This document shows, piece after piece, positions 1 through 64,000 of a stretch of 64,000 nt of DNA (positions are counted from its first letter, which is position 1; each line of letters begins with the position of its first letter). The notes under the pieces were generated by a model. That model searched no databases. It was not told the DNA's origin and saw only the letters and a program-made list of their open reading frames with translations. Position numbers and translations under genes: made by a program. The stretch spans positions 310,001 through 374,000 of the forward strand of contig NZ_ACZN01000015.1 of the NCBI RefSeq assembly GCF_000176135.1, given 5' to 3'. Source of the DNA: Vibrio coralliilyticus ATCC BAA-450 (GTDB taxonomy: Bacteria > Pseudomonadota > Gammaproteobacteria > Enterobacterales > Vibrionaceae).

Positions 1-193
1 AAACTCTAATGGCTGATAACGTCTCTTGCTCTAGGTCATATATATTTCTAGCACGAACACAACCAAGTTTAGGAACTAATATTGAGTTATTATTTTCATG
101 TGCATGATATAAAGTTGGACCGCTATTATTACCAATGGTTTCTATTATATTGAAAAAGTCTTTAATCGAACTTATGTAGTGTTTATCATCCAT
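1..193 (-). CDS. FRG-domain-like protein, N-terminal part, runs off left edge
   Basis: Only the first 64 codons are inside the window. The ATG at 193 is preceded by AAGGA at good spacing. The start (MDDKHYISSIKDFFNII) and the later 'SILVPKLGCVRARNIYDLEQE' area follow the layout of FRG-domain proteins: a leading helix, a short strand, 'L.PK..R', then a 'LEQE' helix. The usual FRG triplet is replaced by a YHAHE-like stretch, so the assignment is tentative. FRG proteins are often found near mobile or defence genes, but their biochemical role is poorly defined. The gene lies 34 bp downstream of the yeiH-like gene on the same strand. The rest of the gene is needed to confirm the family. Confidence 0.45.
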   Translation of the reverse strand, partial: MDDKHYISSIKDFFNIIETIGNNSGPTLYHAHENNNSILVPKLGCVRARNIYDLEQETLSAIRV

Positions 194-227
194 AATTACA
201 TCCTTATAGTACTAATAATCACAAATA

Positions 228-1277
228 CTAAGAAACCATTCGTTGACCATAAATCACAGTCAAAATATATCCCGCTATAAAGACAGCATTAAGCAGTAAT
301 AACAGTATTGGTTTCCATCCGAGAGAAAAAAGCTTTTCAAATGAAGTTTTTACCCCTAAAGCTGCAATTGAAATCACCAGACACCATTTAGAAAGTTCAG
401 ACATACCTTCTGCCAATGGTGCAGAAACCCAACCAAAACTGTTAATCGTAATTAAACCAATAAATACAATCAGAAAGAACGGCATTATTGGTGTTGATAT
501 ATGCGAATCTGAATTGCCGTTATGACTTTTTACCCTGAAAGTTAATGCAATGAGTAAAATCACTGGCATTAGCATGGCGACTCTGAACATCTTCGCTAGC
601 GTCGATGCATCACCGATTTCTGTCGATAACATAAATCCGGCGCCAACTACCTGCGCCACATCGTGAATCGAACCACCGAGGAACATCCCCGCTTCACTCG
701 CTGTTAAGCCAAGTGAATTAACAATCAGTGGATACAACACCATGGCAATTGTTGAGAATGCGGCGACGCCAATCGCTGTCATCAGGGTGTATTGCTCATT
801 CTCCTTGCTTTGAGGGATGGTGGATGAAATGGCCATGGCCGCTGAAATGCCACAGATTCCCGTTGCGCCCCCAGCAAGTAGGCCAAACGTTCCCGATACG
901 TTAAGCAGTCTTGCCAATATAAGACTAAATGAAATGGTCAGTACGACTGCGCCAGCCAGAATCCCTACCCCTTCCAGCCCAATCGCACTGACATCGCTGA
1001 AAGCAATGCGCACGCCCAGCAATGCCACACCAATCCGCACCAGTTTCTTTGCCGCAAACTCGATACCTGCACCGCACTTTTCGTGATCGGATAAAAAGTG
1101 CAATGAGATACCCAGCAACAATGCATAAAGAAACTTAGGGCCTCCATAATGATCAGAGACAAAGGTTGCTGCCGCTGCAATCACGACACTTAGCAGCAAT
1201 CCCGGTGCGATGCCTGTCGCCTCAAAATAGAGACTACGCGGCATTTTCATTGTTTTAGAAATCATTACATCCACCAT
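228..1277 (-). CDS. YeiH/UPF0324 family putative sulfate exporter
   Basis: Polytopic inner-membrane protein with about ten hydrophobic segments and the family signatures GGATGICGISAAMA and GSIHDVAQVVGAG. Members of this family (Cons_hypoth698) beside taurine or sulfonate genes are usually called putative sulfate or sulfite exporters; transport has rarely been shown directly. The open frame reaches back to 1322, but that stretch encodes a GC-rich hairpin between xsc and this gene. I prefer M at 1277, or the next ATG at 1265, which has GGTGG just upstream. The gene directly follows xsc, so the two are probably co-transcribed and the protein would dispose of the inorganic sulfur released by Xsc. 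Confidence 0.8.
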   Translation of the reverse strand: MVDVMISKTMKMPRSLYFEATGIAPGLLLSVVIAAAATFVSDHYGGPKFLYALLLGISLHFLSDHEKCGAGIEFAAKKLVRIGVALLGVRIAFSDVSAIGLEGVGILAGAVVLTISFSLILARLLNVSGTFGLLAGGATGICGISAAMAISSTIPQSKENEQYTLMTAIGVAAFSTIAMVLYPLIVNSLGLTASEAGMFLGGSIHDVAQVVGAGFMLSTEIGDASTLAKMFRVAMLMPVILLIALTFRVKSHNGNSDSHISTPIMPFFLIVFIGLITINSFGWVSAPLAEGMSELSKWCLVISIAALGVKTSFEKLFSLGWKPILLLLLNAVFIAGYILTVIYGQRMVS

Positions 1278-1293
1278 CTTACTCAATCCCTGA

Positions 1294-1316
1294 GTCCGGC
1301 CACTTTCTGGCCGGAC
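1294..1316 (-). promoter_or_regulatory. GC-rich hairpin between xsc and the exporter gene
   Basis: A perfect 9-bp inverted repeat (GTCCGGCCA / TGGCCGGAC) with a 5-nt loop lies just after the xsc stop codon and before the exporter's likely start. No T-run follows, so it is more likely an mRNA 3'-end stabiliser or partial attenuator than a terminator. Confidence 0.5.
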
Positions 1317-1330
1317 AGCCAATCCGCGAC

Positions 1331-3142
1331 TTATACGTAGTCTTTGTATTTGTCGAGGAAGCGGACAGGTTTAGACAGTGCATCCCGGCGGAACGGGTCG
1401 CCCAATTCCTGAGTACACATGATTTCGATGATGGTGGTTTTGCCTTCGTTCATTTGCATGTCGATGGCTTTTTGCAGAGTAGGACCAACATCTTCCAGTT
1501 TGTCGACGGTAATCCCTTCAGCCCCCATTGCGCGTGCAATTTCAGCAAAGCTCTGGTTATCCAGCTCACCAGCAACAAAGCGGCGATTGTAGAAGTCGAC
1601 CTGGTTCTTCTTCTCTGCGCCCCATTGACGGTTATGGAATACCACCGCAGTCACAGGAATGTTGTGACGAACACACGTCATGGTTTCCATCAGGCTCATC
1701 CCCCATGCACCATCACCTGCGTAAGAAACCGCCGGACGATGTGGCGCAGCAACCTTAGCACCAATAATGGTTGGGAAAGCGTAACCACAGTTACCAAAGC
1801 TCATTGCGGCAAAGAAGCTGCGCGGTTTTTCAAAGCGAAGATAGCTGTTCGCCACTGAGTTGATGTTACCGATGTCGGTAGACACCATGACATCTTCTGG
1901 CATCGCTTTTTCAAGTTCACGCAGTACCTGACGTGGATGTAGGTACTCACCACCAGAGAACGGTGTTTCATTAGCATTTTCTTCGATCATGTCTAGGCTG
2001 AACGGGTCACGTTCATGCGTCCACTCGTCGAGCTCTTTTTCCCACAATGCTTTTTCTGTCGCGACTTTATCCAAGCGTACTGCTTTGTTTTCATCACATG
2101 CCAAAGCACGTCCTTCAAGCCTTGTCGCTAATGCCACTGCCGATGCTTTCGCATCACCACAGATGCCAACAGAAATTTTCTTAACCAGACCCAACATTTT
2201 ATTATCAGCATCGATCTGGATGATTTTGGCGTCTTTTGGCCAGTAATCCATGCCGTGCTGTGGCAGCGTACCAAATGGACCAAGACGAGTTCCGAGCGCA
2301 ATCACCACGTCGGCCTGAGAAATCAGCTTCATCGCCGCTTTGGAACCTTGGTAGCCTAGCGGACCACACCAAAGAGGATGGCTAGCTGGGAATGAGTCGT
2401 TATGCAGGTAGCTGTTAACCACTGGAGCGCCTAAACGTTCTGCAAGTGCCGCACACTCTTCAATCGCATCAGCCATGACCACGCCACCACCTGAAATGAT
2501 GACAGGGAATTTCGCTTCTGCGATCAGCTCTGCCGCTTCATTAAGGGATTGTTCACCACCTGGGCCTCTGTCCAGACGAGCTGGTTTTGGAATCTCAGTC
2601 TGAATTTCACCATAGAAGTAATCACGAGGAATGTTGAGCTGGGTTGGGCCCATTTCACTCATTGCTCGGTCAAAACAGCGACCTGTGTACTCCGCCATAC
2701 GATCTGGATGGGTCACATGGCCCTGATACTTAGTAAACTCCTGAAACATTGGCAGCTGGTTACACTCTTGGAAACCGCCAAGACCCATAGTCTTTGTGCC
2801 CGTTTCTGGTGTGACGATCACAACTGGGCTGTGTGCCCAATAAGCCGCTGCAATCGCAGTAACACAGTTACTGATGCCCGGACCATTTTGTCCAATAACA
2901 ACACCATGTCGTCCAGAAACTCGTGAGTAACCGTCAGCCATGTGAGCAGCGCCTTGCTCGTGCACTACCGGAATCAATCGAATGCCTGCAGGAGCGAATA
3001 TATCCATCGCATCCATGAATGCTGATCCCATGATGCCGAACATATCTGTTACGTCATTGGCAACCATGGTCTCAACGAATGCTTCTGATGGTGTCATTGT
3101 CGCATTGCCGGAAACAACCGTGCGTTTTTCTTGCTCACTCAT
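1331..3142 (-). CDS. xsc: Sulfoacetaldehyde acetyltransferase
   Basis: ThDP-dependent cytosolic enzyme that converts sulfoacetaldehyde and phosphate into acetyl phosphate and sulfite, the desulfonation step for taurine and related C2 sulfonates. The 603-residue length is normal for Xsc. The cofactor-activating glutamate is at residue 62 (VVHEQGAAHMADGYSR) and the GDG...N ThDP/Mg motif is in the C-terminal third (SYAGDGAWG, then FHNRQWG). Three domains are in the usual order: PYR, central, PP. The early GIMGSAFMDAMDIF segment is typical of Xsc rather than acetolactate synthase. The ATG at 3142 has a purine-rich AAGGGAAG upstream. The neighbours (pta, TauE, YeiH, IclR regulator) fit a sulfonate dissimilation role. 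No taurine aminotransferase or dehydrogenase is present in the window. Confidence 0.95.
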   Translation of the reverse strand: MSEQEKRTVVSGNATMTPSEAFVETMVANDVTDMFGIMGSAFMDAMDIFAPAGIRLIPVVHEQGAAHMADGYSRVSGRHGVVIGQNGPGISNCVTAIAAAYWAHSPVVIVTPETGTKTMGLGGFQECNQLPMFQEFTKYQGHVTHPDRMAEYTGRCFDRAMSEMGPTQLNIPRDYFYGEIQTEIPKPARLDRGPGGEQSLNEAAELIAEAKFPVIISGGGVVMADAIEECAALAERLGAPVVNSYLHNDSFPASHPLWCGPLGYQGSKAAMKLISQADVVIALGTRLGPFGTLPQHGMDYWPKDAKIIQIDADNKMLGLVKKISVGICGDAKASAVALATRLEGRALACDENKAVRLDKVATEKALWEKELDEWTHERDPFSLDMIEENANETPFSGGEYLHPRQVLRELEKAMPEDVMVSTDIGNINSVANSYLRFEKPRSFFAAMSFGNCGYAFPTIIGAKVAAPHRPAVSYAGDGAWGMSLMETMTCVRHNIPVTAVVFHNRQWGAEKKNQVDFYNRRFVAGELDNQSFAEIARAMGAEGITVDKLEDVGPTLQKAIDMQMNEGKTTIIEIMCTQELGDPFRRDALSKPVRFLDKYKDYV

Positions 3143-3428
3143 TCTTCCCTTCTCCTTGAATTGACATAAATTTCACTTTTCGGAATGAATTGTCTCTTTT
3201 TTTGATTCAAATTCACCTTAGTTGGGGATTTTTTCGCCGTCAAATTTTTTCATCAAATTGGAACAATTCATTCTAATTAATAAAACTGGATCACATTATT
3301 GACAGTTTTTTGTACAGAAAGTGTCGTTAAGTCATTCAGACCTGCTCATAATCGAGCACAGATTTGTTCAGGCTAGTAGATGGTCACTGAACATATGGGG
3401 ATCAGCGCTGTATTAAGAGGGAAGGAAA
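3143..3428. promoter_or_regulatory. Divergent promoter region between xsc and the cobS-like gene
   Basis: A 286-bp AT-rich intergenic region holding promoters for both directions. It contains an inverted pair, GGAATGAATTGT near 3181-3193 and GGAACAATTCATTC at 3260-3273. GGAACAATT also occurs inverted (AATTGTTCC at 7992-8000) in front of pta beside the IclR-type gene. These are candidate regulator sites; no exact promoter is assigned. Confidence 0.4.
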
Positions 3429-4421
3429 ATGGATCAGGCACTCATGGCACCAAGCAAGCAGGTTAGCGTTCGCGAAACCTTTGGCATCGACAGTGATTTG
3501 GAGGTGTTAGCATTTGAAAAAAGAGGAGAATATGTTCCTAAAATAGACCCTAACTATTGCTTTGATCCTGAGGTCACACTGGCGATTTTAGCTGGGTTCA
3601 CTTCAAACCGACGCACCTTGATCCAAGGCATGCACGGTACCGGCAAGTCTTCGCACATCGAACAAGTCGCAGCGAGACTTAACTGGCCTTGTCTGCGAAT
3701 CAATTTGGATGGCCACCTGAGCCGACTCGACTTAATTGGCAAAGACAGCATAGTGCTCAAAGATGGTTTGCAGGTCACTGAATTTAAAGAAGGTATTCTT
3801 CCTCAGAGCATACAACAGCCAATTGCATTAGTACTGGATGAATACGATGCAGGCAGGCCAGATGTGATGTTTGTTATCCAGCAATTGCTGGAACAAGATG
3901 GCAAATACACGTCTCTCGAACAAAATCGCGTGATCACCCCGCATCCGTTTTTTCGCCTGTTTGCGACATGCAATACTCTCGGTTTGGGTAACTTTTCTGG
4001 ACTGTACAGCGGGACTCAAGTCCTCAACCACAGTCAGTTGGACCGCTGGAATATCATTGCAACTCTCAACTATTTGGATGCCCAGCATGAAGCCGCAATC
4101 GTCTTGTCGAAGATCCCCCAGCTCAACACGGAAAACGGACGCCAACTGGTCAATAAGATGATTGCCACTGCGGGGCTTACCCGAAATGGCTTTGCCGCCG
4201 GTGACCTTTCCACCGTGATGTCTCCAAGAACCGTTCTGACTTGGGCGGAAAACATTCAGATTTTCAACAGCGTCGCTACCGCTTTCAGGCTGTCTTTCGT
4301 CAATCGTTGTGAAGATGAAGAGCAAGAACTGGTCGCTGAGTATTACTACCGCTGCTTTGGGGAGGCTCTGTTCTCTGACAAATGCGCTACCACATCTCAG
4401 GAGCCCATCAGCCATGGCTAG
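3429..4421 (+). CDS. CobS-like AAA+ (MoxR-type) ATPase
   Basis: 330-residue AAA+ ATPase. Walker A is near residue 69 (GMHGTGKSSH), Walker B is LVLDEYDAG, and sensor/arginine-finger regions follow (FRLFATCNT; QLDRWN). The N-terminal 'VRETFGIDSDLEVLAF' and overall length match CobS, the ATPase of aerobic cobaltochelatase. AAA+ proteins of this type work with a VWA partner to remodel or load metal into a client enzyme. Here the partner overlaps the 3' end, but CobN and other cobalamin genes are absent, so true cobalt chelation is unlikely. The gene is divergent from xsc, suggesting the client belongs to the sulfonate pathway; this is inference. AAGGA precedes the ATG. Confidence 0.8.
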   Translation: MDQALMAPSKQVSVRETFGIDSDLEVLAFEKRGEYVPKIDPNYCFDPEVTLAILAGFTSNRRTLIQGMHGTGKSSHIEQVAARLNWPCLRINLDGHLSRLDLIGKDSIVLKDGLQVTEFKEGILPQSIQQPIALVLDEYDAGRPDVMFVIQQLLEQDGKYTSLEQNRVITPHPFFRLFATCNTLGLGNFSGLYSGTQVLNHSQLDRWNIIATLNYLDAQHEAAIVLSKIPQLNTENGRQLVNKMIATAGLTRNGFAAGDLSTVMSPRTVLTWAENIQIFNSVATAFRLSFVNRCEDEEQELVAEYYYRCFGEALFSDKCATTSQEPISHG

Positions 4422-6135
4422 TGTTTCCTCTCAGCAGAAAAAGATCCTCGACCTGAGTGTTTCTGTCGCCCGTGCAATCAGTGGCGAAGATACATTAAGC
4501 TACCGAAGTGACCGTCTGTACAAAGGCAATCGCCCGTTTTATTTTCTGTCTGCCCACACCAATGACCTGACTTTCCTGACTCGTCACGAAATGACAAAAA
4601 GTAAACAGGCTACGCAGGGAAAAATGGACTCAGCCGCACTGAGACTGCTTTTGTCCGACTCCCACCTGCACCAAGCACGGCGACCAAAACATGACATCGA
4701 AAGGCTGCTTTTCGACTTCTGCGAACAAGTGCGGGTAGAGTCATTCATCCCAGAACATTTCAAAGGTGTTCAACAGAGCACTCGATTTAACTTTGCTTAT
4801 TGGAGTGAGCAATATCATCAAAATGGCTTCACCGAGTCTCGCCTCGGTATTCTTCTGTTTACCCTGATACAGGTGATCTATTCAAGATTAACTGGCGTTG
4901 CGGTTGCTGAACCGATTGCCGAGTCGATTGAAGCGACGCGCGCCGGAATCGTGCCGTTAATCGGGCATTCGCTCAAGTCATTAAAACAAAATAGGCATCA
5001 GCAAGCCGAGTTTTCGATTTATGCTCTGCAACTTGCCCAGTGTGTTTCCGAGCTCATTGAAAGCGAAGAAAAAGAGTCCGAGAACCAAAGCACACCTACC
5101 GTCGAAGAAGACATCAAAATCCTCGCGCAAATTGCCCTTATCGTCGATGGCGATATAGAAGAGACTGACATTCCAGCCGATGAAACCGGCCAGAGTAAAG
5201 TGTTTGAATTGGCCGATGCGCAGTACCAGGTTTATACACGTGAATTTGATCAAGTTCGCCAAGCGACGTCCCTTGTCCGCCATGCTCTGCTCGATGAACT
5301 AAGACAGAAACTGACCGATGATATGATGGCGCGTTCGATCAATACCCGACGTCTGGCGGCGATGTTAGCCAGCAGTGTGCTAATGCCAGAGCAAAATTGT
5401 CATCGGGATCAGTTGGAAGAAGGCATCGTTGACGCCGCCGCCATTACACGGGTGGTGACATCGCCCTATGATCGCCACATTTTCTTTCAAAGTGATATCG
5501 GCGCCTCTTCCAACGTTGCCATTTCCTTCCTGATCGACTGCTCAGGCTCGATGCAAAAACACGCCCATAAGCTCAGCATGTTAATGGATACCTTGCTTAA
5601 ATCTGTCGGGCTGGCCGACATCCCATGTGAAATTCTCGGATTCACCACAGGAAACTGGAATGGCGGCAGAGCTTATCGGCAATGGCTGAAACAAGGGCAA
5701 CCCCAACACCCGGGGCGTTTAAATGAAGTGCGCCATATAGTTTTCAAAGACTTTGATACCCACTGGCGCCGTGCACGGCGGGGAATCGCCAGCCTGCGTA
5801 AAGCCGACATTTTCAAAGAAGGGATAGATGGTGAAGCTATTCAGTTTGCAAGCCAACGGCTCACCCAACAAGGCGCACAACGTAAGATTCTGATCGTTTT
5901 TTCTGATGGGTGCCCGATGGATACCGCGACCTCCACGGTTAACGATTCGTTTTATCTCGACAACCACCTTAAGCAAGTCATCGAGCAAGCAACGCATAGC
6001 GCCCAGATTGACGTCTATGGCGTTGGCATGGGGGTCGATCTCAGCCCTTATTATCAGCGCAACATCATTATTGATCATCAGGAAAACTGCTTGTTTACCA
6101 TCTGTCGTCACCTGTTCACCATGTTAAAACGGTGA
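4414..6135 (+). CDS. CobT-like VWA-domain protein
   Basis: 573-residue partner of the AAA+ protein, starting at the ATG at 4414 and overlapping the upstream stop codon by 8 bp, so probably translationally coupled. The C-terminal half is a von Willebrand A domain with an intact MIDAS motif (DCSGSM) and a later FSDGCPMD loop. The N-terminal half is mostly helical with an acidic, Glu-rich stretch (SEEKESENQ region), as in CobT. In cobaltochelatase, CobT bridges CobS and CobN; in other MoxR/VWA pairs (for example CbbQ/CbbO) the VWA protein recruits the client. The next gene, tauE, is convergent with an 11-bp gap. The function here is unknown. Confidence 0.75.
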   Translation: MASVSSQQKKILDLSVSVARAISGEDTLSYRSDRLYKGNRPFYFLSAHTNDLTFLTRHEMTKSKQATQGKMDSAALRLLLSDSHLHQARRPKHDIERLLFDFCEQVRVESFIPEHFKGVQQSTRFNFAYWSEQYHQNGFTESRLGILLFTLIQVIYSRLTGVAVAEPIAESIEATRAGIVPLIGHSLKSLKQNRHQQAEFSIYALQLAQCVSELIESEEKESENQSTPTVEEDIKILAQIALIVDGDIEETDIPADETGQSKVFELADAQYQVYTREFDQVRQATSLVRHALLDELRQKLTDDMMARSINTRRLAAMLASSVLMPEQNCHRDQLEEGIVDAAAITRVVTSPYDRHIFFQSDIGASSNVAISFLIDCSGSMQKHAHKLSMLMDTLLKSVGLADIPCEILGFTTGNWNGGRAYRQWLKQGQPQHPGRLNEVRHIVFKDFDTHWRRARRGIASLRKADIFKEGIDGEAIQFASQRLTQQGAQRKILIVFSDGCPMDTATSTVNDSFYLDNHLKQVIEQATHSAQIDVYGVGMGVDLSPYYQRNIIIDHQENCLFTICRHLFTMLKR

Positions 6136-6146
6136 ACAGGGCGTTG

Positions 6147-6908
6147 TTAAGGTTGTAGTGAAAGAAGAGAGGCGATGATCAGGTAGCTGCCTATCATCAA
6201 TAGTACTGAAAATACCAACTTCCTCAGCTGTTGACTGGACAAAGGGGGTGGAAAACGCCGCGCGATGATGGTCACCCCTGTTACCAAAGGAATAGCTACT
6301 GCTGATAGCAGCAATATGCTCGATTCCAGACTGCCGTCAAGATAGACATAAGCGGTACGAGACGCCGAAGTACACGCGAAAACCATCAATAAAGTGCTGC
6401 GCACTAACTCAATGGAAAACGGCTGTTTGTAGAGATGGTAGACAATCGGCGGCCCAGCCATGCCAAACAGACCACCAGCCAGACCAGAGCCAAACCCTGA
6501 GAACAAAAATGAAGTAGAAGCAGAACGGTTTTCAAGCGTTTTGGGCTTAAACACGAAGTTAAGCCCGGCACCGAGAATCATGATCCCCAGCATCCCTCGC
6601 ATGATATTGGTCGCCGACGCACTCAGCTCGTCGAGCAAATACACACCCGCCATGACCCCGGGCACGATACCCACGACCAATGCCAGCATGATTTTCAATT
6701 CCCCCTTTAGTGGCTTACCAACAAGAGCTACCAGACAGTTAAACAGGGTAACAATGCTGACCACAGCGGCGATAACGGGTAGAGAGACCAAATTCAGACT
6801 GACCGTCAGGCCAATCACTATGATTCCTAATCCAAAGCCCGTTACCGTTTGAAAGTAAGTACCAATGGCGATGGTCGCGAGTATGGCCAGTAAAGCGGGT
6901 ATTTCCAT
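6147..6908 (-). CDS. TauE/SafE family sulfite exporter
   Basis: 253-residue inner-membrane protein with about eight hydrophobic segments and the internal duplication of the TauE/SafE family (GFGLGIIVIG near the N-terminus, GSGLAGGLFGMAGPPIVYHLY in the second half). Family members beside xsc or tau genes are proposed to export sulfite made by desulfonation. Its start lies 8 bp after the pta stop codon, with AGGAG before the ATG, so pta and this gene form an operon. It is the second exporter in the locus beside the YeiH-type protein. The substrate is inferred from context. Confidence 0.85.
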   Translation of the reverse strand: MEIPALLAILATIAIGTYFQTVTGFGLGIIVIGLTVSLNLVSLPVIAAVVSIVTLFNCLVALVGKPLKGELKIMLALVVGIVPGVMAGVYLLDELSASATNIMRGMLGIMILGAGLNFVFKPKTLENRSASTSFLFSGFGSGLAGGLFGMAGPPIVYHLYKQPFSIELVRSTLLMVFACTSASRTAYVYLDGSLESSILLLSAVAIPLVTGVTIIARRFPPPLSSQQLRKLVFSVLLMIGSYLIIASLLSLQP

Positions 6909-6916
6909 TCAATCTC

Positions 6917-7966
6917 CTAATTCACGCTGCTGGTGAGCGCGGGGTCAACCGGGCCCGGTTGCGTGTTATTCTCTTCTTGTGCCTGCACTACTGTCACAGC
7001 AATGACATTCACGATGTCGTCGGCGGTACAGCCGCGAGACAGATCGTTCGCCGGTTGATTCAAACCTTGCAAAAGCGGGCCAATCGCAACTGCTCCACCG
7101 AGCCTTTCGGCCAACTTATACCCAATATTGCCTGCCTCCAGATTAGGGAAAATAAGTACATTTGATTGCCCTTTGACTTGAGAGTCTGGCAGCTTCTTAG
7201 CGGCAATTTCCGTCACTATAGCCGCATCAAGCTGAACGTCCTGATCGACAGCGATATCTGGGCATCGCTGTTTCACCAATTGCGCGGCATGGCGAACTTT
7301 GTCGACGGATTCGTGCTTGGCACTGCCGTTGGTTGAAAAGGACAGCATCGCGACTTTAGGTTTTTCCATCAAAAGGTTACGTGCGCTTTGAGACGCAGCC
7401 ACAGCGATAGAGGCCAACTCGCTTTCATTAGGCTCGATCACTAAACCACAGTCACTGAAGATCAATCCCCCTTTAAGGTTATGGAACGGCTCACACAGCA
7501 TCATCAAGAAAAAACTCGACACCAATTCACTGTCTGGCGCAGGGCCAATGATCTGTAACGCTGCTCTCACCACATCTGAAGTTGTGTACTGCGCTCCGTT
7601 AACCGTGCCATCACTTAAGCCTTCAAGAACCATCAGGTTGGCGAAGATCAGCGGGTCTTGTACTTGTTGCAGAGCTTGGTCGTAAGACAACCCTTTCGCC
7701 TTTCTCAATAGGTAGTATCGCTCAGCTAGCACTTCTTTAAGTGGTGAACTGTCAGGAGAGACAATATGTACCCCAGCCAGACTGACCTGATGCAACTTGG
7801 CGGCATCACGAATCACTTGTTTGTCACCAACTAAAGTGATGTGGGCAATCTTCCTGTCCACTGCCATTCGAGCCGCAGCGAGTACACGCGGGTCCTGCGC
7901 CTCACTCAGTATGATCCGCTTACGATTCTGTTGAGCTTTGTTGATGATCCTTTTTATCGCTTTCAT
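6917..7966 (-). CDS. pta: Phosphate acetyltransferase, short form
   Basis: 349-residue PTA_PTB family enzyme that converts acetyl phosphate and CoA into acetyl-CoA and phosphate. Family motifs are visible: SEAQDPRVLAAA at the N-terminus, NGAQYTTSDVVRAALQIIG, and 'VLIFPNLEAGNIGYKLAERLGGA...GPLLQGL' towards the C-terminus. It lacks the long N-terminal regulatory domains of the housekeeping Pta (about 700 residues), and is the short form found with xsc in sulfonate pathways, where it collects the acetyl phosphate made by Xsc. GGAG precedes the ATG. It is divergent from the IclR-type regulator. Confidence 0.92.
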   Translation of the reverse strand: MKAIKRIINKAQQNRKRIILSEAQDPRVLAAARMAVDRKIAHITLVGDKQVIRDAAKLHQVSLAGVHIVSPDSSPLKEVLAERYYLLRKAKGLSYDQALQQVQDPLIFANLMVLEGLSDGTVNGAQYTTSDVVRAALQIIGPAPDSELVSSFFLMMLCEPFHNLKGGLIFSDCGLVIEPNESELASIAVAASQSARNLLMEKPKVAMLSFSTNGSAKHESVDKVRHAAQLVKQRCPDIAVDQDVQLDAAIVTEIAAKKLPDSQVKGQSNVLIFPNLEAGNIGYKLAERLGGAVAIGPLLQGLNQPANDLSRGCTADDIVNVIAVTVVQAQEENNTQPGPVDPALTSSVN

Positions 7967-8122
7967 TTAACAAACTCCATTTAGTGAGACAAATTGTTCC
8001 ATATATTTATTTCATGTTAATGACGAGACAACAAAAGATCAATTTTTATTCAGAAAATGGATATATTATTATTAGGACTGTACAATCTTAGACTTGGATG
8101 TATCGCAAGGATGAATAAAAGT
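7967..8122. promoter_or_regulatory. Divergent promoter region between pta and the IclR-type gene
   Basis: AT-rich 156-bp region that must contain the pta promoter and that of the regulator. AATTGTTCC at 7992-8000 is the inverse of GGAACAATT in the xsc/cobS region, making it a candidate binding site for the adjacent IclR-type protein. Confidence 0.4.
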
Positions 8123-8908
8123 ATGACAAAAGAAGCACCTCAAATTCAGGGGGATACGCCAACACTCCGACTTTTTGCATTGTTGGAGGTGATCGCTCAG
8201 AAAGACGAGTTCATTTCACTGCAAGGCTTAGTGGAAGAGACCGGACTGCCAAAGCCGACGCTACACCGTATGCTTCAGCAGCTCGAATCAGCAGGTATTA
8301 TTCAGAAAGATGGTGATGAAAAGCATTACAGCTCAGGCATTCGCCTAAGAAAGTTGGCTGAGAATTTGTTGCTCAACAGCACTATGCACAGTGCACGCCG
8401 CACCATTCTCGAAAACCTTAGAGCGGAAGTCGGTGAAAGTTGTAACCTGACCGCTCTGTCCAGTGGCGAGATCATCTATCTCGACCGTGCTGAAACCGAA
8501 GCGCCATTGCGTTTCCACCTCCACCCCGGCTCACGAGTCCCCGTGCATTGCTCAGCAACAGGAAAACTGTTCCTTGCTCACATGTCCAAGTCTCAGCGCC
8601 GCCGCTTGATAGAAAGCGTCCCGCTAACCCAATATACGGTCAACACCATCACCAATTTTGATGAGCTGGAGAGAAACATCGACGATGCAAAAATCCACGG
8701 TTTTGCCATCGATGATGAAGAGTTTTTACCCGGTTTAGTCTGTATCGCCGTATTGGTTCCGTCACCAAATGGGCAATCCAATCTCGGTTTAGCTATTCAA
8801 GCCCCCGTGATTCGGGTCAAACCGGACGAAGCCATCAAGTTTCTCCCTGCCCTGCAGAAAGCTGCTAAAGCACTGGCAAAAATTGAAGCAGAGAATTGGG
8901 GCGGATAG
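8123..8908 (+). CDS. IclR-family transcriptional regulator, TauR-like role
   Basis: Helix-turn-helix regulator with an N-terminal winged-helix domain (LRLFALLEVIAQKDEFISLQ, then TGLPKPTLHRMLQQLE) and a C-terminal IclR effector-binding domain (SRVPVHCSATGKLFLAHM is the typical ligand-pocket segment). I place the start at the ATG at 8123 because AAGGA sits 10 bp upstream; the longer frame from 8057 lacks such a site. That gives 261 residues, normal for the family. It is divergent from pta-tauE and is the only regulator in the sulfonate module, so it probably controls this locus in response to a pathway intermediate; the ligand is unknown. Confidence 0.85.
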   Translation: MTKEAPQIQGDTPTLRLFALLEVIAQKDEFISLQGLVEETGLPKPTLHRMLQQLESAGIIQKDGDEKHYSSGIRLRKLAENLLLNSTMHSARRTILENLRAEVGESCNLTALSSGEIIYLDRAETEAPLRFHLHPGSRVPVHCSATGKLFLAHMSKSQRRRLIESVPLTQYTVNTITNFDELERNIDDAKIHGFAIDDEEFLPGLVCIAVLVPSPNGQSNLGLAIQAPVIRVKPDEAIKFLPALQKAAKALAKIEAENWGG

Positions 8909-9302
8909 TATTTTTGCAGTCAGACAGACAGCTTCAGATCAAGCTGGTCGCCGCTTTTCTCGCCAGAGATATGTACGACCAGCTCTATACCTTCCTGCTA
9001 CCAAAACAATAATGGCTTAATCTCCCCTCAGCTTGATTTCAACAGTGCTACAACTTCAGTCCACTATGTCCGAATAGAGCATTAACTATTGAGTCTTAAG
9101 TAAAAATAACACAGCCCAGCGACTTCACTAAGAGATGAGCAACAACAAAATTTCATCCATTTTGTGAGACATGCAGCCAAGATCTATTACTTTGGTGAAT
9201 TTGAAGTACAAAGCATTCATTATAACTATATTTTTAGTTAGATTGATGTGCACTTTCTTTTATATCATTGCTTATCTTTGTTTAAATAACTCAAGGTGCA
9301 TC
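8909..9302. other. Intergenic region before the effector gene
   Basis: 394 bp without a convincing gene. A 33-codon frame without a start (8913-9014, ending with LYTFLLPKQ) could be a remnant but matches nothing I recognise. The right part is AT-rich and ends with CAAGGTG, the ribosome-binding site of the PAAR-like gene. Confidence 0.4.
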
Positions 9303-10706
9303 ATGGGTGTAACAGTTTGTGCTAATGGACTTAGCGTAGTCCATAAGGGATCCGGCGGTGAAGCCAATGCCACATTGCCCGACGTTTGTCTGACCACAGT
9401 CGGTAATGCCGTTGTACCTATCCCATATGGTAATAATGCAAAATCCGCTGATCTAGCAGATGGAACGACCACCGTCTCTATGGATGGCGGCAATAGTATT
9501 GCGATTAAAGGCAGTAAATTCGCGGCAAGTACCGGCGACGCAGGTGGCGATAAGAAAGGTGTCGCGTCAGGAACCATAGAAGCTGAGGCCGAGTTCATCT
9601 CCGCCTCTCCAACCGTTTCGATGGAAGGTAAAGGTGTTTGTCGTTTGTCAGACCAAATGACAATGAACAAAGCCAACACCATGTGTCTTGGCGGTGCTCA
9701 AAACCCTTCAGTCACCGTAACCGAAGATGCTGAAGGAACTTATACTGTTGATCTCTTCCTTTCTTATTCAGATGGTGACCCTGTTCAAGGTGCGACCTAC
9801 AAGCTCACCGATCAAAAAGGCGGTGTTTTTGAAGGCAAACTGGATGACAAAGGTAAGGCATCGGTTAGTGGAGTAGCTCCCGGCGAGTTTGACGTAGAGT
9901 TCGGTGAAGATACTAGGGAGTTCACCCCGAATGAACCGACTAAACAAAACCCGAGATACAACCCGACCGCTGACCCTCAAGAACTTCTCGATAATGCTAA
10001 ACAAGGCGAAGTTGGCTTCTGGGAAAATGCTTGGAGAAAAACATCGGGCGTTGCTAGTTGGATATGGGGAGTAATTTTAGGCGACTTCAATGAAGATGCA
10101 ACTGTTGAACAAATCATCGCCAATACAGCTATCACCATGATTCCAGTTGTTGACCAAGTAGGTGATTTACGAGATTTAGCAGCCAATACTCTACGACTAT
10201 TAGACGAAGAAGCGCGAGATGACCCCGAAAACTGGCTAATGTTATCGCTAACCCTGATTGGATGCATCCCCGTTTTTGGAAGTGCTATGAAAGGTACATG
10301 TAAAGTAGCTCTAAAATTAGGGAAACAGACGCCTAAGGATGATCTGTTAGCTGTGATGAGAGCGGTTGGAAAAGGTGATCCAGAAAAATTCCTGCGCAAT
10401 CTCAAATGGAACGACTACGCCAAACAATGTGCTCAGATATTATCAGATGTTATTAAGCCATGTTGTGAAGTAGGCATAGAGTTAGCTTCTGCCGCGAGTA
10501 GAATTGGCGCTGACGAGTTAGCAAAGTATTTCTTAGATTTAGTAAAAGAGTTGAGAATAGTGGACAAAGTTGGAGGTGATAAAATTGTAGAGGCGATGAA
10601 GAGCTTCGATCACCTATTTGCTTCAATATTAGGGAAAGCAGAGGATGTATTCCCTGCAAGAATTCACCATAGTGGAAAAAAAAGGAAGTGCCCAAAGTGG
10701 GACTAA
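9303..10706 (+). CDS. DUF4150/PAAR-like toxin carrier, probably T6SS-delivered
   Basis: 467-residue protein from the ATG at 9303 (AAGGTG upstream; the frame extends to 9171 without a site). Residues 1-130 are a PAAR-like DUF4150 domain (GVTVCANGLSVVHKGSGGEA; DVCLTTVGNAVVPIPYGNN; GGAQNPSVTV), which caps the T6SS spike. A beta-sandwich linker follows (DPVQGATYKLTDQKGG), then a hydrophobic pre-toxin segment (IANTAITMIPVVDQVGDL; LTLIGCIPVFGSAMK). The protein ends at KKRKCPKWD just after an A8 run at 10676-10683. Removing one A would extend it 42 codons beyond the present stop, to 10833. The T6SS link is inference from the domain; no other T6SS gene is in the window. Immunity-like genes follow. 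Confidence 0.75.
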   Translation: MGVTVCANGLSVVHKGSGGEANATLPDVCLTTVGNAVVPIPYGNNAKSADLADGTTTVSMDGGNSIAIKGSKFAASTGDAGGDKKGVASGTIEAEAEFISASPTVSMEGKGVCRLSDQMTMNKANTMCLGGAQNPSVTVTEDAEGTYTVDLFLSYSDGDPVQGATYKLTDQKGGVFEGKLDDKGKASVSGVAPGEFDVEFGEDTREFTPNEPTKQNPRYNPTADPQELLDNAKQGEVGFWENAWRKTSGVASWIWGVILGDFNEDATVEQIIANTAITMIPVVDQVGDLRDLAANTLRLLDEEARDDPENWLMLSLTLIGCIPVFGSAMKGTCKVALKLGKQTPKDDLLAVMRAVGKGDPEKFLRNLKWNDYAKQCAQILSDVIKPCCEVGIELASAASRIGADELAKYFLDLVKELRIVDKVGGDKIVEAMKSFDHLFASILGKAEDVFPARIHHSGKKRKCPKWD

Positions 10707-10833
10707 AACGGCAAAATCTAACGAGAAAAAAACTGGAGCTTCTAAATGTAGAATTTGCAGGAAGGTAAAACAGGTTCCAGGGAAAAAATACGCAAACAAG
10801 AGTGGTACATGTGTAGGGCATAAGGTGATCTAA
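10676..10833 (+). pseudogene. Out-of-frame continuation of the PAAR-like carrier
   Basis: Downstream of the A8 run (10676-10683), the +1 frame stays open to the TAA at 10831. It encodes a Lys-rich linker and a Cys-pair motif (SKCRICRKVKQVPGKK, then GTCVGHK) that looks like a small zinc-ribbon tail. The stop is followed immediately by the ATG of the nuclease gene. Possible explanations are a frameshift mutation, programmed or stochastic slippage on the A-run, or an assembly error. A separate 62-codon gene starting at 10645 is less likely, as it would lie mostly inside the carrier's end. Confidence 0.5.
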
Positions 10834-11787
10834 ATGGCAACTACAGCAAGCGCGCCAAAAGGCGATTTAAAAGCTTGGAGAGAATATTTCCAATGGGTTG
10901 AGAAAAAAGGAAAACAAGGCAAGTTCAGAGGTGACCTTCAAAGACTGAAAAACCTTGATGCTCCCATTTGTTCCATAAAACTTTTTTCTAATATTAGCTC
11001 TACCAAAGACGCAAAAAAAGAATGGGAAAAGCGTCACCCTTGGGCAACTATTGGATTGGCAACATCTCACACTAAGAAAAGACTACTTACCCCCCACCAC
11101 TTAATCACATGTGAAGTTATGTCTTCACTAAGCAGCCACTATGAGGATGTGATCGAAAATGATATTGGATATAACGTTAATAGCCCACAAAATTTAGTCA
11201 TTCTCCCTAATAGCACAGTAGTTGCATGTCACTTAGGCATACCGTTGCATGAAGGAGGACATGATGATTACAACATAAGTAAAAAAGAAGAACTAAAACT
11301 AGATAGAGCTGCCAATAGTCTAATTGACGGAGAAAGAGTTTGGAAACCAAACGTAGAAATGCATGCTTATCATGCAAAAGTATTTAAATTAGTAACCCCT
11401 ATAATACACAAACATTTTAGATGCACCAAAGATCTAAACCACAATGAATTTATTGAAGACCTCAACAAAGTATCAAAAAAAATACTTCGTAAACTAGGAA
11501 AATTTCAATGGCTACTTCACGAAAATGGAATAGACTATAAGCCTTTAAACGCCAACGGTTGTATGAATACGTTGTTAATATCTAGCTATGGAGTAGGCGC
11601 TGAGAGTATCAGTATTCGAGAATCGGCAAAACGCCTACCAGAAAGTCATGAGAGCGCTCAACTAGCACCTTGTGAATGTCACCGTGAACACCCTGAATTA
11701 GATGAAAAGTATTATATAAAAAAATTTCACAAGTCTATTCGGAGAAGCATGGGATTGAAAGTCGCTTCTGAAATAAAATGGGGTTAA
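10834..11787 (+). CDS. AHH-like HNH/Endonuclease VII-fold nuclease, putative effector
   Basis: 317-residue protein whose centre resembles AHH nucleases of polymorphic toxins: PHHLI at residues 87-91, then SPQNLVILPN (118-126), then HLGIPLHEGGHDDYN with His133, His139 and His143. In the AHH family the paired His and the later H...H..Y segment form the metal-binding catalytic centre; here Pro replaces the Ala of AHH. A Cys/His cluster near the C-terminus (CECHREHPE) may bind zinc. The start abuts the upstream stop codon and AAGGTG lies in the upstream frame, so translation is probably coupled. There is no trafficking domain of its own, so it may be a split C-terminal toxin or a cargo effector of the upstream PAAR-like protein. 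Base composition is AT-rich compared with the core. Confidence 0.6.
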   Translation: MATTASAPKGDLKAWREYFQWVEKKGKQGKFRGDLQRLKNLDAPICSIKLFSNISSTKDAKKEWEKRHPWATIGLATSHTKKRLLTPHHLITCEVMSSLSSHYEDVIENDIGYNVNSPQNLVILPNSTVVACHLGIPLHEGGHDDYNISKKEELKLDRAANSLIDGERVWKPNVEMHAYHAKVFKLVTPIIHKHFRCTKDLNHNEFIEDLNKVSKKILRKLGKFQWLLHENGIDYKPLNANGCMNTLLISSYGVGAESISIRESAKRLPESHESAQLAPCECHREHPELDEKYYIKKFHKSIRRSMGLKVASEIKWG

Positions 11788-11790
11788 GTT

Positions 11791-12342
11791 ATGAGTGATA
11801 TTGAATTGTATTTCATGAATGAAAACTATCAAAAAGTCACAGACCTGTTAGTTCCTAAACATAATTTTAACAATCTCTTCCTCAATTATATCGAACTCTC
11901 AGTTGAGAAGCCTTTAAAATATGAGACAATGACCCTCAGCTCACAATTTAGAAAGACATTTTACGACAGCGATGCTATATACGTTAGTGAGGAAGTCTAT
12001 CAACAAGTTTTTTCATCAAATATCAGTAATATTTATTGTGTGCCTGTAAATATTAAGTTCACTGATGGAAAAAGCTTTAGTTACTATAGAATAGATTCAA
12101 AGTTAGAGTTAGATATAATTGATATGGATAACTCTGTAACTGATGAAGATGGCGATTTATCAAGAGTAATCTTTGATACTAATAAGGTCAGTAATATTGA
12201 CCCTAAAAATTTAGATTTTTTTAAACTTTCAGGTTTAGATGCCTTTCAGTTCGTAGTAAGTAAAAGAGTCAAAGAAAATTTAGTTAAATATAGTAACGAT
12301 ATTGATTTTAAAATCGATAAGGAATTTGATCTTTTATGGTAA
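11791..12342 (+). CDS. Imm11-like (DUF1629-like) putative immunity protein
   Basis: 183 residues, AT-rich coding sequence, beginning 3 bp after the nuclease stop codon. The C-terminal part (LSGLDAFQFVVSKRVKENL) resembles the imm11/DUF1629 ending found in immunity proteins of polymorphic toxin systems, where a FVVS.RV-type segment is common. Position directly after a nuclease toxin suggests it protects against that toxin. It overlaps the next gene by 7 bp. It is the counterpart by position of the genes at 14087 and 23407, although sequence similarity to them is faint. Confidence 0.5.
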   Translation: MSDIELYFMNENYQKVTDLLVPKHNFNNLFLNYIELSVEKPLKYETMTLSSQFRKTFYDSDAIYVSEEVYQQVFSSNISNIYCVPVNIKFTDGKSFSYYRIDSKLELDIIDMDNSVTDEDGDLSRVIFDTNKVSNIDPKNLDFFKLSGLDAFQFVVSKRVKENLVKYSNDIDFKIDKEFDLLW

Positions 12343-12734
12343 TAAATGGATACTTTGAATTAAATAAAGATACTTATGAAAATCTTCCTATTAAAGAACA
12401 CTTAGGACATAAATTAATATCTGTTGAACCTGATTTATTAATAGATTTATTAGCCTCTTTTCCAAGAATTATGATAAGGTCGGAGCTAGCTTCAGTGTTT
12501 TCAGAGATTGAAAGTCTCTTAATTGAAGCGGCATACATAGATTCATCAGAGAATAAATCATACCTATCTTTTCTTTCTACTAGTAGAGAAAATTTGAGTT
12601 TGGATATTATAGATGAGAATAATGAGAGCCTTCCAATTATTTTTTATCATCAAAACTCTTTATACATAAAGAATGACATAGTATCAGAAATTAACAATAG
12701 CAAAAGTATATTGGACATCGAATATAGGGTGTAG
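12336..12734 (+). CDS. Second immunity-like protein, short divergent paralog
   Basis: 132-residue acidic, AT-rich protein with no recognised fold. Its segment ISVEPDLLIDLLASFPRIMI matches the IVPVEPDLLLEMTFSPKMFL segment of the proteins at 14666 and 23988, and in all three an imm11-like gene lies directly upstream. That makes it a shorter, diverged member of the same two-gene immunity module. It overlaps its upstream partner by 7 bp and stops 1 bp before the next gene, so the genes from the nuclease to 13602 are probably one transcript. A specific target cannot be assigned. Confidence 0.5.
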   Translation: MVINGYFELNKDTYENLPIKEHLGHKLISVEPDLLIDLLASFPRIMIRSELASVFSEIESLLIEAAYIDSSENKSYLSFLSTSRENLSLDIIDENNESLPIIFYHQNSLYIKNDIVSEINNSKSILDIEYRV

Positions 12735-12735
12735 T

Positions 12736-13602
12736 ATGGAACTTTTAACTTTTGAAGATATAACCAGCTTGTGCGAAAAACAATATAACAGTCATATATT
12801 AGATTCATTTAGCAAAAAGAAAAGTTATTATTTGAGGTTGCTTTATGAAAGTGAAGGCAACGGTATAAATTATATAACATCCTTGCGAAGTAAAAATTTT
12901 ATTTCTGATTATGACATATATCGACTAGCATATTCAAAAATCAATGACTTTTCTTCAGATTACTCTGAAAATAATCTACTAGATATTATAAGCACCCAAA
13001 AAAATGATGGGACACTATATTTATCCGACAGTAACCAGATACACAATTTATGCTACGATGCATATTCGGAATTTATTGATAAGATATTAAGCGTAGGTGG
13101 AAAAATAGATCATGATGAGTTTTTGTCAACTATGTTTTCTGGTGAAAAAGAAGAGTATTTATTATTCAACAAACTAATTGACAGGTTCAAATTCAGTTCT
13201 CAATCACTATCAGAATCCGCATCATGGATACTATACAATGAATATTACTCTGAAGAAAACGGAAAACTAGCGCTCGAAAAGATAATGAACCAAGGGATAG
13301 ATATTAATTATCTCTTTGATGAAGATTTTGAGCTATGCGATTACGATTCGTTTCTAGGTTTATTATTTTCTGAGCAACCATTACTGTTAATAAATGCTTT
13401 AAAAAGCAAACCAAATAAAGAAGTGATAAACAATTTCCCTTGGGGCTTCATAATCTCGGAGAGCAGAATGCAATCAGATCATGTTAGTGCTATTATAGCC
13501 CTTAAAAACTCTGGCTACACAATCCCAATCGATGAGATTATCGAACATTTGGACGAAAAAGGTGAAGCTAGCCTTAGTAATTTGATAAAGAGCAACATCT
13601 AG
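12736..13602 (+). CDS. Unrecognised protein at the end of the effector operon
   Basis: 288 residues, acidic and Ser/Asn-rich, mostly predicted helical, without a signal peptide or membrane segment. I recognise no family. Alternating helices with 'LYESEGNGINYI...' and 'MNQGIDINYLFDEDFELCDYDSFLGLLFSEQPLLLINALKS' hint at an ankyrin- or HEAT-like solenoid, but the repeats are too degenerate to claim. It starts 1 bp after the preceding stop codon and shares its AT-rich composition. An immunity or adaptor role for the upstream toxin is possible from position only. A terminator at 13712 follows. Confidence 0.5.
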   Translation: MELLTFEDITSLCEKQYNSHILDSFSKKKSYYLRLLYESEGNGINYITSLRSKNFISDYDIYRLAYSKINDFSSDYSENNLLDIISTQKNDGTLYLSDSNQIHNLCYDAYSEFIDKILSVGGKIDHDEFLSTMFSGEKEEYLLFNKLIDRFKFSSQSLSESASWILYNEYYSEENGKLALEKIMNQGIDINYLFDEDFELCDYDSFLGLLFSEQPLLLINALKSKPNKEVINNFPWGFIISESRMQSDHVSAIIALKNSGYTIPIDEIIEHLDEKGEASLSNLIKSNI

Positions 13603-13711
13603 TTGTTTACTATATAAATGAATTAAGGCTTTATCCGCGAGTTTAGGCAACTTAACCTCATAGACCCGAGCTGTAAAATGTCGCTCCAATCAATCTAAAC
13701 ACTTTCGATAA

Positions 13712-13740
13712 GGTGTACTCAAGATGAGTGCACCTTTTTT
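13712..13740 (+). terminator. Rho-independent terminator of the effector operon
   Basis: Stem GGTGTACTC / GAGTGCACC with an AAGAT loop and one G-U pair, followed by TTTTTT. It lies 110 bp after the last gene of the nuclease operon. Confidence 0.75.
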
Positions 13741-13804
13741 GAATTTATGCCCCGAGAAAAGCTCAAAACAAATTAAATACATTTCAGGACGAGCGATAGA
13801 ATGC

Positions 13805-13837
13805 AAAAAGCCCGCAAATCACTTTGCGGGCTTTTTT
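13805..13837 (+). terminator. Copy of the ffs terminator at a cassette boundary
   Basis: Hairpin AAAGCCCGCAAA / TTTGCGGGCTTT flanked by A- and T-runs. It is the same hairpin and loop (TCAC on this strand) as the terminator after 4.5S RNA at 24612-24645, but here it has no RNA gene beside it. This suggests it marks the end of a cassette once joined to ffs. Confidence 0.75.
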
Positions 13838-13913
13838 AATGGTGATGCTTGCAACATAAGTTCAGCATAGCATAGACTAGCTTTCAAATGCGTTGTTCTT
13901 TAAGCTGATTTGA

Positions 13914-14060
13914 TCAACAACGCCGTGTCAAAGTCAAGAATGCGGTATTGGCCGAGAACATGAATCAAGAAATTGGCCTACTCAAGACATAATTCACAGA
14001 AAGATCTTATATAAAGTTGAGGGTGGTGTAAATTATCTTAAAGTAGCAAAAGATTTATAG
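13914..14060 (+). pseudogene. Toxin-tip remnant before an immunity pair
   Basis: A 48-codon open frame without a start codon, bounded upstream by TGA at 13911. It encodes a fragment with two Cys and several His and basic residues (CQSQECGIGREHESRNW; IIHRKILYKVEGG) and stops 26 bp before the immunity gene at 14087. Its position and lack of a start fit a C-terminal toxin piece left when an older effector was replaced. No catalytic motif can be assigned. Confidence 0.4.
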
Positions 14061-14086
14061 AACCAGGTAATGACCAGGAAGAGATA

Positions 14087-14653
14087 ATGGAAATTTCGTA
14101 TATCACTGAAGATTTTAACGCAGGTGAATCATTTTTTATAAGTAATGATAAGAGATCATTTTTCTATGATGACAATTACTTTAACCCCACATCACTTATT
14201 GAGCCTATAGTCTGGTCCGATAAGAATATGAAACATATCGATGCGTTGGATTTAATGAAATCAAGTTGCTTTAATGTTACTAAAGATATCGCAGAGGTTA
14301 TAATGAGTTTCGATCCTTATGGTGTTGAATTTTATCCAGCTAAATTAAGTTGCGCTGGTCATGAAACCGCTAATGGTAGATATATACTTGAAGTCAATAA
14401 CATCGTAGACGTTGTGGACAAAGAGAGAAGTATAAAAGTTACGGAAGCAACAACGAGATTTTATTTATCTGAGAAAAAGATCAGTTCTCTCATACCAAGT
14501 AAACAACATGTTTTTAAGCCAAAGGGAATGAATAAAGTATTTTTCTCAAAAGAAATATTTGACGCTCTTCGTCATATCTATGAACAAGGTAAAATTAAGA
14601 CCAGTATGGTTGCATATACTTTTGACTCTTCTGAAGAATGCCCAGATATATAA
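14087..14653 (+). CDS. Imm11/DUF1629-type putative immunity protein (copy 2)
   Basis: 188-residue protein with the imm11-type core: CFNVTKDIAEVIMSFDPYGVEFYPA near the middle, RYILEVNNIVDVVDKERS, and a C-terminal FKPKGMNKVFFSKEIFDALRH segment. The protein at 23407 is a clear paralog of the same length, sharing 'VTKD.AEIIMSFDPYG.E.YPA'. This class neutralises polymorphic toxins in the cytoplasm of the producing cell. AGGAAGAG precedes the ATG. It lies directly after a toxin-tip remnant and before a second immunity-like gene, with no complete toxin, so it is probably an orphan immunity gene. Confidence 0.65.
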   Translation: MEISYITEDFNAGESFFISNDKRSFFYDDNYFNPTSLIEPIVWSDKNMKHIDALDLMKSSCFNVTKDIAEVIMSFDPYGVEFYPAKLSCAGHETANGRYILEVNNIVDVVDKERSIKVTEATTRFYLSEKKISSLIPSKQHVFKPKGMNKVFFSKEIFDALRHIYEQGKIKTSMVAYTFDSSEECPDI

Positions 14654-14665
14654 GGAGTTAGAACG

Positions 14666-15154
14666 ATGAATGAATATATAATCTTATCTAAGAGTTATTT
14701 TAATAAGTTTCCATTTCAAAATTCTCCTACTCCGATTGTTCCTGTAGAGCCAGACCTGTTGCTTGAAATGACATTTTCTCCGAAGATGTTTTTAATTAGT
14801 GATATAGCCGAGAAGTTAGAACAGATTGTGAAATATGGTGTTGAGTGGGTAGATGCAAGAGTAGACTGCTCACCTAGCCAACCAAATGAAGATCAAATTA
14901 AGTATTACGAAGATTATCGAATGCCGTATATCCATCAAACTTATAGACTGACGGACAAAGAAAAACAATATGGTAAGCTGAACTGGTTAGACGTTAATTC
15001 AACCGATTTTGACTTCTCTAAAATCGAAAATATACCTCTAGAAGAACGTTTGATATTTAAGCTAGAAGAAGATTTTGGGTTGATTTTCATCCACCAAAGT
15101 GTGATCGATCTGCTTAAGAAAGATGTCAAAGATGTTTGGGTTAGGGATGTATAG
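14666..15154 (+). CDS. Immunity-associated protein (copy 2), orphan module
   Basis: 162-residue protein of unknown fold, 12 bp after the imm11-type gene, with AAGGAG before the ATG. The VEPDLLLEMTFSPK segment and a DARVDCSPSQP motif are shared with the protein at 23988. The last 82 residues of the two are nearly identical, and this identity continues into the 3' flank as a long direct repeat. The N-terminal halves are less alike, which suggests recombination or gene conversion at the 3' ends. It probably functions with, or in parallel to, its upstream partner as an immunity module; the toxin is unknown. Confidence 0.55.
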   Translation: MNEYIILSKSYFNKFPFQNSPTPIVPVEPDLLLEMTFSPKMFLISDIAEKLEQIVKYGVEWVDARVDCSPSQPNEDQIKYYEDYRMPYIHQTYRLTDKEKQYGKLNWLDVNSTDFDFSKIENIPLEERLIFKLEEDFGLIFIHQSVIDLLKKDVKDVWVRDV

Positions 15155-15291
15155 TTAAAGTCACAGAAGGTTATCACTATTTGCTTGAAGTGCACCTAAC
15201 ATGGTGCACTTTTAGTTAACAGCCTCTTTAAGTTTAGCAAATTAAACACTAATTAGATCAATACAGCTTCAAAACAGGGATACAAAAAAGC
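14909..15291 (+). repeat. Direct repeat, left copy, flanking the restriction island
   Basis: About 383 bp, nearly identical to 24234-24621. It covers the second half of the immunity-associated gene, its terminator, and the flank up to GGGATACAAAAAAGC. At that point this copy changes into the hsdR terminator while the right copy continues into the ffs terminator. Confidence 0.85.
15188..15213 (+). terminator. Terminator of immunity module 2
   Basis: Stem AAGTGCACC / GGTGCACTT followed by TT. The equivalent hairpin at 24513-24538 has a compensating C-to-T and G-to-A change in the stem, supporting a functional structure. Confidence 0.65.
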
Positions 15292-15308
15292 AGCCTAGTT
15301 GGCTGCCT
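15289..15308 (-). terminator. Terminator of the hsd operon
   Basis: Stem GCAGCC / GGCTGC with a short loop; on the minus strand it is followed by a T6 run. It lies 31 bp after the hsdR stop codon and starts exactly where the left direct repeat diverges from the right one. Confidence 0.7.
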
Positions 15309-15338
15309 TCATTTAATTGGACTGTATGGTTGTAACGA

Positions 15339-18287
15339 TTAATGAAATCCTTCAATAAAAGTTTCAACGAAACCTTTTAACCGCTCAGTAATGCGAGGAA
15401 GAATAGTTCTTCGGGTTCTAAAAGTCATCTTCTCAGTTGTTAGCTGGGCAATATCATCCGACTTCAAGCTGTCTACACTCATACCGTTCTCGATGTTCGT
15501 CACCATTTCGCTGAACTTATCGGTGTCCAACTTCTCTTCTTCTGCTATCTGGCTTAGCTCTTTTTGCTTTTGCTCTTCGATGTACTCATCAAATTCAGCA
15601 CCTTGCACTAAGCCTTGCATCGACTTCTCAATAAAATCTTCGATGAGAGAGCGCTTACTGTGCAATGTCGGTTCAGTAGCCAGTAAGTTAGCGATAACTT
15701 GGCGCTTTTTCTCTTTCGCTTCGTCACAAGATTCTTCGAACATTGTCATTAGAAGATGACGGATATAGCTAACGTTGACTTCATCTCGTTGGAGTAGCTC
15801 TAGCTCAAAATCGATGTCCGCTAGGATAGACTCTTTATCTGCAGGACCTTTCTTGAGTTCACGGGCTAAATCGCTGTATTTAGAGGCGTAGTCAACGAAC
15901 TCTTGTTCAGACATACCAAGTGTTTCAATGTCGAAGTCGCTAAATGTCTCTAGCTGGTTCTTTAAGCGCATCAAGATGCGGAACTGCTTAATAAAGCCTG
16001 CTTGCATATCTTCATCAGGCAAGTCATCGACACTCTGCACATCAGGAGCAATTGCTTTCAACGCTTCAAGCGCTTTAGAAAAGTCTTCCGTCAGCCCGTT
16101 AAGATCTGGTACTTCGATATCTTCAATTGGCTTCTTGTTTGAGAATAACTTAAACGCCTCGTCAGCTTGCGGTTTGAGGTTGCGGTAACACATGACGTTA
16201 CCATGCGACTTCACTGTGCCGTTTAGGCGGTTAGTTCGGGAGAAGGCTTGCACCAAGCCATGGTATTTAAGGTTTTTATCGACATAGATGGTATTCAAAC
16301 CAGGAGCATCAAAACCTGTTAAGAACATATTCACGACTAGCAAAATATCTACCTCACCGTTCTTGGTGCGGTTCGATAGATCCTTGTAGTAGTTGTAGAA
16401 ACTGTCGGTATCTTGGGTTGAATAGCTTGTACCAAACTGCTGGTTATAGTCTTCGATGTAAGCATCTAGCTTGTCTCGACTATGCACTTTGGCATTGGCT
16501 TCCGCCAAGCCTTTAACATTGACCTCACCTTCGAACTCTTCTTCCTCATTTACGCCATAGCTAAAGATGGTGCCGATATTGAGCTTATGTTTGCCCTCTT
16601 CTTTGAGTGCTTTGAAGGTGTCGTAATAAGTGATGAGATCAGGTACACTCGCAACACACAGCATGGCGTTAAACTTGCGTTTGGTCTTATGACCGTGGAT
16701 ACCAATGATGTGCTCACATACTTGTTTAATACGCTTTGGAGAGCTAAAAAACTCGGCGACATCGATACTACTTACATCGACATCCATGCCATCGTTTTTA
16801 TGCTTCAGCTTGCCGTAATACTCGATAGCAAATGGCAACACGTTATCGTCTTTGATGGCATCAACAATTACATAGCTATGGAGGCGCTCACCAAATAGAT
16901 CCTTTGTGGTTCTTTTTTGTGTGCCTTTACCTTCCACTTTTTTAGCGGTCGCATTGTCGGCGAAGATTGGTGTCCCCGTAAAACCAAATAGCTGTGCTTT
17001 TTCGAAGAAGTCGACGATGTTTTGGTGCGTTTCGCCAAATTGACTGCGATGGCATTCATCAAAAATAAAGACCACTCGTTCTTGGCGAAGATGTTCAACC
17101 TGCTCTTTAAAACGAGGTTTGGTGATCAGGTTATTAAGCTTTTGAATTGTCGTAATGGTCAGCTTATTGATGCGATTGACTTTATTACTGTAGATAGGCG
17201 CATACTCTGCGACCCGAGGTAGCTCTTCACCATCATTGGCACTACTACCTTTTATGTTTAGGGCTGTCTTCGCCATGTTCTTTGGTGGAAGTGGTCGTGA
17301 ACCGAGGAACTGATTCAGAAGGCTTTTAGTATCACCCGTGCTGTCGACACTACCTCTCAAGAACGCATCAAACTCTTTTGCGGTTTGGTAATCGAGGTCT
17401 TTACGGTCGACCACGAATACCACTCTATCCACATCTTCAAGCGTAGAGAGGATCTGGGCGGTTTTGAAGCTGGTCAGCGTCTTGCCGCTGCCAGTGGTGT
17501 GCCAAATGTAACCGTGGTTATTGTTGGTTTTAACCTGATTAACGAGCGCTTCTACCGCATAGAATTGGTAAGGGCGAAGCACCATCAAAAACTTTCCTGA
17601 TTCGTTCTGTACGATGTAGCGACTGAGCATCTTAGTCAGATGAGCTTGATTTAAGAAAGCATCGGCAAACTGAGGCAGCGAGTTAATCTTGTTGTTCTCA
17701 ATATCCGTCCAGTGGAAAGTCTGTTTAAACGAAAGCTCACGGTTGTTAGAGAAGTATTTGGTGTTAACACCGTTAGAGATAACAAACAACTGTACGTAGT
17801 TGAACAGCCCGCCTTGCGCACCGTAGGTATGCTTGTCGTAGCGTTTGATTTGATTGAAGGCCTCTGCCAGCTCAATGCCTCGGCGTTTTAGTTCAATTTG
17901 AATCAGCGGCAAACCATTCACCAAGATGGTGACGTCGTAGCGGTTCTCGTACGTCCCTTGAATGGTGAGCTGGTTGGTCACTTGGAAGTGGTTCTTGCTG
18001 GCATCATCAAATAACAGAGTCAGGTAATCGGTGGTGCCATCTTCACGAGTAACATCCACCTTGCCTTTCAAGCGCTTGGATTTATCGAAGATGCTGCCTT
18101 TTTCAAGTTTGATTAGCACACCTTCAAACTCACGCTCGTTGAGCGTGACGCCATTAGCTTTCTCAAGCTGAGTTTTGAGGTTCGCCTTCAGCGCCTCAGC
18201 GTTACCAATATCGACAGGTTTGAAATCGGCAGCGACAAGCTGATCGATTAGCTCTTTTTCAAGTTGTGCTTCTGATTGTGTGCTCAT
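15339..18287 (-). CDS. hsdR: Type I restriction endonuclease subunit R
   Basis: 982-residue motor/nuclease subunit of an EcoR124-like (type IC) enzyme. An N-terminal PD-(D/E)xK nuclease is visible (YDVTILVNGLPLIQIELKRRG, near residues 115-135). It is followed by superfamily 2 helicase motifs: TGSGKTLTSF, FDECHRSQFG, FTGTPIF, MFLTGFDAPGLNT and LVQAFSRTNRLNG. A helical C-terminal domain contacts the methylase. It translocates DNA and cleaves at a distance from unmethylated sites bound by HsdM2S. The frame is intact. It is separated from hsdS by 163 bp, so it may have its own promoter, which would allow modification to be established before restriction. Confidence 0.95.
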   Translation of the reverse strand: MSTQSEAQLEKELIDQLVAADFKPVDIGNAEALKANLKTQLEKANGVTLNEREFEGVLIKLEKGSIFDKSKRLKGKVDVTREDGTTDYLTLLFDDASKNHFQVTNQLTIQGTYENRYDVTILVNGLPLIQIELKRRGIELAEAFNQIKRYDKHTYGAQGGLFNYVQLFVISNGVNTKYFSNNRELSFKQTFHWTDIENNKINSLPQFADAFLNQAHLTKMLSRYIVQNESGKFLMVLRPYQFYAVEALVNQVKTNNNHGYIWHTTGSGKTLTSFKTAQILSTLEDVDRVVFVVDRKDLDYQTAKEFDAFLRGSVDSTGDTKSLLNQFLGSRPLPPKNMAKTALNIKGSSANDGEELPRVAEYAPIYSNKVNRINKLTITTIQKLNNLITKPRFKEQVEHLRQERVVFIFDECHRSQFGETHQNIVDFFEKAQLFGFTGTPIFADNATAKKVEGKGTQKRTTKDLFGERLHSYVIVDAIKDDNVLPFAIEYYGKLKHKNDGMDVDVSSIDVAEFFSSPKRIKQVCEHIIGIHGHKTKRKFNAMLCVASVPDLITYYDTFKALKEEGKHKLNIGTIFSYGVNEEEEFEGEVNVKGLAEANAKVHSRDKLDAYIEDYNQQFGTSYSTQDTDSFYNYYKDLSNRTKNGEVDILLVVNMFLTGFDAPGLNTIYVDKNLKYHGLVQAFSRTNRLNGTVKSHGNVMCYRNLKPQADEAFKLFSNKKPIEDIEVPDLNGLTEDFSKALEALKAIAPDVQSVDDLPDEDMQAGFIKQFRILMRLKNQLETFSDFDIETLGMSEQEFVDYASKYSDLARELKKGPADKESILADIDFELELLQRDEVNVSYIRHLLMTMFEESCDEAKEKKRQVIANLLATEPTLHSKRSLIEDFIEKSMQGLVQGAEFDEYIEEQKQKELSQIAEEEKLDTDKFSEMVTNIENGMSVDSLKSDDIAQLTTEKMTFRTRRTILPRITERLKGFVETFIEGFH

Positions 18288-18450
18288 AATTCTTCTTTTT
18301 ATAAATCCAACTAACGATTACCTACTTTTTAACGCAGATAATTGGGCTGTCAACAAGGCAGCAATTGAGCGAAGCCCTAGGACCATAGCTTGCCTATATG
18401 ACTAGGGTGAGTGAAAGCCGCTAACGCCGTTGACGGTTCAATTAGCAAAG
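18288..18450 (-). promoter_or_regulatory. Gap between hsdS and hsdR with an inverted repeat
   Basis: 163 bp with no gene. It contains CCCTAG...CTAGGG arms around 18376-18408. This is longer than usual spacing inside an hsd operon and may carry a separate hsdR promoter or an operator; no exact promoter can be assigned. Confidence 0.35.
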
Positions 18451-19725
18451 TTAAACGAACATTTGTTGTAATAATCCTCTCTTCCACTCTTTAGCTTTCT
18501 CCAGCTCTGAGTTGGCTAGGTCGATCTTCTGATCGATAGCTGATAGGAAGTTAGCAATCTTAGTTTGCTCATCCCTAGAAGGAACACTTACTAAACAATG
18601 TCCAATCTCTCCCAAGTTGATTTTCTTCGGGAACGCTACATGTATCATCCTTTTCCATAACTCAGATTGGAAGTTAGGTGATTGCATAAAAGATGCAAGA
18701 TACTGTCCAACGATTTCATCGTTGTATTTAACTAAAGCGAGGCTTACGTAAAAAGATGCTCTTACATCCCAATCTATCAATCTGACGTCGCCAACAGACC
18801 CTATTCGAGTTAAAAGAATATCTCCTTTTTTAAGCGTTACCCTTTTACACTCCTTAGCATAAACCTCTTCAGAGATGTACTTTGTCTTCTCAAATTGATT
18901 TGCTGTAACATGCTCTACACTATAAAAAGGAACGCCTTCATCTACATACTTTGGTGTTTGGTGGGTGCCGTCGTATATTCTTGCAAAGTCACCTAATGCC
19001 TTCTCTTCCCAATCAGGGAACTCGCTACCGTCATCTGCTTTAAAGCGCAGTGTCGGCGGGATAAAGGTTAGCTGTCCATCTTGCTCTTGCCACTTACCAT
19101 TGAACAACTGTTGCATCACACCTTTTTTGTACTCGGCGAGCTTATCTTTTTTCTCTGTGAGTAGGGCAATCTTCTCATCGACCTTTGATAAGAAAGAGGC
19201 GATTTTTTGTTGTTCTGGGAGGGTCGGAAAAGCCATTTTGAACCCTTTAATAGATTCAAAATTTAGACCTTCTCGCCCACCTCCAGCCATACCTTGGAAT
19301 ACTAATTTCTCTCCTCGGTATGATGCTAAAAGAGATTGAGTAAAATATGGGTCATCATTCTTCAGTCGAATTATGCAGACGTGTTGATTTAAGTTGCCGT
19401 CCTGAAAGCAGTCAGGAACAACACATGAACGGCCGATAGAGGCTCCTGTTATGTTCAACAAAATGTCTTTTGGTTGGATTTGACTTCGCTTCATTGAAGC
19501 ATGTGTATTTTCGGGAATATAGCGAATGTCATTAAGAAGCAATCTGTTGTAATTAACATTCTGGCTTCGGATAAAGGGAATACCACTTGTGGAATATGCT
19601 TTTTCTCCACCTCTTGGAGTAGCACCACTTCCGACTTTACTTGTAAGAGCGCCTAACTTAGTTGTTTTCCAACTACCTTCAAACTCACCAAACCTCAGCT
19701 TAGGCACATTCATTTGTTCAGTCAT
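18451..19725 (-). CDS. hsdS: Type I restriction-modification specificity subunit S
   Basis: 424-residue DNA-recognition subunit with two target-recognition domains, each followed by a conserved coiled-coil spacer. The first spacer is 'LPEQQKIASFLSKVDEKIALLTEKKDKL' (about residues 167-195) and the second 'DEQTKIANFLSAIDQKIDLANSELEKAKEWKRGLLQQMFV' at the C-terminus. The KISSFL-type motif and 'KKGVMQQLF' repeats are typical of type IC HsdS. Each domain reads half of a bipartite site; the site itself cannot be read from sequence. The gene is intact, 12 bp downstream of hsdM. Confidence 0.93.
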   Translation of the reverse strand: MTEQMNVPKLRFGEFEGSWKTTKLGALTSKVGSGATPRGGEKAYSTSGIPFIRSQNVNYNRLLLNDIRYIPENTHASMKRSQIQPKDILLNITGASIGRSCVVPDCFQDGNLNQHVCIIRLKNDDPYFTQSLLASYRGEKLVFQGMAGGGREGLNFESIKGFKMAFPTLPEQQKIASFLSKVDEKIALLTEKKDKLAEYKKGVMQQLFNGKWQEQDGQLTFIPPTLRFKADDGSEFPDWEEKALGDFARIYDGTHQTPKYVDEGVPFYSVEHVTANQFEKTKYISEEVYAKECKRVTLKKGDILLTRIGSVGDVRLIDWDVRASFYVSLALVKYNDEIVGQYLASFMQSPNFQSELWKRMIHVAFPKKINLGEIGHCLVSVPSRDEQTKIANFLSAIDQKIDLANSELEKAKEWKRGLLQQMFV

Positions 19726-19737
19726 AACGTACCTACC

Positions 19738-21297
19738 TTACTCTTTACCTGAAAGAAAGGGCGCTTTGATATTAAGCTGAGAACAGAAATCAGCAATATC
19801 TGCATCCACAGAGTGCATCTTGGTTTCTAGGCTCGCTAGGTCTTGAGCTACGGCATCTAGATCCACTGGTTCCTCTTCTTCAAAGGTATCCACGTAGCGA
19901 GGGATATTGAGGTTGTAGTCGTTCTCTTCAACCTCGGTAAGCTTGGCGACGTGGGCAAACTTTTCGACGGATTCTCGTTTACGATAAGCCTCAACAATGC
20001 GCTCGACGTCTTCATTACGCATAAAGTTTTGCGCTTTGCCTTTTTCGAAGTGGTTAGAGGCATCGATAAACAGCACGTTGTCATCGTTTTTACGGTTCTT
20101 CTTAAACACTAAGATACAAGTCGGGATACTTGTACCGAAGAAGATACCCGCAGGTAAGCCAATCACTGCATCTAGGTAGTTCTTTTTCTCGATAAGGTGC
20201 TTACGGATATGACCTTCTGCCGCCCCACGGAATAGAATGCCGTGAGGGACAACCACCGCTAATGTGCCCGTTTCATTCAATTGGTGGATCATGTGTAGAA
20301 CAAAAGCGAAATCAGCTTTCGATTTAGGAGCAAGCTTGCCGTAGTCAGCGAAGCGTTCACTGTTTAAGTGCAGTTCGTTAGCACTCCAGTTCGCTGAAAA
20401 CGGAGGGTTAGCTACTACCGCATCAAAACGTTGCTCTAGGTGCATTGGGTGCTCTAGGGTGTCATCGTTTTTAATGTCGAATTTATCGTAACGCACGCCG
20501 TGCATCAGCATGTTCATACGAGCGAGGTTGTAAGTGCTTGGGTTTTGCTCCTGACCACAAAACTCAAGATTGTGGCTACCGACTTCACGAGCAACACGTA
20601 GTAGCAATGAGCCTGAACCACAAGTAGGGTCATATACCGATTTCACATTACCATCTAGACTAACAAGTTTAGCGAGAATCTTACTAACCTGTTGCGGGGT
20701 ATAGAACTCACCCGCCTTTTTACCTGCACCAGAGGCAAATTGACCGATGAGGTATTCGTAGGCATCACCCAGCAAATCAATCTCAGTATTTTCTAAGTGA
20801 AAGTCGATATTATCTAGGTGAACCAAAACCTGACTGATTAGCTTGTTACGTGCGTCAGGGTTTTTACCTAACTTGCTTGAGTTAAGGTCTAACTCTTCAA
20901 ATAAACCATTGAAGTCATCAGCAGAGTCCGCCGCTGTGGTGGATTGTTCAATATCAGCAAGAGTGCGATCAAGCTCGTCAACAATGAACTCTTGCTTCTT
21001 ACCACGCCCCGCTAGACTAGAGAAAAGCTGTTTAGGCGCAATAAAGTAACCAAGGTTCTCGACACACTCTTCACGAAGGTCATTGATTAGCTCCTTATCA
21101 TCAGCTGCAGCAACAAAGGTAATGCCATCTTCAGCAAGCAGCTCATCACAGTAACGGTTTAGCTTGTCTGATAGATACTTGTAGAAGATAAGCCCCAGAA
21201 TGTAATCACGAAAATCGTCCGCAGACATGTTGCCACGTAGTGTGTTGGCAATGTTCCAGAGCTGTTTTTGAAGTTCTTGTTGGTGTTGTTGAACCAT
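19738..21297 (-). CDS. hsdM: Type I DNA methyltransferase subunit M
   Basis: 519-residue N6-adenine methylase subunit. An N-terminal helical domain (HsdM_N: LWNIANTLRGNMSADDFRDYILGLIFYKYLS) precedes the catalytic domain. The S-adenosylmethionine motif is VYDPTCGSGSLLL (about residue 219) after EFYTPQQVSKIL. The catalytic NPPF motif is FDAVVANPPFSANW. Length and order match the EcoR124/type IC class. It methylates the target site together with HsdS and forms the core of the restriction complex with HsdR. It is the first gene of the hsd operon. Confidence 0.95.
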   Translation of the reverse strand: MVQQHQQELQKQLWNIANTLRGNMSADDFRDYILGLIFYKYLSDKLNRYCDELLAEDGITFVAAADDKELINDLREECVENLGYFIAPKQLFSSLAGRGKKQEFIVDELDRTLADIEQSTTAADSADDFNGLFEELDLNSSKLGKNPDARNKLISQVLVHLDNIDFHLENTEIDLLGDAYEYLIGQFASGAGKKAGEFYTPQQVSKILAKLVSLDGNVKSVYDPTCGSGSLLLRVAREVGSHNLEFCGQEQNPSTYNLARMNMLMHGVRYDKFDIKNDDTLEHPMHLEQRFDAVVANPPFSANWSANELHLNSERFADYGKLAPKSKADFAFVLHMIHQLNETGTLAVVVPHGILFRGAAEGHIRKHLIEKKNYLDAVIGLPAGIFFGTSIPTCILVFKKNRKNDDNVLFIDASNHFEKGKAQNFMRNEDVERIVEAYRKRESVEKFAHVAKLTEVEENDYNLNIPRYVDTFEEEEPVDLDAVAQDLASLETKMHSVDADIADFCSQLNIKAPFLSGKE

Positions 21298-21442
21298 GGT
21301 TTACCTGTTGATGTACGTTCAATCAATAATTAAGCCGAATTGTACCAGAAACCAAAGCGTTGCGATTGTTTTATGTCACGACCAAGATTGAAATGTTGCC
21401 CCACCTACTCCACCAATACAGTAAAGAGATGGGGACAACTAT

Positions 21443-22678
21443 TTATAAAGGAAACAGGTATTTATTGACGCCACCAGAGAACTTTCGATCTATGTTTCCT
21501 TCTTCCGTCAACATCATCAATGCCTTTCCTACAACATTAGATTTGCTAGCGTGGACGCCGATCAGTTGGCATATCTGTGTGCTAGTCTGCCAACGTCGCT
21601 CATTGTCTTGGTAGTTAGCAAGGTAATCTTTAAGCACAGTGTAATAGTCACCTTTATCCATGAATTTTTGACTTTCCTCGCTGACCTTCGCTTGCTCCTC
21701 AGTAGTTAAATTCCACGAGTAGCCCTCCACTTCAAGAAGGTGACGAACCTCTAACCAGAACTGACGAAGTTTGTTCTCTTCAATCAGTGTGAGCTCTCCT
21801 GTGCTTTTATATTGCCAGCCCAAGAGATCATTGAGAGTGTCCATATCCGTTTGCTCAACCAACTCGATGACCGCATAACGACTATTACCTGTCTGATCTT
21901 TCAAAAAGTGAGTTTCATTGACGGTGGCTATCAAGTTGGTTTGTCGTGGCTTTTTAATGTCAGTTCTTGCATAAGGTGGACGAACTGTATCAATCGATCT
22001 CGTGATAAACGCCTTGAGGCTACCCTGACAATTCGCGGTGGTACGCTCTAGCTCACCTAGTTCAACAACCCAGCTTCTGATTACACTTAGCACACTATCT
22101 TTACTGTCTGGATTCAATTCAGCTCCTTCAAGAAAGGCTCCATTTACTACCGCGCTGACACGCTCGACAAAAGCGGTTTTCATGAAGGATTGCTCCCCTT
22201 TAAGAACAGGAACTAACTTACTTTTAAAATTTGGAACAGTTATTGATGCTACACATCCAATTAGCCAGCGTTTGATCACAGTTCTAGTCAGAGCAACATC
22301 TTTCGACTTGAGACAGTTAATTACATCGTCAACTCTCGATGTACCATCCCATGAGTGCCCTTCTAGCCAGTGACCTACAGGGTGATACGCGTTACTTTGC
22401 GCTACAGCGGTGAGATGGTCATCAATGGCCGTTCTTGGTACAGCATGGATAGAGCACAGTGACACAATCTTACTTCGAATAACCTCAGGACTTCCTATGC
22501 ACTTGTCTAGATGGAATATCTCAGGCTCCAATGTCATCAAGTTTATTTTCGCTTCGTAACCATGATGCGCTAATAAAGCCGCTAGATTGTCTGCTGTATT
22601 TAATACGACGGGCTGCCCTTTACCTAAGCGTGTATCAGGAAAGCGTAGTTCTGCGTTCGTGATGTTAGAATTGCTCAT
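21443..22678 (-). CDS. VapE-like (virulence-associated E) ATPase, degenerate P-loop
   Basis: 411-residue protein matching the VapE family of phage and satellite replication proteins. Conserved parts are GHWLEGHSWDGTSRVDDVI, the motif WVVELGELERT, LKAFITRSIDTVRPPYAR and 'PRQTNLIATVNETHFLKDQTGNSRYAVIEL'. In typical members the P-loop reads GEQGxGKS/T; here it is GEQSFMKT, keeping Lys-Thr but losing the glycines, so ATPase activity may be altered. VapE proteins normally act as primase-linked helicases. No primase, integrase or terminase is nearby, so this is either a satellite remnant or a component co-opted with the restriction system. It overlaps the upstream small gene by 14 bp. Confidence 0.75.
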   Translation of the reverse strand: MSNSNITNAELRFPDTRLGKGQPVVLNTADNLAALLAHHGYEAKINLMTLEPEIFHLDKCIGSPEVIRSKIVSLCSIHAVPRTAIDDHLTAVAQSNAYHPVGHWLEGHSWDGTSRVDDVINCLKSKDVALTRTVIKRWLIGCVASITVPNFKSKLVPVLKGEQSFMKTAFVERVSAVVNGAFLEGAELNPDSKDSVLSVIRSWVVELGELERTTANCQGSLKAFITRSIDTVRPPYARTDIKKPRQTNLIATVNETHFLKDQTGNSRYAVIELVEQTDMDTLNDLLGWQYKSTGELTLIEENKLRQFWLEVRHLLEVEGYSWNLTTEEQAKVSEESQKFMDKGDYYTVLKDYLANYQDNERRWQTSTQICQLIGVHASKSNVVGKALMMLTEEGNIDRKFSGGVNKYLFPL

Positions 22679-23039
22679 AGAGGAAATCTTGATTTAAAAG
22701 TTGATCTAAAGATTTACCCTCACCAAACTTATCCATTAGCGAGAAAATACCCTGTCGTGCTTGTTTATCTGCATACCTTAGTATTGACCCCATCTCGGTC
22801 GTAGGGTACTCATCCCAATTGTGAATGTTTCTAATCAGGAGCTTTACTTCACGTCGATGAGCACAGCTTTCGAAGAAATGTAAGATGTCGTCGATCTCAT
22901 CAATAGAGAAATAACGAATTTCAATATAGCGCTGCGCTTTGATTAGTTGTTGTTTAGATAGACCTAACTCCAGTTCAAGTTGGTGGTTAGGTGTAGATTT
23001 AGAGTCTCCGTCGACTTTGATAGCAGTATTGATTTGCAT
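22665..23039 (-). CDS. Small unrecognised protein coupled to the VapE-like gene
   Basis: 124 residues, charged and helical, without signal peptide or membrane segment. I recognise no family. Visible parts include 'LGLSKQQLIKAQRYIEIRYFSIDEIDDILHFFESCAHRREVKLLIRNI', possibly a DNA-binding-like helical domain, and a C-terminal acidic/aromatic end. It overlaps the start of the VapE-like gene by 14 bp, which indicates coupled translation and a joint function. It is the first gene of the leftward island transcript. Confidence 0.55.
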   Translation of the reverse strand: MQINTAIKVDGDSKSTPNHQLELELGLSKQQLIKAQRYIEIRYFSIDEIDDILHFFESCAHRREVKLLIRNIHNWDEYPTTEMGSILRYADKQARQGIFSLMDKFGEGKSLDQLLNQDFLYEQF

Positions 23040-23196
23040 GGTTTCTTTTTCTTAAAGCTCGATCTATTTACACAACAAAGCAATAGAAAAACTAAAATTA
23101 TCGACGTATTTTTTATACGTTATTGATTTTCCGGTGATAAAAATTTGGGGGAGTTAAGAGGGTGTCCCTCTTGCATTAATAAGCAAAGGTAGGCAT

Positions 23197-23394
23197 ATGG
23201 AAGAAGACGCTGAAGGTTGTGATCGATGTATGAAGAAAGGTATACGCCATACACATTATACTAAGAGATTCAGATCTATTTTTAGACTCAAAAAACGAAT
23301 TCCTGAACAAGTTACCGTAGATGCATTCTGCTATAAACCAGGAAAATATCGACTTTTGAGTATAAGAGAACAAGTCAAAGCAATTAGCAAATAA
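23197..23394 (+). CDS. Short toxin-tip-like fragment before immunity module 3
   Basis: 65-codon frame with a plausible ribosome-binding site (AAAGGTAGG) before the ATG. It encodes a basic peptide with a Cys pair (GCDRCMKKGIRHTHY) and a tail VDAFCYKPGKYRLLSIREQ. It ends 12 bp before the imm11-type gene at 23407, the place where a toxin C-terminus normally ends. It occupies the same position as the remnant at 13914-14060, though the sequences are not clearly alike. I read it as the tip of a lost effector, possibly still expressed. No family is recognised. Confidence 0.4.
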   Translation: MEEDAEGCDRCMKKGIRHTHYTKRFRSIFRLKKRIPEQVTVDAFCYKPGKYRLLSIREQVKAISK

Positions 23395-23406
23395 AAGAGG
23401 TATAAA

Positions 23407-23979
23407 ATGGAGTTTTCGGTAATCTCTGAGGACTTTATGAGAAGCTCGACTGCATTCCAATGCGTGGATAGTAGGGAGTTTTTCTACAGTACAAACAACT
23501 ACCACCCTACAACTTCAGAGAGTTCAATAAAATGGGAGGACAAGAATATCATGTCCTCTATGGTACACCCAATTGCTGACAATGGTGACATATGCGTTAC
23601 GAAAGACTTAGCAGAAATAATAATGAGTTTCGATCCATATGGAATAGAGGTGTATCCAGCTTCACTAGTAACAAAAAATGAAGAGATTAACAATCGATAT
23701 ATACTCGCTATAAATAATATACAAGATGTTGTGGATTTCGATCGTAGTGTTGTAGAAAAATCTCCTAACAATGGCGATTTGATCGTGCATCGATTATTTC
23801 TTTGTTCCGATAAAATATCAAAAATACCATTTAATAAGCGAATAATTTATAGAGCCAAAGATGCTGACACAGCTGTTTTTTTTGCTCCAGAGATCTTTGA
23901 CTTGATAAAGGATGATAGCCGTTTTGCTCTATTAAGAAAGTTAAAGAAGAACACCAAAATGCGTGCACCTAAATTTTAG
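23407..23979 (+). CDS. Imm11/DUF1629-type putative immunity protein (copy 3)
   Basis: 190-residue paralog of the protein at 14087, sharing ICVTKDLAEIIMSFDPYGIEVYPA, RYILAINNIQDVVDFDRS and a C-terminal 'AVFFAPEIFDLIK' segment. AGAGG precedes the ATG. Like the other copy, it is expected to be a cytoplasmic antitoxin that binds a secreted toxin's C-terminal domain. No complete cognate toxin remains next to it, so it is probably an orphan immunity gene that could protect against relatives that still carry the toxin. Confidence 0.65.
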   Translation: MEFSVISEDFMRSSTAFQCVDSREFFYSTNNYHPTTSESSIKWEDKNIMSSMVHPIADNGDICVTKDLAEIIMSFDPYGIEVYPASLVTKNEEINNRYILAINNIQDVVDFDRSVVEKSPNNGDLIVHRLFLCSDKISKIPFNKRIIYRAKDADTAVFFAPEIFDLIKDDSRFALLRKLKKNTKMRAPKF

Positions 23980-23987
23980 GAACCATA

Positions 23988-24479
23988 ATGAAATCAGAAT
24001 ATTTTATACTAGAGAAAAATAGACTTAAAGAATTCCCATTACAAGAGACGCCACGCCCTATAGTTCCAGTAGAACCTGATTTGCTGTTGGAGATGACCTT
24101 TTCGCCAAAGCTGTTTATTATCAGCGATATTGCCTCAAAAGTAGAGCAACTAGTGCAACATGGTGTGGATTGGTTAGATGCTCGTGTTGACTGTTCTCCA
24201 AGCCAACCTTCTGATGACCAAATAAAGGTTTATGAAGATTATCGAATGCCGTATATCCATCAAACTTATAGACTGACGGACAAAGAAAAGCAACACGGTA
24301 AGCTGAACTGGTTAGACGTTAATTCAACCGATTTTGACTTCTCTAAAATCGAAAATATACCTCTAGAAGAACGTTTGATATTTAAGCTAGAAGAAGATTT
24401 TGGGTTAGTTTTCATTCATCAAAGTGTGATAGATCTGCTTAAGAAGCATGTGAAAGACGTTTGGGTTAGAGATGTATAG
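23988..24479 (+). CDS. Immunity-associated protein (copy 3)
   Basis: 163-residue paralog of the protein at 14666, 8 bp after its partner, with AGGA before the ATG. The C-terminal half, from the YEDYRMPYIHQTY region onward, is nearly identical to copy 2. The N-terminal half is similar but diverged (IVPVEPDLLLEMTFSPKLFI). The function is unknown; conserved pairing with imm11-type genes in three places suggests a two-protein immunity module. It is the last coding gene of the array before the ffs terminator. Confidence 0.55.
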   Translation: MKSEYFILEKNRLKEFPLQETPRPIVPVEPDLLLEMTFSPKLFIISDIASKVEQLVQHGVDWLDARVDCSPSQPSDDQIKVYEDYRMPYIHQTYRLTDKEKQHGKLNWLDVNSTDFDFSKIENIPLEERLIFKLEEDFGLVFIHQSVIDLLKKHVKDVWVRDV

Positions 24480-24621
24480 TTAAAGTCACAAGAAGGGTGT
24501 CAGCATTGCTTGAAGTGCATCTAACATGATGCACTTTTAGCTAACAGCCACTTTAAGTTTAGCAACTTAAACACTAATTAGATCAATACAGCTTCAAGAC
24601 GAGGCAGGGATACAAAAAAGC
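24234..24621 (+). repeat. Direct repeat, right copy, flanking the restriction island
   Basis: About 388 bp matching 14909-15291. It ends at GGGATACAAAAAAGC and continues without break into the ffs terminator hairpin, so this copy keeps the original junction. Confidence 0.85.
24513..24538 (+). terminator. Terminator of immunity module 3
   Basis: Stem AAGTGCATC / GATGCACTT followed by TT. The stem differs from the copy at 15188 by a paired, compensating substitution. Confidence 0.65.
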
Positions 24622-24645
24622 CCGCAAATCACTTTGCGGGCTTTT
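24612..24645 (-). terminator. Terminator of 4.5S RNA (ffs)
   Basis: On the minus strand: AAAAGCCCGCAAA, loop GTGA, TTTGCGGGC, then a T6 run. It lies directly downstream of the 4.5S RNA. The same hairpin occurs at 13805. Confidence 0.85.
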
Positions 24646-24652
24646 AAATGGG

Positions 24653-24758
24653 TGGAAGCCCCAGCCACATCCCGGCACACAAGTCACTCGCTGCGGCTGC
24701 TTCCTTCCGGACCTGACCGAGTTCACGAGCTATTGTTGCGGGAGGACCAGGGCTTCCA
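24653..24758 (-). ncRNA. ffs: 4.5S RNA of the signal recognition particle
   Basis: About 106 nt. The minus strand contains the invariant SRP loop GGTCAGGTCCGGAAGGAAGC and the matching GTGCCGGGATG arm, closed by a terminal stem TGGAAGCC / GGCTTCCA. It folds as the single-hairpin small bacterial SRP RNA. It binds Ffh and targets membrane proteins to the translocon. A promoter and a processed leader hairpin lie upstream and a strong terminator downstream. Confidence 0.95.
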
Positions 24759-24770
24759 TAGATTCTGTTT

Positions 24771-24787
24771 CCTTAGCATGGCTAAGG
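24771..24787 (-). other. Leader hairpin before 4.5S RNA
   Basis: A perfect 7-bp stem CCTTAGC / GCTAAGG with a 3-nt loop between promoter and mature RNA. It is probably part of the 5' leader removed by RNase P during maturation, as in other bacteria. Confidence 0.45.
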
Positions 24788-24796
24788 AGTGAGGGG

Positions 24797-24825
24797 ATTA
24801 TCAGCCATCACCGCAGGTAATTCAA
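24797..24825 (-). promoter_or_regulatory. Promoter of ffs
   Basis: Minus-strand -35 TTGAAT and -10 GATAAT spaced by 17 bp, followed by a GC-rich discriminator (CCCCTC) typical of growth-rate-controlled stable RNA genes. Confidence 0.65.
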
Positions 24826-24872
24826 GGGAAATTCTTAATATTGCCTTCGATTTTGTGCCAAGTGATTAGTCG

Positions 24873-26900
24873 TTAACCACCCTTACTAAAATGGACAACA
24901 TTTTGCTCATTGGACTGACGGCTTATTATACAGCGACGCTTCTCTCGTTTATGATCGTACATAGCTTGGTCTGCCTCGTTCAGCACTTCTTGCAGCGTCA
25001 TAAAGCGGTCTCTTGGGCATGATATGCCAATCGCAACAGACACATCCAAGGAGACTTGATGGTCTTCGGAAACAAAGTGCAATGAAGATAACTTATCAAT
25101 CAGAGCATTTAGAGTTACTTCTTCAGGCTGACCAATCAATATAAATTCGTCCCCCCCAATCCTATAACTGTTTCCTTTCCAATAAAGTTCGATTTGGCGC
25201 GCTACGGCTTTTAAGACTTGGTCGCCAATTTCATGTCCATAGGTATCATTAATAAACTTGAACCGGTTGATATCCAGATAGAGCAAAGTGTAATGAGCAT
25301 TGATACCAGAACGAAAACGTCGGTGCATTGAGCGTCGGTTTTTCAATCGGGTCAAGTTATCTGTGGTTGACTGGCTGTGAAGGTATATAGCCACGATCGC
25401 TAAGAAACCTAACACCAACATAAACAACGCCCTACTCTGGCGTGAAAAGCTCTGTTCCGCCTGAAGAGTGGCTTTCCAGTCTGGCCGATAGTCATAGCGT
25501 TTGACGATTCGTTCGGTGTCGATCATCTTCAACGCTCGACTGAACAAAGGCGCTAAGGACGCCCCCACCTGATTTTTGGCAAACCCTATCGCAATGTCTG
25601 AGGTGTAATACCCTCCTATCAACAGGTCTTCCGTCAAAGGAAGTAGATCTTTTGACTCTCGCAATAGCGTATTAAAGTTCGCTCGGCTTATCGCAATGTA
25701 GTCGACTTCATGATTCATAAGCGCCTTCAATTGCGACTCACTGCTGTCATACGTTAGCAATGTCTTCTTAGGAAGTAGCCCTCTTAGCAGCTCTTCGTAA
25801 AAATCATCTTTAACGACACCAATACGTTCAACAATCAGCTCAGAGACATTGCTGTATACATTATCTTTGTACCCTTCGCGCTTAACTAGTATCGCTTCAG
25901 GCTGATAATACGGGTCACTGTAGTAGACTAAGTCTTTGCGGGCTTCAGAGATCGCAATTGGAGAAAGCACATCAATACGTTTGGCAATCAAGTCACCATA
26001 CATGCTCTCCCAGGATTCATCCGCGGTGCTTTCGAGCTTACAGTTCAACATCAGGATGTCACATGCCTGAAGAACGATATCCGCAGTAATGCCCGCTATA
26101 GAACCATCATTTAGGTACGTGGCGTATTGACCGATATTTTCGATTTTAACTCTTAGCGGACGATTAAAGTTGATACCACTATTGAGTACCGCTTGTCGTA
26201 GTGCCTGCTGACGAATCTCAAATTGATATTGGTTGATAGATTCGCGTAAAAGCTTTTGCACTTCAGCGCTATGTACATAGTGCTCGATCGTTTTCAATAA
26301 TTGGTGGTGGGCACCTTTAAGTGAAACGATAGAAACAGGCTTGATTGAAAGCTGGTGATTGAGCAGCTGCGCATCATACCCCGCAAGCAACATAGGCTTG
26401 AGCTGATTGATAGCATCAACCACACCATCCACCGTTCCTTGTTTGAGTAACTGTAGAGCTTCAGACTGACCAGAATACTCAACCAATGCTATCGCAGGAA
26501 AAGCCTTGCGGATCAGCTCGCCATATATAGTGCCTTTCGGTACACCGACGGTATGAAGTTTATCTAATGTCGCATTAGTAGCGCTGTAGACGTAGGTATA
26601 CTCAATATTGGTTGGGCTAGAGAAATCAAAGTAGAGCGCTCTATCTGGCGTGTAAGTCACGTTCGCCGCAAAGTCACTTTCCCCTGCTTTCACTGAGTCC
26701 AGGATCGCATCAAAGCTAGGGTAATAAACGTATTGAACATCAAGCTGAAATTTAGACGCAACGGCATCAAACAGAACGCGCGTCACTACGTCGTCTGCTT
26801 CCATGGCAACTTTATAATTGGGAGTCTGGGCTTTGACGGGCAGAAACCAGATAGCGAAAAGCAATACAGCTATCCAGCCGAAGCGTCGTTTTATTAGCAT
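24873..26900 (-). CDS. Diguanylate cyclase with two periplasmic solute-binding-type sensor domains
   Basis: 675-residue inner-membrane signalling protein. A signal peptide or anchor (WIAVLLFAIWFLPVKA) is followed by two SBP_bac_3 (type 3 solute-binding) domains: about residues 30-240 (phosphonate-binding-like, ADDVVTRVLFDAVASKF) and 250-480 (GSIAGITADIVLQACDIL). A transmembrane helix comes next (ALFMLVLGFLAIVAIYL, near 495-511), then a GGDEF domain with an intact GGDEF motif near residue 580 and a conserved NLTRLKNRRSM start. It makes cyclic di-GMP in response to a small periplasmic ligand, perhaps an amino acid; the ligand is unknown. There is no EAL domain. It is monocistronic, upstream of ffs on the same strand. 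Confidence 0.88.
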   Translation of the reverse strand: MLIKRRFGWIAVLLFAIWFLPVKAQTPNYKVAMEADDVVTRVLFDAVASKFQLDVQYVYYPSFDAILDSVKAGESDFAANVTYTPDRALYFDFSSPTNIEYTYVYSATNATLDKLHTVGVPKGTIYGELIRKAFPAIALVEYSGQSEALQLLKQGTVDGVVDAINQLKPMLLAGYDAQLLNHQLSIKPVSIVSLKGAHHQLLKTIEHYVHSAEVQKLLRESINQYQFEIRQQALRQAVLNSGINFNRPLRVKIENIGQYATYLNDGSIAGITADIVLQACDILMLNCKLESTADESWESMYGDLIAKRIDVLSPIAISEARKDLVYYSDPYYQPEAILVKREGYKDNVYSNVSELIVERIGVVKDDFYEELLRGLLPKKTLLTYDSSESQLKALMNHEVDYIAISRANFNTLLRESKDLLPLTEDLLIGGYYTSDIAIGFAKNQVGASLAPLFSRALKMIDTERIVKRYDYRPDWKATLQAEQSFSRQSRALFMLVLGFLAIVAIYLHSQSTTDNLTRLKNRRSMHRRFRSGINAHYTLLYLDINRFKFINDTYGHEIGDQVLKAVARQIELYWKGNSYRIGGDEFILIGQPEEVTLNALIDKLSSLHFVSEDHQVSLDVSVAIGISCPRDRFMTLQEVLNEADQAMYDHKREKRRCIISRQSNEQNVVHFSKGG

Positions 26901-27042
26901 AGAGAACGTTCAAAAAGACAGTGCGACTAGGAGGTGGTTATAGTGCAACCACACAATAAGTAATGTTTAAAATATGCGCAATTCTGGCATAGATAATAAA
27001 ATTGTCCAAGCGCATATTTTAAAATGAACTTATCTTCTTTAA

Positions 27043-27783
27043 CTATAAATCTGCTTCCTCATCTGAGCTGCGCAAAATGTAGTCGGTCATCCATGCGGTA
27101 CCCAGCAAGCAAATCCACACGACAAAAACAGGGTTTGGCACCTCAACCGTTGGCGTTACCACTAACGCTGCAAATCCAACCGTAGGGAGCGTCCAGCACA
27201 GCAGCTTTCCCCAACGGAAGCTCTCTAATTTAGACAAGCTTTCCATGGACGCAAATATTCCCGTGACACATAGCGCAACCAATGCCGCGTAGGATAAGTC
27301 AGCCATCCACAAAGGTAGAATCAGCCCCAATGCCCACCAACTATGTTTGTTGTTAGACTGCCAATGGCGTGAAGCCCACCATGTCACAATCACCGACAAA
27401 GTCTGCACAACGGTAATCATCGGATCTCCACCGAGTTTGCCTCCCGACTGAGTCACCATAATTCCCACCTGCAATGTCAACACGATAAGTGCAGCGGTCA
27501 ATAAGACACCTAAACTGCTTCGTCTGGAAAATACCACCATCAGCAGCGGGAATAATATCCACTGGCTAATCGAAAGTGCAATCGGTTGATAAGGCAACGT
27601 CAAACCATAGGTCGTTAGCGCGGCCATCAGAATAAGCCCAATAACACCACCTTGCGGAAATATCCATAAAGCGGGAATGATCAAAGCCAAAACAGGAATG
27701 TCGCCGTCACTCAGACTGATAGCCCGAGCACAAACAACAGCCAACAAGGTTGTCACTAAGAACTGAAATGTAGAAAATACCAT
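27043..27783 (-). CDS. Inner-membrane protein of unknown function
   Basis: 246 residues with seven or eight hydrophobic helices and few polar loops; a short acidic C-terminus (RSSDEEADL) is probably cytoplasmic. I recognise no transporter or enzyme motif. Helices contain several Gly and Trp residues (ALWIFPQGGVIGLILMA; VTWWASRHW). It is divergent from the alkyltransferase-like gene with 50 bp between the starts, so the two may share a promoter region. No function is proposed. Confidence 0.65.
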   Translation of the reverse strand: MVFSTFQFLVTTLLAVVCARAISLSDGDIPVLALIIPALWIFPQGGVIGLILMAALTTYGLTLPYQPIALSISQWILFPLLMVVFSRRSSLGVLLTAALIVLTLQVGIMVTQSGGKLGGDPMITVVQTLSVIVTWWASRHWQSNNKHSWWALGLILPLWMADLSYAALVALCVTGIFASMESLSKLESFRWGKLLCWTLPTVGFAALVVTPTVEVPNPVFVVWICLLGTAWMTDYILRSSDEEADL

Positions 27784-27833
27784 GCCCTCTCCTTATCCCT
27801 TCCATGGAAAAATCGAACTAGGACAAAATCATT

Positions 27834-28136
27834 ATGGACCAGTTTTTAGCGCAAATCTTTGCGGTGATTCACCAAATTCCATGTGGAAAAGTAACCACTT
27901 ACGGAGAAATCGCCAAACTTGCTGGTTATCCGGGCTATGCTCGCCATGTCGGAAAAGCCTTAGGTAACCTGCCAAAAGACTCAAAACTCCCTTGGTTTAG
28001 GGTCATTAATAGTCAGGGAAGAATTTCGCTAAAAGGTGAGCATTTAGTCAGACAAAGGGAATTGCTGATAGCGGAAGATATTGAAGTCACCAACGATGGA
28101 AAGGTGAACTTGAGAAAGTTTCGATGGCAGCCTTAG
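27834..28136 (+). CDS. Alkyltransferase-like protein (Atl/YbaZ)
   Basis: 100-residue member of the MGMT DNA-binding family. The helix-turn-helix segment PCGKVTTYGEIAKLAGYPGYARHVGKAL is present. The active-site PCHR motif of true O6-alkylguanine transferases is replaced by PWFRV, so there is no Cys acceptor. Such Atl proteins bind alkylated guanines, flip them out, and hand them to nucleotide excision repair. Length is normal for the family. It lies in the same tesB-ybaY-ybaZ-ffs neighbourhood as in enteric bacteria, convergent with the ybaY-type gene. Confidence 0.9.
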   Translation: MDQFLAQIFAVIHQIPCGKVTTYGEIAKLAGYPGYARHVGKALGNLPKDSKLPWFRVINSQGRISLKGEHLVRQRELLIAEDIEVTNDGKVNLRKFRWQP

Positions 28137-28157
28137 GCTGCCATCTAACATTGCATA

Positions 28158-28586
28158 CTAGTGGCTGACTCCAACCAAAACTAAATCAACGTGACTGGTC
28201 TGATTCTGATCGGTGATCACTGGATATACGGTATCACTGATGAGACGCAGTTGACCGTCTACTTCGATTCGCGCACTGACACTGTAAGTGTGATGCGGTT
28301 TTATTTTTCTCGGATCAAACGCTAAATCAAACTTAAAAGGTACTTGAGTACCTCCCGTTTCAAATCGGTGTTTTGCTATCACTGTAGCGGGCGCATCCGC
28401 GAGTGAGATATCTTGCAGCGTCACGGTTACCAGCGCACTGTCAGGCAATGCAATGAATTGTCGATAAGCGACGGTGCCTGATACAGCTGTCATTTCCACT
28501 TCCCCTTCAACTTTCTGCGGAGACTGGCAACCAAGCAATGCCATACCCAACATAGCGGAAACAAACAGCATCAACGCTTTCTTCAT
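28158..28586 (-). CDS. YbaY-family lipoprotein
   Basis: 142 residues with a lipoprotein signal peptide (MKKALMLFVSAMLGMALLGC, Cys at residue 20). The YbaY/DUF4174-like beta domain follows: GTVAYRQFIALPDSALVTVTLQDISLAD, FKFDLAFDPRKI and YSVSARIEVDGQL. It is predicted to be anchored to a membrane facing the periplasm; Gln at +2 suggests the outer membrane. Its role is unknown, although homologs such as the pilotin-like YbaY/YscW group carry the same fold. It is convergent with the alkyltransferase-like gene and divergent from tesB. Confidence 0.85.
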   Translation of the reverse strand: MKKALMLFVSAMLGMALLGCQSPQKVEGEVEMTAVSGTVAYRQFIALPDSALVTVTLQDISLADAPATVIAKHRFETGGTQVPFKFDLAFDPRKIKPHHTYSVSARIEVDGQLRLISDTVYPVITDQNQTSHVDLVLVGVSH

Positions 28587-28780
28587 AAAGCCTCACATAA
28601 ACAATGGAATACCGGAAGATTATATGCAGTGGAGTTCGCTTTGTCATGTTCCTAACCGCGTGATGCTCCCTCACCTAAACACGTTGGTCATTTTTATCAC
28701 ATAACGGCCAAATAGCTGTTTAACTTATCAGTTTGTGCTTAAAATAGACGTATATTGACTAAATTGTTAAAGGTACAGGA

Positions 28781-29641
28781 ATGAGCAAGCCACTCAACGA
28801 ACTTCTGGAATTATTGAAACTGGAGAAGCTAGAAGAAGGGCTTTTCAGAGGCCAGAGTGAGAATCTCGGCCTACCTCAGGTTTACGGTGGGCAAGTGATT
28901 GGTCAGGCGCTCTCTGCTGCTCGATACACAGTGGCTGATGATCGAACGGTTCACTCATTCCATAGCTATTTTCTTTACCCTGGGGATCCAGAAAAGCCGA
29001 TTGTTTATGATGTAGAAAACCTACGTGATGGCAGAAGTTTTAGCACTCGCCGAGTCAAAGCAATTCAAAATGGCCGACCGATTTTCTATCTCACCGCTTC
29101 CTACCATGGCGAAGCACCGGGATTTGAGCATCAAAACACCATGCCAGACATTCCGGGCCCAGAGAATTACGCCTCAGAGTCAGAGCTGGCGGAACGAATC
29201 GCGGACTTTTTGCCAGAGAAAATTAAAGTGGCATTCTGTGGCGAGAAACCAATCGAGACTCGCCCTGTAACGGTGGTAAACCCACTGAAACCACATAAAG
29301 AAGAGCCAAAGCAATATCTGTGGATTAAAGCCAACGGAGAAATGCCGGACAACCAGCTGATTCATCAATATCTGCTGGGCTACGCATCGGACTGGGGTTT
29401 TCTGGTCACAGCATTACACCCACACGGCGTATCACTGATGACACCTAATTTCCAAGTCGCCACTATCGACCATTCCATATGGTTCCACCGACCTTTTAAG
29501 ATGGACGAGTGGCTGCTTTACGTTATTGAAAGCCCAACCTCAAGTAATACTCGCGGTTTAGTTCGAGGCGAAATATACAATCGTCAGGGCCATCTGGTGG
29601 CTTCTGCTGTTCAGGAAGGTGTGATGAGGTTTACCAAGTAA
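28781..29641 (+). CDS. tesB: Acyl-CoA thioesterase II
   Basis: 286-residue double hot-dog thioesterase that hydrolyses medium- and long-chain acyl-CoA to fatty acid and CoA in the cytoplasm. Family signatures are [25 protein letters not shown] near the start, [27 protein letters not shown] (catalytic Asp region) and [22 protein letters not shown] at the end. Length equals the Escherichia coli enzyme. AGGTACAGGA precedes the ATG. It is monocistronic. Confidence 0.95.
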
Positions 29642-29758
29642 CCAATCCCCAAAAAGACACCCAATGTAAAATTTCTGTATGCTCAGAGAATTCAGGTTTA
29701 CTCTGAGCATCTCATCAGATTAGGATGCTGGCATATGCATTATGTTTAGCTTATCGCG

Positions 29759-30610
29759 ATGAAAAAAAATCTCCTCACTCTCATTCTGTTTCTTTTCTCT
29801 ACACAAGTGCTTGCTGACTCACTAACAAAGCAGATAGCTCTGATTGAGCAGCAATCTGGCGGTCGTTTGGGCGTTGCTGTACTCGACACACAAAATCACA
29901 AACAATGGCAATATCACGGCGATGATCGTTTTCCAATGATGAGCACATTTAAAACACTCATGTGTGCCAATGCACTCTACTTGGCTGAACAAAAAAAGCT
30001 TAACTTAAATGCCACAACCAAGGTCAAAAAAAGCGTTCTGGTGACTTGGTCCCCGATTACTGAGAAGTTGATTGGTCAAGAGATCACTGTTCAAAAGGCA
30101 TGTGAAGCGACTATGCTGATGAGCGACAACACTGCAGCTAATATCGTGTTGCATCAAATTGGCGGGCCAGAGCAGGTTACACAGTTTGTCCGCAGTCTCG
30201 ACGACAAGGTCACTCGACTGGATCGATTTGAACCAGAGCTCAATCAGGCCACACCTGGAGATAAGCGAGATACCACGTCACCTAGTGCTATGGTTGAGTT
30301 ACTCAACACCCTCTTACTACAAGACGGGTTGAATCAGGAATCTCAACAACAACTACTGACGTGGATGAAAAACAATAAGGTCTCGGATCCTCTGATTCGT
30401 TCCGTTTTACCTCAAAGCTGGTCTATCGCCGACCGCTCCGGAGCGGGTAATCAAGGATCAAGAGGTATAACTGCACTAGTGTGGAACTCACAGCGCAAAC
30501 CTGTCATCCTCAGTATCTACCTGACGCAAACTCAGCTTGATATGGCGCAGCGTAACCGCGTAATCAATCGAGTTGCTAATCTGGTGTTTGAACAGTTTTC
30601 TGTGAAGTAA
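29759..30610 (+). CDS. Class A beta-lactamase, CARB (carbenicillinase) type
   Basis: 283-residue secreted serine beta-lactamase with a Sec signal peptide (cleavage near LADS, residue 19-20). Active-site motifs are STFK (nucleophile Ser62), SDN (122-124), RFEPELN with general-base Glu158, and RSG (226-228). RSG instead of KTG is the mark of the CARB/PSE carbenicillinase group. It hydrolyses penicillins, particularly carboxypenicillins, in the periplasm. No integron, IS or resistance-cassette sequence surrounds it; it lies between tesB and a YHYH gene, so it is probably an intrinsic chromosomal gene as in Vibrio parahaemolyticus. A strong terminator follows. Confidence 0.92.
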   Translation: MKKNLLTLILFLFSTQVLADSLTKQIALIEQQSGGRLGVAVLDTQNHKQWQYHGDDRFPMMSTFKTLMCANALYLAEQKKLNLNATTKVKKSVLVTWSPITEKLIGQEITVQKACEATMLMSDNTAANIVLHQIGGPEQVTQFVRSLDDKVTRLDRFEPELNQATPGDKRDTTSPSAMVELLNTLLLQDGLNQESQQQLLTWMKNNKVSDPLIRSVLPQSWSIADRSGAGNQGSRGITALVWNSQRKPVILSIYLTQTQLDMAQRNRVINRVANLVFEQFSVK

Positions 30611-30616
30611 ACACAC

Positions 30617-30644
30617 AAAAGAAGCCGTAAATGGCTTCTTTTTT
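30617..30644 (+). terminator. Terminator after the beta-lactamase gene
   Basis: Stem AAGAAGCC / GGCTTCTT with a GTAAAT loop and a T6 run. With A-rich flanks it may also act in the other direction. Confidence 0.8.
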
Positions 30645-30666
30645 AACTTAAAGTTGCTAGTCATTA

Positions 30667-31686
30667 TTAATGGAAATGCCCGTGTGAGCGCTCGGCGCTG
30701 TAACCACGAAAGCTCGAATCGGTTGTGCCTTTAAAACAGTTAAGTACCCAAGGAAAAGTGTCCGTAACATAGTAGCCATACTGCCCATCTACCGTCATAC
30801 CATTACATTCATCAAGGTCTCCCAACCCGACAGTATATTCCCAATCCCCGCGAAACTGTCCATCGTAATTGCTACTGGCTACATTACCTCCCACAACTGG
30901 TGCGGTATAGCTTCCTTCATCAACACGAGCTCCCGATTTAAGTTGATAGCTTGAAAGCGCCTTTCTTACTTGACCTGTTGAACTGTCAGTAAAACAACTT
31001 CCGTATACTGGGAAACCATCGGCAGCAAAGCCAATAACAGGCGACGCTTCACCACCAGCACAATCCTGAATAAACATTGCCACCGGATTACCATGATAGT
31101 GATACTCGCCTGTTGGTTGTACATGGGCATTGTGGGTATCAGTACCGAAGCCATTCAAGGAAGACATAGGATCGTAACGCCAAGGGTTGTTAATCTGGTC
31201 CTGACCACACCCTGTTCTTTCATCTCCGACGCCATAACAAGCAGCAGCAAGCAAATCCACTTTTACGCCATTGAGTAAAATCGCTTCTGATGTGCCAAGA
31301 CTCAGCTCGGTTACACTGGAGGCGGCACTCGGAGAAGCTGTGAATTCATAACCAATACTCTGCTCCGACACATTTGTTGCAAATGACGCAGTAGCATCGT
31401 TAAAGTCATGATTGGGAATTGCATTCGACTGCACGATACACTTCGTGCCACTGGAGGAGATATCCACTTGTCCTGTAAACAGTAGCGACCGCTGAATATC
31501 GTTAACTGAAGAAAAGAAATTCCCTAAATACTGCTGACAATCACCGGAAAGGTTAGTGAAATAGGTATTTGTGATGTCAGAGCTGGAACCCGTGGCAGAG
31601 TTTTCCTCCTCGCCACTATTACAACCAAACAGCAACAACATTATTGCCGCCGTCGAGGAATATGAGACTAGATTTGAGACTGGCAT
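30667..31686 (-). CDS. YHYH-domain lipoprotein
   Basis: 339-residue protein from the ATG at 31686; the longer frame to 31737 needs a TTG start. It has a lipobox (MLLLFGC) followed by a Ser/Thr/Glu-rich linker. The main domain has the YHYH family signature GEYHYHGNP with DTHNAHVQPT before it, and AADGFPVYG and TVDGQYGYYVTDTFPWVLNCF after it. The His cluster suggests metal binding, but no reaction is established for the family. It is extracytoplasmic. It is convergent with the beta-lactamase gene and downstream of the Lrp-type gene on the same strand. Confidence 0.8.
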   Translation of the reverse strand: MPVSNLVSYSSTAAIMLLLFGCNSGEEENSATGSSSDITNTYFTNLSGDCQQYLGNFFSSVNDIQRSLLFTGQVDISSSGTKCIVQSNAIPNHDFNDATASFATNVSEQSIGYEFTASPSAASSVTELSLGTSEAILLNGVKVDLLAAACYGVGDERTGCGQDQINNPWRYDPMSSLNGFGTDTHNAHVQPTGEYHYHGNPVAMFIQDCAGGEASPVIGFAADGFPVYGSCFTDSSTGQVRKALSSYQLKSGARVDEGSYTAPVVGGNVASSNYDGQFRGDWEYTVGLGDLDECNGMTVDGQYGYYVTDTFPWVLNCFKGTTDSSFRGYSAERSHGHFH

Positions 31687-31782
31687 TTCATTCACTCTAT
31701 TTATGATTATTTTTAGTGAGATTAGCCAGCCCTCCAAATTTATAAATCTGATTTACCAGACTTTACGTGTCTATACACTTCT

Positions 31783-32250
31783 TTACGTTTCTTCAATCGG
31801 CAACGCTGTTGTGTATTTGAGCGGTTCCATCGCAAAGGTTGAGGTAACATTGGATATCCCTACGACAGAATTAACCAGCTTTTTATAAAAGTTATCAAAG
31901 CACTGCATATCTTTGACCTGAACTTTCATCATGTAATCGTATTCTCCGGCCATGCGATAGAACTCCATTACTTCAGGAAAATCCGAGGCTGTAGATACAA
32001 ACTGACTATACCACTCATGGGAGTGATCGCAGGTTTTCACCAAAACAAAGGCAGTAAAAGATAAGTCGAGCTTTTCTGGGTTGAGCAAAGCGACGCGTTT
32101 TTCAATCACCCCTGATTCTTCCAGCTTTTTCAATCGCTTCCAGCATGGTGTTGTCGTCAGATTTACCGCTTCTGCCAAATCATTGAGCGACAAAGTCCCA
32201 TCTTGTTGTAACAACGCTAGGATTTTTCGGTCCACTTTATCCAGTTCCAT
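31783..32250 (-). CDS. Lrp/AsnC-family regulator
   Basis: 155-residue regulator from the ATG at 32250, with GGTGAG five bases upstream; a longer frame to 32304 has no site. An N-terminal helix-turn-helix ([41 protein letters not shown]) is followed by a RAM ligand-binding domain ([31 protein letters not shown]). [12 protein letters not shown] is typical of the DecR/YbaO subgroup, which responds to cysteine. It is divergent from a cysteine desulfhydrase-like gene, so it probably activates that gene when cysteine is high; inferred from context. Confidence 0.88.
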
Positions 32251-32369
32251 ACTCACCGTCTCATGATAGAAAAGTTTTCTCCAAATAAAGCAAATTAAAG
32301 GCAATTAGGCAAAGTATTTCTCCTATTATATAGATAGATTATTAGCATAACGATGCTAAGGAGATACCC

Positions 32370-33434
32370 ATGTGTACAGATCACAACTGGATTAATAACG
32401 CGATTCGAAAAATTGAGGCTGATTTCCAACGCTCCGCAGACACCCACTTGATCAAACTGGATTTACCAAGTGTGGAAGGGATCGATATTTACCTCAAAGA
32501 TGAAAGTACACACCCAACAGGTTCTCTAAAGCACCGTCTAGCGCGTTCACTTTTCCTATACGCGATTTGTAATGGCTGGGTTGGCCCTGAAACCACCATT
32601 ATTGAGTCGTCATCGGGTAGCACCGCTGTCTCTGAGGCGTATTTTGCTCGTCTACTTGGATTACCATTTATTGCTGTCATGCCGAAGTGCACAGCGAAGA
32701 AGAAAATTGAGCAGATTGAGTTTTATGGTGGTCAGGCACACTTGGTTGATCGCTCAGATCAGATCTACGCAGAATCACATCGATTAGCGAAAGAGCTCAA
32801 TGGCCATTATATGGACCAGTTCACCTATGCCGAGCGTGCGACAGACTGGCGTGGAAACAATAATATTGCCAATTCCATTTTCAGCCAGATGAAGCTTGAA
32901 GATAACCCTATTCCTAAATGGGTCGTCATGAGCCCGGGCACGGGGGGGACTTCCGCGACCATTGGCCGTTTTATTCGCTATCAGCAACACTCGACTAAAC
33001 TTTGCGTCGTTGACCCAGAAAACTCGGTCTTCCATGATTTCTTCAAAACAGGCAACCCTGAACTCAAAGGAAACTGCGGAAGTAAGATCGAAGGTATTGG
33101 TCGACCTCGCGTAGAGCCAAGTTTCATTCCGGGTGTGATTGACGAGATGCGCACTATTCCAGATGCCGCTTCAGTCGCCACTGCGCACTGGCTTGAAAAA
33201 ATCCTTGGCCGTAAAGTAGGCGCATCAACAGGGACTAACCTGTACGGTGCACTGCAGATAGCAAGTGAAATGAAAGCACGTGGTGAAACAGGCTCTATCG
33301 TGACACTTTTGTGTGATAGTGGTGAACGTTACCTAGACACCTACTACAATAGTGATTGGGTAAAACAAAACATCGGCGATTTGCAACCTTACCTAACGAA
33401 TTTAGAGACGTTTGAAGCAACTGGCCAAATCTAA
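32370..33434 (+). CDS. PLP-dependent L-cysteine desulfhydrase-like enzyme (Cds1/cysteine synthase fold)
   Basis: 354-residue fold-type II PLP enzyme. The PLP lysine is Lys54 ([10 protein letters not shown]), substrate-binding loop [12 protein letters not shown], phosphate-binding loop [13 protein letters not shown], and a C-terminal [14 protein letters not shown]. The sequence is closer to the Cds1/'PLP-dependent cysteine synthase family' group than to CysK or CysM, and it is longer. The likely reaction is cysteine to pyruvate, ammonia and sulfide, for detoxification. AAGGAG lies upstream of the ATG. Divergence from the DecR-like regulator supports this role. Cystathionine beta-synthase-like activity is an alternative. 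Confidence 0.78.
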
Positions 33435-33463
33435 ATAACAATAACAACGTCAGTTGGAAACTC

Positions 33464-33490
33464 AAACGCCACTCATCTGAGTGGCGTTTT
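33464..33490 (+). terminator. Terminator after the desulfhydrase-like gene
   Basis: Stem AAACGCCACTCA / TGAGTGGCGTTT with a 2-nt loop and T4 end; it could serve both convergent genes. Confidence 0.8.
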
Positions 33491-33519
33491 CATATTAAGC
33501 CAGAAGCCGCAGGCTCTGA

Positions 33520-33840
33520 TTAGCTCTTTTTCTGGCGCGCTTCGTAAGCCGCGAGTTGCTCAGGTGTCGCTTTCGGCTGATGGTTCTGCTTCCACTCATC
33601 GTAAGTCATGCCATAAACACGCTCACGAGCGTCATCAATGTCCAGCTCTAAGCCCTGAGTTTCCGCTTCAGCTTTATACCATTTACTGAAACAGTTACGA
33701 CAGAACCCCGCAAGGATCATCAGATCAATGTTCTGCACGTCTTTATTCTCATCAAGGTGAGAGAGCAAACGGCGAAATACCGCAGCATCTAGTTTGTCCT
33801 GCTCTTCTTGAGAAAGGTTTTTATATTTAAATTCAGCCAC
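33520..33840 (-). CDS. DUF1244 family protein
   Basis: 106-residue cytoplasmic protein of the DUF1244 family, with the conserved centre NIDLMILAGFCRNCFSKWYKAEAE and MTYDEWKQNHQ. The Cys pair in FCRNC could bind a metal. The family is widespread in Proteobacteria and of unknown function. It is monocistronic, with the desulfhydrase-like gene convergent to it. Confidence 0.88.
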   Translation of the reverse strand: MAEFKYKNLSQEEQDKLDAAVFRRLLSHLDENKDVQNIDLMILAGFCRNCFSKWYKAEAETQGLELDIDDARERVYGMTYDEWKQNHQPKATPEQLAAYEARQKKS

Positions 33841-33896
33841 TTTACTTACCTATTGTTGTTCTGTATCGAATTATCTTATCAAGTCTTGGCCCAATA

Positions 33897-33928
33897 CAAA
33901 AACGCCCAAGCACTTGGCTTGGGCGTTT
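33897..33928 (-). terminator. Terminator after the Tim44-like gene
   Basis: Minus-strand stem AAACGCCCAAG / CTTGGGCGTTT followed by a T-run; 15 bp after the stop codon. Confidence 0.8.
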
Positions 33929-33943
33929 ATTACAAAATTGAGC

Positions 33944-34822
33944 TTAACCTTGAATACCAACAATCAACCATGGAGCGTTAGGTACCGTTAGGTCACGCTC
34001 AAGGTGCCAGATGTCTTCAATGTTCTCTTCAACATTCTCTACAGCATCACGGTAGCGGCCGCTAAACTGTAAGCTAAGCTGAGCTTTACTTGCGTCATAG
34101 TCTGCACGAACGATTTCTGCATCAACGTACATAACATCAGTGTGTTGCTCACCTTCCAGTTTCGCACGCTCAGCTTTCAGGTCTTCAAACAGACTTGGAG
34201 AAACATATTCTTCAATCGTATCAAGCTGGTTGTGGTTCCATGCGCCTTGAAGAGTTCGGTAATGCTCACGAGAGCCATTAATAAAGGCCACTTTATCAAA
34301 ACCCGGTGGATAGTTGTGTGGAATATCAGATTGCGCACCAAAGCCAAAACCACCTTGGCTACCAGACTGAGGCTGTTGCTCGAAGTTATGAACATTCGGT
34401 TGCTCAAACTTAGGTGCAGAACCACCAAACGCAGGCTGCTGTCTTTGCTGATTCATACTGCCCTGCTTCGAGCCAAGCAAACCGCGCATCAATTTGAAGA
34501 TGATAAACGCCACTAAGCCCATGATCAGGATATCCATGAACTGGATTCCTTCAAACGCGCCACCGAAGAATGCTGCTAAAAGACCGCCTGCTAAAAGACC
34601 GCCAAGCAATCCGCCCATTAGGCCTTTTTTACTAGACCCTTGCGTTTTTGCGCCTTGGTCTTTACCAATCGAGTTTGTGTTTTGCTGTTGCTGCTTTGGT
34701 GCAGGAGCTGTTTTAAAGCTCTTACCAAATGACTTACCGCCACCAAACTTCTTCGCTTCTGCGATAGGAGTAATAGCAACAGATACCATTAGCAAAGCAA
34801 CGAGGGAAAAAAGTCGTTTCAT
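33944..34822 (-). CDS. Tim44-like domain membrane protein
   Basis: 292 residues from the ATG at 34822, with AAGGA upstream. A signal peptide (RLFSLVALLMVSVAITPIAEA) is followed by a Gly/Lys/Gln-rich linker, a glycine-zipper-like hydrophobic segment (LMGGLLGGLLAGGLLAAFFGGAF), another helix (FMDILIMGLVAFIIFKLM), a Gln/Gly-rich low-complexity stretch and a C-terminal Tim44/TIM22-like domain (about 190-290; 'EYVSPSLFEDLKAERAKLEG'). Bacterial members are membrane-associated with an unclear role. In mitochondria the related domain binds membranes and Hsp70. Confidence 0.85.
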   Translation of the reverse strand: MKRLFSLVALLMVSVAITPIAEAKKFGGGKSFGKSFKTAPAPKQQQQNTNSIGKDQGAKTQGSSKKGLMGGLLGGLLAGGLLAAFFGGAFEGIQFMDILIMGLVAFIIFKLMRGLLGSKQGSMNQQRQQPAFGGSAPKFEQPNVHNFEQQPQSGSQGGFGFGAQSDIPHNYPPGFDKVAFINGSREHYRTLQGAWNHNQLDTIEEYVSPSLFEDLKAERAKLEGEQHTDVMYVDAEIVRADYDASKAQLSLQFSGRYRDAVENVEENIEDIWHLERDLTVPNAPWLIVGIQG

Positions 34823-35014
34823 ATTTTTCCTTAGGGTTTCCTGTATAAGGTAAGAATTATACTTATGGGGCAATAGTAGCCTTTGTATCTAGAGAATGAA
34901 ATATGCCAAAGTCGAATACATGTATCAAAGTATTGCAAATTAGCGCTTCGCCAGTTGCGCTTAGCCGAGACCCTTATTAGAATATTGAACGTTGTTCATT
35001 TTTGAAAATTTATC

Positions 35015-35605
35015 ATGGCCCGTAGAAACGATCATACGCGTGAAGAGCTCATCGCTCTCACTCTCGACACTGTCAAAGACTTCCTCAGCGAAAACTCCTA
35101 TCACGAGTTAAGCCTACGTAAAGTCGCTAATATGATCGGTTATGTGCCGAGCACCCTAGTCAATGTGTTTGGCAATTACAACTTACTGCTACTCCATGCT
35201 GTTGCCCAGACTCTCGATGAACTGGCTGAAGAAGCTAAGGTCGTCGTCTCTCAGAGCCAAGATCCTAAAACCGCGCTCTACGAGTTAGCCTACTGCTATC
35301 ATGATTTTGCTCAGCGCCACCCACATCGCTGGCAGCTGATTTTTGAGCACAACATGAACGGCGAAACTCTCCCTGAGTGGCAAGCTGAACGCATTGACAA
35401 CATGACTGGCATGCTTGAACAGCTGCTGCAGGTTCTTGCACCTCATCGCTCATCGAAAGAAGTGTTGCAAGCAAGCCGCGTTCTGTGGTCAGGTGTGCAT
35501 GGAATTACACTACTTAGTGTCGATGATAAATTCTTCGCAGCTGAGCCAGTTGACGGCAAAGAGCTCATCAACAACTTGCTCTCTCACTATATCGCGAACT
35601 GGTAA
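35015..35605 (+). CDS. TetR-family regulator
   Basis: 196 residues. The N-terminal helix-turn-helix (TREELIALTLDTVKDFLSENSYHELSLRKVANMIGYVPSTLVNVFGNYNLLL) deviates slightly from the usual YxHFxxK recognition helix end. The C-terminal region (DPKTALYELAYCYHDFAQRHPHRWQLIFEH; VLWSGVHGITLLS) is of the TetR_C_33/WHG type. Only 27 bp separate it from the lipid transporter/acyltransferase gene, so they form an operon and it may regulate that gene in response to a lipid or fatty acid; inferred. Confidence 0.85.
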   Translation: MARRNDHTREELIALTLDTVKDFLSENSYHELSLRKVANMIGYVPSTLVNVFGNYNLLLLHAVAQTLDELAEEAKVVVSQSQDPKTALYELAYCYHDFAQRHPHRWQLIFEHNMNGETLPEWQAERIDNMTGMLEQLLQVLAPHRSSKEVLQASRVLWSGVHGITLLSVDDKFFAAEPVDGKELINNLLSHYIANW

Positions 35606-35632
35606 TCGCATCCTAAAGGAACAGGGATAATC

Positions 35633-37504
35633 ATGCCAAACAGCCAAACCTCTCTTTTAGGGCAGAGACGCTTTCTGCCCTATTTCGTGACTCAATTTTT
35701 TGGTGCTTTCAACGACAACATCTTCAAAAACGTTTTACTGTTGTTTGTTGCTTTTGCTGGAGTTGGAGCGCTACCTATTTCTAGCGACTTGTTTATTAAC
35801 CTAGCGGCGGGACTATTCATTCTTCCCTTCTTCCTTTTTTCCGCGTCCGCTGGTGTTTTAGCCGATAAATACGAAAAGTCTTGGTTCATTCGCAAAGTAA
35901 AGCTGGCTGAAATCGGCATCATGTGCCTTGGAGCTATCGGCTTTATTACTGAGAGCTACATCATTCTTCTCATTCTACTGTTTTTGATGGGGACACAATC
36001 GGCGTTTTTTGGCCCGGTCAAATACGCATTGCTTCCACAACAATTAAAACCTCAAGAGCTGGTGCCTGGCAACGCTCTGGTTGAAACGGGTACGTTTCTC
36101 GCAATTCTTCTTGGTACACTCGGTGCTGGAATTATTGCTTCAGCCGAAAGCGCCAAATACGTAGCAGCCGGATGCGTCGTATTGTTTGCAGTGTTTGGTT
36201 ATCTCGCCAGTCGTTCAATTCCTGAAGCACCCGCCAGCGCGCCAGACTTAAAGTTCCGCTGGCAGCCGATCAAACAAACCCGCAATACCATCGCCATCGC
36301 TAAATCAGACAAAACGATCTTCCAAGCCTTGATGGCAATTAGCTGGTTCTGGTTCTTAGGTGCAGCTTACCTGACCCAGTTCCCCAATTTCACAAAAATC
36401 TACCTTAATGGCAGTGAAAGTGCAGTCTCGTTTCTATTGGCACTTTTTTCTGTCGGCATCGCCTTCGGCTCTTTGGCCTGTGACAAACTATCCAACCATC
36501 GCATTGAAATCGGTATCGTCCCGCTGGGCAGCTTAGGTATCACCATCTTTGGGTTCTTAATGGCAACGTCTGTACCAACCAGCCTGCCAGAATTTGAAAC
36601 CTTTACAGACTTTGTCTCTTATCAGCCACTGTGGCCTGTATTTATCTCGCTGCTGATGCTGGGAGCATCCGGTGGCGTGTTTATTGTTCCGCTCTATGCA
36701 TTGATGCAGCAGCGTGCCAAAGTCACAGAGCGCGCTCAGGTGATTGCAGCACTTAACATCTATAACTCACTGTTTATGGTGGGCAGTGCCGTACTCGGTA
36801 TCATCTGTCTAGCGATTATAGAAATGAGTATTCCACAGCTATTCCTATTACTCGCGCTCATGAACCTAGTGGTTGCTATTACCTTGTTCTTACGAGTTCC
36901 CATTTTCGCCGTGCGTTTTATCGTTTGGGTTCTCACCCATACTATGTATCGCGTTAAACACAAAAACTTACACCACCTACCTGAAAAAGGCGGAGCGTTG
37001 CTCGTCTGCAATCACGTTAGCTATATGGATGCTTTGCTGCTAAGCGCGGTTTGCCCAAGGCTGATTCGTTTTGTAATGGAAGAAGATTACGCCAACCTTC
37101 CACCTTTGCGTCGTTTTCTTAAGCGCGCGGGAGTAATCCCTATCTCCGCTTCCAACCGACGCTCCATTCGCAATGCGTTTGGTGAGATAGAACAAGCGTT
37201 AGAAGAAGGCCATTTGGTATGTATTTTTCCTGAAGGGCGCCTCACTAGCGATGGTGAAATGAATGACTTTATGCGTGGCATGGACATCATTCTAAAACGG
37301 AGTCCTGTCCCAGTGATCCCGATTGCGATTAAAGGTTTGTGGGGTAGCTTCTTCAGTCGCTATAAAGGAAAGGCTTGTAGCGGCCTACCTACTAGATTCT
37401 GGTCCAAGTTAGAGATAGAAGCAGGTCAACCTGTTGATTCCGCGGCGGCAACCACTGAGTTAATGCAGCATCAGGTCTCTCAGCTCAGAGGTGATTGGAA
37501 ATAA
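35633..37504 (+). CDS. LplT-like MFS transporter fused to PlsC-type acyltransferase
   Basis: 623 residues. Residues 1-410 form an MFS transporter with twelve helices resembling the lysophospholipid flippase LplT (FVTQFFGAFNDNIFKNVLLLF; FGPVKYALLPQQL; NALVETGTFLAILLGT). Residues 420-620 are a 1-acylglycerol-phosphate acyltransferase domain with catalytic H-x4-D (NHVSYMD), an FPEGRLT motif and a VIPIAIKGLWGS end. In many bacteria such fusions also carry an acyl-ACP synthetase domain (Aas); that third part is absent here. The likely role is to import and reacylate lysophospholipids at the inner membrane. AGGAACAGGG precedes the ATG. Confidence 0.88.
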   Translation: MPNSQTSLLGQRRFLPYFVTQFFGAFNDNIFKNVLLLFVAFAGVGALPISSDLFINLAAGLFILPFFLFSASAGVLADKYEKSWFIRKVKLAEIGIMCLGAIGFITESYIILLILLFLMGTQSAFFGPVKYALLPQQLKPQELVPGNALVETGTFLAILLGTLGAGIIASAESAKYVAAGCVVLFAVFGYLASRSIPEAPASAPDLKFRWQPIKQTRNTIAIAKSDKTIFQALMAISWFWFLGAAYLTQFPNFTKIYLNGSESAVSFLLALFSVGIAFGSLACDKLSNHRIEIGIVPLGSLGITIFGFLMATSVPTSLPEFETFTDFVSYQPLWPVFISLLMLGASGGVFIVPLYALMQQRAKVTERAQVIAALNIYNSLFMVGSAVLGIICLAIIEMSIPQLFLLLALMNLVVAITLFLRVPIFAVRFIVWVLTHTMYRVKHKNLHHLPEKGGALLVCNHVSYMDALLLSAVCPRLIRFVMEEDYANLPPLRRFLKRAGVIPISASNRRSIRNAFGEIEQALEEGHLVCIFPEGRLTSDGEMNDFMRGMDIILKRSPVPVIPIAIKGLWGSFFSRYKGKACSGLPTRFWSKLEIEAGQPVDSAAATTELMQHQVSQLRGDWK

Positions 37505-37614
37505 CTTTGCGAACATACGTTCACTAAATATGAACGTATGTTCAATTCATTCAAATCTACTTATCGGCTGGTTTTAGTTACACTCACCAGCTGTTTTGAT
37601 TGCTATTTTGTGTA

Positions 37615-38538
37615 ATGACGACGATTAAAAAGCAACTGCCATTTTGGTTGGCAATGATCATCTGCCTGACACCATGGATTACTTCACCAACCGCATTAGT
37701 GATTGGTTTCTTGCTGGCTTCATTGGGCATGGTGCCACAAGACTTTAATCTGGCAAAAGTGACCAAAAAGCTATTGGCTTATTCAATTGTCGGCTTGGGC
37801 TTTGGCATTCAATTCAAAAATGCCCTTGCGGTTACCTCCGATGGCATAGGCCTTATCGTTACCACCATTATCGGCACCTTATTCATAGGCTGGTGGGTAG
37901 CAAAAGCCATTGGCCTAAATAAAGAGACGGGGTACCTGATTTCTTCCGGAACAGCCATCTGTGGTGGCAGTGCTATCGCCGCGGTTTCCCCTGCTATCAA
38001 AGCAAACGATGAGCAAATCGGCCTTTCTTTAGCCACCGTATTTGTCCTCAATTCTGTAGCTCTATTTATCTTCCCTGTGATTGGCCATGCGCTGAATCTC
38101 GATCAACATACTTTCGGTACGTGGGCTGCGATTGCCATTCATGACACTTCATCCGTCGTTGGTGCGGCATCCGCCTACGGTGAGGAAGCACTCACCACCG
38201 CGACAACCTTAAAACTAGCACGAGCTCTTTGGATTATTCCGGTTGCGTTATTCAGTGCCTTTTTATTCCACAGTGATTCGAAGAAAATCACTATCCCCTA
38301 CTTCATCTTGTTTTATTGCGTCGCCATTGCAGTCAGCGATCTGTTGCCACAGTTTGAGGTGATCTATCAGGGAATCTTTGATGTTGCTAAGCGGGCTTTA
38401 GTGGTGTGTCTGTTTTTGATTGGCTGCGGAATTTCGGTGGAAAAGCTCAAGTCTGCTGGGCCTAAGCCATTGCTGTTTGGTGTCACGCTGTGGATTGCCA
38501 TATCGACCAGCTCATTGGCATGGTTAACGCTTAGCTAA
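37615..38538 (+). CDS. Second YeiH/UPF0324 family membrane protein
   Basis: 307 residues from the ATG at 37615; an upstream TTG at 37600 is possible, and neither has a clear Shine-Dalgarno sequence. About nine hydrophobic helices. Family signatures are [19 protein letters not shown] and [20 protein letters not shown], corresponding to the GGATGICG and SIHDVAQVVGAG motifs of the protein at 228-1277. The two are paralogs of different subgroups. It is not beside sulfonate genes, so the substrate is open. It ends overlapping a small convergent gene by 4 bp. Confidence 0.82.
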
Positions 38539-38708
38539 AGCTCTTCAGGCTCGATTTTGAGCTTTCTGCGCTTTTGTCGTTGGTATATTAAGACCAAAGC
38601 AGCGATAAATAGAAACGCAGATAACTCAGCCAGTGATCGCACTAAGCCTTCACTTTGGACTGCGACCAAAATCTGAATCAATATTGCCAACACAATGACG
38701 GCTTTCAT
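38535..38708 (-). CDS. Small single- or double-helix membrane protein
   Basis: 57-residue frame with a good ribosome-binding site (AGAGG, seven bases before the ATG). It has a hydrophobic N-terminus ([15 protein letters not shown]), a second helix ([13 protein letters not shown]) and a basic end (RQKRRKLK) followed by acidic residues, so the C-terminus is probably cytoplasmic. The stop codon overlaps the end of the convergent yeiH-like gene. No family is recognised. It is short enough to be missed by gene callers. Confidence 0.55.
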
Positions 38709-38947
38709 GAACGCCTCTTATATCCATATACTCATATTCCCGAAAGCATTATGAGATAGAGTTATAAGTTTGATAAATTCAGATTTGGACTATGAAAGAT
38801 CAATTTCAACTAAGTTGACTTTCGCATTTGCAGATTGAGTTAACATACGAGCCATTGCTTAATTCAGTAATTTGAGCACTAGTGCTCAGCCAAAGAAAAA
38901 ACACTCGTCAGTTAACAGAGAAGAATGTGGTGATTTCATCATCCCCC

Positions 38948-38986
38948 TGAAGTGCAGGATCGACTAGTCACCGATTCTGCACTTCA
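38948..38986 (-). other. Long hairpin after the men operon
   Basis: TGAAGTGCAG / CTGCACTTCA arms with further pairing inside (GATCG / CGATT), 3 bp after the menE stop codon. No T-run follows on either strand; it may define or protect the mRNA 3' end. The remaining bases 38709-38947 show no gene. Confidence 0.5.
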
Positions 38987-38988
38987 CA

Positions 38989-40362
38989 TTACTTATCGAA
39001 TTGAGTCAAAAGCCAATCTTTGACTGCTTTTCGCGACACTTTGATCCCCGACTGGCAAAGAAATTCTGGCAACTCATAGTAGGCTATCGGCCATTTAAAT
39101 CGAGTTAAAGACTTGCCGATACGCTGTTCGATACGCTCTACATTTAAACGCTGTTGACTTTGAATAACTGCGACAGGTCGATGCCCAAATTCTATGTCTT
39201 CAATCGGTACTATGATGGATTGAATGACTTCTGGGAGCTGGTTGAGTACGGCTTCTATCTCTTCACAATGGATGTTTTCGCCGCCTGAGATGAACAGGTT
39301 GTCTGCTCTACCGATAATTTTCAGTTCACCGTTTTTCCATTCACCGAGATCTTTACTATCAAACCACGCGTCTTGGACGATAGGCTCAAGAGAACCCTGC
39401 TGATAATAACCAGATGCTAGCGTTTCACCGCCAATATAAATCCTCTGCCCCTCAAGTTTGACTCTGCGCTTGGGCAATACCTTCCCTGCCGTATAGTCGC
39501 TATCCACCCGCTTAGCCGTCACAGTAGAAGCGGCTTCCGTCATCCCATAACCTAGCCAAGTTTCAATCCCCTGTTGCTCAGCTTTGTGGCTAAGAGAAAC
39601 GGGGATGTGACTGCCCCCGAGTAAGACATGAGTCAGTTCCAGTGGCGTATTATTGTCCAATAACCGCTGAAGTTGTGTTGCAACCAACGACGCATGAGTC
39701 ACGTGACGAATATCTTCTTGAAGTAGCCCGCTTCCCACTTTTAACGTCGCGCCAACATGCAACCAGCGATAGATAATCGCCAGCCCAGAGACGTGATACA
39801 TAGGCAAACTTAACAACCAGCTATCGCTCTGCTTGAAGGTGAATTTTTCCAGTAATCCTGATGCAGAAGCAAGGTGTTGGGCAGAGGTGTGCGCGACCGC
39901 TTTCGGTGTTCCTGTAGAACCTGACGTAAATACAATCGAAGCTAAATTGTCTTCTTGATAACACGCGGGATAGTCCGCCAAATCTGCACGCTCTATCGTC
40001 ATCGTCGACAAGGAAGAAAGCATCAAATTAGGTGGTGCCACCCAGACTTTCCGCTCAGATCCTGTCATATAGAGTGATGTTAACTTGGTTTCTAGCTCCA
40101 CTTGGGTCTGTGGCATAGTCAAGGCACATACAGCACCAATCTCCATGCACGCAAGATAGGCTAACAATAGATCCAAGCTGTTTTTACCAACACACGTCAA
40201 CACCTCGCCGCGCGCTAGCCCCTGTGCAGATAGGCTTGCGGAAACTTCATCCACAAGTTGCGCTAGCTCAGCCCAATTGTATTGCCTCTCTTGATGGTGC
40301 AGGGCTAACAAAGATGGGCTCAACTGAGCCCATTGTTTCAAAGGAGAGAGTTGGTTGTGCAT
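38989..40362 (-). CDS. menE: o-Succinylbenzoate-CoA ligase
   Basis: 457-residue ANL-superfamily enzyme that adenylates o-succinylbenzoate and forms its CoA ester in menaquinone synthesis. The P-loop is VFTSGSTGTPKAVAHTS; other motifs are LGYGMTEAAST, KIIGRADNLFISGGENIHCEEIE, and a C-terminal 'CQSGIKVSRKAV' with the catalytic Lys. Length is normal. Its ATG overlaps the menC stop codon by 1 bp (TAATG), so translation is coupled. Last gene of the men operon. Confidence 0.95.
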   Translation of the reverse strand: MHNQLSPLKQWAQLSPSLLALHHQERQYNWAELAQLVDEVSASLSAQGLARGEVLTCVGKNSLDLLLAYLACMEIGAVCALTMPQTQVELETKLTSLYMTGSERKVWVAPPNLMLSSLSTMTIERADLADYPACYQEDNLASIVFTSGSTGTPKAVAHTSAQHLASASGLLEKFTFKQSDSWLLSLPMYHVSGLAIIYRWLHVGATLKVGSGLLQEDIRHVTHASLVATQLQRLLDNNTPLELTHVLLGGSHIPVSLSHKAEQQGIETWLGYGMTEAASTVTAKRVDSDYTAGKVLPKRRVKLEGQRIYIGGETLASGYYQQGSLEPIVQDAWFDSKDLGEWKNGELKIIGRADNLFISGGENIHCEEIEAVLNQLPEVIQSIIVPIEDIEFGHRPVAVIQSQQRLNVERIEQRIGKSLTRFKWPIAYYELPEFLCQSGIKVSRKAVKDWLLTQFDK

Positions 40363-41348
40363 TAAGATTGCCAGATTAGTGACTGGTCTGACAGAGAAGT
40401 CACCGGAAGCTCACAGCCAGGCCAAGTAACTTCTAGCTGCTGGGCAAACAAACCTATGGTATCAAGGCCCGGAATCTCTTCAGGTAGCTGCCATTGTGCG
40501 AAGCGAGCCAATTGTGTTAAACCCAAACTGGATTCAATACTTGAACTGATCACTGGCTTAATACCTAGCTCTTTAGCACGATTGATAAGCTCGATGCAGC
40601 GCTCTAGAGAACCAATTAATGTTGGCTTGATAATAATGGCTTTGGCGCCGTTGAAGTCTTCTAGCTTAAAGTCATCTTTACGGATAGCGTGTTGAAGAGT
40701 TTCATCCCATGCAATTGCTATCCCAGTATCGATAGCAAAAGAAAAACTGTCACCCGGAGCCTGACACGGCTCTTCGACGAATGCGATTCGTTGGCGCAAA
40801 GAAGGGGCTATTTTTTTGGCAAATTGCTGCGCTTTTTCTGCAGTCCAAGCACGATTTGCATCCAATCTTAGTGTCAGATCCGGAATAGACTCCAAAAACA
40901 GACTGACTAGCAAGCCATCGCGGACAGGCTCATACAGCCCCACTTTGATTTTCGCCACTTTTTGGCCTTGCATGTTATCAAGCTTAGGTAATAGTTCATC
41001 TGGGTCACCAGAACACAGTGGCGCAGCTTGGTAACAGCCTGTATCAGGAAGGCCATTAACCAACTCCAGTTGGGCCATGGATAAACCAAAAGCCACCGAT
41101 GGGTATAAATCTGCATAGTCGAGTACTTGACCGTTTTGCCAAAGAGCCAGTTGCTCGATGAGCTGAGAGTATACGTCGTCCATACTCTCGATACTAAATC
41201 CCGGCAAAGGCGCAATTTCACCTCGACCGACTTCCCCGTCACTTTCTAGTACAACCACAAAGCCTTCTCGTTCCGTGAGCCTTTGTTCTCTCAGTATCAC
41301 TCCGCTATCCATAGGCAGCTCGTAGCGATACAGTTTGGCTGTTCTCAT
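40362..41348 (-). CDS. menC: o-Succinylbenzoate synthase
   Basis: 328-residue enolase-superfamily enzyme that dehydrates SHCHC to o-succinylbenzoate. Catalytic features are KIKVGLYEP (Lys), LRLDANRAWT (metal Asp), FVEEPCQAP (Glu), IAWDETL (Asp) and IIIKPTLIGS (Lys). Length matches the gammaproteobacterial enzyme. It lies 132 bp downstream of menB, a longer gap than elsewhere in the operon, containing a weak AAAGGCG/CGCCTTT hairpin. Confidence 0.95.
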   Translation of the reverse strand: MRTAKLYRYELPMDSGVILREQRLTEREGFVVVLESDGEVGRGEIAPLPGFSIESMDDVYSQLIEQLALWQNGQVLDYADLYPSVAFGLSMAQLELVNGLPDTGCYQAAPLCSGDPDELLPKLDNMQGQKVAKIKVGLYEPVRDGLLVSLFLESIPDLTLRLDANRAWTAEKAQQFAKKIAPSLRQRIAFVEEPCQAPGDSFSFAIDTGIAIAWDETLQHAIRKDDFKLEDFNGAKAIIIKPTLIGSLERCIELINRAKELGIKPVISSSIESSLGLTQLARFAQWQLPEEIPGLDTIGLFAQQLEVTWPGCELPVTSLSDQSLIWQS

Positions 41349-41480
41349 ACCAATATCCCTTCTAATCGTTTTGTAATCGTTGATATACGCTGTTGTCTAT
41401 TTAATTTTTCCGATTTAAACGAGAACTAAAGGCGCTTAGTTAAACGCCTTTACTTTTTACGCTATAAACCGAACTGCGCA

Positions 41481-42347
41481 TCAAGGATTACGAGGGAATT
41501 TATTAAAGTCTGGTCGACGTTTTTCATTAAACGCATTGCGACCTTCCTGACCTTCTTCAGTCATGTAAAACATCATGGTTGCGTTACCAGCCAACTCTTG
41601 GAGACCAGCCTGACCATCACAATCAGCATTCAATGCAGCTTTTAGGCAACGCAGTGCCATCGGGCTGTGTTGCAATGTTTCACGACACCAGCGAACGGTC
41701 TCCTTTTCCAATTCTTCAAGTGGCACAACTGTATTAACCAGCCCCATATCCAGAGCTTCTTGAGCATCATAGAAACGGCATAGAAACCAAATCTCACGCG
41801 CTTTCTTCTGGCCAACAATTCGAGCCATGTATGAGGCGCCCCAGCCGCCATCAAACGAACCAACTTTTGGCCCCGTCTGACCAAACTGAGCGTTTTCTGC
41901 GGCAATGGTCAAGTCACACATCATATGCAGTACGTGACCACCACCCACAGCCCAGCCCGCAACAGCCGCAATAACTGGTTTAGGGCAAGTACGGATCTGG
42001 CGCTGGAAATCAAGTACGTTCAGGTGATGTGTACCGGAATCGTCTTGATAGCCGCCGTAATCACCACGGATCTTTTGATCACCGCCTGAACAGAAAGCCT
42101 TTTCGCCAAGTCCTGTCAAAATGATCACGCCAACGCCTTCGTCATAGCGAGCATCCGCTAGCGCATTGATCATTTCTTTTACAGTTTGAGGGCGGAACGC
42201 ATTGCGTACCTGAGGGCGGGCGATGGTAATTTTTGCGATACCATCTTCGGATTTGTGGTACTGAATATCTTCATATTCACCTGTGCAATCGATCCAGTGT
42301 ACTGGTGCGTATAGTTCTTCTTCTGAAATACCGACTGTTTTTGCCAT
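41481..42347 (-). CDS. menB: 1,4-Dihydroxy-2-naphthoyl-CoA synthase
   Basis: 288 residues from the ATG at 42347, with AGGA upstream; the longer frame to 42392 lacks a site and would overlap menH. It is a crotonase-fold enzyme that cyclises o-succinylbenzoyl-CoA. Signatures are [70 protein letters not shown] and a C-terminal [15 protein letters not shown]. Order in the operon is after menH, 29 bp downstream. Confidence 0.95.
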
Positions 42348-42376
42348 GGTGATTCCTGTTTGTTGACGTTGCGCTG

Positions 42377-43162
42377 TTAGAGAAATGCGCAAATTTGAGA
42401 TTTAACAATGGCGGTAAACGCTTCAGGCTGTTCGATGTGAACATTATGCCCAGCTTGCTCTACCTGGCTATAAGACAAACCGCTCTGTTCGGCCAAGCGG
42501 CTGAACTTACTGTCTTTTTCACCACAAATGTAATGTACTGGAATGCTCAAGTCTGTTAGTGACTCAAGCAAATAATCTTGTTTTGCTAATGAGGTTGCCA
42601 TCAACATTCTGCCAATTGATGGGCCTAGGTTAGCACTGCGCTTGTGTATGAGTGTTTGTCTTTGCTCATGGTTTAGTGAACTAAATACCGGCTGCTGATA
42701 CCAATCGCCTAACACTTGTTCAATTGGCTCATGATGAAATCGCTCAGCCCAGCGAGAGTCATTGTTTAAGCGAGCTGTTTTTTCTGCCCCACTACACAAT
42801 CCAAAATTACCACCTTCAGAAATAAGCATTTGGATATTGTGTGCAGAAAAATACTGTTGAGTGAGCCCTACCATCGCAATTCGAGCTCCCATTGAATAAC
42901 CCACTAACACTATAGGTGGTCGGTGAGGAAATTGAGTAAGTAGAACGTCAGATATTTGATCGCAGCACGTTTTAAAATCGCGACAATGCATCAATTTGCT
43001 CATCCCATGACCAGGAAGGTCAATACATAAAGTAGGGTATTCGGGAAGTAATTGCGCACAGCGGTCCCAATCATCACTGCTACCAAGTAGACCATGCAGG
43101 TAAACAATCAACGGCTGCGAGCTATCATTGCTCACATTGTTGTAAAGGCGGTTATAGAGCAT
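42377..43162 (-). CDS. menH: SHCHC synthase
   Basis: 261-residue alpha/beta-hydrolase that eliminates pyruvate from SEPHCHC to give SHCHC. The serine nucleophile is in GYSMGAR, with the oxyanion region [12 protein letters not shown], the acid in CGEKDSKF, and the histidine in [11 protein letters not shown]. Its start overlaps the end of menD by 11 bp. Length is normal for MenH. Confidence 0.92.
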
Positions 43163-44870
43163 GAAGGCGCTGAGTGATTTCTTTCAGTTGTGAGGAGGCC
43201 TGCTCGGGAGGTGTCGGCACTTCGACAAGCAATGCTCCCTCACCCTGTTGTAGATGCTGACCAACTAACTCAGTGTATGCGGCAAGCGTAGTTGGCTTTT
43301 CGTATCGAATGCCAAATTGTAACGCGGCATGCTCGAAGGTATAACCATGAGGCATCTGATACAGAGATTGTTTCTGCGCCTGAGGGACAGGGAGTAAATC
43401 AAAGATAGCCCCTCCGTCATTATTGGTGATCACAACAACGACCGGCGTTTTTTCATGGGTCAACAGAGACAAAGAGTTCAGATCGTACAATGCCGACGTA
43501 TCACCAATGAACAATACGCTGGGCTTGCGAGTAGCTCGCACAACACCCGTTAGAGTCGCAATCAAACCGTCGATCCCCGATGCGCCTCGGTTGCTAAACG
43601 TTTCAAGGTTTGGCATCGAACCAAACATATCCACCAGCCGAACAAACAGGCTGTTTCCCAAAAAGACCTGAGCTTGCTGTGGTAACTCTTTGATAGATGT
43701 AGCCAGCGCAATCTCATTGGCTGACTGCTGACTTTGTTCATATTGAGAAGATATCGCTGCCACGCGCTGAGAATAATGCTCTAACTCCGCTGCCCAACCA
43801 GAATGAGAGCTCTTATCTTCTGCAAGCTCTTTCATCCAACTCTCAATCCAACCCCCGATGCCCACTACGTGGTGAGTTTGTGGTAAGTGACTTTGGTTGT
43901 TGCGCTCTATGCGGGGAGAAACAAAATGATAATCCGCTTGCCTGGATTCAACTTGCTGAGATATCCACTGATTGAGCCGTTTTGATACAATCCGCGAGCC
44001 AAACTGCACAATAACGTGAGCCTGATTCAACACTTCTTTCGCAGAAGGGTTCTGCAACCAAAGATCATAATGTGCGAAAGGAGACGAAACTCCCGATTGC
44101 GGATCGCACAAGCATGGCCAGCCCAGTTTTTCCGCCAGCTGTTTCGCCTGCTGTGCCTCCTCTAGGGTGACACTACCAACGACAATAACTCCTGGCTTAT
44201 CTGCTAAGTCGGCGTAGTGAAGAGCGGGTAATGATTGAGTTCGAGCCTTACAACTATAAGGCTTGTCAGAGTGAGACCAAGATTTTACTTCATCAAGATA
44301 TGCCTGAAATATTCCTTTCGATTCAGAACCATACAAAGGCTCAGGAAACGGGCAATTGATGTGAACAGCTCCGCCTTTCTCTGCTTGTTCAAACATGTGT
44401 TGGTCAATGGAAGTCAGCAGCCACTTAAGCGATATGGAGTTCGAAGGGCTTGGTAACTCAAGGCTAGAGGTGACATGAGTTGAGAAAATTCCAGATTGAT
44501 GGATCGCCTGATTGGCCCCACAGTCAATCAATTCTATGGGCCTGTCTGCGGTCAGCACCACCAGCTTTTCACCCGTCAGTCTAGCTTCGGCAATTGCAGG
44601 CAACAGATTTGCTACCGCTGTACCCGATGTCACAATCAGTGCGACGGGCTTGTTGCTCGCCTTTGCCAATCCGAGAGCGAGAAAACCTAAACCACGTTCA
44701 TCAAAATGCGTATGAAGATTCAGGTTTGTATTTTCTTGCGCTTCTAGCGTTAATGGAGTCGAGCGTGAGCCAGGAGCAATACACACTTCAGTCACCCCGA
44801 GACGAGATAACTCTTCAAGCAAAGTCTGACACCAAATGCGATTGATGACGGCTTGGTTTTGACTACCCAT
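43152..44870 (-). CDS. menD: SEPHCHC synthase
   Basis: 572-residue ThDP enzyme that joins isochorismate and 2-oxoglutarate in menaquinone synthesis. Features are CIAPGSRSTPLTLEAQ near the start, HTHFDERGLGFLALGLAKAS with the activating Glu, LTADRPIELIDCGANQAIHQ, and the ThDP motif FIGDTSALYDLNSL...VVITNNDGGAIFDLLP. Length is close to other MenD proteins. The stop codon of menF directly precedes its ATG (0-bp gap). Confidence 0.95.
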   Translation of the reverse strand: MGSQNQAVINRIWCQTLLEELSRLGVTEVCIAPGSRSTPLTLEAQENTNLNLHTHFDERGLGFLALGLAKASNKPVALIVTSGTAVANLLPAIAEARLTGEKLVVLTADRPIELIDCGANQAIHQSGIFSTHVTSSLELPSPSNSISLKWLLTSIDQHMFEQAEKGGAVHINCPFPEPLYGSESKGIFQAYLDEVKSWSHSDKPYSCKARTQSLPALHYADLADKPGVIVVGSVTLEEAQQAKQLAEKLGWPCLCDPQSGVSSPFAHYDLWLQNPSAKEVLNQAHVIVQFGSRIVSKRLNQWISQQVESRQADYHFVSPRIERNNQSHLPQTHHVVGIGGWIESWMKELAEDKSSHSGWAAELEHYSQRVAAISSQYEQSQQSANEIALATSIKELPQQAQVFLGNSLFVRLVDMFGSMPNLETFSNRGASGIDGLIATLTGVVRATRKPSVLFIGDTSALYDLNSLSLLTHEKTPVVVVITNNDGGAIFDLLPVPQAQKQSLYQMPHGYTFEHAALQFGIRYEKPTTLAAYTELVGQHLQQGEGALLVEVPTPPEQASSQLKEITQRLHAL

Positions 44871-46178
44871 TTACGACGCTACTCCCAGTGGAGGAATATC
44901 GGTGATCAGCGATAGCAAGGTCGACATTTTCTTATCCAACTCCTGCCATTCATTATCCGCGACAGAGCCCGGAACTATACCCGCGCCTGCGAATAATTGA
45001 ACCTCTTCACCGAGAATAAGAGCGCTGCGTATCGCCACACAAAACTCCGCACGCTGATGACTGATAAAACCCATCGAGCCCGCATACCAACCACGTGCAA
45101 AGGGCTCGTTGTCTTGAATAAAGGCCATCGACTCCTTACGTGGTAATCCAGCAACTGCTGCAGTCGGCTGCAATGCTCCCAACAGTTGAACACCATTAAT
45201 GCCTGGCTTAAGGTGTGCGTGGATACTGCGTTTAAGATGCTGAACTTTTCTCAGCCTAACCAAACGGGCTTCTTCCTCAACCTCGACATGCTCCGAGTGA
45301 GGCGTTAGTCGATCGATAATGTCATCGACGACATATTGGTTCTCATTAAGATTCTTGCTGTCTTGCGATAACCAATTTGCCAATTCCATATCGTGGCTGG
45401 CGTTGTCGCCTCGGCCTATCGTGCCCGCCAAAGCTTCAGTGTAGAGCTCCTGACCTTGTCTGGCGTACAAACGTTCCGGTGTAGAGCCTATAAAGCTGTG
45501 CTTTTTATCCAGAGAGAGCATAAAGTGGAAGCTATGGTGGTTTTGCAGATAACTTGATTTCAGTAGCTGCGCAGCACTTACCGTGCTGTCCATCTGTACG
45601 GAAGTTCTACGGGCCAGCACAACTTTCTTAAAGTCGTCATTCTCTATACCAGTCAGAACTTTCTCAACAAGTTCAGACCATTGCGGCTTTTCCGGTATGT
45701 GGCTGATGCTTTTGATCTGCGCAGAAACAGGCAGTAGAGCGCCAGCTTCAACTTTAAGTTTACCGAGCCCTGCCAGCGTGCGATGTTTGTCGGCTGTCAG
45801 GTTGACGGCTAATGACCAGCGGTTATCAAAACGAATTAGCTCAATTTGCGGCAGGAAGAAAAAGGAAGACATACAGCGACGATTCTTTTCTGTCTGGCCG
45901 TCAAAAGAACGCCCACCCCAGATGCGTTGGTCATCCGCCAGAATCGTATAGGCCGGAGCAGGATCAACAAAGGTGTGTAACCGCCCCAATGCCACCACTT
46001 CTTCACGGGTATCACGAGACTGCCAATAAAACTTTGGAAAGATTGGCTGGGCTTCCAACCAATCTATGAATGCAAAATCTGGTTTTTCCTCAAGAACTTG
46101 AACCAGACGGTTTACGCCGTCTTCTGCATCCTTTACGCGTTCGATCAGTTCAATAACGGCTTGATGAAAATGTGACAA
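44871..46178 (-). CDS. menF: Isochorismate synthase, menaquinone-specific
   Basis: 435-residue chorismate-utilising enzyme that converts chorismate to isochorismate. Typical C-terminal motifs are KKVVLARRTSVQM, FIGSTPERLYARQGQELYTEALAGTIGRG, VVDDIIDRL, LGALQPTAAVAGLPRKE and FAGAGIVPGSVADNEWQELDKK. First gene of the menF-D-H-B-C-E operon, which supplies menaquinone for anaerobic respiration. Position with menD favours MenF over a siderophore EntC-type enzyme. Confidence 0.93.
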   Translation of the reverse strand: MSHFHQAVIELIERVKDAEDGVNRLVQVLEEKPDFAFIDWLEAQPIFPKFYWQSRDTREEVVALGRLHTFVDPAPAYTILADDQRIWGGRSFDGQTEKNRRCMSSFFFLPQIELIRFDNRWSLAVNLTADKHRTLAGLGKLKVEAGALLPVSAQIKSISHIPEKPQWSELVEKVLTGIENDDFKKVVLARRTSVQMDSTVSAAQLLKSSYLQNHHSFHFMLSLDKKHSFIGSTPERLYARQGQELYTEALAGTIGRGDNASHDMELANWLSQDSKNLNENQYVVDDIIDRLTPHSEHVEVEEEARLVRLRKVQHLKRSIHAHLKPGINGVQLLGALQPTAAVAGLPRKESMAFIQDNEPFARGWYAGSMGFISHQRAEFCVAIRSALILGEEVQLFAGAGIVPGSVADNEWQELDKKMSTLLSLITDIPPLGVAS

Positions 46179-46397
46179 ATCAGCCTCGTATGCCTAGGGA
46201 TTTTTATTCATTTTAGATCGCTACTCTATTAATAGACCTTACCCAGATCAAGGTTGTAGCCCATCTTTTGCATAATCCTGTGATTGCAAACGAACAAAGC
46301 GCATACAAAAAAGCGTATTAATTCAGTTTTTTATTCTAACAAAGGCCTTTTTGATGTACTTTAATAAAGAAATACATTCATTTTTAGGTTTTACACA

Positions 46398-47612
46398 ATG
46401 CAAAATATCGGGATGTCGTCAAAACTCGATAATGTCTGCTATGACATTAGGGGGCCTGTACTCAAACATGCTAAGCGCATGGAGGAAGAGGGGCATAAAA
46501 TACTGAAGTTGAATATCGGTAATCCCGCCCCATTTGGATTTGACGCCCCAGATGAAATCTTGGTTGATGTCATTCGCAACCTACCGACTTCACAAGGTTA
46601 CTGTGACTCGAAAGGCATCTACTCTGCTCGTAAAGCCGTCGTTCAGCACTATCAACGTAAAGGCATCCGTTCTTTAGATGTCGAAGACGTGTATATCGGT
46701 AATGGCGCATCAGAACTGATCGTTATGGCGATGCAGGCTTTGCTCAACAATGGCGATGAGATGCTGGTCCCGGCTCCGGATTACCCACTTTGGACAGCCT
46801 CTGTTGCCCTGTCTGGCGGAAAAGCCGTGCATTACCTTTGTGATGAGCAAGCTGACTGGTATCCAGATCTGGATGATATTCGCAAGAAAATCACACCAAA
46901 GACCCGTGGTATCGTCTTAATTAACCCTAATAACCCAACAGGTGCAGTCTATAGCCGCGACTTTCTATTAGAAGTGATTGAGATTGCCCGTCAACACAAG
47001 CTGATTATCTTCGCTGACGAAATCTACGATAAAGTACTCTATGACGGCGCCACACACACCTCTGTTGCGACACTCTCAGATGATGTACTGACTGTTACCT
47101 TTAACGGCTTATCTAAAGCTTATCGCGTTTGTGGTTTCCGTGGTGGCTGGATGTTCCTCACCGGCCCGAAACATCTCGCGCAAGGGTACGTTAATGGCTT
47201 AGATATGCTGGCTTCAATGCGTTTGTGTGCCAATGTACCGATGCAACATGCAATTCAGACCGCACTGGGTGGTTATCAAAGTATTAATGAACTGATCCTG
47301 CCCGGCGGCCGCTTATTGGAACAGCGTGACCGCGCTTTTGAACTGATCAACCAGATTCCAGGGGTTTCCTGCGTGAAGCCTAAAGGCGCAATGTATCTGT
47401 TCCCGAAAATCGACACTAAGATGTACAACATCAAAGATGATCAAAAGATGGTTCTCGACTTCCTGATTCAGGAGAAAGTTCTGTTGGTTCAAGGCTCAGG
47501 CTTCAACTGGCCAAAACCCGATCACTTCCGCATTGTGACCCTGCCACATGTTGAAGATCTCGAAATGGCGATTGGACGCTTTGAACGCTTCCTGTCGACC
47601 TATAGCCAGTAG
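46398..47612 (+). CDS. alaA: Glutamate-pyruvate (alanine) aminotransferase
   Basis: 404-residue class I PLP aminotransferase (YfbQ/AlaA) making alanine from pyruvate and glutamate. Motifs are NIGNPAPFGFDAPDEI, DVYIGNGASELIVMAMQALL, NPNNPTGAVYS, FADEIYDKVLYDGA, the PLP-lysine site FNGLSKAYRVCGFRGGW, and DHFRIVTLP. Length equals the Escherichia coli protein. A terminator and yfbR follow, as in enteric bacteria. Confidence 0.94.
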   Translation: MQNIGMSSKLDNVCYDIRGPVLKHAKRMEEEGHKILKLNIGNPAPFGFDAPDEILVDVIRNLPTSQGYCDSKGIYSARKAVVQHYQRKGIRSLDVEDVYIGNGASELIVMAMQALLNNGDEMLVPAPDYPLWTASVALSGGKAVHYLCDEQADWYPDLDDIRKKITPKTRGIVLINPNNPTGAVYSRDFLLEVIEIARQHKLIIFADEIYDKVLYDGATHTSVATLSDDVLTVTFNGLSKAYRVCGFRGGWMFLTGPKHLAQGYVNGLDMLASMRLCANVPMQHAIQTALGGYQSINELILPGGRLLEQRDRAFELINQIPGVSCVKPKGAMYLFPKIDTKMYNIKDDQKMVLDFLIQEKVLLVQGSGFNWPKPDHFRIVTLPHVEDLEMAIGRFERFLSTYSQ

Positions 47613-47639
47613 TAATTAGATTCGATCTTTCATATGCTT

Positions 47640-47668
47640 AAAGAGCACTCAGTGAGTGCTCTTTTTTA
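47640..47668 (+). terminator. Terminator between alaA and yfbR
   Basis: Stem AAGAGCACTCA / TGAGTGCTCTT with T6; the T-run runs into the yfbR leader. Confidence 0.8.
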
Positions 47669-47683
47669 TTAGGAGGAAGATCC

Positions 47684-48283
47684 ATGACAGAGAGTAAGTC
47701 TAAAGAAAGTCATTTCTTCGCTCACCTCGCTCGTATGAAGCTGATTCAGCGCTGGCCATTAATGCGCTCCGTGTCGACAGAAAATATCTCAGAGCACAGT
47801 CTTCAAGTTGCCTTTGTCGCCCACGCTCTGGCATTAATCAAAAACAAAAAGTATGGCGGTAATCTCAATCCTGAACGCATCGCCTTGCTGGGAATGTACC
47901 ACGATACCAGTGAAGTGTTGACTGGTGATCTCCCCACTCCCGTCAAGTATTACAACCCAGAAATCGCAAAGGAATATAAGAAGATAGAAGCCGCAGCGGA
48001 AAAAAAACTACTATCAATGCTGCCTGAAGAATTTCAGGAAGATTTTGCGCCTTATCTGGTCTCTCAAGCTGCGTATCCGGAGGACGAAGCGATCGTCAAG
48101 CAAGCCGATACCATCTGCGCCTACCTCAAATGTTTAGAAGAGCTCAGTGCAGGTAACCATGAATATGCGCTGGCCAAAAAACGCCTTGATGTCACTTTGC
48201 AAGAAAGACGAACCCCTGAAATGGACTACTTTCTCACCACGTTTGCCCCAAGCTTTGAGTTATCTCTGGACGAGATCAGTTAA
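47684..48283 (+). CDS. yfbR: 5'-Deoxynucleotidase
   Basis: 199-residue HD-domain phosphohydrolase that removes phosphate from deoxyribonucleoside 5'-monophosphates. The metal-binding residues are in [14 protein letters not shown] and [20 protein letters not shown], with [20 protein letters not shown] later. AGGAGGAAG before the ATG is a strong ribosome-binding site. Length is that of YfbR. Confidence 0.95.
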
Positions 48284-48335
48284 AGTTAAGCGGCTCTTTT
48301 CAAGCCACAATCTCGGATGACATAACGTAAACTTA

Positions 48336-48363
48336 AAACGGCTCCTATTAAAGGAGCCGTTGT
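48336..48363. terminator. Bidirectional terminator between yfbR and the chitinase gene
   Basis: Stem AACGGCTCCT / AGGAGCCGTT with A-rich and T-rich flanks between convergent genes. Confidence 0.7.
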
Positions 48364-48385
48364 TATTTACATCAATACGATTGTA

Positions 48386-51235
48386 CTAGTTACAAGCCGC
48401 TTGTTGTTCCCACATGGTAGCAACACCTGGTTCATCACCTGCGCTCGCCCAGTATGCCGCTACCCAGAAGTAGCCGTTATGAGACACTTCAGAATATTGA
48501 GCATACGACTTCTCTTCCCATGGCAGTACAACATCACTAACCAATGCCCAAACATCAGCGACTCCTGGCTCTTCCCCTACATTCGCATGCCATTGGTTTT
48601 GCCATACAAAACCGTTATGACTAACGAGTGTTCCTGAGCCTGGGTATTCTGCGTTGATATCCCAAGCTGGGTGGTTGCCCGCATCAGGGTCTGGCTGAGG
48701 TTCACAGCTATCCCCTTCAGGGAAAGTAAAGTTCACGCTTCCACTTGCGGAGTCCGTTGCACCGAAGTTATCGGTGACGTTTAACGAGAAGTTAAACTCT
48801 CCTTCCATCTCTGGCGTGTAAACCGTCGTTGGTTGATCCGAGCCCGGAATCGTCAGCACGTCACCATTTGGATCAGTACCGCTCCACGAGAATGACTCAA
48901 TCCTGCCATCGTCACTGGACTTAGAACCATCCAAATGAATTTCTCCTCCTTCTACCGTTACGGCGATATCAGCATGAGGGTCTTCATTGGCGTCAGCATC
49001 CCCAGACACCGCAATCGTCACGGAATCACTGTCTTCTAGACTTCCATCGGATACTGTTAACGTAAAGGCTAGTGTCTGGTCATAGTTTCTAAGGCTACTA
49101 CTATCAACCTCGATCACAGCTTTCGCCCCACCATCTTCAAGTGGCAGACTCTGGCCTTGTGTTTGTACCCATTGGTAACTCAGCTCTTCCCCTTCGGGAT
49201 CACTTGAGTTAGAGCCATTCAGAGTAAAACTATCACCACGGGTAATGGACTGATCTTGCCCCGCATCCGCCACTGGTGGCTGATTATCCGGTGTAGGTAC
49301 CGTCAAGGTGTAAACCATAGTATCGCTTGAGCTCGCTTCCGCTTCATCCGTAACGGTAAGCTGGAAGGTTGCCGTCACATCAGAATCTACATCAGACACG
49401 GTAAAATGTGTCGTTGCTTGGGTTGAGTCATCAATAGAGATGGCCGAAGAATCTGTACCTTCCACGTCCACCAAGGACCATGCATAAGTCAACGCGCCCT
49501 GTGCACTGGTAGATTGGCTGCCATCAAGCGTATACTGCACTCCGGATTCAAGCTCAGCACTCATATCCGCCCCAGCATCTGCAGCCGTTTCCGCGTTTTC
49601 AGGCTCTAAGTTCGTTAACTCACGACACTGCTGAGGTGATGTAATGTTTGTACCACAGCTGTATATGATATTGTTCATATCAATGTTGCCTGAAGCATCT
49701 GTCTGCTGGTACCCCAAACCTTCACGAGCTGCGTTCAGCAGAATGCCGTTATCATAATCCGCCATCCAAGTGAAAATCCCGCCCAGATTGTACTTCTCTA
49801 CATACTTCGCTTTCATATAAGCAGTACGTGGGGTATCTAAAGAGATAAAGAACTTTCTCTCGGGGCTGTATATGTAATCCGCGTTAGCATGTGCATCGGT
49901 ATACAAGTTGTAACTTTCTATCTTGTCTATTTGAAAGCCGTCGCTTTCTGAAATCGAAGCAAAGGTTTGTTCAATGTCATACCATTCGTAAATTCCAGGT
50001 TCCCATGACCCACCCACTTTTACATCAGGGTCCGAAGGCATACTGTAACTACCCTCAAGTGGAGAAAAGCTGGTCACCTGAGCTTCTGTCGCATTACGGC
50101 TGTATGTGGCGTACCCAATCTGAATCGCCTGAGATGGAACATTCATATTTTCAATCAAGTAGCTGATAGAATCATCCGCTGACCACTCAGCCTCTGCATA
50201 AGGAAAAGTATTGGTATGGTGGGCGAGAGATTCCGCCCAAGGCGTGCCAAAGAAATCATATGTCATCAGATGAATCGTATCGACACCCGCTCGATAGACA
50301 TTACCGATATCACCTGCTTGAATTTTATCGACGGGCGCAGGGGCAGCAATAGCAATTTCGACGTCTTCAAGACCTGCGTCATCTAAAGCGCTCCGCAGCT
50401 CTCTAATCAACGTCGCATAGTTCTCACCATCCGCGTCGCTTGAACTGTTACCATCAGCACCACCTCCGCCAGGGTACTCCCAGTCTAAATCAATCTGAGA
50501 AAAGAAAGAGAAGCGCTTGAAGATCTCCACAACACTTGCGATAAAGATGGCGCGATTGTCCGGATCGGCAGCCATGCGTGAAAACGGCTCAGATAGAGAC
50601 CAGCCTCCGACACTAAAGGCGACGGCTAAATCTGGATTCTGCCCCTTAAGCTTTTTCATTGCCCCTAAGAAGCCTGCAACTTTGTCTTCTCCCTGGTACC
50701 AACGCTGGAGCAAAACATCTTCCTCTTCCCAGTTTGGGTTACCTGCATCGGCAATTTCGTCATCCGTTAAGACACCGGCACCATCGGTTGCCATATCCGC
50801 CCAAGCATCGGTGGTCAGGACCTCAAAATCCTTACCATGCTCAGGGTTAGCATCTTTGGCAAAACCACAAAGCCTCTCTAGTGATTCAACCGCGGACGTA
50901 TTCGAGCTATCACCTATTTCGGATCCACACATTCCAAAGAAGGAGAGTATTATCTTGTCGTAACCCTCTGAAAATTTGGATAGATCAACCCCACGAGCAT
51001 AAAAGCCCCAGTTAGATAAATAAGCCGAGATTTTAGGCAGTTCAGAGTTATCTTCGTACTCATTGACATAAAAGGGGCTACCTGATGCAACAGGCCCTTT
51101 CGGTGCCAATGGATCTGTCCGTTCCGCCCACTCTTCCGGAGAGATGTATCTCTCATCTTCACGAGTAAAATCACCCGCAGTGGCAGTAGACGCTATGAGT
51201 ACTAAAATTGACGTTGTTAATAAATTTAGCTTCAT
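48386..51235 (-). CDS. Secreted multidomain GH18 chitinase
   Basis: 949 residues with a Sec signal peptide (cleavage near STATAGDF, residue 20-21). The GH18 catalytic domain covers about 65-520: substrate strand VAFSVGGWS (206-213) and the DxDxE motif IDLDWEYPG with Asp249, Asp251 and catalytic Glu253. A linker is followed by Ig-like/PKD domains (about 560-645, 655-740, 745-830; GLxADAGQDQSITRGDSFTLNGS-type starts). Two CBM5/12-type chitin-binding modules with Trp-rich NAEYPGSGTLVSHNGFVWQNQWHAN and SHNGYFWVAAYWAS finish the protein. It hydrolyses chitin outside the cell. There is no GlyGly-CTERM anchor, so it is probably released by type II secretion. Upstream 51236-51561 holds no convincing gene. 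Confidence 0.93.
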   Translation of the reverse strand: MKLNLLTTSILVLIASTATAGDFTREDERYISPEEWAERTDPLAPKGPVASGSPFYVNEYEDNSELPKISAYLSNWGFYARGVDLSKFSEGYDKIILSFFGMCGSEIGDSSNTSAVESLERLCGFAKDANPEHGKDFEVLTTDAWADMATDGAGVLTDDEIADAGNPNWEEEDVLLQRWYQGEDKVAGFLGAMKKLKGQNPDLAVAFSVGGWSLSEPFSRMAADPDNRAIFIASVVEIFKRFSFFSQIDLDWEYPGGGGADGNSSSDADGENYATLIRELRSALDDAGLEDVEIAIAAPAPVDKIQAGDIGNVYRAGVDTIHLMTYDFFGTPWAESLAHHTNTFPYAEAEWSADDSISYLIENMNVPSQAIQIGYATYSRNATEAQVTSFSPLEGSYSMPSDPDVKVGGSWEPGIYEWYDIEQTFASISESDGFQIDKIESYNLYTDAHANADYIYSPERKFFISLDTPRTAYMKAKYVEKYNLGGIFTWMADYDNGILLNAAREGLGYQQTDASGNIDMNNIIYSCGTNITSPQQCRELTNLEPENAETAADAGADMSAELESGVQYTLDGSQSTSAQGALTYAWSLVDVEGTDSSAISIDDSTQATTHFTVSDVDSDVTATFQLTVTDEAEASSSDTMVYTLTVPTPDNQPPVADAGQDQSITRGDSFTLNGSNSSDPEGEELSYQWVQTQGQSLPLEDGGAKAVIEVDSSSLRNYDQTLAFTLTVSDGSLEDSDSVTIAVSGDADANEDPHADIAVTVEGGEIHLDGSKSSDDGRIESFSWSGTDPNGDVLTIPGSDQPTTVYTPEMEGEFNFSLNVTDNFGATDSASGSVNFTFPEGDSCEPQPDPDAGNHPAWDINAEYPGSGTLVSHNGFVWQNQWHANVGEEPGVADVWALVSDVVLPWEEKSYAQYSEVSHNGYFWVAAYWASAGDEPGVATMWEQQAACN

Positions 51236-51561
51236 TTCTTAGATTCCAAATTGTTTTGTGCGCATACGCTTAAATGACACAAATTTAATAAAAACCAATT
51301 TCATATTGGCGAATTCAATTTAGAACGAAAGATATAAAAAATAGGCAGGAAGAGGTGAATCATTCTAAAAACTTGGATACATAAAATGAGACTGGCATTA
51401 ATGCAGAGATTTTTTAATACCACTCTCCCACCTCCAGGAGAGAAGCTTCCTTTGCTCTCAGCGTCATACTCAAGCACAATAAACCTATGCATCTCCACCA
51501 ACATGTCAGGCGGCGTCGTTAAAGCGCTATATTATTCACGCAGTTAAAGGCCAAAATTTAT
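51236..51561. other. Intergenic region between chitinase and dgt-like genes
   Basis: 326 bp containing the divergent promoters. A 67-codon minus-strand frame (51301-51504) has no Shine-Dalgarno sequence and no recognisable protein features; I do not count it as a gene. The chitinase leader is AT-rich and could carry regulatory sequence, but no known motif was recognised. Confidence 0.4.
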
Positions 51562-52878
51562 ATGGGTTCAAACAGTAAACTGTTATGGGAACAACGCCAC
51601 GATGATGAACATAAGATTCGTCGAGACGATCACCGTAGTCCTTACCAACGTGACCGAGCGAGAATTCTTCACTCCGCAGCGTTTCGACGTTTGCAGGCGA
51701 AAACTCAGGTTCACGGCAACAGTTTTGACGATTTTCACCGCACTCGGCTTACCCACTCTCTCGAAGCGGCTCAGTTAGGGACGGGAATCGTCGCGCAGAT
51801 AAAGAAGAAACAAGCCGAGTTTCGCGATCTTTTGCCTAGCGATAGCTTAATAGACTCGCTTTGCTTAGCCCATGATATTGGTCATCCTCCGTATGGGCAT
51901 GGTGGTGAAGTCGCCCTCAACTATATGATGCGTGAGCATGGCGGATTTGAGGGAAACGCACAGACATTTCGCATCGTGACCAAGCTTGAGCCTTATACCG
52001 AGCACTTTGGTATGAATCTGGCGCGACGAACTTTGCTTGGCCTGATCAAATACCCAGCGCTAATCAGTAAAACATGCGCTGATGTGACTCCAGACAGTGT
52101 CTCTCACCAGCGTAAGCTCAAAGCAAAAGAGTGGTCACCAGCCAAAGGTTTATATGACTGTGACCAGTCACTATTTGATTGGGTACTTGAACCGCTCAGT
52201 GAGTCAGATAAGCAACTTTTCAGCCAGATGCGCGATGAGCAATTAACTGAGCGTCAGCATAAAAAGACCCGCTTTAAGTCCATCGACTGCTCTATCATGG
52301 AGCTGGCCGATGACATTGCCTATGGGGTGCATGATCTCGAAGATGCGGTGGTGCTTGGCATGGTGACAAGACACCAATGGATAGAAGGCGCGGCGAGTTT
52401 GCTTTCAGAATGTGGTGAGCCTTGGTTTGAAGCTCATATCGACTCTATTACAGACATGCTGTTTTCCGGTACTCACTACCAGCGTAAAGACGCCATTGGT
52501 GGCATGGTGAACGCTTTACTCACCAGTATTTCCATCAAACCTGTTGACGCGCCTTTCGAAAGTGAACTGCTGGCATTTAACGCTTATCTGGAGCCAGAAA
52601 TGGCTCAGGCGCTGGAAGTCCTTAAGCGCTTTGTCAGTGAGTACGTGATTCAGGTGCCTCATGTTCAAGTTGTCGAGTACAAGGGGCAACAGATCATTAT
52701 GGATATCTTCGAAGCGTTTAGCGCCGATCCTGAAAGATTACTGTCTGCTCCAATTCGTCATGAATGGCAGCAAGCAACATGTGAAAGCGAAGGTTATCGT
52801 GTGATTGCAGACTATATTTCTTCGATGACTGACGGCCATGCTCAGCGCCTGCACCAGCAGTTGTTCTCATCTCATTAA
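51562..52878 (+). CDS. dGTPase-like deoxynucleoside triphosphohydrolase
   Basis: 438-residue HD-domain enzyme of the Dgt-like group (class 2). It contains RRDDHRSPYQRDRARILHSAAFRRLQAKTQV, THSLEAAQLG, and the HD motif LCLAHDIGHPPYGHGGEVAL (near residues 93-112), then ELADDIAYGVHDLEDAV. It hydrolyses dNTPs to the nucleoside and triphosphate; the Dgt-like proteins of Vibrio have broad or dNTP-activated specificity. Length is that of the 'deoxyguanosinetriphosphate triphosphohydrolase-like protein' group. It is convergent with add. Confidence 0.9.
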   Translation: MGSNSKLLWEQRHDDEHKIRRDDHRSPYQRDRARILHSAAFRRLQAKTQVHGNSFDDFHRTRLTHSLEAAQLGTGIVAQIKKKQAEFRDLLPSDSLIDSLCLAHDIGHPPYGHGGEVALNYMMREHGGFEGNAQTFRIVTKLEPYTEHFGMNLARRTLLGLIKYPALISKTCADVTPDSVSHQRKLKAKEWSPAKGLYDCDQSLFDWVLEPLSESDKQLFSQMRDEQLTERQHKKTRFKSIDCSIMELADDIAYGVHDLEDAVVLGMVTRHQWIEGAASLLSECGEPWFEAHIDSITDMLFSGTHYQRKDAIGGMVNALLTSISIKPVDAPFESELLAFNAYLEPEMAQALEVLKRFVSEYVIQVPHVQVVEYKGQQIIMDIFEAFSADPERLLSAPIRHEWQQATCESEGYRVIADYISSMTDGHAQRLHQQLFSSH

Positions 52879-52881
52879 CAA

Positions 52882-52905
52882 AAAGCGGAGCTTATGCTCC
52901 GCTTG
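52882..52905. terminator. Terminator between the dgt-like gene and add
   Basis: Stem AAGCGGAGC / GCTCCGCTT with a TTAT loop between convergent genes, A-rich on the left and T-containing on the right. Confidence 0.7.
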
Positions 52906-52907
52906 CT

Positions 52908-53918
52908 TTAACACCTGTCGACAAATTCATCGAGTCGGTTCGCGAGCCTCTGCTTCTCACTGTCACTGATAAAGCTCGCTTCAATCGCATTGCGACTAAA
53001 TTGCGCCAACTCTTCTTGCGTCAACATATGACTGCCTGCAACTGCAAGAAAGTTGTCGGTCATGTAGCCACCAAAATAGGCTGGGTCATCTGAGTTGATC
53101 GTTACACACAGCCCTTGCCTCAATAAATCGACAACATTGTGTTGCTTCATCTCCTCAAATACTTTGAGCTTAGTGTTGGACAGTGGGCAAACCGTCAGCG
53201 GCATACGCGACTGAGCCAGCAACACCACCAGATTCGGATCATCGGCGCAGCGCACGCCATGGTCAATGCGCGACACTTTCAATAATTCAAGGCTGTTATA
53301 AATGTTGGCAACAGGCCCCTCTTCTCCTGCATGGGCGACTGTGAGAAAACCAGCCTCGAGTGCTTTGACAAAAACACGAGCAAACTTCTCTGGCGGGTGA
53401 CCCACTTCCGATGAATCCAAACCAACACCAATGATTTTATCTTTGTGTGCCAATGCTTGTTCTAAGGTAGCAAAAGCACTGTCTTCGTCCAGATGACGTA
53501 AAAAACACATGATGACTCGACTACTGATACCCAATTGCGTTTTCGCATCTTGCAAAGCGCGGTGTATACCGTTGATTACTGTGTCAAACGCAATACCACG
53601 CTCAGTATGAGTTTGTGGGTCGAAGAAGATCTCGGTGTGAATGACATTGTCAACCTTACAGCGCAACAAATAAGCCCAGGTTAAATCATAAAAATCCTGT
53701 TCATGAATCAACACGTTGGCACCTTGATAGTAGATATCAAGGAACGATTGAAGGTTAGTAAACTCATACGCGGCTTTGACCTCTTCAGGCGTGGTAAATG
53801 GCAGCGCGATTTGATTGCGTAATGCGAGTTTAAACATCATCTCAGGTTCAAGTGAACCTTCAATATGCAGATGCAACTCAACTTTTGGTAACTGACGAAT
53901 AAATTCGGTTTGGTTCAC
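52908..53918 (-). CDS. add: Adenosine deaminase
   Basis: 336 residues from a GTG at 53918, chosen because GGGGAG lies six bases upstream; the longer frame to 53936 starts at TTG and would include that site. It is a TIM-barrel zinc enzyme that deaminates adenosine to inosine. Motifs are PKVELHLHIEGSL (two zinc His), TVAHAGEE (zinc His and catalytic Glu), RIDHGVRCADDPNL (catalytic His), CPLSNTKLK and TINSDDPAYFG (zinc Asp). An adenine riboswitch upstream indicates expression is adjusted to adenine. Confidence 0.95.
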   Translation of the reverse strand: MNQTEFIRQLPKVELHLHIEGSLEPEMMFKLALRNQIALPFTTPEEVKAAYEFTNLQSFLDIYYQGANVLIHEQDFYDLTWAYLLRCKVDNVIHTEIFFDPQTHTERGIAFDTVINGIHRALQDAKTQLGISSRVIMCFLRHLDEDSAFATLEQALAHKDKIIGVGLDSSEVGHPPEKFARVFVKALEAGFLTVAHAGEEGPVANIYNSLELLKVSRIDHGVRCADDPNLVVLLAQSRMPLTVCPLSNTKLKVFEEMKQHNVVDLLRQGLCVTINSDDPAYFGGYMTDNFLAVAGSHMLTQEELAQFSRNAIEASFISDSEKQRLANRLDEFVDRC

Positions 53919-53956
53919 GCTTGTCTCCCCATTCAATTCGATTGGTATTCAACAAA

Positions 53957-54001
53957 CGCTTTTCTCTTGTGAAGATAAACAGGCATACAAAGAGAAAAGC
54001 G
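53957..54001 (-). promoter_or_regulatory. Expression-platform hairpin between riboswitch and add
   Basis: 12-bp complementary arms CGCTTTTCTCTT (53957-53968) and AAGAGAAAAGCG (53990-54001) lie between the aptamer and the add start. No T-run follows, so it may act on translation or mRNA stability rather than as a plain terminator. Confidence 0.5.
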
Positions 54002-54015
54002 CAATGCACTTCACT

Positions 54016-54082
54016 CTTCGTAATCTGAAATTTGCGGTTTCAGGTAGAAACTCCCACACCTTATCAGTGGGATTATACGAAG
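54016..54082 (-). ncRNA. Adenine riboswitch aptamer (purine class)
   Basis: Minus-strand sequence shows the purine aptamer: P1 CTTCGTA / TACGAAG, conserved TATAATCC, the P2 arm with CTGATAAGG, GGGAGTTTCTACC in the junction, and a P3 hairpin (CTGAAACCGCAAATTTCAG). The ligand-specifying base before the last P1 strand is T (GATTACG), as in the Vibrio vulnificus add riboswitch, and pairs with adenine; guanine-binding members have C. It should adjust add expression to adenine. Confidence 0.9.
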
Positions 54083-54125
54083 CATCGTTTATGGCTTAAC
54101 AGTCATAACTAAACGATTGCGCGTC

Positions 54126-54155
54126 ATTATATTCTGGCAAAGATTCACTGTACAA
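54126..54155 (-). promoter_or_regulatory. Promoter of add and its riboswitch
   Basis: Minus-strand -35 TTGTAC and perfect -10 TATAAT with an 18-bp spacer, about 45 bp upstream of the aptamer. Confidence 0.6.
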
Positions 54156-54204
54156 CGCTGCGCTTGAAAATAATTTTAGACCTCAAATGACGAGTTTGCG
54201 TTTA

Positions 54205-54810
54205 TTACCGGTAATTTTTTTCAAACACACCGGGCGGCATCTGCTTGATTTGAAAGTCAATCATGTGATTGAAGGTATCAAGTAATGGGGTGAAGTCTTG
54301 CTCTGGTTGCAGCAAAGTCAGGATATGGTAGCCAGCCTCCACGGTAGACAAGCTGTTGTCACTGGGCGCTTTGCGAATACGGTAATTGCCCTGTAGGTTC
54401 TCTGGCAAACGCACTAAAGGTAATGCCTGTAAATTCTCAGACAATTGCCACATTTTGTACGCTTTTTTCCACGTGCCATCGAGCAAAATAATCCGCACTT
54501 TGCCTTCGCTGGAGACGGCTTTAGCTACCTCTTCATGGCTGACAGACACTTCTCCCGGATAAAGCACAAAATGCTGATAGCCTTCCTCATCCAACAGCTT
54601 ATTCAGCTCGCTATGCTGAGTAAAATTTTCGCCTTCAAACAGGTAGCTGTTCTCAAGCGAGAGCCTGAGAATGCGCGCGGTGCCCATGGGTCTGTTTGTT
54701 TCTGTCGGATGCTGTAAGATGACCAGCTCAACATTCGATGTTAGGCTTTGTATCCACTCACAAATACAAGCTTTGAGTGACTTACCACATTGAGAACAAT
54801 ATCGGGACAT
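54205..54810 (-). CDS. DTW-domain tRNA-uridine aminocarboxypropyltransferase (TapT-like)
   Basis: 201-residue DTW-family protein. Four N-terminal Cys ([13 protein letters not shown]) form a probable zinc site. The SAM-binding segment is NVELVILQHPTETNRPMGTARIL, and the DTW signature is ILLDGTWKKAYKMW with the later RIRKAPSDNSLSTVEA. Family members such as YfiP/TapT transfer the aminocarboxypropyl group of SAM to uridine 47 of tRNA (acp3U47). Which tRNAs are modified here is unknown. It is divergent from the rhombosortase gene with almost touching starts. Confidence 0.88.
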   Translation of the reverse strand: MSRYCSQCGKSLKACICEWIQSLTSNVELVILQHPTETNRPMGTARILRLSLENSYLFEGENFTQHSELNKLLDEEGYQHFVLYPGEVSVSHEEVAKAVSSEGKVRIILLDGTWKKAYKMWQLSENLQALPLVRLPENLQGNYRIRKAPSDNSLSTVEAGYHILTLLQPEQDFTPLLDTFNHMIDFQIKQMPPGVFEKNYR

Positions 54811-55380
54811 AGCGTGCGTTTACTTCTTCTGTTAATTGCTATCAGCTTAGTCTGCCTAGGCGTGCAGTTCGAGCCTTTAGCCAGCCTGACATACTGGCAT
54901 CATCAACTTATTTCTGAAGGCCAGTGGTGGCGAATCCTAACAGGAAACTTCACCCACACCAACTTTGCTCATTTAGGCATGAATCTGGCTGGCTTGTGGG
55001 TTATCACTTATCTGTTTAAGCCAAGAGTAACTTCTCTGCTCTGTGTATTGTTCGTGATTAGCTTATCCGTGGGTGTACTCAACCTGACAACAAGCATGAC
55101 TAGCTATGTTGGTCTTTCTGGTGTGCTACATGGCATCTTTGCCTATTATGCGCTTCAAGAATCCTTACAAGGTCGTAAAGGTAGCTGGTTACTTGTCATT
55201 GGTGTATTAGCCAAAGTGGGCTGGGAAATGACCATGGGCGCCTCGCAATCGACCAGCGAGTTAATCAATGCCCGTGTAGCGGTGGAGTCTCATCTGTTTG
55301 GCGCATTGACCGGTCTCGTGCTTGCTTTTGTCACTACTAAGCTAAACTTTCAGACAAGACTTAACCGCTCTCAGCGATAA
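54790..55380 (+). CDS. rrtA: Rhombosortase (rhomboid-family intramembrane protease)
   Basis: 196 residues with six hydrophobic helices. Rhomboid catalytic motifs are [17 protein letters not shown] (Ser in GLSG) and [16 protein letters not shown] (His). The short size and the [25 protein letters not shown] segment are typical of rhombosortase, which trims and processes the C-terminal GlyGly-CTERM anchor of secreted proteins in Vibrio. The ATG at 54790 would overlap the divergent gene by 21 bp; a GTG at 54814 with GGGA upstream is the alternative start. No GlyGly-CTERM substrate is encoded in this window. Confidence 0.85.
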
Positions 55381-55481
55381 TTTCTATTGATGTTCCTGAC
55401 CAAAGGGCTCAGAATGGCGCCCTTTTGCTGGTGGTCGATTGCCGCCAGAGCACTTATCTCACCTTAAACAGAGAACAATTT

Positions 55482-56933
55482 ATGGGTTTTACCGCTTTAG
55501 GCCTTTCTGCCCCGCTCCTCAAAGCCATCGACGATCAGGGTTATGACAAACCATCTCCAATTCAGGAGCAAGCCATTCCTGCAGTGTTAGCAGGTAAAGA
55601 TGTCATGGCAGCGGCTCAGACAGGTACGGGTAAAACCGCAGGCTTCACATTACCGATTCTAGAACGATTAGATAATGGCACCCGAGTCAAAGGCAACCAT
55701 GTAAGAGCATTGGTACTGACACCGACTCGTGAATTGGCGGCTCAGGTCCAGGAAAACGTGTTCAAGTACAGCCGCTATCAACGTCTGACGTCGAATGTAG
55801 TATTCGGTGGAGTGAAGATTAATCCACAAATGACGAAGCTGCGTAAAGGCACAGACGTGCTTGTCGCAACCCCAGGTCGATTACTCGATTTATACCAGCA
55901 GAATGCAATTAACTTCTCCCAGTTAGAAGTTTTAGTGTTGGATGAAGCAGATCGCATGTTGGATATGGGCTTTATTCGCGATATTCGTAAAATTCTCGCA
56001 CTGCTTCCGGAAAAGCGCCAAAACCTACTGTTCTCTGCAACCTTCTCTGCTGAGATTCGCGAACTAGCCAAAGGTCTAGTCAATGATCCGGTCGAAGTCT
56101 CTGTTAACCCTGAGAACTCCACTGCGGTCACCATTGAACAATCTATCTACCCAGCAGATAAGCGTAAAAAAGCACCTATGCTGGTGAAGCTCATCAAAGA
56201 CGGCGATTGGAGACAAGTTCTGGTCTTCAGCCGTACCAAACACGGGGCGAACCGACTTTCTCACTACCTTAATGATCAAGGTATTACGGCGGCACCTATT
56301 CACGGTAACAAAAGCCAAGGCGCACGCACCAAGGCACTGGCTGATTTTAAATCCGGAGAAGTGCGTGTATTAGTTGCCACAGATATTGCCGCACGTGGTA
56401 TCGACATTCCTCAACTCCCTCAGGTCGTTAACTTCGAGCTGCCTCACGTAGCAGAAGATTATGTCCACCGAATTGGCCGTACTGGCCGAGCGGGTGAAGT
56501 CGGCAAAGCGATCTCTTTAGTTGAAGCAGCGGAAGCCAGCGAGCTATTTGGTATTGAACGCCTCATCCAGCAAGTATTACCTCGTTTGGAGCTGGAAGGC
56601 TATAAGCCCGTCAATGTGCTGCCAGAATCTAAGTTAGATACTCGCCCAATCAAACCTAAGAAACCGAAAAAGCCCAAGAAGCCAAAAGTCGACCATGCCG
56701 ATGGTAAGCGCTCAGGTGACAATGCTCGTGGTCATAAGCCAGCGGGGAAAAACAAACGTCATTTTGGCCATAACAAACCCAACGGTGATGGCTCCAAGAG
56801 TAATAATGGTGGCAAACGTAAGGACGGCAGTTCTGGCAATAGCAAAGCCTCAAACAATACTGGCAATAATGGACAGAAACGTCGTAGACCAGCGAACCGC
56901 AAGCCAAACCATTCGCAACCTAAAGCACAGTAA
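55482..56933 (+). CDS. rhlE: DEAD-box RNA helicase RhlE
   Basis: 483 residues from the ATG at 55482; an upstream extension to 55425 lacks a site. The helicase core has the Q motif ([16 protein letters not shown]), Walker [55 protein letters not shown] and [10 protein letters not shown]. The C-terminal 110 residues are Lys/Gly/Asn/Ser-rich and low-complexity, probably a disordered RNA-binding tail. It remodels RNA, for example during ribosome assembly and mRNA decay. Confidence 0.93.
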
Positions 56934-56943
56934 CCAAATACAC

Positions 56944-56968
56944 AAAGCCCCTCAGTTGAGGGGCTTTT
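56944..56968 (+). terminator. Terminator after rhlE
   Basis: Stem AAAGCCCCTCA / TGAGGGGCTTTT with short loop; between convergent rhlE and sohB, probably used in both directions. Confidence 0.75.
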
Positions 56969-56994
56969 CATTTAACTAAACAAAAGAAGTCAGC

Positions 56995-58056
56995 TTACAC
57001 GATAGGACGCTGACCACGATCAATTAGCTTCATCAGTACGTTATCAGCCGCTTCACCCGCCAGACCTGCCAGCTTAGATGTCAGCTTTTTCTTCTCTACG
57101 TAGTGAATCGCTAAGACTGTTTTATCTTTACAAGCTTCCACAACCAGATCATCAGAGGTTTTGATTTCATCAACCAGACCCAGTGAATGCGCCTGAGTGC
57201 CAAACCAGTGTTCACCAGTGGCCACTTTATCTAATTCAAGTTCAGGGCGACGCTCACGAATAAAGTCTTTAAACAGGCCATGTGTTTCTTCGAGTTCCTG
57301 TTTGAACTTATCACGCGCTTTATCGGTGTTTTCGCCAAACATGGTCAAGGTACGCTTGTATTCACCCGCTGTTAGCTGTTCATACTCGATATCGTACTTT
57401 TTGAGTACTTTATTGAAGTTAGGTAGCTGAGCAATCACGCCGATGGAGCCTACGATTGCAAATGGTGCTGAAACAATCTTGTCAGCAATACATGCCATCA
57501 TGTAACCACCACTGGCAGCCACTTTATCTACCGCAATCGTCAGTGGCAGCTTAGCCGCCTTAATACGATCCAGTTGAGACGATGCCAAACCGTAGCCATG
57601 TACCATACCGCCACCAGACTCTAGGCGCAGTAGTACTTCGTCCCCTTCACGAGCTACCGCGAGAATTGCGGTCACTTCTTCGCGTAGTGACGCGACTTCT
57701 TTGGCGTCAATGCTGCCTTTGAAATCCAGAACAAATAGGTGAGGCTCACGCTTGCTGTCCAAATCACCGTCTTTTGAAGCCTGCTTCACTTCTTTTTCAC
57801 GGGCTTTTGTTTTCTCTTTCTCTTGTTTCTTCTCTGCCTTATCACGCGCTTTGATAAACGCTGAATCATGCAGGTGATGCTCAAGCTGCTCAACGGTGTT
57901 TTTATGCTGATCCGTCAAGTTGGTGATCTCCAATTCACCCTTTGCAGCACCACTCTTACCCCCTACGGCTTTGGCTATAACAAGAATCGCAATCACTGCG
58001 ACTACAACAGTCACAATCTTGGCTAAAAACAGCCCGTAGTCCAACAAAAATTCCAA
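56995..58056 (-). CDS. sohB: SohB inner-membrane serine protease
   Basis: 353 residues. An N-terminal membrane helix (FLAKIVTVVVAVIAILVIAKAV) is followed by a charged Lys/Glu coiled-coil-like linker (about 60-100) and a ClpP/crotonase-type S49 protease domain. The catalytic Ser is in KVAASGGYMMACIADK, and the general-base Lys is in the later GEYKRTLTMFGENTDKARDKF region. It is a periplasmic S49 peptidase; in Escherichia coli it can replace DegP when overproduced. It is divergent from yciK. Confidence 0.92.
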   Translation of the reverse strand: MEFLLDYGLFLAKIVTVVVAVIAILVIAKAVGGKSGAAKGELEITNLTDQHKNTVEQLEHHLHDSAFIKARDKAEKKQEKEKTKAREKEVKQASKDGDLDSKREPHLFVLDFKGSIDAKEVASLREEVTAILAVAREGDEVLLRLESGGGMVHGYGLASSQLDRIKAAKLPLTIAVDKVAASGGYMMACIADKIVSAPFAIVGSIGVIAQLPNFNKVLKKYDIEYEQLTAGEYKRTLTMFGENTDKARDKFKQELEETHGLFKDFIRERRPELELDKVATGEHWFGTQAHSLGLVDEIKTSDDLVVEACKDKTVLAIHYVEKKKLTSKLAGLAGEAADNVLMKLIDRGQRPIV

Positions 58057-58144
58057 TGTGATATCCCCTAATGTGCGAATTAGTGTATTGTAACCACCAT
58101 CTTACGGATTCATAAAGCAGAACATTACAATAAGGATGCATGTC

Positions 58145-58888
58145 GTGGATTATTCCGTTTCCTCAGACGCTTTAAAAGACAAAGTCATTCTCGTGACAGG
58201 TGCCGGTGACGGCATCGGTAAACAAGCCGCAATTTCATTTGCTCAGCATGGTGCCACCGTCATTCTGTTAGGTCGTACAGTGAAGAAGCTTGAGCAAACT
58301 TACGATGAAATCGAAGCTGCTGGCTATCCTCAACCAGCGATCATTCCTCTGGATATGAAAGGCGCAAACAAGCAAAACTATATTGATATGGCCGATACCA
58401 TTGGTAGTCAGTTTGGTCGACTTGATGGAGTGCTACACAATGCCAGTCAACTGGGTGTACTAAGCCCATTTGATCAGATTGGTGAAGACACTTACGACGA
58501 TATCATGCAGGTTAATGTTAAAGCTCAGTTCCTGATGACTCAGGCAATCCTTCCGCTACTGCATAAATCAGATGATGCCAGCGTTATCTTTACTTCATCA
58601 ACGGTTGGCCATGCTGGCCGTGCTTTCTGGGGAACTTACGCAATATCTAAGTTCGCAACAGAAGGCATGATGCAGATTCTAGCGGATGAATTGAGCGATA
58701 CACACATCCGTGTCAATGCGATTAACCCAGGTGGTACACGCACTTCCATGCGCGCGAAGGCTTACCCAGCGGAAGACGCTGAGTTGCTAAAAACACCACT
58801 GGATATCATGCCGCTTTATCTTCACCTGATGTCGAACGAGAGCAAAGACGTTCGTGGTCAGTGTATTGACGCACAGCCGAAGAAATAG
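58145..58888 (+). CDS. yciK: YciK-type short-chain dehydrogenase
   Basis: 247-residue SDR from a GTG at 58145 with AAGGA eight bases upstream; an ATG at 58136 directly abuts that site and is less likely. Features are the NAD(P) loop VILVTGAGDGIGKQAA, the HNAS motif, a catalytic Ser (IFTSSTVGHAG) and YxxxK (YAISKFA). The GTRTSMRAKAYPAED C-terminus matches YciK. Its physiological substrate is not known. It neighbours sohB, as in many gammaproteobacteria. Confidence 0.9.
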   Translation: MDYSVSSDALKDKVILVTGAGDGIGKQAAISFAQHGATVILLGRTVKKLEQTYDEIEAAGYPQPAIIPLDMKGANKQNYIDMADTIGSQFGRLDGVLHNASQLGVLSPFDQIGEDTYDDIMQVNVKAQFLMTQAILPLLHKSDDASVIFTSSTVGHAGRAFWGTYAISKFATEGMMQILADELSDTHIRVNAINPGGTRTSMRAKAYPAEDAELLKTPLDIMPLYLHLMSNESKDVRGQCIDAQPKK

Positions 58889-58909
58889 AAAAAAACTTCT
58901 CAGATATTC

Positions 58910-58938
58910 AACGCCTTGTGGAAACACAAGGCGTTTTT
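58910..58938 (+). terminator. Terminator after yciK
   Basis: Stem AACGCCTTGTG / CACAAGGCGTT with GAAA loop and T7. Confidence 0.85.
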
Positions 58939-58962
58939 TTATCCACTTATTCAGCCCTTCCC

Positions 58963-59004
58963 TTGCTGATAAATAATAATAATTTATACTGTACATATAT
59001 ACAG
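58963..59004 (+). promoter_or_regulatory. SOS promoter with LexA box before imuA
   Basis: -35 TTGCTG (58963-58968), 16-bp spacer, and -10 TATACT (58985-58990). A perfect LexA operator, CTGT-N8-ACAG (58989-59004), overlaps the -10 and start site. LexA binding here would block the imuA-imuB-dnaE2 operon until DNA damage. Confidence 0.85.
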
Positions 59005-59014
59005 GTAAATTGTT

Positions 59015-59692
59015 ATGTATGAACTGATAGAACATCTTAAGAAAAAACAATGGCTTTGGCAGGGCAATCACACTCCTGAGTCCAGAGATCACCACCCGAC
59101 TGGTTTTGATCTTCTGGATCAAAAACTGGAAGGCGGCTTTCCTATTCATGGTGTGGTGGAATTGCAAACGACTCCCGGCATCGGAGAGCTTCGTCTGCTA
59201 CTCCCTCACCTTAAAAACAGCAGCCAAGGTAGGTTGTCCGTATTCATACAGCCACCAGGTCATCTGTCTGCGCAATCTCTGACAGCAGAAGGGCTCGATC
59301 TGAACCATGTTCTACTGCTTTATCCGAAAACAGATAACGAGGCCTTATGGGCTGCAGAGCAATGCCTAAAAAGCGGCGCTTGCAGTAATGTGCTGCTTTG
59401 GCATTCTGGGCTGGAAGTCCACCATGCTCGTCGACTTCAGGTAGCTAGTGAAACTGGAAATTGCCTGTCGTTTTTGTTTAAAACCGAACAACGCAATCTC
59501 TTTTCTCTGCCCGTTAGTTTGAGCATGACGCTACTCCCCCACTCACTTGGAATTGAAATCACCATTACGAAACGCAAAGGTGGGTGGCCACATGCTAGCT
59601 TCGTTCTGGATATGAGTACGCTCTGGCCTTCATTAACAGAGTCCAGACCTGAGCCTGTCATTCTTCCTTTCCCACTGCGTAAGCAAGGCTAA
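59015..59692 (+). CDS. imuA: ImuA, RecA-like translesion factor
   Basis: 225-residue SulA/ImuA family protein with a RecA-like fold: HHPTGFDLLDQKLEGGFPIHGVVELQTTPGIGELRLLL, where the P-loop is degenerate, and 'VLLWHSGLEVHHARRLQVASE' later. In the mutasome it is thought to link ImuB and DnaE2 to RecA or the lesion. It starts 10 bp after the LexA box and stops 2 bp before imuB. Confidence 0.88.
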   Translation: MYELIEHLKKKQWLWQGNHTPESRDHHPTGFDLLDQKLEGGFPIHGVVELQTTPGIGELRLLLPHLKNSSQGRLSVFIQPPGHLSAQSLTAEGLDLNHVLLLYPKTDNEALWAAEQCLKSGACSNVLLWHSGLEVHHARRLQVASETGNCLSFLFKTEQRNLFSLPVSLSMTLLPHSLGIEITITKRKGGWPHASFVLDMSTLWPSLTESRPEPVILPFPLRKQG

Positions 59693-59694
59693 CT

Positions 59695-61095
59695 ATGCAG
59701 GTGTGGTTGTACTTGCATTTCCCGACTCTACAACTGGATGCGCTGTACTCTGAACAGGCTCAGCAGCCTTTGGTGGTGGTTGATTCCAAACGTTTCCAAA
59801 TCGTGCAATGCAATTTCGCCGCGCACGAACAAGGTATTCGACCGGGAATGGGACTGGGCAGCGCCAGCGCTTTGTGTCACTCGCTTCAGGTTCACCCCTA
59901 TGATGAGAAGGTGGAGCAACAGACCTTACTGGATATCGCTCAGTGGCTGTATATGGTGACCTCTGATCTGGTGCTCTTTCCGCCACAAGGATTATTGCTA
60001 AAAGTCACTGATATGCTGTCACTCTATGGTGGGCTGGATGCTTATTGGCGCCGAGTTTCTCAGCATTTACAGCAGCTGAATATCCAGTATCAGTACGCCA
60101 CTGGCTTTTCTCCCTTCTCTGCCATTCTGCTGGCAAAGTCTGGAAGTGCATTAGTCAGCCAAGATAGATCTCAACTCTGTGAAGCACTCAAATCTTATCC
60201 GATTTCAGCGACTGAGCTTGACAGTAAACAGGTTGAAAAACTCTCCCGTGTGGGAGTGTTGACCCTCAACGATCTGCTGGAACTGCCGATGCAAGAGGTC
60301 GCCAGACGTTTTGATATCGACTTGGTTAACTATGTCGGGCGACTGATGGGGCAGTTTAAACACCCAGTAGACTTCTACCACCCACCTGAACACTTCCAAA
60401 GTTATCTTGAGCTGTTGTTTGATATCGAAAATACCCAGTGGTTGGAAAAACCGCTATTGAAACTACTAGAAAAATTGGAAGGGTTTCTAACATTACGTAA
60501 TCAGGTCGCATACGAACTTGAGCTGACTCTTCATCAACGCGATCGTGCCGCTGGTGTGATTGCATTTACTTCCGCCTGTGGAGATTACTCCGCTCAGCGC
60601 TGGGCTAAGCTTTGTCAGCTAACAATGGAGTCCATTAAACTTGATGCTCCAGTACAAGGTTTGACTCTGAAAGTGGTACGTAGTGGCGAACTTGAGTCCA
60701 CCAGCCAAGACATTTTCGCAGGACGTAAAGGCCAACAAACAGAACTGGAGTTGATAGCCACGCTACAAGCTAAGCTAGGTAATCACCAAGTCCTTAAAGT
60801 CGCACCAACAGATGACCCTAGACCAGAGAAATCGATTTCATTGTGTGCCCCCGAACTCCCCATTCCTACTAAAGTTTCGCTCTCTGGCTTACGCCCCTCT
60901 TTGATGCTACCAAACCCTGAGCCTTTAACAGAAAAGGTCAATGTTATGCACGGCCCTGAACGCTTTGTGACTGGCTGGTGGGATGGTGAGGAAATGACGC
61001 GGGATTATTTTATTGCGCGCAGTGACAGTGGACGTTGGCTCTGGGTATTTCGCAATCAAGAAATGCAGTGGTTTCTGCATGGGTTATTTAGCTAA
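59695..61095 (+). CDS. imuB: ImuB, Y-family-like mutasome protein
   Basis: 466 residues related to Y-family DNA polymerases. N-terminal WLYLHFPTLQLDAL and QGIRPGMGLGSASALCH are present. The acidic catalytic residues of active Y polymerases are not conserved (LHFPTLQLDA replaces the Asp-Phe-Asp type start), consistent with ImuB acting as a non-catalytic hub. A little-finger-like region and a C-terminal part (HGPERFVTGWWDGEEMTRDYFIAR) follow; the latter probably contacts the clamp or DnaE2. It precedes dnaE2 by 14 bp. Confidence 0.9.
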   Translation: MQVWLYLHFPTLQLDALYSEQAQQPLVVVDSKRFQIVQCNFAAHEQGIRPGMGLGSASALCHSLQVHPYDEKVEQQTLLDIAQWLYMVTSDLVLFPPQGLLLKVTDMLSLYGGLDAYWRRVSQHLQQLNIQYQYATGFSPFSAILLAKSGSALVSQDRSQLCEALKSYPISATELDSKQVEKLSRVGVLTLNDLLELPMQEVARRFDIDLVNYVGRLMGQFKHPVDFYHPPEHFQSYLELLFDIENTQWLEKPLLKLLEKLEGFLTLRNQVAYELELTLHQRDRAAGVIAFTSACGDYSAQRWAKLCQLTMESIKLDAPVQGLTLKVVRSGELESTSQDIFAGRKGQQTELELIATLQAKLGNHQVLKVAPTDDPRPEKSISLCAPELPIPTKVSLSGLRPSLMLPNPEPLTEKVNVMHGPERFVTGWWDGEEMTRDYFIARSDSGRWLWVFRNQEMQWFLHGLFS

Positions 61096-61109
61096 GCGGA
61101 GATGCGATA

Positions 61110-64000
<2,891 letters not shown>

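Follow-up and report, generated by a model that had tools for sequence, protein, structure and literature searches.

Organisation of the locus

A CobS-like AAA+ ATPase and a CobT-like VWA protein are encoded beside xsc, the gene for sulfoacetaldehyde acetyltransferase, in the 64,000-nucleotide stretch of Vibrio coralliilyticus DNA analysed here (the window), and the question that this locus raises is whether the pair belongs to cobalamin synthesis, as its homology implies, or serves an enzyme of the sulfonate pathway. The pair is flanked by xsc on one side and by tauE-pta on the other, and is divergent from xsc (Table 1). The first-pass annotation had described an intact CobS-type ATPase overlapping an intact MIDAS-bearing VWA protein, and the reading frames, Pfam matches and motifs all agree with this description. 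Both frames are intact and overlap by 8 nt; the CobS-like protein possesses a Walker A motif, GMHGTGKS (3627-3650), and a Walker B DE (3837-3842), both of which are invariant in 11 aligned rows, and the MIDAS DxSGS of the CobT-like protein is intact (5536-5550). The start of the CobT-like protein is placed at the ATG at 4414, the mechanical open reading frame starting at a GTG at 4309. A predicted structure of the CobT-like protein, made with 13 Vibrio rows, was set aside (mean pLDDT 39.1, pTM 0.28).

The closest named locus is that of Vibrio sp. RE88, at 98% across the CobT-like protein. To the left of the window the cluster carries on in the same genome with TauX/TauY-like and TRAP-transporter genes, and the cluster is therefore very probably a taurine locus, of which the IclR-family protein is the likely regulator.

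Table 1. Features of the xsc-cobS-cobT locus, with positions given in the window.
Feature	Coordinates	Strand	Evidence
YeiH-type putative exporter	228-1322	-	PF03601 228.8 bits; TIGR00698 138.5 bits, below cut-off 232.6
xsc, sulfoacetaldehyde acetyltransferase	1331-3142	-	TIGR03457 1078 bits, cut-off 676.4
xsc-cobS divergent intergenic region	3143-3428		11-bp inverted repeat 3183-3193/3263-3273; 10-mer AATTGTTCCA at 3259-3268 (-)
CobS-like AAA+ ATPase, 330 aa	3429-4421	+	intact frame; CobS_N 42.1 bits, AAA_5 42.6 bits, both above cut-off
CobT-like VWA protein, 573 aa	4414-6135	+	PF11775 146.3 bits, PF06213 58.5 bits, both above cut-off
TauE/SafE-family exporter (tauE)	6147-6908	-	PF01925 69.8 bits, cut-off 32.6
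pta, phosphate acetyltransferase	6917-7966	-	TIGR00651 349.2 bits, cut-off 311.2
pta-iclR divergent region	7967-8056		second copy of AATTGTTCCA at 7992-8001 (+)
IclR-family regulator	8057-8908	+	PF01614 117.9 bits, PF09339 45.3 bits

The pair forms a separate branch of the CobS/CobT superfamily

The pair falls within the CobS/CobT superfamily, broadly defined, as CobS_N, the AAA domain, the CobT N-domain and the CobT_C VWA domain all score above their cut-offs, but it lacks every feature of a cobaltochelatase that was looked for: CobN in the same genome, scores above both equivalog cut-offs, and a long acidic CobT linker. The CobS-like protein scores 472.7 bits against the CobS equivalog TIGR01650, below the cut-off of 558.55, and the CobT-like protein scores 253.8 bits against the CobT equivalog TIGR01651, far below the cut-off of 759.05. 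CbbQ_C (PF08406) reaches 19.6 bits against a cut-off of 20.6, which places the pair outside the CbbQ/NorQ family proper.

Maximum-likelihood analysis of 61 CobT-type proteins separates 26 xsc-type rows, which are proteins from xsc-bearing loci or genomes, from 35 others with a support of 100/100, and this split is present in all 200 bootstrap trees. Many rows are uneven in composition and some branches are long, foremost that of genome G107, and the internal order of the xsc-type group is unsure for these reasons. The linker before the VWA domain has a median length of 74 aa with 16 D/E in the xsc-type proteins (n=26), compared with 115 aa and 40 D/E in the others (n=35). Mean identity across the VWA domain is 59% within the xsc-type group, a figure that counts congeneric Vibrio rows too, 40% between the groups and 75% among the others. 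Seven alignment columns tell the two groups apart with nearly no exceptions, and the MIDAS motif D.SGS is present in all 26 xsc-type CobTs.

The branch tracks close Xsc and hardly CobN

The CobT-like protein was searched for, irrespective of linkage, in four overlapping genome samples, in which an Xsc at least about 80% identical to that of the window is termed close. Among 61 relatives, Xsc exceeds the TIGR03457 cut-off in 10 genomes and the CobT of the pair is present in the identical 10. In the class sample (369 genomes) close Xsc is found in seven genomes, and the branch CobT in five, all of which lie within those seven; the two close-Xsc genomes that lack the pair, G102 and G242, belong to one genus, and no pair is found in the four genomes whose Xsc is 64-71% identical (G115, G168, G284 and G369). 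In the phylum sample (398 genomes) close Xsc and the branch occur in the identical seven genomes. The fourth sample comprises 190 genomes of the family of G728, which is probably Burkholderiaceae because the Xsc and CobT proteins of its members group with those of Cupriavidus and Burkholderia in the trees. Here the branch is found in 63 genomes, each scoring at least 481 bits, and all possess close Xsc on the same contig. For the 61 of these stretches that were fetched (all except G728 and G656), which were assigned to the branch by score, the pair lies within 2.2 kb of xsc in 53 and at 13.5-20.9 kb in eight; the distance is about 21 kb in G728 and about 28 kb in G656.

Taken as a union, the samples yield 79 genomes with the pair, and close Xsc is present in 79 of 79, a genetic tie of the kind expected of a client remodeller, whichever enzyme of the cluster the client may be. 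The two genes lie on one contig within 28 kb of each other in 77 genomes, and in G107 and G323 they are on separate contigs of draft assemblies. The branch was never met without close Xsc in any of the four samples, and in the reverse direction the pair is present in 18 of the 20 close-Xsc genomes of the first three. Fisher's test, uncorrected for kinship, gives p values of 1e-11, 4e-10 and 3e-15 for the relatives, class and phylum samples, respectively. Outside the branch, scores do not exceed 387 bits in the class sample or 362 bits in the phylum sample. Left out of the counts were a match in G049 (E 9.9e-4) that covers residues 444-504 only, matches of 117 bits or fewer in the G728 family, and matches of 387 bits or fewer in the class together with those scoring 354 and 362 bits in the phylum, which are in, or scored under, the other CobT branch.

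The distribution of CobN is quite different. The first-pass annotation had noted the absence of CobN, and this extends to the whole genome of the window (G000), in which PF02514 has no match. Of the 79 pair genomes, 18 were tested for CobN; 15 of these have no match to PF02514, and CobN was found in the other three (G656, G600 and G202). Conversely, the pair is absent from all eight CobN-bearing genomes among the 61 relatives. Positions 1-10000 of the window and five further loci are free of Rfam matches, cobalamin riboswitches included. These observations bear on the reading that the two proteins are ordinary subunits of an aerobic cobaltochelatase for cobalamin that lie beside xsc by chance, which has in its favour the clear CobS/CobT homology, the 62-63% identity of the CobS-like protein to a CobS-type protein from Shinella that belongs to the other branch, and the three CobN-positive pair genomes. 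An ordinary role in cobalamin synthesis is nearly refuted by the lack of CobN in most pair genomes tested, the low CobT score and the separate branch, and we consider this reading very improbable; cobalt chelation by the pair is likewise unlikely. The survey proposed in the first-pass annotation, of the pair against xsc and cobN, thus finds a near-perfect match of the branch to close Xsc and hardly any to CobN, and a clustering of the pair with cobN, which would have spoken against a sulfonate role, did not turn up. Dedication of the pair to the xsc/sulfonate locus is therefore supported, and the branch probably services the taurine/Xsc pathway rather than B12 synthesis.

Genomes with a distant Xsc present a separate association. 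The other-branch CobT is found in 7 of 10 distant-Xsc genomes of the class, compared with 6 of the remaining 359, and in 19 of 19 distant-Xsc genomes of the phylum sample. All seven of these 19 that were tested possess CobN, so B12 synthesis in common may explain the association. In the class, 10 of the 13 genomes with other-branch CobT, most of which are drafts, have no CobN match, suggesting either that the rule that CobST means chelatase is weakened generally or that the assemblies are incomplete.

Gene order around the pair

Nine of ten records of plasmids or second chromosomes that bear close Xsc were examined, and the pair lies within about 4 kb of xsc in all seven that come from Pseudomonadota: Photobacterium, Burkholderia arboris, Burkholderia multivorans, Caballeronia, two Cupriavidus and Paraburkholderia phymatum. 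The CobT-like match of Cupriavidus sp. EM10 is spread over two frames, and Paraburkholderia phymatum STM815 has two copies of xsc besides the pair. The remaining two are Rhodococcus plasmids, on which (the plasmids being all that was covered) no pair is found within 15 kb of xsc. Together with G102 and G242, they indicate that the pair is dispensable for some bearers of close Xsc. Three records with a distant Xsc (46-47% identity), from Paracoccus, Aminobacter and Azospirillum, were also inspected, and in none of them is the pair found within 15 kb of xsc. The pair is mostly 0.2 to 6 kb from xsc and the intervening genes vary, including IclR, tauE-pta and a TRAP transporter; a linkage that persists through such changes of gene order argues for a common job of the pair and xsc, and transfer as one module might alone explain the clustering. 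Ten of the 77 genomes with both genes on one contig have the pair farther from xsc, at 13-28 kb, and the eight of these that were fetched show a TauXY-type cluster at the site of the pair.

As a side observation, xsc in the pair-less clusters of Rhodococcus is separated by about 11 kb from thiS and a gene for thiazole synthase, a weak sign from one lineage.

The divergent region between xsc and cobS contains an 11-bp inverted repeat, the first arm of which is invariant in six aligned Vibrio loci and the second of which differs only in V. mediterranei. The 10-mer AATTGTTCCA occurs twice in the window, in this region and in the pta-iclR region upstream of pta, against an expectation of 0.14 per 64 kb, and none of 100 shuffles attains two copies. 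In relatives, the exact 10-mer is found in 9 of 12 xsc-cobS regions and 10 of 11 pta-iclR regions, and a 15-nt version with up to 3 mismatches in 12 of 12 and 9 of 11, respectively (the remaining two have 4 mismatches), against a background of 30 in 1000 random stretches. The Photobacterium xsc-cobS region has no 15-nt site even at 4 mismatches. The 11-bp half-site with one mismatch occurs five times in the window against 2.47 expected, which is no excess over chance, and only the 10-mer stands out. By these alignments, the promoter region common to xsc and cobS is kept in Vibrio; as the region is divergent, the 10-mer site may serve xsc alone, cobS alone or both.

Candidate clients in the cluster

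A phylogenetic tree of Xsc places the 19 pair-associated Xscs within one clade of 22 (100/99) along with those of the pair-less G102, G242 and Rhodococcus. The natural reading of this tree, not a proven one, would be a single gain of the pair followed by later losses. The correlation between CobT and Xsc distances is weak (Spearman 0.41 over 12 taxa), and 370 of 5000 Mantel permutations attain it. Xsc residues that might track the pair were sought, and columns 56, 82, 525 and 544 are near-consistent; phylogeny explains them equally well and they were rejected as candidates.

Xsc is the one enzyme of the cluster found in every pair genome, Pta having been counted in the fetched stretches only. 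The same type of machine could act on another client in the cluster, either the taurine dehydrogenase TauXY (an NTF2-like and an FAD protein) or Pta. NTF2/TauX-like genes are present in 55 of the 61 G728-family stretches, a count close to that of xsc (53), and Pta is present in 50; in the eight stretches without xsc, the pair adjoins TauXY-type genes, and in G107, where xsc is on another contig, it adjoins a pta gene. A search for TauY at E 1e-60 in 12 pair genomes, however, had no match in three (G202, G107 and G323), and TauY is present in the pair-less G102 and G242. We regard a TauXY or Pta client as rather unlikely overall, with TauXY the main rival and a real contender. A third reading is that the pair is a factor for a membrane partner, the TauE or YeiH exporter, or for general sulfite stress, rather than for one of the carbon-flow enzymes. 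RavA/ViaA, which is also an AAA+/VWA pair, has been reported to be active at the inner membrane, and TauE-like genes lie beside the pair in Vibrio and in 30 of the 61 G728-family stretches, but this is less constant than xsc or pta, and the reading is improbable.

The first-pass annotation had proposed a dedicated activase or metal loader for Xsc or another sulfonate enzyme. The co-occurrence survey upholds the dedication to the xsc/sulfonate locus, whereas the metal loader is the weaker half of the proposal because Xsc is a thiamine diphosphate (ThDP)/Mg enzyme and, to our knowledge, has no requirement for a metal inserter.

Proposed mechanism and significance

The explanation that we favour, at slightly better than even confidence, is that the pair is an ATP-driven remodeller from the CobS/CobT lineage that is dedicated to the taurine/sulfoacetaldehyde pathway, most likely acting on Xsc. 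A dedicated sulfonate-pathway remodeller is well supported; we infer Xsc to be the client and the ejection of spent or sulfite-damaged thiamine cofactor to be the task. By homology, the CobS-like subunits would assemble as an AAA+ ring on which the CobT-like protein would dock, and the client would be contacted via the MIDAS-bearing VWA domain and/or the N-terminal domain of the CobT-like protein. Hydrolysis of ATP would twist the adaptor and thereby open the client; in the case of Xsc, an inhibited cofactor, or one cleaved by sulfite, could then leave and fresh Mg-ThDP take its place, akin to the opening of inhibited Rubisco by CbbQO. Xsc generates sulfite beside ThDP in its active site. Sulfite cleaves thiamine (PMC8839250), and an activase that ejects the dead cofactor is, given both points, an economical guess.

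No published link of CobS/CobT with Xsc was found among the matches listed, subscription papers being mostly outside the search. Both terms occur in PMC4334477, in which a CobS gene is tabulated and an Xsc paper is among the references. The main text of PMC10809759, a Tn-seq study of Caballeronia insecticola on taurine, does not contain cobalt, chelatase or xsc, and the retrieved text of PMC6829993 refers to the xsc and tauX genes of Burkholderia cenocepacia and not to the pair. If the favoured explanation holds, "cobalt chelatase" or "CobT" labels on genes adjacent to xsc in marine and soil bacteria, such as Caballeronia sp. NK8, would be B12 misannotations, and an accessory factor for a key step in the breakdown of taurine and sulfonates would have gone unrecognised. 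If Xsc is the client, the pair would be the first activase for a thiamine diphosphate enzyme, as far as known, and would make testable the question of how a sulfite-making enzyme keeps a sulfite-sensitive cofactor.

A broader view, which we offer tentatively as possible but doubtful, is that CobST-type pairs act on several clients as motors for repair or maturation in general, cobaltochelatase being just one of these clients. The xsc branch would then be an Xsc activase that clears inhibited or sulfite-damaged thiamine cofactor, CobST pairs in genomes with no CobN match, for example those beside AurF-like genes, would have other enzymes as clients, and the distant type of Xsc might even be served by ordinary CobST.

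Comparison with known systems

The pair resembles the cobaltochelatase CobN/CobS/CobT in its CobS_N and AAA+ ATPase and in the succession of CobT N-domain, linker and MIDAS VWA domain. Compared by sequence profiles, the CobT N-domain, the VWA domain and CobS match the solved cobaltochelatase chains 9uka, 9ujv, 9udk, 21vt and 21vu, the last of which comprises the CobT N-domain and a C-terminal piece of CobS. Unlike cobaltochelatase, the pair is CobN-less in most of the genomes tested, forms its own branch, has a shorter and less acidic linker and is linked to xsc.

Intact ATPase motifs and a neighbouring MIDAS VWA protein, as in AAA+/VWA client remodellers, are both present. The Rubisco activase CbbQ/CbbO is likewise an AAA+/VWA pair for one metabolic enzyme, for which repair of a blocked active site is proposed in the retrieved text of PMC9976466, but it is of another lineage, with the CbbQ_C score of the pair below cut-off, and the proposed client here is a ThDP enzyme. 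In NorQ/NorD, an AAA+ ring drives a VWA adaptor that remodels one client, for which the retrieved text of PMC13036017 gives a twisting-ring model; NorQ/NorD, however, acts in the insertion of iron into nitric oxide reductase, which is a membrane enzyme, and lies outside the CobS/CobT lineage. By analogy, the likeness in working of the present pair to CbbQ/CbbO or NorQ/NorD would extend only to an AAA+/VWA pair that is tied to one pathway.

Distribution of CobT proteins outside the xsc-linked branch

In the class sample, CobT-type proteins outside the xsc-linked branch (hereafter the other branch) are present in seven of the ten genomes that possess a distant, 45-48% identical Xsc but in only 6 of the 359 others, counts that take no account of kinship, and the distant Xsc and the other-branch CobT lie on separate contigs where listed. 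At a threshold of E 1e-10, CobN gave no match in 10 of the 13 class-sample genomes bearing other-branch CobT, the majority of which are drafts; the ten genomes are G077, G106, G153, G180, G235, G249, G273, G323, G341 and G412.

Gene neighbourhoods and further features

Genes that carry FAD oxidoreductase and aminomethyltransferase domains together lie near other-branch CobST pairs at loci L189 (G077) and L194 (G323), accompanied by an aldehyde dehydrogenase gene at the former and a molybdopterin enzyme gene at the latter.

On the Rhodococcus plasmids with close Xsc, L070 and L071, the xsc cluster has thiS and a thiazole synthase gene approximately 11 kb from xsc. In Cupriavidus sp. EM10 (L069), the match to the CobT-like gene is split over two frames, perhaps reflecting a frameshift. 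Within the window, several small ORFs follow that of the putative PAAR-type protein.

Coordinates of plasmid features and of other ORFs of the window
Feature	Record	Coordinates	Length	Basis
thiS and thiazole synthase gene	L070	3124-4117		
CobT-like gene match	L069	20748-22381		
Putative PAAR-type protein with extension	window	9171-10706	511 aa	likeness judged by eye
Putative type I restriction HsdR subunit	window	15339-18287	982 aa	likeness judged by eye

CobST pairs beside AurF-like genes

Two genomes of 1.2-1.3 Mb, G235 and G341, each possess an other-branch CobS/CobT-type pair (loci L183 and L184, respectively) and no match to CobN. In both, the pair is adjoined by an AurF-like gene of the p-aminobenzoate N-oxygenase family, possibly another client of CobST.
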